From positions 1 through 21,803 of the IMG/VR virus record IMGVR_UViG_3300025543_000252: a DNA stretch of 21,803 bases. One strand, written 5' to 3'. A model generated the notes under the pieces. That model saw only the letters and a list, made by a program, of their open reading frames with translations, was not told the origin of the DNA and searched no databases. A program made the translations under genes and the position numbers. This stretch comes from a virus. Shown in pieces: positions 1 to 21,803 of the stretch (within the stretch, counting starts at the first letter, position 1; each line of letters begins with the position of its first letter).

Positions 1-130
1 CCCTTATTTTCCCGAGACCGTAAGTAGTAGGATGGGAAAACCAATACACCGTTGTACCTCTTGCTTCTGGATTAGATTCCGCTAACTCGACTACATCATA
101 ATAATCGTCAACCGTGAATTGATTCGCCAT
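1..130 (-). CDS. Small hypothetical protein, C-terminus cut by window edge
   Basis: An open frame starts with ATG at base 130 and runs off the left edge, giving about 43 residues (MANQFTVDDYYDVVELAES and onward). The start is chosen because it sits at the end of the 18-base stop-spacer-start junction that also precedes the next three genes upstream. The visible part is acidic and tyrosine-rich, like its neighbours, with no domain I recognise. It is the last visible member of the small-gene array and is probably co-transcribed with it. Function is unknown; existence is supported mainly by the conserved junction and the tight 11-base spacing. Confidence 0.65.
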   Translation of the reverse strand, partial: MANQFTVDDYYDVVELAESNPEARGTTVYWFSHPTTYGLGKIR

Positions 131-144
131 ATCTCTGTTGTTTA
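127..144 (-). repeat. Junction repeat copy 1 (stop-spacer-start)
   Basis: The minus strand reads TAAACAACAGAGATATGG. TAA is the stop of the gene at 142-378 and ATG is the start of the gene at 1-130, with the spacer ACAACAGAGAT between them. The same 18 bases recur exactly at 375-392, 554-571 and 796-813. Confidence 0.9.
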
Positions 145-378
145 GTAGTTATAAGGGTCAGAAATTTCATCTATCCGCGCGATAAATTGTGATTCTGACA
201 TAATCTCATCTAAATCCTGCCGCAATCTGTTTTCTGATTCTGCCCATACTGCACCATAAATTCTACGACCTGTTATCTCATCCGAAATCATAACCTCATA
301 AGCGTTTTGGTTGTAGAACGGTGAGTCCTGTACGCTTATGTCGTAGTCGTTAACAAAGTCTTTTACTGTGTATGCCAT
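142..378 (-). CDS. Small acidic hypothetical protein (78 aa)
   Basis: The product has 16 Asp/Glu against 6 Lys/Arg. The order looks like strands followed by a helix (YEVMISDEITGRRIYGAVWA, then ENRLRQDLDEIM), which suggests a small alpha/beta fold. I recognise no family. It starts with ATG at 378, directly after the conserved 18-base junction, and its stop is part of the next copy. It lies in a run of at least eight tiny acidic genes downstream of the prohead protease. A role in blocking host defences or in host take-over is possible by analogy with other phage small-gene clusters, but nothing in this protein shows it. Confidence 0.75.
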   Translation of the reverse strand: MAYTVKDFVNDYDISVQDSPFYNQNAYEVMISDEITGRRIYGAVWAESENRLRQDLDEIMSESQFIARIDEISDPYNY

Positions 379-392
379 ATCTCTGTTGTTTA
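375..392 (-). repeat. Junction repeat copy 2 (stop-spacer-start)
   Basis: Identical 18 bases TAAACAACAGAGATATGG on the minus strand, joining the stop of the gene at 390-557 to the start of the gene at 142-378. Confidence 0.9.
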
Positions 393-557
393 GTATTGAC
401 CCATTCCAATAGCACGTGCCTCATCTAATAGGAGAAGCATTTCGTTGTAATATCTTGACCCCATCGCAAAACCGCCTGAATTGTAATGTTCAGTTTCGAC
501 TAGTTCAATTGCCTCAGTAAGCAATTCTATAATCTCCTTGTTTTCTACACCTGCCAT
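390..557 (-). CDS. Small hypothetical protein (55 aa)
   Basis: This short frame begins with ATG at 557 and ends with TAA at 390-392. The product starts MAGVENKEIIELLTEAIEL and ends RAIGMGQY. It looks mostly helical and acidic, with two amphipathic helices separated by a Gly-rich turn (NSGGFAMGS). Its start and its stop both lie inside exact copies of the junction repeat, and it fills what would otherwise be the only gap in the array, so I regard it as a real gene despite its size. No family is recognised and the function is unknown. Confidence 0.72.
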   Translation of the reverse strand: MAGVENKEIIELLTEAIELVETEHYNSGGFAMGSRYYNEMLLLLDEARAIGMGQY

Positions 558-571
558 ATCTCTGTTGTTTA
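554..571 (-). repeat. Junction repeat copy 3 (stop-spacer-start)
   Basis: Identical 18 bases TAAACAACAGAGATATGG on the minus strand, joining the stop of the gene at 569-799 to the start of the 55-residue gene at 390-557. Confidence 0.9.
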
Positions 572-799
572 AGTAATGGTAATTTCAATTTCATCGATGT
601 ACTCATCTCGACTATCATACAGAACTCTGTAATTTATTTCATAGCCATAGTGTTCCATGTCTAGAATCCAATCCATAGTGCGTTCGTAGTCGTTATCGTT
701 AGGGCCAATGACTGACAACAGCGCACTTTGATTATAGTTGCCTAGCGTGACCTCAAGGGTGCGTACAAGGCTGTCCAAGTCATCAATAAATTCAACCAT
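569..799 (-). CDS. Small acidic hypothetical protein (76 aa)
   Basis: The product has about 18 Asp/Glu and 4 Arg. It begins MVEFIDDLDSLVRTLEVTL, probably a helix, and ends with an acidic strand-like stretch (DEYIDEIEITIT). It is rich in Tyr near the C-terminus. No known family is recognised. It starts with ATG at 799 immediately after junction repeat copy 4, and its stop codon is part of copy 3. Strong acidity combined with small size is compatible with a DNA-mimic or protein-binding inhibitor, but that is only inference. Confidence 0.75.
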   Translation of the reverse strand: MVEFIDDLDSLVRTLEVTLGNYNQSALLSVIGPNDNDYERTMDWILDMEHYGYEINYRVLYDSRDEYIDEIEITIT

Positions 800-813
800 A
801 TCTCTGTTGTTTA
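796..813 (-). repeat. Junction repeat copy 4 (stop-spacer-start)
   Basis: Identical 18 bases TAAACAACAGAGATATGG on the minus strand, joining the stop of the gene at 811-1056 to the start of the gene at 569-799. Confidence 0.9.
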
Positions 814-1056
814 TAGATAATTAATTTCTGCGTCAGGTTCCTCTTTTGCCAAGTCTTCGATAACCTCGATAAATGACTCTTCTTCGTCAAAATCCAAGTT
901 CATGGTGATTTCAACTAACCGACGATAGTCTCCCTCTTCAGCATCTACATAACCGTAGTCATCAATGTAAATATCTAAATCGCCTTCGCCTGAGTCACGC
1001 GAATCAAGGTAATCATGTACCTCATCAAACTCTAATCCTTTGATTTCAATAAGCAT
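811..1056 (-). CDS. Very acidic small protein (81 aa), possible DNA mimic
   Basis: Counting by eye gives 29 Asp/Glu and 5 Lys/Arg in 81 residues, so the net charge is near -24. Acidic residues are spread along the chain (for example GDLDIYIDDYGYVDAEEGD and LDFDEEESFIEVIEDL) rather than gathered in one disordered tail, and they alternate with Tyr, Ile and Leu as in a folded protein. Phage DNA mimics such as T7 Ocr and the ArdA family share that composition, but I see no sequence match to either. Its start follows a diverged form of the junction repeat, and its stop lies in copy 4. Confidence 0.75.
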   Translation of the reverse strand: MLIEIKGLEFDEVHDYLDSRDSGEGDLDIYIDDYGYVDAEEGDYRRLVEITMNLDFDEEESFIEVIEDLAKEEPDAEINYL

Positions 1057-1073
1057 ATTTCTCTTGTTTGTTA
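1053..1073 (-). repeat. Diverged copy of the junction repeat
   Basis: The minus strand reads TAACAAACAAGAGAAATATG (then C) between the stop of the gene at 1071-1307 and the start at 1056. It resembles TAAACAACAGAGATATGG but is stretched by three bases. I take it as a degenerate member of the same element. Confidence 0.55.
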
Positions 1074-1307
1074 TGCGTAAATCTGTATGTTCCAGTCAAA
1101 GCCAAACTCGCTTATCATTTCCCAGTCCGAAATGTACCCGTTGCTTTGCCAGCTGTTCAAAACATATTGAATATTACCTTCCGCGCTTCTCTTGCCGTCT
1201 GTCTCGACTAGAATAAACCCTTGGCTTTCTTCGTTACCCATGTCCAACGCAATCAATCCGTAAGACTCGATGTCATCAATAATTCCGTTATAAATTCTAT
1301 TATCCAT
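1071..1307 (-). CDS. Small acidic hypothetical protein (78 aa)
   Basis: It begins MDNRIYNGIIDDIESYGL and has 14 Asp/Glu against 3 Lys/Arg. A predicted beta-hairpin (GFILVETDGKRSAEG) is followed by a helix (NIQYVLNSW) and a Trp-rich C-terminus. No family is recognised. The ATG at 1307 lies 4 bases after the stop of the previous gene. The upstream region AAGATAGAATT is A-rich but is not an exact copy of the junction repeat. The gene is part of the tight small-gene operon. Confidence 0.72.
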   Translation of the reverse strand: MDNRIYNGIIDDIESYGLIALDMGNEESQGFILVETDGKRSAEGNIQYVLNSWQSNGYISDWEMISEFGFDWNIQIYA

Positions 1308-1311
1308 AATT

Positions 1312-1554
1312 CTATCTTAATCTCTGAATGTAAAAATAAACCTCGTCACCATCATCAAAATCAAATGTGACACCCCAAATTCCTAAGCTTTCAATTTCGT
1401 CGGCAATGTCATCAGCTTCTCTATCGGTAATGTCGTACACCGCAATCCAAGGATTAATCATTTGTCTTGACGGTTTCGCTCGAACCCGAAACTCAGCTTC
1501 AATGATTTCTGCTAAGTTTATAATGTCGCTCTCGTAAACTTTAAGTCTTGGCAT
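1312..1554 (-). CDS. Small alpha/beta hypothetical protein (80 aa)
   Basis: It begins MPRLKVYESDIINLAEIIEAE. The pattern is helix, strand (PWIAVYDI), helix (EADDIADEIESL), strand (WGVTFDFDD), strand (EVYFYIQRL), compatible with a compact ferredoxin-like or ACT-like fold. It is less acidic overall than its neighbours, with 18 acidic and 9 basic residues. No family is recognised. The start ATG is 8 bases after the stop of the DUF3846-like gene. Confidence 0.72.
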   Translation of the reverse strand: MPRLKVYESDIINLAEIIEAEFRVRAKPSRQMINPWIAVYDITDREADDIADEIESLGIWGVTFDFDDGDEVYFYIQRLR

Positions 1555-1562
1555 GCTTTCTA

Positions 1563-1823
1563 TTAATCTAAATCTGTTTCGTTCATAATGACTACCGTTC
1601 CGTAAAGAGGAGTGCTGATACCTGTAACTAATGAAGCAGCTGGATTCTTTTCCAAGTTGAGTATCCGTCCCTCTTCATTAACCAATGCAATCTCACCTCC
1701 TCCAATATGGATAAGTTCAATGTATCCGTCCACCAATTGCTGTAGGTGTCCTAGCTGGTCGTTTTGCAACTCGACTTCGTAGTCGTTTCCTTTTGGCGGT
1801 ATCACTTGTACTATTGTTGGCAT
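1563..1823 (-). CDS. DUF3846-like protein (86 aa)
   Basis: The order of features matches my memory of the DUF3846 family: an N-terminal strand (TIVQVIPPKG), a helix leading into LVDGYIELIHIGGG, then ALVNEEGRILNLEKNPAAS and a final strand ending GTVVIMNE. DUF3846 proteins are small, occur in phages and mobile elements, and often sit near antirestriction or other small host-interaction genes; their molecular role is not settled. Here it heads the run of small acidic genes directly downstream of the prohead protease. A 34-base spacer with no clear promoter separates it from the protease gene. Confidence 0.75.
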   Translation of the reverse strand: MPTIVQVIPPKGNDYEVELQNDQLGHLQQLVDGYIELIHIGGGEIALVNEEGRILNLEKNPAASLVTGISTPLYGTVVIMNETDLD

Positions 1824-1857
1824 ATTCTAGCGTGTTATTATTTCTACTAAAGTAAGC

Positions 1858-2781
1858 TTAATTGTACAAACGTGCAAATTTATTCTTGAGATAGTGCTTA
1901 TAGTACGCTACCTTCATTTGGTCCAATTCAACCGCCACAACCTCTTCTTCTACCTCAGCAGCATCTTCTACCGCTTTCACCTCTCCGTTCCATTCCGTGA
2001 TGGTGCCACCAAAAACCTCCAAAGGAATCCCGGCTTGTGTAGTGTAGGTTCCGTTTTGCAATTCTGTCGGTTCACCTTTATCATCCAAAAGAAACACGTC
2101 AACACCCGGTTCAAATGAGTCTGACTCCGTAGCAATGACAAGTCCCCCCTGAAGTCTTGTTTCTTGATAAAAGTTTCGCTTTCGTAAGGCTTGGAATATT
2201 CGACTAAGCATGGACTTCGGTTTGTTCATTTCAGCAATCTTGTCTGCAAAGTAACCTTCAACGGAAAAACCACGCACGTTTTGGTCTTTGACTTGTGACC
2301 ACATTTCCTCGTTGTCAACCTTAACGCGAACCATCCACGTGCCTTCAGGAACAGACAACCCGTAAAGCGAAGCTTTATCTTTCTCCGGGTCTTCCACAAT
2401 CCAAGACTCAACTACGCTTACTCCCTCTACCTTAGTTTCGTGTTCAAAGGTGTGTTGGTTGGTTCGGTTCTGTTTTAGAAAAAGTTCGCTTGCTTGTTTG
2501 ACAGTGTCCTTGCTGAAGTAAACATCATACTCCTCTGCGCTTTGCTCGTCATAGCGAGGTATCAGTTTGTCCGGAATTAAAGCAGGTCCAATTAATGTGC
2601 GCTGCTCCTCATCAATGGCTGCTAAAGTCATCATAGAGCGATTCTCCTTTGGACCACCTTGCTTGCTAAAGAAAACCCAATTGGACTCAATGGCCGGGTA
2701 CTCAACTAAACTAATAGCTTCTACGCCATGTAGCTCGCTGCCTTCTTCAATGACTAATTCAATAAGTCTTCGTCCGTTCAT
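1858..2781 (-). CDS. Prohead (head maturation) protease, XkdF-like, with scaffold-like C-terminus
   Basis: This probably cleaves the scaffold or capsid during head maturation. The N-terminal two thirds resemble the XkdF/Peptidase_S78_2 group: GVEAISLVEYPAIE near the start, ALIPDKLIPRYD, a candidate catalytic His in QHTFEHE, an acidic VVESWIVEDPEKD segment, and a candidate Ser in VRGFSVEGYF. The last 100 residues contain SFEPGVDVFLLDDKGEPTEL and an acidic AEVEEEVVAVELDQ stretch. These resemble separate scaffold-like proteins of Bacteroidetes phages, so the gene may combine protease and scaffold. I chose ATG at 2781 (MNGRRLIELVIEE). An upstream in-frame GTG at 2805 overlaps the tape measure stop as GTGA and would add 8 residues. 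The function call is homology from memory, and the catalytic residues are tentative. Confidence 0.72.
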   Translation of the reverse strand: MNGRRLIELVIEEGSELHGVEAISLVEYPAIESNWVFFSKQGGPKENRSMMTLAAIDEEQRTLIGPALIPDKLIPRYDEQSAEEYDVYFSKDTVKQASELFLKQNRTNQHTFEHETKVEGVSVVESWIVEDPEKDKASLYGLSVPEGTWMVRVKVDNEEMWSQVKDQNVRGFSVEGYFADKIAEMNKPKSMLSRIFQALRKRNFYQETRLQGGLVIATESDSFEPGVDVFLLDDKGEPTELQNGTYTTQAGIPLEVFGGTITEWNGEVKAVEDAAEVEEEVVAVELDQMKVAYYKHYLKNKFARLYN

Positions 2782-2801
2782 AGTATTTAATATAATAGTG
2801 T

Positions 2802-4727
2802 TCACAAGGTAGTCTGCGCATTGATTCTTGCTTGCAGTAATTGCTGTCCTTCTAGCTGACTTTGAACCACATAGGCTTGTCCTGCATTTAAACTTGGTCC
2901 CCCCGTGAAGTTTTGGTTTGCATTGCCTTCAGGAATTAACGCTTGCTGCACAGTGCTTGGTGGTCGTGAACCAATGTCACCGGGTACGTTCACATCCGCA
3001 GTTGCCATTATGGATTTAATTTGCGCAAACCCTGCTGTCAACGCTCCAAACATACTAGCGATATAACCAGCCAAAGTAAATGGTGCTGCCGGGCCAGTTG
3101 CTGCTGCTGCCTCCGTTGCACCAGCCAAAGCGGAAGCAAATGCTCGTCCTTGATTAATAAGAATTTCCGTGATAGCAAACGCTCGTTGCGCTTCTTGGTT
3201 GTCTTCGCCAGCACGAATCAAATCGCCAACCGCCCGAAGCGAAGTGTCCACAAATTGCTTACGCGCCTTCAACCTTGCTTGCTCACCTTTTCTTGCTTCT
3301 TCCGTTAAAATCTCTTGATGCTTTGTTTCGGCTGCTTCAATGTCCGCGTTCATTTGCGCTTGCAGCTGTCGCTCTAATTCTTCGTTATCAGCGACTAAAG
3401 CAAAGCGTTCTTCGTAACCTTTAACGATGGCATCCTTTTCCTTTTCAAACCGCAAGTCCTCACCTTCAAGCTGGCTGTACTCCAAGAACTGTTCAATGCG
3501 GTCCGCGTTTTCAACCATGCTATTGTACTCAGCATCATCGCGCTCTTTCTTTCTTTGAGCTTCTAGCTCTTCTTGTTCAATCTGCGCACTTAGATACTCG
3601 TCGCGCATTTGAGCCAGCTCTATAAGACCTTGCTCTTCTCGCTGTCGAATTTGCTCCGGAGAAGCACCTTGCTCCTTCATTCGCTGTAACTCCAGTTGCA
3701 AGGACTGTTCAAACTGTTTCTCTCTTCGCTGTTGACCGTCAAGAAAAAGAAGTTCTTCCTTCATATTCAAGTCTTGAGTCAGCTTAATGCGGTACGCTAA
3801 CTCTTTCGCTCTGCGGTCCGCACGTCTTTGTTCTGCTTGTTCCGCTTCACGCTGTTGAGCTTGCAAGTCTAACTCGGCTTGGGTCTCTGCATTGAGTTTG
3901 TTTTGCCTTTCAATTAATTCGTTTAGCTGGTCCTGATAGCTTTGTGCTTCTTGCCCAGCTTCAGCCATATTCTCCGCTACGCTTTTGGTAGCCGCAGATA
4001 CACCACGCAAGCTAATCATCATGTAATCCCACCAGCCTAACTCGAACGTCTGCGACTCTTTGCGTTTTTCCGCTACCTGCTCAGCCAGCATTCGTTGCTG
4101 CACACGCAGCACCTCCAACTCGCCAGCGCGTTCCATCGCCATATTTAATCGCTCCAAGTCTTGTGCTTGGGTCAGGTCAAGTCCTGCAATCTCTCTACTG
4201 CTTTGCGCCAGCGTTGATTGCGCTGCCTCACGTTCATCTATGCTTTTTGTGGAGTCATTAACAATTTCTAAAAGCTGCTGTGTAGACACATTAAAAGCCG
4301 TTTGAGCTTGCGTTGCTTTTTCTGTTACTTCTGCCTGAAACTTCATAGCCTCTGTTGTGCCTGTGAAGAAGTCTGAAACTTTGTCCCAATTTTCAACTAT
4401 CCACGTGAGACCTTGTATCAATAGAGGTAATCCAAGTGCCGCAATCGATGTTTTCAGTAAGTTGAATGAAGTGCTGGCACGTCGCACAGCTCGCGATGTT
4501 CCTTGAAACGAACGAATCGTTCTCTGTAAACCACGAGGTAGGATGCTGCTGAAAATATCAAGTAGACCCTTCCAGTCTTTCTTCTTATTACGGTCTCTTG
4601 TTTTCTTTAGACTCTCGTCTAATTCCTGAGCTTTTGTTTTTGTCGTTTCAATTGCCTCATCGATTTCCGACAATCCTTCTACGACACCCTGAGCATCAAG
4701 TTCACCCGTGATTTTTATCGGCTCCAT
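2802..4727 (-). CDS. Tail tape measure protein (641 aa)
   Basis: It sets tail length and is ejected with the DNA. The protein opens with an amphipathic region rich in Glu and Lys (residues 1-50), has hydrophobic stretches near residues 88-112 (LLKTSIAALGLPLLIQGLTWI) and near 525-570 (Ala/Gly-rich), and in between a very long Gln/Glu/Arg coiled coil (roughly 290-480). It is the longest coiled-coil protein in the tail cluster and lies between tail structural genes and the head protease, as a tape measure would. At the usual 1.5 angstroms per residue it would suit a siphovirus tail of roughly 100 nm (inference). It starts at ATG 4727, overlapping the end of the small upstream gene by 26 bases. 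Confidence 0.82.
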   Translation of the reverse strand: MEPIKITGELDAQGVVEGLSEIDEAIETTKTKAQELDESLKKTRDRNKKKDWKGLLDIFSSILPRGLQRTIRSFQGTSRAVRRASTSFNLLKTSIAALGLPLLIQGLTWIVENWDKVSDFFTGTTEAMKFQAEVTEKATQAQTAFNVSTQQLLEIVNDSTKSIDEREAAQSTLAQSSREIAGLDLTQAQDLERLNMAMERAGELEVLRVQQRMLAEQVAEKRKESQTFELGWWDYMMISLRGVSAATKSVAENMAEAGQEAQSYQDQLNELIERQNKLNAETQAELDLQAQQREAEQAEQRRADRRAKELAYRIKLTQDLNMKEELLFLDGQQRREKQFEQSLQLELQRMKEQGASPEQIRQREEQGLIELAQMRDEYLSAQIEQEELEAQRKKERDDAEYNSMVENADRIEQFLEYSQLEGEDLRFEKEKDAIVKGYEERFALVADNEELERQLQAQMNADIEAAETKHQEILTEEARKGEQARLKARKQFVDTSLRAVGDLIRAGEDNQEAQRAFAITEILINQGRAFASALAGATEAAAATGPAAPFTLAGYIASMFGALTAGFAQIKSIMATADVNVPGDIGSRPPSTVQQALIPEGNANQNFTGGPSLNAGQAYVVQSQLEGQQLLQARINAQTTL

Positions 4728-4893
4728 TTTTCAGTACCATTTTAATTTTTACCCACCACTTAACACGCAAAGAGTAGTAACCGTAGAATGTGTTCCAAAC
4801 CGGGTGACCACCAATTTTGTTTTCTTGAGCGATTCGAATTGCAGCCGGAATCGACCTACCTACTGTATTAATATATTTTTCCATTAGTTCCAT
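4702..4893 (-). CDS. Small hypothetical protein between tail protein and tape measure (63 aa)
   Basis: The product is basic and aromatic. A central stretch HPVWNTFYGYYSLRVKWWVKIKM is followed by a Lys/Asn end. The gene overlaps the large upstream tail gene at its start (TAATG if the second ATG at 4884 is used, 10 bases if the first ATG at 4893 is used) and the tape measure gene at its end by 26 bases. A short gene in this position fits tail operons of related phages as far as I recall, and the overlaps argue for translational coupling. The function is unknown; a tail assembly accessory role is only suggested by position. Confidence 0.6.
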   Translation of the reverse strand: MELMEKYINTVGRSIPAAIRIAQENKIGGHPVWNTFYGYYSLRVKWWVKIKMVLKNGADKNHG

Positions 4894-7772
4894 AGCATTT
4901 GGTCATCGTTTTGGAATGCGATATTATTTCCGTCTTGCCATAAAGCGTCACCTGCGTCAAGAGGTGCAGGGATGTAATGGCTGCTTAAATCGACGTCCAC
5001 AATATTTACCATCGCGCTGTATATAGTGTCTTGCCCAGCAACCCCTTGCACTTGTAGCTCTAAGGTTGCTGCGCGTGTTCCCGTCGCTACTGGATTTACG
5101 CTAATGGTCCAATCCCCAGTTGTCATTAACGTTTGTACAGTTCCAACACTCCTCGGTAGTGAACCGTCGTACTTGAACCCTAGCGCAAATTGTCCAACTG
5201 CTGTGTTTCCAAACACTCCGGTTGCTGCTGTTGCCATACCCGTTACTCTCAGGTTGATTTGGTAAGTGTGTGCTATTCTGAGGTCAATTGTGAAAGGCGA
5301 TGTGCCGTCGGTAGTAAAATCGACGTATCCTGTTGAGTCGTTAACCGTCGCTTGCACAGGCACCGAGTAGTCGTTAATGGTTACACCATTTGAGGAGTAG
5401 TTTGTAAGACGATTGGTTTGATGCGTTATGATGCCTCCTCCGTCATTAATGCCTTCGTCTTCACCAATGGGTGTCCATTCATCACCATTAAATGGACGTG
5501 TTGGTCTTTTCCATCGACACGTACTTGTTGCCGCGTCCCACATCAGTCCATTCTCCTCACAGCAAACTTGAGATGGTGTAACCGCACCGTTTTCATCTTC
5601 CCAACTAGTAGTGCCATCAGCATTGGAGCCGACCCAATTCTGACCACAAGTACTCTGTGCGCCAATCACGCTTTTTATCAACCGCGCTGAGACAGGACGT
5701 TTATCGCCTACCGAAAAGTTACCTAACTCAATGACACGGTAGTAATCGTGGTCTATGAATATTTTATCGTTCCATTTTAGCTGTGCTACGTCTTCAGCAT
5801 CAAGTAGCAAATTGCAGTCTAATATTTTTGCGCGTACGTCACGTAAACTTTCTACAGCTTGTTGATGATATAGCCTGTAGTTGTAATTAACTAAGTTAAA
5901 AGACCCTACCCCGTACGGACTAGACGCCACACCGAACTGAAAGTAAGGGACGAAAGGTATCCCAACTGTCGAGGATGTATGTGGTTGTTCGCTAAAGTTG
6001 CTGAACAGCGGGAATTGATTTGTAAGGATTGAACCTACGTAATACTGTGTCAGAGAATTATTTTCTACGAACTGACGCGTGCCATTATAGTATGCAATCC
6101 AAGGTGCGTATGTCTCTTGCTCATACGTGTTGTCTTCCGTTTTTGAGTAACCCACTGCTATTAAAGCATCACAAGATGAACCTTGCGAGTTGCCTGTAGG
6201 AAAGTTTGGTATGCGATGTTGTTTTAAAAGAGAAAAAGTGCTTTCATACTTTTCAGTCTCAGTTGCAAAATCATTACCATTACGAATATCGCACTCTCCA
6301 TTAAAGACATCAGAAATTCCTCCAAACAAATCAACACTTGCGTATCGATACTGTCTCAGGGCTTTTTGATATTCGGTAGTTGATGAAACTACCATCCCTT
6401 GACTGCGGTCTAGCTTTTCTGTCCAGTCTTTTTTATTGCCTGTTTGAACTAAGTCGACCCAAGGTTCAACAACGATTGTTGTTGGGTCATCCGCGTATTC
6501 GACAAAAGATAAATTGAAATATTGAACGACGTTTTTAAGGAAAGCCGACGGTCCTCCTGTTAACAGCATCTCAGGCATGTCCAGTGTTTGTGAACTTCCA
6601 CCGATGTCATAAGAGTTGCACTGCCAAGTACTGCCCACTGCAATCAGGTTCAAGTCTGTAGAAGCGTTGTGAACAATGTAAGCTTGAGCCTCTTGCGCTT
6701 GCGCAGTAAAGTTAACAGCTATGTCAACTGACAGGGTGTTTTGAGTGCCTTGCGTAAAGGTCTGGTTTACTGAATAGTTTTGCCCACCTGCTGTAACTAT
6801 AAACTGTAGGTTAAAGTCACCCGTTCCCGTTGTGTTAAAGTTCACGGAAAACTCAAAAAGGAAAGTTCCCTGTGCTGGAGACAGAAAAACCCCACCTGCT
6901 ACTAAGTTGTCAGGGTCGTAAAAATCACCACCGCTTTCCACGGTAAACCCTATGGGTGTCGCTACATTCGTTGGGCAAGCTAGGTTTGTGGTTCGACCCA
7001 CACTAAAGCCATAGAGCGCACGATAGATGTTACCCTCTTGCTCTGTTCCAACCGCCATGTAAAGGTTGCTGAACTTATCGGAATCAAAGAAGTTGCTGCT
7101 AACTGCGTAGCCAGCGTAGTTAATGATTTTCTCAAACAGATATTTAACCTGAACCGCTGGCTTTAGATTCACCGGGTCCACTCCTGCATTTGATTGAGCA
7201 ATGCTTCCAACAGTCGATTGATTGAAATGCATCCTCCAACCTTGGTTAAACCTGTCCCCGTTATCAATCAACGGGTAAACAATTACACCTGCTCCAGCAC
7301 CGTTCGTTATGTCATTTGTTACATCCCAGCTATCGATAATGTTTTGAGCAGTTGATTCGTGGTCGAGCAGAACGCCTAACACATCACGCCACGTGATTTC
7401 TTTAATTGAAAAGAAGACGTCACCTACTTGACCAAGAATTAAGCATCTATATGTTTTCTTTTCTTCGTCAAAACTTAAAAGCTGTAAAGCACCATCCATA
7501 ATAGACGTGCCGTTGTCACGAATCTGAACGTATGTTTTTTTATCCGTTTTCCAATCCGCAGAAAAGGTGTTCAAATTGTAAAAAGCACGAAAGAAATGAT
7601 TGTTGGTTTCAGTATAAGGTAAATCAAAGGTTAAGGTGTGTGGTGACTTACGAATAAGAATGTTATTCAAATCTTGCACCACAACTTTTAACTCCAGCCG
7701 TGTTCCCGTAGTGTCTAGCTCCGTATCAAAGACGGTAGGTGCGCTTTGTTTTGCCGCAAATAACTGAATCAT
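4884..7772 (-). CDS. Large tail structural protein (962 aa)
   Basis: The largest gene in the window. It begins MIQLFAAKQSAPTVFDTELD, and the N-terminal 130 residues (ending QVGDVFFSIKEITWRDV) read like a distal-tail or baseplate-hub type domain common in Bacteroidetes siphoviruses, by memory. The middle is rich in beta strands with Ser, Thr and Asn. A Cys-rich insert lies near 5480-5670 (STCGQNW, VCCEENGLMWD, STCRWKR). The C-terminus is again beta-rich and ends PLDAGDALWQDGNN and onward. It overlaps the upstream tail gene by 4 bases (ATGA). Likely part of the tail tip or baseplate next to the tape measure; the exact role is inferred from position and size. Confidence 0.65.
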   Translation of the reverse strand: MIQLFAAKQSAPTVFDTELDTTGTRLELKVVVQDLNNILIRKSPHTLTFDLPYTETNNHFFRAFYNLNTFSADWKTDKKTYVQIRDNGTSIMDGALQLLSFDEEKKTYRCLILGQVGDVFFSIKEITWRDVLGVLLDHESTAQNIIDSWDVTNDITNGAGAGVIVYPLIDNGDRFNQGWRMHFNQSTVGSIAQSNAGVDPVNLKPAVQVKYLFEKIINYAGYAVSSNFFDSDKFSNLYMAVGTEQEGNIYRALYGFSVGRTTNLACPTNVATPIGFTVESGGDFYDPDNLVAGGVFLSPAQGTFLFEFSVNFNTTGTGDFNLQFIVTAGGQNYSVNQTFTQGTQNTLSVDIAVNFTAQAQEAQAYIVHNASTDLNLIAVGSTWQCNSYDIGGSSQTLDMPEMLLTGGPSAFLKNVVQYFNLSFVEYADDPTTIVVEPWVDLVQTGNKKDWTEKLDRSQGMVVSSTTEYQKALRQYRYASVDLFGGISDVFNGECDIRNGNDFATETEKYESTFSLLKQHRIPNFPTGNSQGSSCDALIAVGYSKTEDNTYEQETYAPWIAYYNGTRQFVENNSLTQYYVGSILTNQFPLFSNFSEQPHTSSTVGIPFVPYFQFGVASSPYGVGSFNLVNYNYRLYHQQAVESLRDVRAKILDCNLLLDAEDVAQLKWNDKIFIDHDYYRVIELGNFSVGDKRPVSARLIKSVIGAQSTCGQNWVGSNADGTTSWEDENGAVTPSQVCCEENGLMWDAATSTCRWKRPTRPFNGDEWTPIGEDEGINDGGGIITHQTNRLTNYSSNGVTINDYSVPVQATVNDSTGYVDFTTDGTSPFTIDLRIAHTYQINLRVTGMATAATGVFGNTAVGQFALGFKYDGSLPRSVGTVQTLMTTGDWTISVNPVATGTRAATLELQVQGVAGQDTIYSAMVNIVDVDLSSHYIPAPLDAGDALWQDGNNIAFQNDDQMLWN

Positions 7773-9049
7773 AGTGAGTTGTTGTTTTTACCAAACTCAA
7801 TTGCAACCGAATACTGTGACAGTTCTTGGTTCTCTGCAATTTTATATGTCACCGCTCTATCTGTTATAACCACCGGAAGCCATCCGAATTCCTGAATGTA
7901 AACCTTTGGACTTTGTAAAAGTGCCTCCATTAATGGTTTCATTTCCGCACCTCGAAAACCTGTGTTTAAAGTCATCTGCTGCACTCCTTTCACATCATAC
8001 TGCTGCCTTCCACCTTGCCAAGGATAATAGTTCAACCCACCAGACCCGGCTGTATAAGCAGTGCTGCCGCTGGAATCGTACTCCCTTGTTTGTACGCTTG
8101 TGGTCGTTTTACTACTCTTATCAAACGTCAGATAATCCCAACCACCTATGCCATTTAAAAACGCTAATCGGTAGCTGGTGTATCGGCTACAGTCGATTCT
8201 CTTAAACGTATATGTTTGAGTTCTTTGTGTTGTGAATGTGAGGTTAGAAAAACCAGCTATCTCGTAACTGTCCCAACCAGCATTAGCTGCATCTCCCGGA
8301 GATGCTGATGGGTTTAATGTTTGGTTCTTTAAGTTAAAGGGACCACAGAAAAAATATGTGATGTCGCTGTTTCCTGAGCCAGCCACGCCATTAGTTAAAC
8401 CGCTGGTGCTTAACACATTACCAGCAACGTCTTTGTATTGCACACGCCAAACAACAACTTGCGTGTTCACGGTGTTGTCCAAATTATTCGTGAATGCAAA
8501 TATACCTTGGTCACTATCTGTTACGTAGTGAACGTCGGAAACCGACAGGACCTTTCTGAATTGGTCGTTTGGTATGTATGTGTTTAAAGGAGTCGCTGTG
8601 CTTGGCAAAGACACAGGGTAAATACCTCCCTTCCAATAATAAAGGTAGCTGCTGTCCGGAAATGTCACAGTATATGAGCTGGAACTTACTGAGGTAGCGT
8701 AGCGGTAACCTAGACGAATCAACTTGTTGCCCGTAAGGTTAATTGAGTTTGCGCCAACCGTTATTTGATGAATAGCCTGTCCCGATGAGTCGACCTCGTC
8801 ATACATCACGTAGTCGTTTAAAATTTTCGCAATCTCAAACACACCACAGTTTTCAGAGTTTAGACCTGCAAAAACCTCAACCAAAGGACCGAGTCCTTCA
8901 TAAACTTGTAAAATGTAACTAAACCTCGGCTGCGCAATTATTGCGGCATCGGTTTCCTCAACTACAAACGTCGCGTAATCCGAGGTTCCAATAAATGGTT
9001 TAGATGCAAGTGATACCGCAGTTGGCTGTTGGTGTACTGTGAATGCCAT
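7769..9049 (-). CDS. Tail/virion structural protein (426 aa)
   Basis: It begins MAFTVHQQPTAVSLASKPF and is beta-rich throughout. The C-terminal third (YRLAFLNGIGGWDYLTFDK, then QYDVKGVQQMTLNTGF, MEALLQSPKVYIQEFGWLPV, VAIEFGKNN) matches a pattern I recall from structural proteins of flavobacterial siphoviruses, where a 'GGWDY' segment precedes a domain that packs against other tail subunits. It lies between the gp10-like gene and the 962-residue tail gene, which it overlaps by 4 bases. I cannot say whether it is the tail tube, the distal tail protein or a baseplate wing. Confidence 0.62.
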   Translation of the reverse strand: MAFTVHQQPTAVSLASKPFIGTSDYATFVVEETDAAIIAQPRFSYILQVYEGLGPLVEVFAGLNSENCGVFEIAKILNDYVMYDEVDSSGQAIHQITVGANSINLTGNKLIRLGYRYATSVSSSSYTVTFPDSSYLYYWKGGIYPVSLPSTATPLNTYIPNDQFRKVLSVSDVHYVTDSDQGIFAFTNNLDNTVNTQVVVWRVQYKDVAGNVLSTSGLTNGVAGSGNSDITYFFCGPFNLKNQTLNPSASPGDAANAGWDSYEIAGFSNLTFTTQRTQTYTFKRIDCSRYTSYRLAFLNGIGGWDYLTFDKSSKTTTSVQTREYDSSGSTAYTAGSGGLNYYPWQGGRQQYDVKGVQQMTLNTGFRGAEMKPLMEALLQSPKVYIQEFGWLPVVITDRAVTYKIAENQELSQYSVAIEFGKNNNSL

Positions 9050-9657
9050 TATAAAGAGATTGTGATAATAATTTCGTCCTTAAAAGTTTGGTCTAATTCT
9101 GCTTCTAGGTCTTTAGTCCAAGCTAACTCCATGCGTGATTTCCATTTGGTAAAAATCATATCCATTGACTCAGAAGCAAACGGAGTCGGTTCTATACCAT
9201 ATAAATATATATTCCTCGAAATCACTTGCACCCTTTGTTTTCTTGGGACAAATCTACCCTTGGCATCTCGAAAACCCGGTAGCCTTTTTTGAATAACCCA
9301 TCGGTCAATTCCACCGCGCAGACCACCCGGCCTACCTGTGTTTGTTCCAAATCGAAATGGTGATTCCGGTGCTTTGTCTTTCTGTCCTCGTAAGAAACCA
9401 CCAACTCCGTACTCCACGTATTGCCAGTACTCTGCACCTTGAAATGTAAAACCTAACGTAAGAGAGTTGTCTCGATTAACTGCGTACTCGTAGCTTACGC
9501 TTTTACGTAAATTACCACTTGCGTTTTTGTTCTCTTTATCTAATGCGTGTTTCGCGGCACGAACTAAAGCTTTGCCCATTAAGTTGTAGGTCCGCGTTAG
9601 GTTATAACAGGTCCACGTCTTTTTTCCGTTGCTATATGAGAACCGAATCAATCCCAC
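9049..9657 (-). CDS. HK97 gp10-like head-tail/tail completion protein (202 aa)
   Basis: The segment ALVRAAKHALDKENKNASGNLRKSVSYEY followed by a strand and WQYVEYGVGGF matches the helix-then-'YxxYVEyG' signature of HK97 gp10-like proteins, which act at the head-tail junction or in tail completion. The middle has a Gly/Arg-rich loop (TGRPGGLRGGIDRW) and a basic stretch GRFVPRKQRVQV. The frame starts with GTG at 9657, only 2 bases after the stop of the upstream gene; there is no closer ATG near the conserved start. The stop overlaps the next ATG by one base. Confidence 0.65.
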   Translation of the reverse strand: MGLIRFSYSNGKKTWTCYNLTRTYNLMGKALVRAAKHALDKENKNASGNLRKSVSYEYAVNRDNSLTLGFTFQGAEYWQYVEYGVGGFLRGQKDKAPESPFRFGTNTGRPGGLRGGIDRWVIQKRLPGFRDAKGRFVPRKQRVQVISRNIYLYGIEPTPFASESMDMIFTKWKSRMELAWTKDLEAELDQTFKDEIIITISL

Positions 9658-9659
9658 CG

Positions 9660-10124
9660 TTAGGCAATCAGAGCGTCACATAGGTTGCTGGGCAAAGGCA
9701 CGCGAATACTTATGTTAGCACTCCAACCAAAGAGCAGGTTATCAAACCGAAATTGAAAAGGCTGACACATAATAGGAAAGTCCACCGTGTAGTTTGGGTT
9801 TGATATAGGAGTTGATTGGCTCATTGCTAGGTGAAGCTCGGCAAGCACGTCTTGGATAATAAGAAGGTTTTCGCTCAACACGTTGTTTATCACTTCCTGT
9901 TGTTCTTCAAATACTATGTCGGCAATCACAAGCTCAAAGTCTAAGGTTGTAAACTGCTTGTCTACTTGTGCGTTGGAAACCTGTGCGTACATCAGCGGAT
10001 AACCATTGCTGGGTATTTTATTGATGTCAACCTCGTCGAAGTTGTTCTCGTAAAAGGTTTGCACTTGCAGATGCGCATTTGCAATGTTTTTAAATATGGT
10101 GCTAACGTCCTGAACTGTTCCCAT
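9660..10124 (-). CDS. Probable tail terminator/neck protein (154 aa)
   Basis: It begins MGTVQDVSTIFKNIANAHLQVQTFY. The pattern is an N-terminal helix, strands (PLMYAQVSNAQVD, LDFELVIADIVFEEQQ), a long helix (VINNVLSENLLIIQDVLAELHLAM), then strands ending FGWSANISIRVPLP. That layout resembles the small alpha/beta fold of siphovirus tail terminators such as lambda gpU, and its place between the tail chaperone and the gp10-like gene suits such a role. I recognise no exact family. The ATG at 10124 lies inside the -1 frame extension of the chaperone gene, with a 23-base overlap. Confidence 0.5.
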   Translation of the reverse strand: MGTVQDVSTIFKNIANAHLQVQTFYENNFDEVDINKIPSNGYPLMYAQVSNAQVDKQFTTLDFELVIADIVFEEQQEVINNVLSENLLIIQDVLAELHLAMSQSTPISNPNYTVDFPIMCQPFQFRFDNLLFGWSANISIRVPLPSNLCDALIA

Positions 10125-10841
10125 TGAGTTTTATTTTTTGGCTCATCGCCACGTCCTTTTCGTAAGCTAAGAAAGTTAATGCTTCCCGAACGCTTAGGTC
10201 AGTGACGGTTTCTATATTTAATATATTTCCGGAAGCAAGTTGATAGATTATTTGGTACCATCCCCATTTTTGAGCGATTGGATTCGTTCCTTCTCCGCTA
10301 AATATTGTGGCAAACTCTGCGCTGATTCCTTCGCGATAACTGAAAAAAAAACCATGAGCGAAACAGCCACCCCAAACGGAGCCTGAAGCATTGCCTCTGT
10401 TTTACTCTGCGTCGGTTTGTAAGGCTCTACCTCATACCAATTAGAAACCTTACGTGTGATTGGTCGATACAGCACGCTCATAATCTTGTGCATGTTTTCG
10501 TCTGCGCTCTCACAGTATATCTCCAAGTCAGCAAACTCACCCACGCTTAAATTCTCCATGTCGGGTACCAAGCCGTACTCCACTTCATCCATGACAAACG
10601 TCCGTTGCACTTCGCTTGTTTGTGGAGGAGTGCGCAACCAAGTCAGTACCTTTTCAATTCGCAAGATGTCCTTGCTTGTGATTTTAACAAGCTGGTCTTC
10701 CGAAGCGTTGGTCAGTATCCGAATCGTTGCCATCACTTTGTGAATGTCTTGCTTGTGCTTTTTGTCCAACGCAGTGATGTCCCGGTACTGTTTGATTGTT
10801 ATTTCGTTGTAATTGCTGGGGAAATAAAGAGTGAATTTCAT
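10102..10841 (-). CDS. Tail assembly chaperone, long form by -1 frameshift (about 246 aa)
   Basis: If ribosomes slip back one base on the T run (codons GTT TTT TTT TCA), translation leaves the zero frame after residue 166 and adds 80 residues in the -1 frame, ending at TAG 10104-10102. The extension starts FSYREGISAEFATIF, includes QKWGWYQIIYQLASG and VREALTFLAYEK, and looks like a folded domain rather than noise. It has no ATG of its own near its start that would give the whole domain, and it bridges the 123-base space between the short form's stop and the next gene. This matches the gpG/gpGT arrangement of lambda-like tails. Seen: slippery run, matching frame, open extension. Inferred: that the shift happens. 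Confidence 0.7.
10248..10841 (-). CDS. Tail assembly chaperone, short (zero-frame) form (197 aa)
   Basis: It likely binds the tape measure protein and brings tail tube subunits together, like lambda gpG; chaperones of this kind do not stay in the virion. The N-terminus MKFTLYFPSNYNEITIKQYRDI fits a pattern I recall in flavobacterial phages. It starts with ATG at 10841, overlapping the terminase stop by 4 bases. After residue 164 the gene has a nine-T run (minus strand of 10343-10351), and the other reading frame then continues as a plausible protein. In the zero frame it ends with a short tail ENGDGTK-type sequence (NGDGTK). The call rests mainly on this frameshift architecture and on tail-operon context. 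Confidence 0.62.
   Translation of the reverse strand: MKFTLYFPSNYNEITIKQYRDITALDKKHKQDIHKVMATIRILTNASEDQLVKITSKDILRIEKVLTWLRTPPQTSEVQRTFVMDEVEYGLVPDMENLSVGEFADLEIYCESADENMHKIMSVLYRPITRKVSNWYEVEPYKPTQSKTEAMLQAPFGVAVSLMVFFSVIAKESAQSLPQYLAEKERIQSLKNGDGTK
10343..10351 (-). promoter_or_regulatory. Slippery T9 run for -1 ribosomal frameshift
   Basis: Nine consecutive T on the minus strand (GG, T9, CAG) within the chaperone gene, read as GTT TTT TTT TCA in the zero frame. It contains a T TTT TTT heptamer that allows full re-pairing after a -1 slip. The -1 frame downstream is open for 80 codons. I did not work out a downstream stimulatory hairpin or pseudoknot. Confidence 0.7.
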
Positions 10842-11989
10842 CGAATGTAATATTTACCGGTTTTCTTAATAAGCTTATTTAAACAAACATAACGTACTGC
10901 ATCCACTCCGTGATTCCAGAGGTCGACTGGGATATTAAGTATCTTCCCGTTACGGTCCGTCTGCCACTTGTAGTTTCTGAACTCTTTGTGCAGGTTGGTG
11001 CTTGCCTCTGTGATGTAAAGCTTGTAACGACGCATGGCATCAATACCTATGCGTATCGAGTCCGGACCTTTCTTCGCTCCTTTAATATTGAACCCCATGC
11101 GGTGAATCTCCTCGATTGATTTTGGCTCGCTGCTATCAGCAATTATCTCCATGCGACGGTCCACACCTAAGTCACGTAGTTTTTTTGCCACGTCCGGGTT
11201 GGTCAGGTTTGTCTCGTACAGCAGTTCGTCCATATAAATATCATCGCCTTGTAAATAGACACCGACAATTACCGTTGGGTCGTTTGAGAAACCCCAGTCA
11301 AGTCCGTACGCCACTAGCTTTGCGTTCTCAGGAACCTTTGGAGTTGTTGCCGTGTGAAACACCACCTCCTTGCTTACACCGCGCTCACCAAGTCCGTAGA
11401 CAGTCCAGTAGTATTCGTCAGTTTCTCTCAGCCTTTCAATCTCCTCGACTAATTCCTTGGGCAAGAACGGGTTATCGAGGTAGGTGCTTTTAAAGAACTC
11501 GCTGTCATCACGTGGTATGACTTTGTCGTACAGCCAGTGGTACTCGTCGCTGGGATTGAAGTCTACAATAACTCTCCACGTCGTTCTTAAGATTAGTTGC
11601 TGCCAAGAACCCCAGTCTAACTCGTTGGCTTCGTTGCAGAAAAGGACGTCGCGCTTCCGGCCTCTCACTTTCTGGCTCATGTCAACGGAAATGAACTCAA
11701 TGGTGTTACCAAACAGAGTGTATAGGTTTTCCGATTTGTTGTGGTCGTTAGCGTTGTATAAACCTTCGGTTTCCAATATCTCCATGAAGTCACGCAACAC
11801 GGACGCACGAAGAGCTGGAAAGGTCTTGCGGCAGATGGTGATGACCATTCCTGCATTTGGATTGGAATGGCAAAGCTCAATCAGACACAAGCAGACAGAC
11901 CATGTCTTTCCGCTACGCGTGCCACCTTGATGGATTTGAATCTTAGCTTTGGAACCTTTGCAGTCGTAGTACGTCTTTGCTAACTTCAT
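10838..11989 (-). CDS. terL: Terminase large subunit (383 aa)
   Basis: This is the DNA packaging motor and headful/cos nuclease. The ATPase half has Walker A GGTRSGKT (residues 22-29), the C-motif region RTTWRVIVDFNPSDEYHWLYD (about 135-155) and Walker B VLFCNE (115-120, catalytic Glu 120). The nuclease half has the RNase H-like acidic residues: Asp 231 in GLDWGFSNDPT, Asp 285 in IIADSSEPKS and Asp 363 in GVDAVRY. It fits the Terminase_3/PBSX-type group. The start ATG at 11989 overlaps the small subunit stop by 4 bases, and its own stop overlaps the next gene's ATG in the same way. All key residues are present, so it looks functional. Confidence 0.95.
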   Translation of the reverse strand: MKLAKTYYDCKGSKAKIQIHQGGTRSGKTWSVCLCLIELCHSNPNAGMVITICRKTFPALRASVLRDFMEILETEGLYNANDHNKSENLYTLFGNTIEFISVDMSQKVRGRKRDVLFCNEANELDWGSWQQLILRTTWRVIVDFNPSDEYHWLYDKVIPRDDSEFFKSTYLDNPFLPKELVEEIERLRETDEYYWTVYGLGERGVSKEVVFHTATTPKVPENAKLVAYGLDWGFSNDPTVIVGVYLQGDDIYMDELLYETNLTNPDVAKKLRDLGVDRRMEIIADSSEPKSIEEIHRMGFNIKGAKKGPDSIRIGIDAMRRYKLYITEASTNLHKEFRNYKWQTDRNGKILNIPVDLWNHGVDAVRYVCLNKLIKKTGKYYIR

Positions 11990-12351
11990 TCATCCAGCAA
12001 GTGTGACTCCGTCTGGTCGGTGTGGTCCAGCACTTCGTCAAACCAAGACAAAGGTTTCTTTTCTCTAATAATCACTTCTTGTGACTCAGTGTAACCACGC
12101 TTTTTACCTTTGGTCTTTAGGTAGAAAATGGTCGCACTTGGGTTGCCTTGCTTGATTAACTTGTACAGATTGCTTTCCGCAAAGTCTACCGACGCTTCTG
12201 CAATGCCTTGCACTTCCTTCGCGTACTCATCATCGCTCTTTTTCCAATCGTAGTGTGTCCAACGACTAATGCCTACTTGCTTACAAGCCACCGACACCAC
12301 ACCTAGAGAACGCTCTAAAGCTTCGAGCATTGATTTCTTCTTGTCGTTCAT
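11986..12351 (-). CDS. terS: Terminase small subunit (121 aa)
   Basis: It probably recognises the packaging start site on phage DNA and loads the large subunit. The N-terminus holds a helix-turn-helix: LGVVSVACKQVGISRWTHYDWKKSD (about residues 16-40). This is followed by helices for oligomer formation (DFAESNLYKLIKQGN) and SATIFYLKTKGKKRGYTESQE, a motif that is frequent in phage terminase small subunits. It lies immediately upstream of terL with an ATGA overlap, which supports the call. The start ATG is 12351. Confidence 0.88.
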   Translation of the reverse strand: MNDKKKSMLEALERSLGVVSVACKQVGISRWTHYDWKKSDDEYAKEVQGIAEASVDFAESNLYKLIKQGNPSATIFYLKTKGKKRGYTESQEVIIREKKPLSWFDEVLDHTDQTESHLLDE

Positions 12352-12357
12352 TCTTTT

Positions 12358-13545
12358 TTATGTGTTAGGTATGTAAGCTTTTCCGTTGACCTTTATTTTT
12401 AGGTTGAGGTCCAAATTGTGCATACGGTTGATGACTACTTCACAATATTTTGGGTCTAACTCCATCGCATAACAGGAGCGTCCTAGCTGCTCACATGCCA
12501 CCATAGTCGTTCCGCTACCAACAAAAGGGTCCAACACAATCTCTCCTTTTTCAGTGCTGTTTTTAATAAGGTAAGCCATTAACTCCACGGGTTTCATTGT
12601 TGGGTGTTCCCGGCTTGACCTTGGCTTATCAAATTCAAGTACGGTGGTTTGCTTGCGGTCTGTGAACCAACGGTGCGACGCTCCTTCTTTCCATCCATAC
12701 AGACACGGTTCGTGCTTCCATTGGTAATCTTGCCTGCCCATAACCAGTGTGTTCTTAACCCATATCAAGCACTGACGTATTTGTATGTTGGCTGCTTTCA
12801 ATGCTAGTCGAAAGTTGATGCCTTCGGTGTCTGCGTGCCAAACGTAAAAGGCACTACCGGGTTTGATGCATTCCATCGCACGTGAAAAAGCATCGAGCAG
12901 GAAAAGATAGAAATCGTTATCGGCCATGTGGTCGTTTTCAATCTTCAGCTTTTGCTCCGTACCTCCTTCGTAGTTCACATTGTATGGTGGGTCTGTTACC
13001 ACCGCGTCACACATCTCTAGTGAGGTTAATTTGACGTAGTCATCGTACTTGGTTGCATCTCCGCAAAGCAATCTGTGACTTCCAATTTCAATTAAGTCCC
13101 CAACCTTTAGGAATGACTCAGACGGTAGCTCCACTTCAAAGTCATCGTCTGATGCTTCCGTTTCTAGTTCGTTTGCAAAGTCAATATCAACACCCCAATC
13201 TGTAAGGTCTTCTGCGTCGTAGAGGTTTGCAAGCATCTCCATATCCCACGCACCGAACCCAGCGTTGTCTTTAATGACAAACTCCTTCTGTTTTTCTTCG
13301 TCCCAATCAACAATTACAATTGGGACTTCTTTTAGTCCTGCTTCCTTACAGGCTCGGTACCGCATGTTACCACCAAGTATGACGTAGTCTGTGTTTACAA
13401 CGATTGGCCGCGTTGACAACATCTCCGGAAACTCCTGCACGCTTTTTACAAGGAGCGCAAACTTGTCATCTTTAATGAACCGAGGATTATTCGGGTTTTG
13501 TTTCAGTTGTTGAATCTTCACAACTTGCGAGGTAGGCTGCTTCAA
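12358..13545 (-). CDS. ParB-like domain fused to DNA methyltransferase (395 aa)
   Basis: It probably methylates phage DNA at adenine-N6 or cytosine-N4. Residues 8-100 form a ParB/Srx-like N-domain (KIQQLKQNPNNPR, then ILGGNMRYRACKEAG at 56-70). The C-domain is an N6_N4_Mtase: motif IV DPPYNVNY at 185-192, HPTMKP at 314-319 and the SAM-binding motif DPFVGSGTT at 339-347. Having motif IV ahead of motif I is the beta-class order. No cognate restriction enzyme is seen, so protection from host restriction or regulation is more likely than a full restriction system. The start ATG at 13545 overlaps the upstream gene by 59 bases; a GTG near codon 9 is an alternative. It sits just upstream of terS. 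Confidence 0.88.
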   Translation of the reverse strand: MKQPTSQVVKIQQLKQNPNNPRFIKDDKFALLVKSVQEFPEMLSTRPIVVNTDYVILGGNMRYRACKEAGLKEVPIVIVDWDEEKQKEFVIKDNAGFGAWDMEMLANLYDAEDLTDWGVDIDFANELETEASDDDFEVELPSESFLKVGDLIEIGSHRLLCGDATKYDDYVKLTSLEMCDAVVTDPPYNVNYEGGTEQKLKIENDHMADNDFYLFLLDAFSRAMECIKPGSAFYVWHADTEGINFRLALKAANIQIRQCLIWVKNTLVMGRQDYQWKHEPCLYGWKEGASHRWFTDRKQTTVLEFDKPRSSREHPTMKPVELMAYLIKNSTEKGEIVLDPFVGSGTTMVACEQLGRSCYAMELDPKYCEVVINRMHNLDLNLKIKVNGKAYIPNT

Positions 13546-13927
13546 GGTCTGCTAGTTTTTGGTTTACACATGAGCCACAGCGACTAAGCTTGTGACGTAT
13601 TTTAAAGATATCCTCATACAGTTTTAACGCTGCTTTTTGATTTTCTAAAGTAAGGCTGCCTGATTTATAAGATGGGCGCAGCGTGTCTTCCCATTCCTTT
13701 TTATGCGTCTCGTTCATTAACGTCAGAAAGGGAAAGCGTCTATTTAAAGCTACCTTTCTTTTTTCACAACCACAATCACCCACCACTGTCTCCACCAACT
13801 TCGCCACTCCTGTCGCTTTTGCCACTGACTCCACGACGTCCCCCAGTCCTTTCGGCTTCTTTTTTGAGATACGCTTTCGTTTTACAGATGCTTTTGTTGA
13901 TGGTGCTTCTTGAGATTCCTGTTTCAT
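13487..13927 (-). CDS. Hypothetical 'GLGD...ATG' protein with Cys pairs (146 aa)
   Basis: The N-terminus is very basic (VKRKRISKKKPKG), followed by GLGDVVESVAKATGVAKLVETVVGDCGCEKRKVALNRRFPF. I recall this pattern from small proteins of Bacteroidetes phages and prophages, though no function is known to me. A later CGSC pair (SRCGSCVNQK) and the earlier CGC suggest metal binding or disulphides. The only ATG is at 13927, which forces a 152-base overlap with the end of the sigma-like gene in another frame. It also overlaps the methyltransferase start by 59 bases. Possibly a DNA-binding or virion-associated protein. Confidence 0.62.
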   Translation of the reverse strand: MKQESQEAPSTKASVKRKRISKKKPKGLGDVVESVAKATGVAKLVETVVGDCGCEKRKVALNRRFPFLTLMNETHKKEWEDTLRPSYKSGSLTLENQKAALKLYEDIFKIRHKLSRCGSCVNQKLADLEAAYLASCEDSTTETKPE

Positions 13928-14336
13928 GTGCTAGGGTATTAAGTGAATGGCTCTGATAGTAGTAAACTTCAAAAAGTTTTGCATCGAACCAATGTCGGTC
14001 TTTTAGTTTTTCTTGTATCCATTTCATTTCCACTTCATAAAGTTCTGGTGGTGCTTCAGCTACTGCTGTGTGAAATGACTGGAATTGAAAAGTGTTCTCT
14101 TTGTGTTTCTTGTATTTATAGTAATACGGTGAGTTTTTTGAAAAAGCACTGATAGACACCATGCGCAATATATAAAACAGAAGCTGTTCTTTCTCACACA
14201 AGACTTTGGCCTTTTCATTTGTCAAGGCCCACAAACAAATATCTTGAAACAAGTCATCACCGTCGGACACCTTCAATCTACACAGCGATTTTAGTTCGTT
14301 GTGTCTTTGTTGGATGAAGTGATGTACGCAGTTCAC
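13776..14336 (-). CDS. Sigma-70-like transcription regulator (186 aa)
   Basis: It may direct host RNA polymerase to late promoters. Residues 25-66 (GDDLFQDICLWALTNEKAKVLCEKE, then FYILRMVSISAFSKN) resemble region 2 of ECF-type sigma factors, including the DLFQDI start of the core-binding helix. Residues 118-160 (KLFEVYYYQSHSLNTLAHETGISRSTINKSICKTKAYLKKE) resemble the region 4 helix-turn-helix. The Gly/Arg/Ser tail after residue 162 is coded in the overlap with the next gene. The frame starts with GTG at 14336, joined to the NinG stop as GTGA. Position just before the packaging genes fits a late activator. Family match is by eye. Confidence 0.65.
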   Translation of the reverse strand: MNCVHHFIQQRHNELKSLCRLKVSDGDDLFQDICLWALTNEKAKVLCEKEQLLFYILRMVSISAFSKNSPYYYKYKKHKENTFQFQSFHTAVAEAPPELYEVEMKWIQEKLKDRHWFDAKLFEVYYYQSHSLNTLAHETGISRSTINKSICKTKAYLKKEAERTGGRRGVSGKSDRSGEVGGDSGG

Positions 14337-14749
14337 AAGTGCTTCGTCACTTTTAGATTGGTTAGTTTTATTTTATACTTCTCCACCATTTCCATCAACT
14401 CAGCTTGAGAATACTTTACAGGCAAGTTGCTAAGTCTTAATACTTCGTCTGCCGTTCCCTCTCCATACTTTGCATCAAGCACTTGACCGTGTACGTACTG
14501 TTGACCTCCGTTCATATTGCACTGCTTACATTGCAAGGATGCATTAACAAGCGGTGGTTGATGGAGCCAACGTGTGGACTTTTTAGCTCGTGTAATAAAG
14601 TGACCGCAGTCCGCTTCTTTGTAGAATTTTCTTGCGTTGCAGGTTACGCAGTTACCGTAGCCATTTTCATCGGTTTCAAAAAGCCGGACGTATTCGCTGT
14701 AAATACGGTCCAACTTCTCCACCAATTTCTGTCGTGGTGTTTTCGCCAT
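14333..14749 (-). CDS. ninG: NinG/Rap-like recombination protein (138 aa)
   Basis: NinG/Rap is a Holliday-junction-targeted endonuclease helper of phage recombination. The zinc and nuclease signature is complete: Cys34 and Cys37 (GNCVTCN), ADCGHFITR (46-54, with Cys48 and His50), STRW (58-61), and Cys74/Cys77 in NASLQCKQCN. I chose ATG at 14749 (MAKTPRQKLVEKLD), because family members begin there; the frame also has an upstream Met at 14767. It lies between the exonuclease and the sigma-like gene in the recombination/replication block. A 72-base space separates it from the exonuclease gene. Confidence 0.85.
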   Translation of the reverse strand: MAKTPRQKLVEKLDRIYSEYVRLFETDENGYGNCVTCNARKFYKEADCGHFITRAKKSTRWLHQPPLVNASLQCKQCNMNGGQQYVHGQVLDAKYGEGTADEVLRLSNLPVKYSQAELMEMVEKYKIKLTNLKVTKHL

Positions 14750-14821
14750 AAAGCTAAGATAGGCCACAATGACGTTTCAAAGTGACCTACCAACCGGAGG
14801 AAAAAGGCTCCAGCACTTAAC

Positions 14822-15544
14822 CTACCTTACCCAGCTCGGTATCCTAAGAGGTTGGATAAGGTTAGAGTAACTCATAGGCAATCCATCCCATGACTTAAAC
14901 TCTTCCACTAATTTATACAATTCTGCCTTCGCCCACAACATTGCCTCATCTGTTATTTTAAACACTCCTACGTTGTATGGACCACTTTTTTCAACCGTAC
15001 ACCATGTAAAAGTGTCCATTCCGCAAACCTCACAATAAATAGCCGCTTGTAAATAATAGTTCATATTGTACGCTGCTCGGTGAAAACCCTCGGAACTTGC
15101 ATCCTGCACTGTTTTCAAATCCCAGATGCCGTGTTCAGTTACTCGGTCCACGATACCTTTAAACTCGACACCTCTTATTTCTTTCTTCACCGGAACCTCG
15201 CTGTGTCCTTCCGTCATTATCAGACTAGCTTCCGGGTGTTCCATGATTTTAATGTGCATGGCCATAATTCTTGCCAGCTCCGTCTCGTCAATCACGATGC
15301 GTTGTTGTGCCTCTTTTTGATGTTTGGTAAACTGCGCCTTACCATTCTTGGTACGTCTGTCGACTTTTGGCATAACGTAGTACCTATCTTCAAAACTCTC
15401 TCTTTCCAACACGTACGCGTGAAACGCAGTGCCAAACTTCATCTCCGGTGTTTCCACCCGGTCACCCATTACGTACTGAATATAGTGCGATGGACTTTTT
15501 GCATAGGCTTTTAAAGCACTGTAGCTTAGATAATCTCTCTTCAT
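14822..15544 (-). CDS. PD-(D/E)XK exonuclease, RecE/DUF3799-like (240 aa)
   Basis: It likely digests double-strand DNA ends for recombination with a single-strand partner. It begins MKRDYLSYSALKAYAKSPSHY. Motifs in order: GTAFHAYVLE (38-47), Glu116 in HSEVPV, KGIVDRV (129-135, Asp133), WDLKT (141-145, the D-x-K core) and YYLQAAIY (163-170). This is the layout of phage PD-(D/E)XK nucleases of the lambda-exonuclease/RecE type. The chosen ATG at 15544 overlaps the upstream stop as ATGA; an in-frame Met at 15565 is less likely. No separate Beta/RecT annealing protein is recognised, although the OB-fold-like protein at 17327-17746 could partner it. Confidence 0.85.
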   Translation of the reverse strand: MKRDYLSYSALKAYAKSPSHYIQYVMGDRVETPEMKFGTAFHAYVLERESFEDRYYVMPKVDRRTKNGKAQFTKHQKEAQQRIVIDETELARIMAMHIKIMEHPEASLIMTEGHSEVPVKKEIRGVEFKGIVDRVTEHGIWDLKTVQDASSEGFHRAAYNMNYYLQAAIYCEVCGMDTFTWCTVEKSGPYNVGVFKITDEAMLWAKAELYKLVEEFKSWDGLPMSYSNLIQPLRIPSWVR

Positions 15545-16107
15545 TTGGTGTGGTTTCGGTCCCAAGCCTCACGGAGTCGTGTTCCGCTTCCTTTAGGTTT
15601 TGGTGGTGGTGAGTCTTTTACTAAATCCTTCAGTCCTAAAGGCTCCAGCTTTCTTGGTGATTTTTCAAAGTCTTCTGACTTCCTTTGTTTTATTCTTTGC
15701 TCCATCATTTCAGTGCGAACCTCTGACTCGTACCGACGTAAAACCTCTAATATCTCTGCGGTCTTTAAGCGTTCGAAAAGCTTACCAAACTTGCCTTGAC
15801 GTATCATGTTGAAGGCCAGCCTTATTTCTTGCAGGGTTATTGTCGGGTGTTCTTCAATTATGCTTTTGCAGCAAAACTTTATCTCGTCATCACTCTTAAG
15901 CGTTTTGTTATAGTCTTGGTCACGGCAAAGCGAACCAACCTCCGCGAGCAACCATCCCCGAACCATTGCTGGCATTTCCTTAATTGCGCTTTGGAGATTC
16001 ACTCCATTGTAAAATGCCTGTTCCGGTTTAATCGGGAAGTTACCCGTTTGCAATAAAGTCGTTAAGGCCGTCCTTGGAGAAGTTTTCTGGATTGAATCCT
16101 TTTTCAT
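15541..16107 (-). CDS. Candidate replication accessory protein (188 aa)
   Basis: I do not assign a family with certainty. The central part (DDEIKFCCKSIIEEHPTITLQEIRLAFNMIRQGKFGKLFERLKTAEILEVLRRYESEVR) matches a pattern I recall next to replication initiators in Bacteroidetes phages, where a helical protein with a 'GKxGKLFxRL' core is followed by a charged tail. The C-terminus is Lys/Pro-rich (KDSPPPKPKGSGTR). The start is chosen at ATG 16107 (MKKDSIQKTSP); an upstream Met at 16164 would overlap the previous gene by 125 bases. Even the chosen start overlaps it by 68 bases. Directly following an HTH initiator gene, it may load the host helicase or act as its partner. Confidence 0.6.
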   Translation of the reverse strand: MKKDSIQKTSPRTALTTLLQTGNFPIKPEQAFYNGVNLQSAIKEMPAMVRGWLLAEVGSLCRDQDYNKTLKSDDEIKFCCKSIIEEHPTITLQEIRLAFNMIRQGKFGKLFERLKTAEILEVLRRYESEVRTEMMEQRIKQRKSEDFEKSPRKLEPLGLKDLVKDSPPPKPKGSGTRLREAWDRNHTK

Positions 16108-16711
16108 TTTTAGTGTGGTTTTGTGGTAAAGGCCAAAAGGTGTCCCACCTTCGCAAGATGGCATAGTTAATTAACTTAACTGCTTGTTCCTCATTACTAT
16201 TGGATAACTCCTTTAAACGGTTCATTGCCATCGTCTTTGCTCGTTTGGAGTAGGTCTTCTTACGATTGGCTTTTTGTTCGTCAACCCAATCATTCCATGC
16301 CTTACTTAAAGAATCGGTGTTCCACCATTTATTAAGTTGTTTACTAACTGCTTTACTAGTTGTATTACTATGTTGCGCTTTTGACGTAGCTGAGTGTTTG
16401 TTTTCCGTCACCCTGCCTACTCGTTTTTGAGTATGCTGCCTTGCGCTATTTAAGTATGCAGCGTCAACAGTAACTTCTCTTTTGCGGCCATCAAACTTTA
16501 CAAGTCTTAAATGTCCTGCTTCAATTAAGCTACCGATGCTGCGTGAAATGGTGCCGGGACTGACATCAAAATCAAGAGCCAAGGTTGCGTTTGATTTGAA
16601 ATAGGGAAGGCCACCACTCACCATTGCTAAGACATCGGAAATTATAAATTTCTCAACAGCAGTGAGTGACGGGTTCTTCACTATCTCTATTGGTATCCAC
16701 AGACCTTTCAT
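16040..16711 (-). CDS. HTH replication initiator/replisome organiser-like (223 aa)
   Basis: It probably binds the phage origin. MKGLWIPIEIVKNPSLTAVEKFIISDVLAM leads into a winged helix-turn-helix (KSNATLALDFDVSPGTISRSIGSLIEAGHLRLVKFDGRKREVTV, about residues 38-82) of the HTH_36 kind used by phage replisome organisers. A Ser/Thr/Gln-rich linker follows, and then a Trp-rich helical C-domain (WNDWVDEQKANRKKTYSKRA) that could contact a helicase or loader. I chose ATG at 16711, which overlaps the stop of a 41-codon upstream frame as ATGA; another Met lies two codons upstream at 16717. The origin may lie within this gene, as in many phages, but I did not identify iterons. Confidence 0.75.
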   Translation of the reverse strand: MKGLWIPIEIVKNPSLTAVEKFIISDVLAMVSGGLPYFKSNATLALDFDVSPGTISRSIGSLIEAGHLRLVKFDGRKREVTVDAAYLNSARQHTQKRVGRVTENKHSATSKAQHSNTTSKAVSKQLNKWWNTDSLSKAWNDWVDEQKANRKKTYSKRAKTMAMNRLKELSNSNEEQAVKLINYAILRRWDTFWPLPQNHTKNEKGFNPENFSKDGLNDFIANG

Positions 16712-16833
16712 CTCCATCGGTGGTCACCTGTTCTATCCACTAACGCTTGTTTCACCATGTTCAATTGTTCCGTGAGCAAGTACGCTCGGTAACCTTTAGA
16801 ATTTACAATCAAGCTTAGTAGAGTCTTACGCAT
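16708..16833 (-). CDS. Small basic hypothetical protein (41 aa)
   Basis: A short frame from ATG 16833 to TGA 16708-16710, product MRKTLLSLIVNSKGYRAYLL and on to DHRWR. It overlaps the upstream gene's end by 8 bases and the initiator's start by 4 bases (ATGA), as the surrounding genes do. It fills the only sizeable space in this block. It is basic with no recognised motif. It could be a real coupling ORF or a small regulatory protein; the evidence is mostly its packing. Confidence 0.45.
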   Translation of the reverse strand: MRKTLLSLIVNSKGYRAYLLTEQLNMVKQALVDRTGDHRWR

Positions 16834-17125
16834 TCTCTTCAGGTCTTGTGTTTTCATGGTTTCGTAGCGCGTTAAGGTCTGCATCTCTTAGTAATATAAG
16901 GTCCAATATTTCATCGGCACTCATTCCACTGTCAAACCTTAACTCCGGCAGAACCTTTAAAAAGTTTCTAGGCTCCGCGTTGTACCATCGATTGCATGTT
17001 TTTTTCGTTTTGTTTAAAACCAAGTCAAATGCATCTTGTGTGCCGTACGTCATTTTAATAAATGTGTCCAGCGTTTTTGGTTTATTGACGTCTAAGTCAG
17101 GATGTGCTTCTTTCAGTTTTCCCAT
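16826..17125 (-). CDS. Small putative HTH/regulatory protein (99 aa)
   Basis: The segment TLDTFIKMTYGTQDAFDLVLNKTKKTCNRWYNAEPRNFLKVLPEL has the spacing of a Cro/CI-like helix-turn-helix (a helix, 'AFDLVLNKTKKTCNRWYN', then a further helix), but the match is weak and made by eye. The C-terminal part is helical and acidic (SADEILDLILLRDADLNALR). The start ATG at 17125 overlaps the HTH_39 gene by 29 bases. It lies in the early operon downstream of the divergent control region, so a regulator of that region is a reasonable guess. Confidence 0.55.
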   Translation of the reverse strand: MGKLKEAHPDLDVNKPKTLDTFIKMTYGTQDAFDLVLNKTKKTCNRWYNAEPRNFLKVLPELRFDSGMSADEILDLILLRDADLNALRNHENTRPEENA

Positions 17126-17330
17126 GATATAAATATTCCGTTACCACTACTTCGTTACCCCACCGCGTCGGTACTTTTTTATCTACGCTTTCAATGTTCC
17201 AACCACTATCTCTGAGGTTAAAAACAGTCGCGGCCAAGCGTGTGTTACCTAATTCATAGACAGCGTCTAACGATGTGATTTTTGGCTTTACCTCAGTAAA
17301 GTATTTAATGAGTCTTTCCTTGTGTGTCAT
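17097..17330 (-). CDS. HTH_39-like DNA-binding protein (77 aa)
   Basis: The layout HKERLIKYFTEVKPKITSLDAVYELGNTRLAATVFNLRDSGWNIESV fits the phage HTH_39 group: a winged-helix domain with 'ITSLDAvyelG.TRLAa.v.nLRdsGw.I' and a C-terminal wing ending in YLYHG. Proteins of this type are small phage regulators or origin-binding accessory proteins. The ATG at 17330 overlaps the upstream gene's TGA by 4 bases. All signature positions are present. The target is unknown. Confidence 0.72.
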   Translation of the reverse strand: MTHKERLIKYFTEVKPKITSLDAVYELGNTRLAATVFNLRDSGWNIESVDKKVPTRWGNEVVVTEYLYHGKTERSTS

Positions 17331-17746
17331 TTGTTTAGGATTTCGCGTGTCTTAATTAATTCCTTGGCGGTTCGTTCAATCTCCTCAAAGGTGATTTGAG
17401 AGCCGCTTGTCGTTTGCAGCTGCAACAATTCAATGGCTGCGTTAATCGCCCACTGATTTCCAATTCGCTCATCGCGGTCAGGACTATTGAACGATACTGC
17501 CGCTGGTTGATTTGATGGTGCTTGCCCATTAAACCCCGGCTTCTTTACTGAGCCTCGGCTCATGCCTTCGTACTCTCCTTTGATTTCGTACTCCGCTTCT
17601 TGTCCGGGTTTGAATGGTGAAGCTTGAGACTTGTGAGCAGCTTTAATAACTGTTCCGTCTTCAAAGGTGTAGACGAACGCCCATTTTTGTCCGTATTTGT
17701 CCTCGTAGGACTCGGCTGCGGTAACCGATTCGATTTTTGATACCAT
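17327..17746 (-). CDS. OB-fold-like ssDNA-binding/recombination protein (139 aa)
   Basis: The N-half is beta-rich (SKIESVTAAESYEDKYGQKWAFVYTFEDGTVIKAAHKSQ, PFKPGQEAEYEIKGEY), as in OB-fold proteins. It is followed by a Pro/Gln/Gly linker and DRDERIGNQWAINAAIELLQL, which resembles the 'RDxSIxRQxALxAA' segment I know from phage ssDNA-binding-type proteins. The C-terminus is helical. I chose ATG at 17746 (MVSKIESV); the longer frame would need TTG at 17779. It is the first large gene of the early block and probably works with the exonuclease and NinG. The family match is approximate. Confidence 0.62.
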   Translation of the reverse strand: MVSKIESVTAAESYEDKYGQKWAFVYTFEDGTVIKAAHKSQASPFKPGQEAEYEIKGEYEGMSRGSVKKPGFNGQAPSNQPAAVSFNSPDRDERIGNQWAINAAIELLQLQTTSGSQITFEEIERTAKELIKTREILNK

Positions 17747-17821
17747 CGTAAATTGATTTGATGTATGTGGTTGTACCAATCGTTAAGGGAGATTGGCTTG
17801 CCCATTGGATAAGTCGTTGTT
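17747..17821. other. 75-base intergenic space with no clear signal
   Basis: This stretch separates the first early gene from the OB-fold gene. A minus-strand ATG at 17803 opens a frame that runs inside the OB-fold gene in another frame; it looks like a shadow. I see no promoter box, hairpin or repeat here. Confidence 0.5.
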
Positions 17822-18034
17822 TTAATCTTCGGCTTCGGCCCACTCTCTGGAGTAACTACAGTACTCTTCTTCGACGGCCCTATAAGTAAACTCTTTATTA
17901 GGGTCGTAAGCGACCTGACGGTCCAGCCATTTTTCCGCATCTTCTTTTGTTGAAAACACCGAAAGAGCGCGTGCCTTATAGATTACTGCTTCGGCACTTA
18001 CGGTTGCGTTAATGTAAACTGCTCCTCTTTTCAT
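17822..18034 (-). CDS. Small hypothetical early protein (70 aa)
   Basis: It starts MKRGAVYINATVSAEAVIYKARALSVF and continues with TKEDAEKWLDRQVAYDPNKEF, RAVEEEYCSYSREWAEAED. The mix of strand, helix and acidic C-terminus suggests a small folded protein. It is the first gene downstream of the minus-strand promoter-like box at 18050-18057. I chose ATG at 18034, about 15 bases after that box; the longer frame from Met 18073 would run through the promoter. No family is recognised. Immediate-early position suggests a regulator or host-interaction role. Confidence 0.65.
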   Translation of the reverse strand: MKRGAVYINATVSAEAVIYKARALSVFSTKEDAEKWLDRQVAYDPNKEFTYRAVEEEYCSYSREWAEAED

Positions 18035-18049
18035 TGGTGTGGTTTTGCA

Positions 18050-18057
18050 CAAAGGTA
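18050..18057 (-). promoter_or_regulatory. -7 promoter box for the early operon
   Basis: Minus strand TACCTTTG, an exact TAnnTTTG match. It would drive the genes from 18034 downward. Confidence 0.62.
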
Positions 18058-18064
18058 ACATAAA

Positions 18065-18080
18065 GTAGGACAATTCCTAC
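18065..18080. promoter_or_regulatory. Palindrome, candidate operator
   Basis: GTAGGA, spacer CAAT, TCCTAC: a perfect inverted repeat with 6-base arms, centred between the two divergent promoter-like boxes. Its place just upstream of the minus -7 box suits a repressor or activator dimer site. Confidence 0.55.
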
Positions 18081-18100
18081 GATTAAGGGAAAGAAAGTAT

Positions 18101-18108
18101 TACCTTAG
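18101..18108 (+). promoter_or_regulatory. -7-like box for the plus-strand genes
   Basis: Plus strand TACCTTAG differs from TAnnTTTG at one base. It ends four bases before the ATG at 18113 and mirrors the minus-strand box: TATTACCTT at 18098-18106 is close to the reverse complement of AAGGTAACA at 18052-18060. Confidence 0.45.
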
Positions 18109-18112
18109 AGGT

Positions 18113-18319
18113 ATGGAAAACCACATAAATACCACAACATGGGTACTAGCAAGCCACCCTTGGGGAGAACCTGAAAACGGCTGGGCATTCAAATCTGATA
18201 AGAAATGGCAAGTCCTGCGCTTTGAAAGCAAGCAAGACGCACTGGATGCAATGGATGACGATGACCGCTACCACGGAGCAATACCGCTTGAAGTTGACGA
18301 ACTCGAAATCCACGAATAA
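18113..18319 (+). CDS. Small hypothetical protein, plus-strand cluster gene 1 (68 aa)
   Basis: It begins MENHINTTTWVLASHPWGEP and continues with GWAFKSDKKWQVLRFESKQDALDAMDDDDRYHG, ending in an acidic tail (LEVDELEIHE). The core looks like a strand-helix unit in which KQDALDAM forms a helix. The start ATG follows AGAGG by one base, a rare case here of an SD-like site. It is divergent from the early block, and its stop overlaps the next ATG by one base (TAATG). No family is recognised. Regulation by the adjacent palindrome is a natural hypothesis. Confidence 0.68.
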   Translation: MENHINTTTWVLASHPWGEPENGWAFKSDKKWQVLRFESKQDALDAMDDDDRYHGAIPLEVDELEIHE

Positions 18320-18423
18320 TGTGGAGAGAAGGCTACGACTACCCAAGCGACGAAGAGCAGGAAGAAAGTCCTGACTTCTTCGAACGCGCAGACCACGACT
18401 ACGAACAACAAAACGATAAATAA
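18319..18423 (+). CDS. Very small acidic protein, plus-strand cluster gene 2 (34 aa)
   Basis: A 35-codon frame with product MWREGYDYPSDEEQEESPDFF and then an acidic end DYEQQNDK. It overlaps the previous stop by one base (TAATG) and is followed 2 bases later by the next gene. Tandem coupling on both sides supports it as real. It is rich in Glu, Asp and Tyr and probably lacks a stable fold of its own. I recall similar tiny proteins in flavobacterial phages but have no function to offer. Confidence 0.55.
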   Translation: MWREGYDYPSDEEQEESPDFFERADHDYEQQNDK

Positions 18424-18425
18424 CA

Positions 18426-18635
18426 ATGGAAGACCAAACCAAAAACCACGCCTTAGACAAGTTGATTACAGACACCAAATGGCAGATTGACTACCACAAG
18501 AAAAAGCTGAAAGAAAGCGTCGAAATTTTAACGGCACTTCAAGCGGCAAAAAAGTGGAAGGTCGAAGACGAGCCGGAAACCAGAGGTATCGTAAACATGG
18601 ACGGAACTATCGAAAAGTTCACGGGAGAATACTAA
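18426..18635 (+). CDS. Small coiled-coil hypothetical protein, plus-strand cluster gene 3 (69 aa)
   Basis: The product begins MEDQTKNHALDKLITDTKWQIDYHKKKLKESVEILTALQAAKKW, most likely one long amphipathic helix. An acidic segment (EDEPETRGIV) and a short C-terminus follow. The gene starts 2 bases after the previous stop and ends 3 bases before the terminator hairpin. A helical partner-binding protein is likely; nothing more can be said from sequence. Confidence 0.65.
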   Translation: MEDQTKNHALDKLITDTKWQIDYHKKKLKESVEILTALQAAKKWKVEDEPETRGIVNMDGTIEKFTGEY

Positions 18636-18638
18636 ACT

Positions 18639-18665
18639 AAAGCCGGACTACTTTTTCCGGTTTTT
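18639..18665. terminator. Hairpin terminator between convergent genes
   Basis: The stem pairs GCCGGA (18642-18647) with TCCGGT (18656-18661), with an 8-base loop and A/T pairs extending it. On the plus strand it is followed by a TTTTT run, a good intrinsic terminator for the plus genes. The minus-strand lysis gene ends inside the stem (TAG at 18650-18648). In the minus direction the T tail is weaker (CTTTAGTTT). Confidence 0.75.
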
Positions 18666-18809
18666 ACCAAAGACCACGGCTTGGAGGATGCGTGATAATA
18701 CGTTTACCACCTTATCGTCTTTTTTTGTTTCCGTTAGTGCTGTAATTGTTCCCGCTGCGGTAATTACGGCAAGAGCCAAACTTGCCCAGTTTTGTGTAAT
18801 AAATTCCAT
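18648..18809 (-). CDS. Small membrane protein, holin-like (53 aa)
   Basis: The product MEFITQNWASLALAVITAAGTITAL and onward has one hydrophobic segment (about residues 8-26) followed by TETKKDDKVVNVLSRILQAVVFGKNRKK, a basic end. One membrane span plus a positive C-terminus is typical of small phage holins and holin-like proteins, and the gene follows the amidase with a one-base gap (TAAGATG). A longer frame from Met 18890 overlaps the amidase gene and has an unlikely N-terminus, so I prefer ATG 18809. It could permeabilise the membrane for release of the amidase, but that is inferred. Confidence 0.65.
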   Translation of the reverse strand: MEFITQNWASLALAVITAAGTITALTETKKDDKVVNVLSRILQAVVFGKNRKK

Positions 18810-18810
18810 C

Positions 18811-19224
18811 TTACTTTGTGTTAATCCATTTATACTTTTCAGAGACCACAAACGAAGGACAAGCCTTACTTGAATATTCGTTGTGTCCATGAACGCTTAG
18901 CCAACCAAACGTAGTGCGCAAGCTAAACACTAACTCCATAAAAGCCAACTCCTGTTTAACAGTCATAGTGTCTGCTGGCTTGCCGTCTTTCAAACCACCA
19001 ATGTAACAAACTCCAATCGAGTCGTGATTTTCTCCTTTGGTGTGCGCACCGGGTTTATTGATATCCCGGCCACGATGAATAGAGCCGTCTGCGTAAAGAC
19101 AATAGTGATACCCGATATCGTCCCACCCTCGCTTTAAATGCCAACTTCGAATGGTGTCCACTTTGACATCTTTACCTTCTTCCGTTGCGGAGCAATGAAG
19201 TATTATTTTATCTAGTTCACGCAC
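18811..19224 (-). CDS. N-acetylmuramoyl-L-alanine amidase, endolysin (137 aa)
   Basis: It cleaves the bond between muramic acid and L-Ala in peptidoglycan for lysis. The Amidase_2/T7-lysozyme type zinc site is complete: His10 (ILHCSAT), His114 and Cys122 in GHNEYSSKACPSF, with Lys120 and the catalytic-side Tyr39/Tyr41 in DDIGYHYCLY. At 137 residues it is a single catalytic domain without a cell-wall-binding domain. The start is GTG at 19224; a stop lies five codons upstream in frame and no ATG is available nearby. It sits between two small membrane-protein genes in a lysis cassette. No signal peptide is seen, so a holin is expected. Confidence 0.92.
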   Translation of the reverse strand: MRELDKIILHCSATEEGKDVKVDTIRSWHLKRGWDDIGYHYCLYADGSIHRGRDINKPGAHTKGENHDSIGVCYIGGLKDGKPADTMTVKQELAFMELVFSLRTTFGWLSVHGHNEYSSKACPSFVVSEKYKWINTK

Positions 19225-19236
19225 TGCAAGACAATT

Positions 19237-19443
19237 TCATTCGATTCCCTTTTTAGCCAGCAATATTTTAATCTCGTTTACTCCTTCAAGCAAAACATCT
19301 AAGGATTGTTGCACCCTAGTTTCTTGCTTTTCTAAGCTAATCAAACGACTTTTTATTTTAGTTAGTTCGTTTTCCATCTTCACGTAAGTTCCGATTATCC
19401 CACCAACTGCACCTACCGCTACGCTAATCAGTTCGTAATTCAT
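19237..19443 (-). CDS. Small membrane plus coiled-coil protein (68 aa), lysis-associated
   Basis: The N-terminus MNYELISVAVGAVGGIIGTYV is one hydrophobic span with a Gly-rich core. It is followed by KMENELTKIKSRLISLEKQETRVQQSLDVLLEGVNEIKILLA, a heptad-like coiled coil. This layout suits a holin or i-spanin-like component next to the amidase. I chose ATG 19443; the longer frame from 19521 overlaps the previous gene and has an unlikely start. Which of the two membrane proteins is the holin cannot be decided from sequence. Confidence 0.62.
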   Translation of the reverse strand: MNYELISVAVGAVGGIIGTYVKMENELTKIKSRLISLEKQETRVQQSLDVLLEGVNEIKILLAKKGIE

Positions 19444-19447
19444 TGTT

Positions 19448-19687
19448 CTAAATTTCTTCTTTCCATTCGCTTGTTTCAAGCAAATCAATAATTTCTTGCC
19501 AATTGTAAAAACTAACCACATCCATAGTAGCGACGAAGGCAGGTTCCAATTTATACTTTACGTAAGATTTACTTTCGTCAAGACTGTAATGTAGCGTTTC
19601 AATAGAATCTTCCATCACTTCACTAAAGTTAATCTTGTCAATTTCATCAACGTTAAAAACCATATATGTTCTGTCTGAAAAGTTCAT
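19448..19687 (-). CDS. Small hypothetical protein between adhesin and lysis genes (79 aa)
   Basis: The product starts MNFSDRTYMVFNVDEIDKINFSEVMEDS. It is mostly polar with alternating strands and helices, ending LLETSEWKEEI. I recall similar small proteins (with a 'MxFSxxTYMVFNxxExDKI' start) next to tail fibres and lysis genes in marine phages, but no function. It starts one base after the LamG gene's stop (TAAAATG) and ends 4 bases before the next ATG. Possibly a fibre chaperone or tail accessory protein. Confidence 0.6.
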   Translation of the reverse strand: MNFSDRTYMVFNVDEIDKINFSEVMEDSIETLHYSLDESKSYVKYKLEPAFVATMDVVSFYNWQEIIDLLETSEWKEEI

Positions 19688-19688
19688 T

Positions 19689-20459
19689 TTAAACGTATCT
19701 GCCTGCTAGGGTATTATAGTTAGACGTTATCTCTGTTGAGCTTAAAGCCCTGTTATAGACTGCTATTACTGAATAGCTAACCGCAGGGTTTTCGGTAGTG
19801 GACCTATCAGGGTCTCCTGCAATACCAACCGGATTAGTAGGCATTGACTGAGTGCTTGAACGAGTGTCTGTCTGACTAGCGTTTTGATACATAGAAAAAG
19901 CACTACCATTTTTTACCACCGTGATGTTTATCCAAGAATTTCTAGGCCAATATTGAGTCATGTTACCGCCATTGTAATACTCAAAACCAGCAGGCGTAAC
20001 CTTCATAAACCGCAACGGGCTTGATTGTCCTCCATATCTATTACCAAAAAGCACATCGTAAAATCCCGCTCCACTACTAGGTATGTTTAACCACAAACTA
20101 ATTGTAAAGGAACTAGTGCTTGTCTGTGCCGGAAACACAAAGCTGCTACTAGTAGCTTTTTCGTTACTTCCGTCAAAGTTGATTATTCCACCTTTGTCAG
20201 AAGACCAATCACCACTTTCTGTGTTTACAAACGTGAAGTCGTTGTTGTTGCTTGTTAAATCGTACCATGTACTTCCTGCTGCTGCCGAGTTAAAACTGTT
20301 TGTGTTCCCTGCATCTAGGTGTAAAATCAATCCGTTCTGAATGATGTCTGCCGTAGCAGCACCATCGATGCCTGAAATCTTATCAATACCTGAAGTTGCA
20401 ACACCACTGAACTCATCAATAGCTGTATAGGCTTTACCTGATATTTTATCTATCGCCAT
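19689..20459 (-). CDS. LamG/concanavalin A-like tail adhesin (256 aa)
   Basis: Residues about 38-256 form a Laminin-G-like lectin domain: NGLILHLDAGNTNSFNSA, WYDLTSNNNDFTF, INFDGSN, FTISLWLNIPSSG, ITVVKNGSAFSMYQN, YSVIAVYNRALSSTEITSNYN and AGRYV. The last two are hallmarks of LamG in phage receptor-binding proteins. The N-terminus has a short repeat (IDKISG at 4-9, IDEFSG at 14-19, IDKISG at 25-30) that may attach it to the virion or form a trimeric stem. It follows the repeat-bearing fibre gene with a TAATG overlap, and both probably build the host-binding tip. Confidence 0.82.
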   Translation of the reverse strand: MAIDKISGKAYTAIDEFSGVATSGIDKISGIDGAATADIIQNGLILHLDAGNTNSFNSAAAGSTWYDLTSNNNDFTFVNTESGDWSSDKGGIINFDGSNEKATSSSFVFPAQTSTSSFTISLWLNIPSSGAGFYDVLFGNRYGGQSSPLRFMKVTPAGFEYYNGGNMTQYWPRNSWINITVVKNGSAFSMYQNASQTDTRSSTQSMPTNPVGIAGDPDRSTTENPAVSYSVIAVYNRALSSTEITSNYNTLAGRYV

Positions 20460-21803
20460 TACGTCAAGTCTATGTATTCAACAGACGGATTAAAATAAAT
20501 TACGCTTGTGCTGATTGCGTGTCCCATTACTCGTTGAAAGCCAGAAGTCGGTGCAGCGCTACTAACAGATGCATTCGTTGAACCGAAAACAGTTTCACCT
20601 GCCGTCAGGTTGGTTGCTCCGTTGGGATTGACAAACCCATGCAAGACAAAACCCTTAGCCATTGATGTTCCTATTGCTACACCTAACAAGGCTTTTTGTG
20701 GTGCTTCGGATGCAGTCGTGTAGAACACCCATGTAGCACCTGAGTAATAGTACACCCTTCCTGCAATCGTAGAGCTTGCGGACGAACCTAGAAACGTAAT
20801 GTTTGCACCATCTCCATAAGCACCCGCAACGGTAAGTCCTGCTTCGTCCTGTTCAATTCCTGCTTCTGCTCGAAAAGTACCAAGAGACTTTACAGGCATT
20901 CCTGAATCGCCTAATGCTAATTCATTGTTTCCCGCTAGTAAATAAACATCCGAGTTGCCGATGTCCTTTATTTCGAGGTCACCGCTGTTGACGTCAAAGA
21001 TTAACGAGTTGCCATCGTTATCATAAGTGCGGTCACCATTTGCTGTTAGGTTCGAATTACCTAGGTTGGTGTCCGTTCCACCGCTTCCGTTTGCTGCCGC
21101 AGTAATCCTGCCTTGAGCATCAACAGTTATATTCGCTGCTGTGTAGCTACCTGCTGTTACTGCTGTATTGTCTAAGCTGACTACAACGTTTCCCGTAGTT
21201 GGATTTGCCGTTAATCCAACTCCACCTGTCACATCGTCAACAGGAACACTTGGGATTGTTGGCTTGTTCAAAATAACGGCTAAACCGCTAGTTGCGTTCC
21301 AATCCGATTGTACGTTGTATTTATTTGTCCCTTCCGCTATATCGTCCGTATCCAATACAACCGCGCCCACTTGAGTATTCACGGAATCTACCGCGTTCAC
21401 TTCAGCACCTGCTGCAATACCTGCGAGTTTCGTTGCATCAGCTGACGGGTAGGAGTTCTTAGCGTTGTTGGTTATTATATCAGATGCTTGCTGCGCAGTG
21501 ATTCCTACCTTGGCATTGTTTGCGCTTATGTCTGCGGCTTGTTGGGTAGTGATACCCACCTTAGCGTTGTTTGCTGTAATGTCTGATGCTTGCTGAGCAG
21601 TGATTCCTACTTTGGCGTTGTTCGCTGTGATGTCATCGGCTTGAGTTTGAGTGATACCAACCTTAGCGTTGTTCGCTGTTATGTCTGCCGCTTGTTGAGT
21701 CGTGATTCCGACCTTCGCATTGTTTGCGGTTATGTCTGCCGCTTGTTGAGTCGTGATTCCAACCTTTGCCGTATTTGCTACGACAGCCGAATTTGCTGCA
21801 ACT
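20459..21803 (-). CDS. Tail fibre with tandem-repeat stalk, 5' end cut by window edge
   Basis: The frame is open to the right edge, so the N-terminus is missing. It carries six consecutive 17-residue repeats (KVGITTQQAADITANNA and close variants), then a linker (YPSADATKLAGIAAGAEVNAVDSVNTQ), a beta-rich region typical of trimeric fibres (GDLEIKDIGNSDVYLLAGNNELALG) and a C-terminal domain ending YFNPSVEYIDLT. An apparent start at 21559 is only an internal Val codon (GTG) in the fifth repeat, so I extend the gene to the edge. It probably mediates host binding together with the LamG protein downstream. Confidence 0.85.
   Translation of the reverse strand, partial: VAANSAVVANTAKVGITTQQAADITANNAKVGITTQQAADITANNAKVGITQTQADDITANNAKVGITAQQASDITANNAKVGITTQQAADISANNAKVGITAQQASDIITNNAKNSYPSADATKLAGIAAGAEVNAVDSVNTQVGAVVLDTDDIAEGTNKYNVQSDWNATSGLAVILNKPTIPSVPVDDVTGGVGLTANPTTGNVVVSLDNTAVTAGSYTAANITVDAQGRITAAANGSGGTDTNLGNSNLTANGDRTYDNDGNSLIFDVNSGDLEIKDIGNSDVYLLAGNNELALGDSGMPVKSLGTFRAEAGIEQDEAGLTVAGAYGDGANITFLGSSASSTIAGRVYYYSGATWVFYTTASEAPQKALLGVAIGTSMAKGFVLHGFVNPNGATNLTAGETVFGSTNASVSSAAPTSGFQRVMGHAISTSVIYFNPSVEYIDLT
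21461..21766 (-). repeat. Six 51-base tandem repeats in the fibre gene
   Basis: Each unit codes for 17 residues of the type KVGITTQQAADITANNA: 21766-21716, 21715-21665, 21664-21614, 21613-21563, 21562-21512 and 21511-21461. Units vary at 'TTQQAAD', 'QTQADD' and 'AQQASD'. The sixth ends DIITNNA. Codon use differs between units, so the protein repeat is more conserved than the DNA. Confidence 0.92.

Follow-up and report, generated by a model that had tools for sequence, protein, structure and literature searches.

The window, a 21.8-kb stretch (21,803 nucleotides) of an IMG/VR virus record, begins with a run of small minus-strand genes that are joined by one repeated sequence. An earlier note on this DNA had claimed four exact copies of it, and all four are there: the 18-mer TAAACAACAGAGATATGG lies on the minus strand, matching exactly each time, at 127-144 (stop of gene F027, start of F161), 375-392 (F160 stop, F027 start), 554-571 (F159 stop, F160 start) and 796-813 (F014 stop, F159 start). 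This is far above chance: in 100 shuffles searched with up to three mismatches allowed, a mean of 0.03 copies was expected and no shuffle contained four. The rest of the window holds no further copy of the motif. Every copy consists of the TAA of one ORF, the 11-nt spacer ACAACAGAGAT and the ATG of the following ORF, and we refer to this shared stop-spacer-start of 17 bases, TAA-ACAACAGAGAT-ATG, as the seam. The stretched copy that the note had placed at 1053-1073 also exists, but it lies at 1054-1073 (minus strand) and is degenerate, with a 14-nt spacer before the ATG of F014 (TAA-CAAACAAGAGAAAT-ATG). It bounds the seamed part on its upstream side.

The genes behind these junctions, here called cassettes, are all on the minus strand. 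They are F161 (2-130, 43 aa visible before it runs off the record, behind the first seam), F027 (142-378, 78 aa, 85% identical in DNA to a copy in contig L062), F160 (390-557, 55 aa, for which a search for relatives found none), F159 (569-799, 76 aa) and F014 (811-1056, 81 aa, with a predicted ferredoxin-like fold). Upstream lie three more small minus-strand genes with no seam in front, F090 (1071-1307, 78 aa), F089 (1312-1554, 80 aa) and F048 (1563-1823, 86 aa, a DUF3846 protein), which exemplify the absence of the seam from some small-gene junctions in the arrays. Gene duplication was rejected as the source of the repeat. The proteins between the copies are unrelated, as the note had held, with no detectable mutual similarity in profile comparisons; the intervening genes are not recent duplicates of one another, and a family is present twice in only one contig.

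The array is flanked by backbone genes on the same strand. An XkdF-like head maturation protease (1858-2805; PF14550 and PHROG matches) adjoins it and is itself preceded by a putative tape measure protein (2802-4727), named from its position, its length and the conserved gene order. Two candidate recombination helpers lie further along the minus strand, a NinG/Rap junction endonuclease (14333-14767; PF05766, phrog_5034) and an exonuclease VIII-like PD-(D/E)XK nuclease (14822-15565; PF12684, phrog_412). The window also encodes an N6/N4 DNA methylase fused to a ParB N-terminal domain, a phage orphan methyltransferase (12358-13545), and a tail-fibre-like ORF (20459-21802) in which a unit of about 17 residues (TTQQAADITANNAKVGI) is repeated in tandem.

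Phages that carry the seam and their cassette proteins

The seam TAA-ACAACAGAGAT-ATG was found in about 45 viral contigs, with up to 11 copies per contig. Exact scans of viral sequence gave the 18-mer in 37 stretches and the 17-mer in 66, and about 48 loci hold at least two seam copies (maximum 11), always on one strand. Among about 85,000 cellular genomes (257 Gb) the 17-mer occurred in 34 stretches, 33 of them with a single copy, which by our estimate is chance level. Only L089 among the cellular stretches has an array, and it is a contig of phage origin assigned to a bacterial MAG (JAFMIA010000163.1, labelled Pseudomonadales); this array contig closely resembles L011 and L040. The initial loci were chosen by the motif, and searches based on capsid proteins and on cassettes agree with them. 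An assembly artefact was judged unlikely, as the k-mers commonly used in assembly exceed the seam in length and different assemblies give identical array orders (L011/L040/L089, L006/L020 and L023/L036).

The note had proposed looking for the motif in related phages, and close relatives do carry it; more distant relatives (L200, L210, L215 and L217) have no array. The seams stand between small genes at one site, between the tape measure and head genes. The conserved backbone order is terminase, neck and tail genes, tape measure, array, XkdF-like protease, scaffold-like and capsid genes and a portal-like gene, with backbone genes that have no family match named from position. The window and a few relatives differ in having the protease before the array. 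Judging from the contigs, the genome size appears to be about 29 kb, and the carriers are uncultured small-genome phages, probably of Flavobacteria-like bacteria. The nearest isolates, the Nonlabens phages P12024L and P12024S, are distant (34% identity in the protease and 24% in the capsid protein), and a search for F014 among isolates gave no match. One 34-kb contig, G008, contains two diverged head-gene blocks about 28.9 kb apart (L105, 49-5032; L106, 11723-16848), and is either a permuted genome or a chimera of two strains.

Clustering gave about 85 protein families behind the window's seam, which we call the A seam, mostly of 44-110 aa. Profile comparisons between cassette families, 2,519 in all, gave a probability above 85% for just five pairs. 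All 167 distinct A-dialect cassette proteins are acidic, with a mean of -0.15 charge per residue against -0.03 for the backbone; these 167 proteins are also nearly free of cysteine, despite belonging to unrelated families. Differences between cassette ORFs fall at codon position 3 in 909 of 1,561 cases (58%), which indicates that the ORFs are under purifying selection. Almost none of the cassette proteins has known relatives: a search with 84 cassette families returned one Pfam match (DUF3846), a few PHROG matches of unknown function and no match to a defence system. The structural model of F014 is confident and ferredoxin-like, its structural matches being at the level of a common fold and without functional meaning, and that of F027 is poor (pLDDT 58.7). 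No N-terminal motif common to the cassette proteins was found. Our guess, made by analogy with the internal proteins of T4 (PMC12373910), is that the cassettes may encode accessory proteins of host takeover or counter-defence.

Cassette exchange and seam dialects

Cassettes are shuffled between seams, as the earlier note had suggested as one possibility, with the same gene families recurring in different orders across contigs. The 15 copies of F014 lie next to 10 different genes on the left and 11 on the right, and the five copies of F038 next to five on each side, while most backbone genes have one to three neighbours. The window's sister contig (L018/L280) has a terminase 99% identical and a tape measure 91% identical to those of the window, yet its array is largely different and reordered. 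Both F159, whose DNA is 91% identical in the two contigs, and F089 stand at other array positions there, F159 with other neighbours.

The edges of the exchanged segments coincide with the seam. When cassettes of the same family with different neighbours were aligned (37 families), DNA identity was 22-32% upstream, 87-100% over the TAA..ATG and about 70% inside the gene, and this step was mirrored on the cassette's other side in 32 families. Among unique HSPs of at least 88% identity within arrays, 94% of starts and 88% of ends lay at a seam, against 9-10% at random. Single cassettes of 96-98% DNA identity occur in phages whose capsid proteins are only 44-66% identical. L024 and L041 share a cassette that is 98.5% identical in DNA and have capsids 49% identical, L014 and L039 share one of 98.4% with terminases 60% identical, and L030 and L040 are another divergent pair with a near-identical cassette. 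Between L038 and L009 one junction differs by exactly one 243-bp cassette plus seam, with the flanks shared. All evidence for exchange is comparative, and by such comparison cassettes swap at the seam between otherwise divergent phages. A few larger genes, namely F015 (about 270 aa) and the 230-243-aa genes of L155, L164, L171 and L172, also travel through the array with a seam or a variant of it in front, so a cassette need not be a tiny gene.

A search by capsid protein, not by motif, found relatives whose arrays use a different seam throughout, the B seam TAA-ACCACAACGAT-ATG. Among contig pairs limited to capsid identities of 35-70%, a cassette of at least 80% DNA identity was shared by 18 of 158 A-A pairs, 12 of 44 B-B pairs and none of 240 A-B pairs, counts that are correlational and not controlled for host. 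The locus pairs are not mutually independent, so the test value serves only as a guide. The difference between the A-A and A-B counts points to a dependence of exchange on boundary identity. Protein homologues behind the A seam exist for 20 of the 43 B cassettes, with a closest DNA identity no higher than 73%, whereas 39 of 103 alignable A-A cassette pairs reach at least 90%; a homologue of the window's F027 sits behind the B seam in L179. L023 (the same as L194) has the A seam although its capsid is nearest those of B phages (53-69%), and its cassettes are shared with A phages only. The host could underlie the dialect and would likewise restrict exchange.

A third clade has three seams in each array, by zone: TAA-AACAACTTAAAG-ATG, GGAAATTAAA-ATG and TAA-TAAAAAGAAT-ATG. 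These arrays lie upstream of the capsid gene in L146, L150, L151, L155, L159, L171, L172 and L273. Shared DNA in this clade starts at a seam in 67% of cases and ends at one in 43%, against 6% at random, and the three zones may exchange independently.

Probable roles of the seam in translation and recombination

The seam spacer carries 1.4-1.9 bits per base, against 0.03-0.32 bits in the leaders of backbone genes of the same phages, and TAA is the stop in all 143 unique junctions with the 11-nt gap. Pairing with 16S rRNA was rejected as a role of the seam, there being no complementarity beyond chance. In a comparison with three 16S loci, one of them without shuffles, the longest complements were 6-8 nt, no better than those of shuffled spacers; with what we take to be the sequence of the 16S 3' tail, the A seam can pair over no more than 3 nt. 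Shine-Dalgarno-independent initiation in Flavobacterium johnsoniae is favoured by A at positions -3, -6, -12 and -13 (PMC6847099). The seam has A at -6, -12 and -13, G at -3 and no Shine-Dalgarno core, and its A at -12 and -13 is there because the TAA stop lies at a fixed spacing. The seam probably doubles as a non-Shine-Dalgarno translation start. The translation signal that the note had suggested fits the fixed spacing, the constant TAA and the A positions, and it is compatible with a recombination seam.

In some phages the seam comes shortly after a promoter-like sequence, TATATTTG, which is of Bacteroidota type and so consistent with a Bacteroidota host. At L006 9812, L007 11615 and L010 10065 (in reverse complement or on the plus strand) it stands just before the seam of the first cassette, ending a few bases short of it, so that the seam is nearly the entire 5' leader there.

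We consider it likely that the repeat is the seam of an array of single-gene cassettes, exchanged between phages by short homology at the seam. Each cassette is one small ORF and each junction TAA-ACAACAGAGAT-ATG. The comparisons show cassettes gained, lost and swapped singly or a few at once between otherwise divergent phages, with breakpoints within the seam, and closely similar cassettes are common only to phages with the same seam sequence. The recombination seam, one of the roles that the note had considered, is well supported by the shuffling, the breakpoints at the seam, the clean single-cassette insertion and the dialect-limited exchange. On coinfection of one cell by two such phages, the 17 identical bases could supply the short homology, host RecA or an unrecognised annealing protein could carry out strand exchange or annealing, and the phage NinG/Rap nuclease may resolve the junctions. 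Since everything from the stop of one gene through the leader to the start of the next is part of the seam, an incoming cassette would be translated at once, the stop codon providing the A's at -13 and -12 favoured by Flavobacterium-type ribosomes. With one seam at all junctions any cassette would fit any position, and the dialect would therefore stay uniform.

The recombination functions of these phages bear on this scheme. NinG/Rap was found in 19 of 23 records as well as in the window, and an ExoVIII-like nuclease in two of the 23; searches of the 23 records for ERF- and RecT-family annealing proteins found none. In lambda, deletion of rap lowers RecA-dependent recombination about 500-fold (PMC3945230). 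A length of 17 bp is short for RecA-type recombination. It is quite possible, though we put this forward tentatively, that the seam dialect serves as a mark of compatibility and determines which phages draw on a common gene pool, whatever the ancestry of their backbones, and that the array is an integrase-free, self-maintaining counterpart of an integron.

The seam might instead be an element for strong initiation of translation, or for coupling of stop and restart, and nothing else; selection would keep it identical, and gene order would change through ordinary illegitimate recombination and selection for intact genes. The exact position before starts, the fixed spacing, the constant TAA and the A at -6, -12 and -13 are what such an element would show (PMC6847099), but we think it unlikely, as the backbone genes of the same phages have no such leader (0.03-0.32 bits per base), homologous cassette families function behind quite different seams, and translation predicts neither dialect-bound sharing nor the clean insertion of a cassette with its seam. 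The note had also raised a binding site, and a phage-encoded RNA- or DNA-binding regulator of all the small genes, with a specificity of its own in each lineage, would fit the dialects and a motif that is uniform within a genome and different in related phages, like the inverted repeats of cluster K (PMC3203893). We regard this as very improbable: it explains less than exchange at the seam, no candidate regulator was found, one clade has three seams within one array, and regulation by itself accounts for neither the breakpoints at seams nor the sharing across divergent backbones.

A site-specific recombinase or integron-like system that moves cassettes at the seam would agree with single-gene cassettes in one orientation and with the precise insertion of a cassette plus one seam. 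It has, in our judgement, hardly any chance of being correct. None of the 23 records, some of which are fragments, contains a tyrosine or serine recombinase, and the PF00589 tyrosine integrase was found in none of these partly fragmentary records against 14 of 14 control genomes; the seam has no obvious dyad, and several unrelated seam sequences fill the same role. The recombination seam, one of the roles that the note had considered, is well supported by the shuffling, the breakpoints at the seam, the clean single-cassette insertion and the dialect-limited exchange.

Comparison with known systems

Integron arrays are tandem single-gene cassettes in one orientation with one shared junction sequence, and are shared horizontally as units. 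The phage arrays have the same tandem layout of single-gene cassettes with a shared junction, but no integrase was found in the 23 records, several unrelated seams are in use and the arrays lie in phage genomes. Lambdoid boundary sequences and the PeSL of T4-type phages are short conserved intergenic sequences that supply homology for exchanging small accessory genes. Lambdoid boundaries vary from junction to junction and PeSL are promoter stem-loops, whereas here one stop-leader-start 17-mer stands at every junction and lineage dialects limit exchange. As in module exchange at short boundaries, conserved sequence lies at the edges of the exchanged segments (94% and 88% at seams, with the step in identity). 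Exchange works like homology-driven swapping at short boundary sequences, and the result is in outline an integrase-less integron array.

The mosaics of temperate phages arise by relaxed homologous recombination promoted by Rap, with homology traces flanking about 30% (PMC3945230). Swapping of genes in the arrays would likewise be driven by homology, but a dedicated 17-bp seam lies at about 90% of boundaries. The ip genes of T-even phages are small, variable accessory genes, several to a phage, that come in many versions among relatives and for which counter-defence has been demonstrated (PMC12373910). The arrays too hold several small variable accessory genes; the part of that source which was covered describes no seam array, and the T4 proteins have a capsid-targeting signal (PMC12373910).

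The start-associated sequence (SAS) of cluster K phages, to which the note had likened the repeat, is a 13-bp Shine-Dalgarno-like consensus, GGGATAGGAGCCC, 3-7 bp before starts, scattered over the non-structural half of the genome mostly in gaps of more than 50 bp, with lineage-specific inverted repeats beside it (PMC3203893). The analogy holds in part, but the seam is not an SAS. Like SAS and ESAS, it is a short asymmetric repeat that stands in many copies, almost always in the same orientation, before genes that belong to different families, but consensus, Shine-Dalgarno core and layout differ. No consensus with such a core stands 3-7 bp before these starts; the seam spans stop to start exactly, lies directly before the ATG and is confined to a single array among the structural genes, and the sequences on either side of it are exchanged.

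To our knowledge, a complete stop-leader-start seam at every junction, and dialects that partition a shared pool, are new in the open-access literature. How single accessory genes pass between phages is as a rule deduced from mosaics with blurred edges. The seams mark such edges explicitly, many times per genome and in dialects, so that the need for homology and the reach of a gene pool become directly measurable. The seam groups more than 80 unknown families of small acidic proteins into one coherent set under active exchange, where one would naturally look for anti-defence or host-takeover proteins of Bacteroidota phages, and provides a simple key for finding such genes in metagenomes. If the proposed role of the dialect is true, single genes would become interchangeable, immediately expressed cassettes, and only genes with a matching seam could enter.
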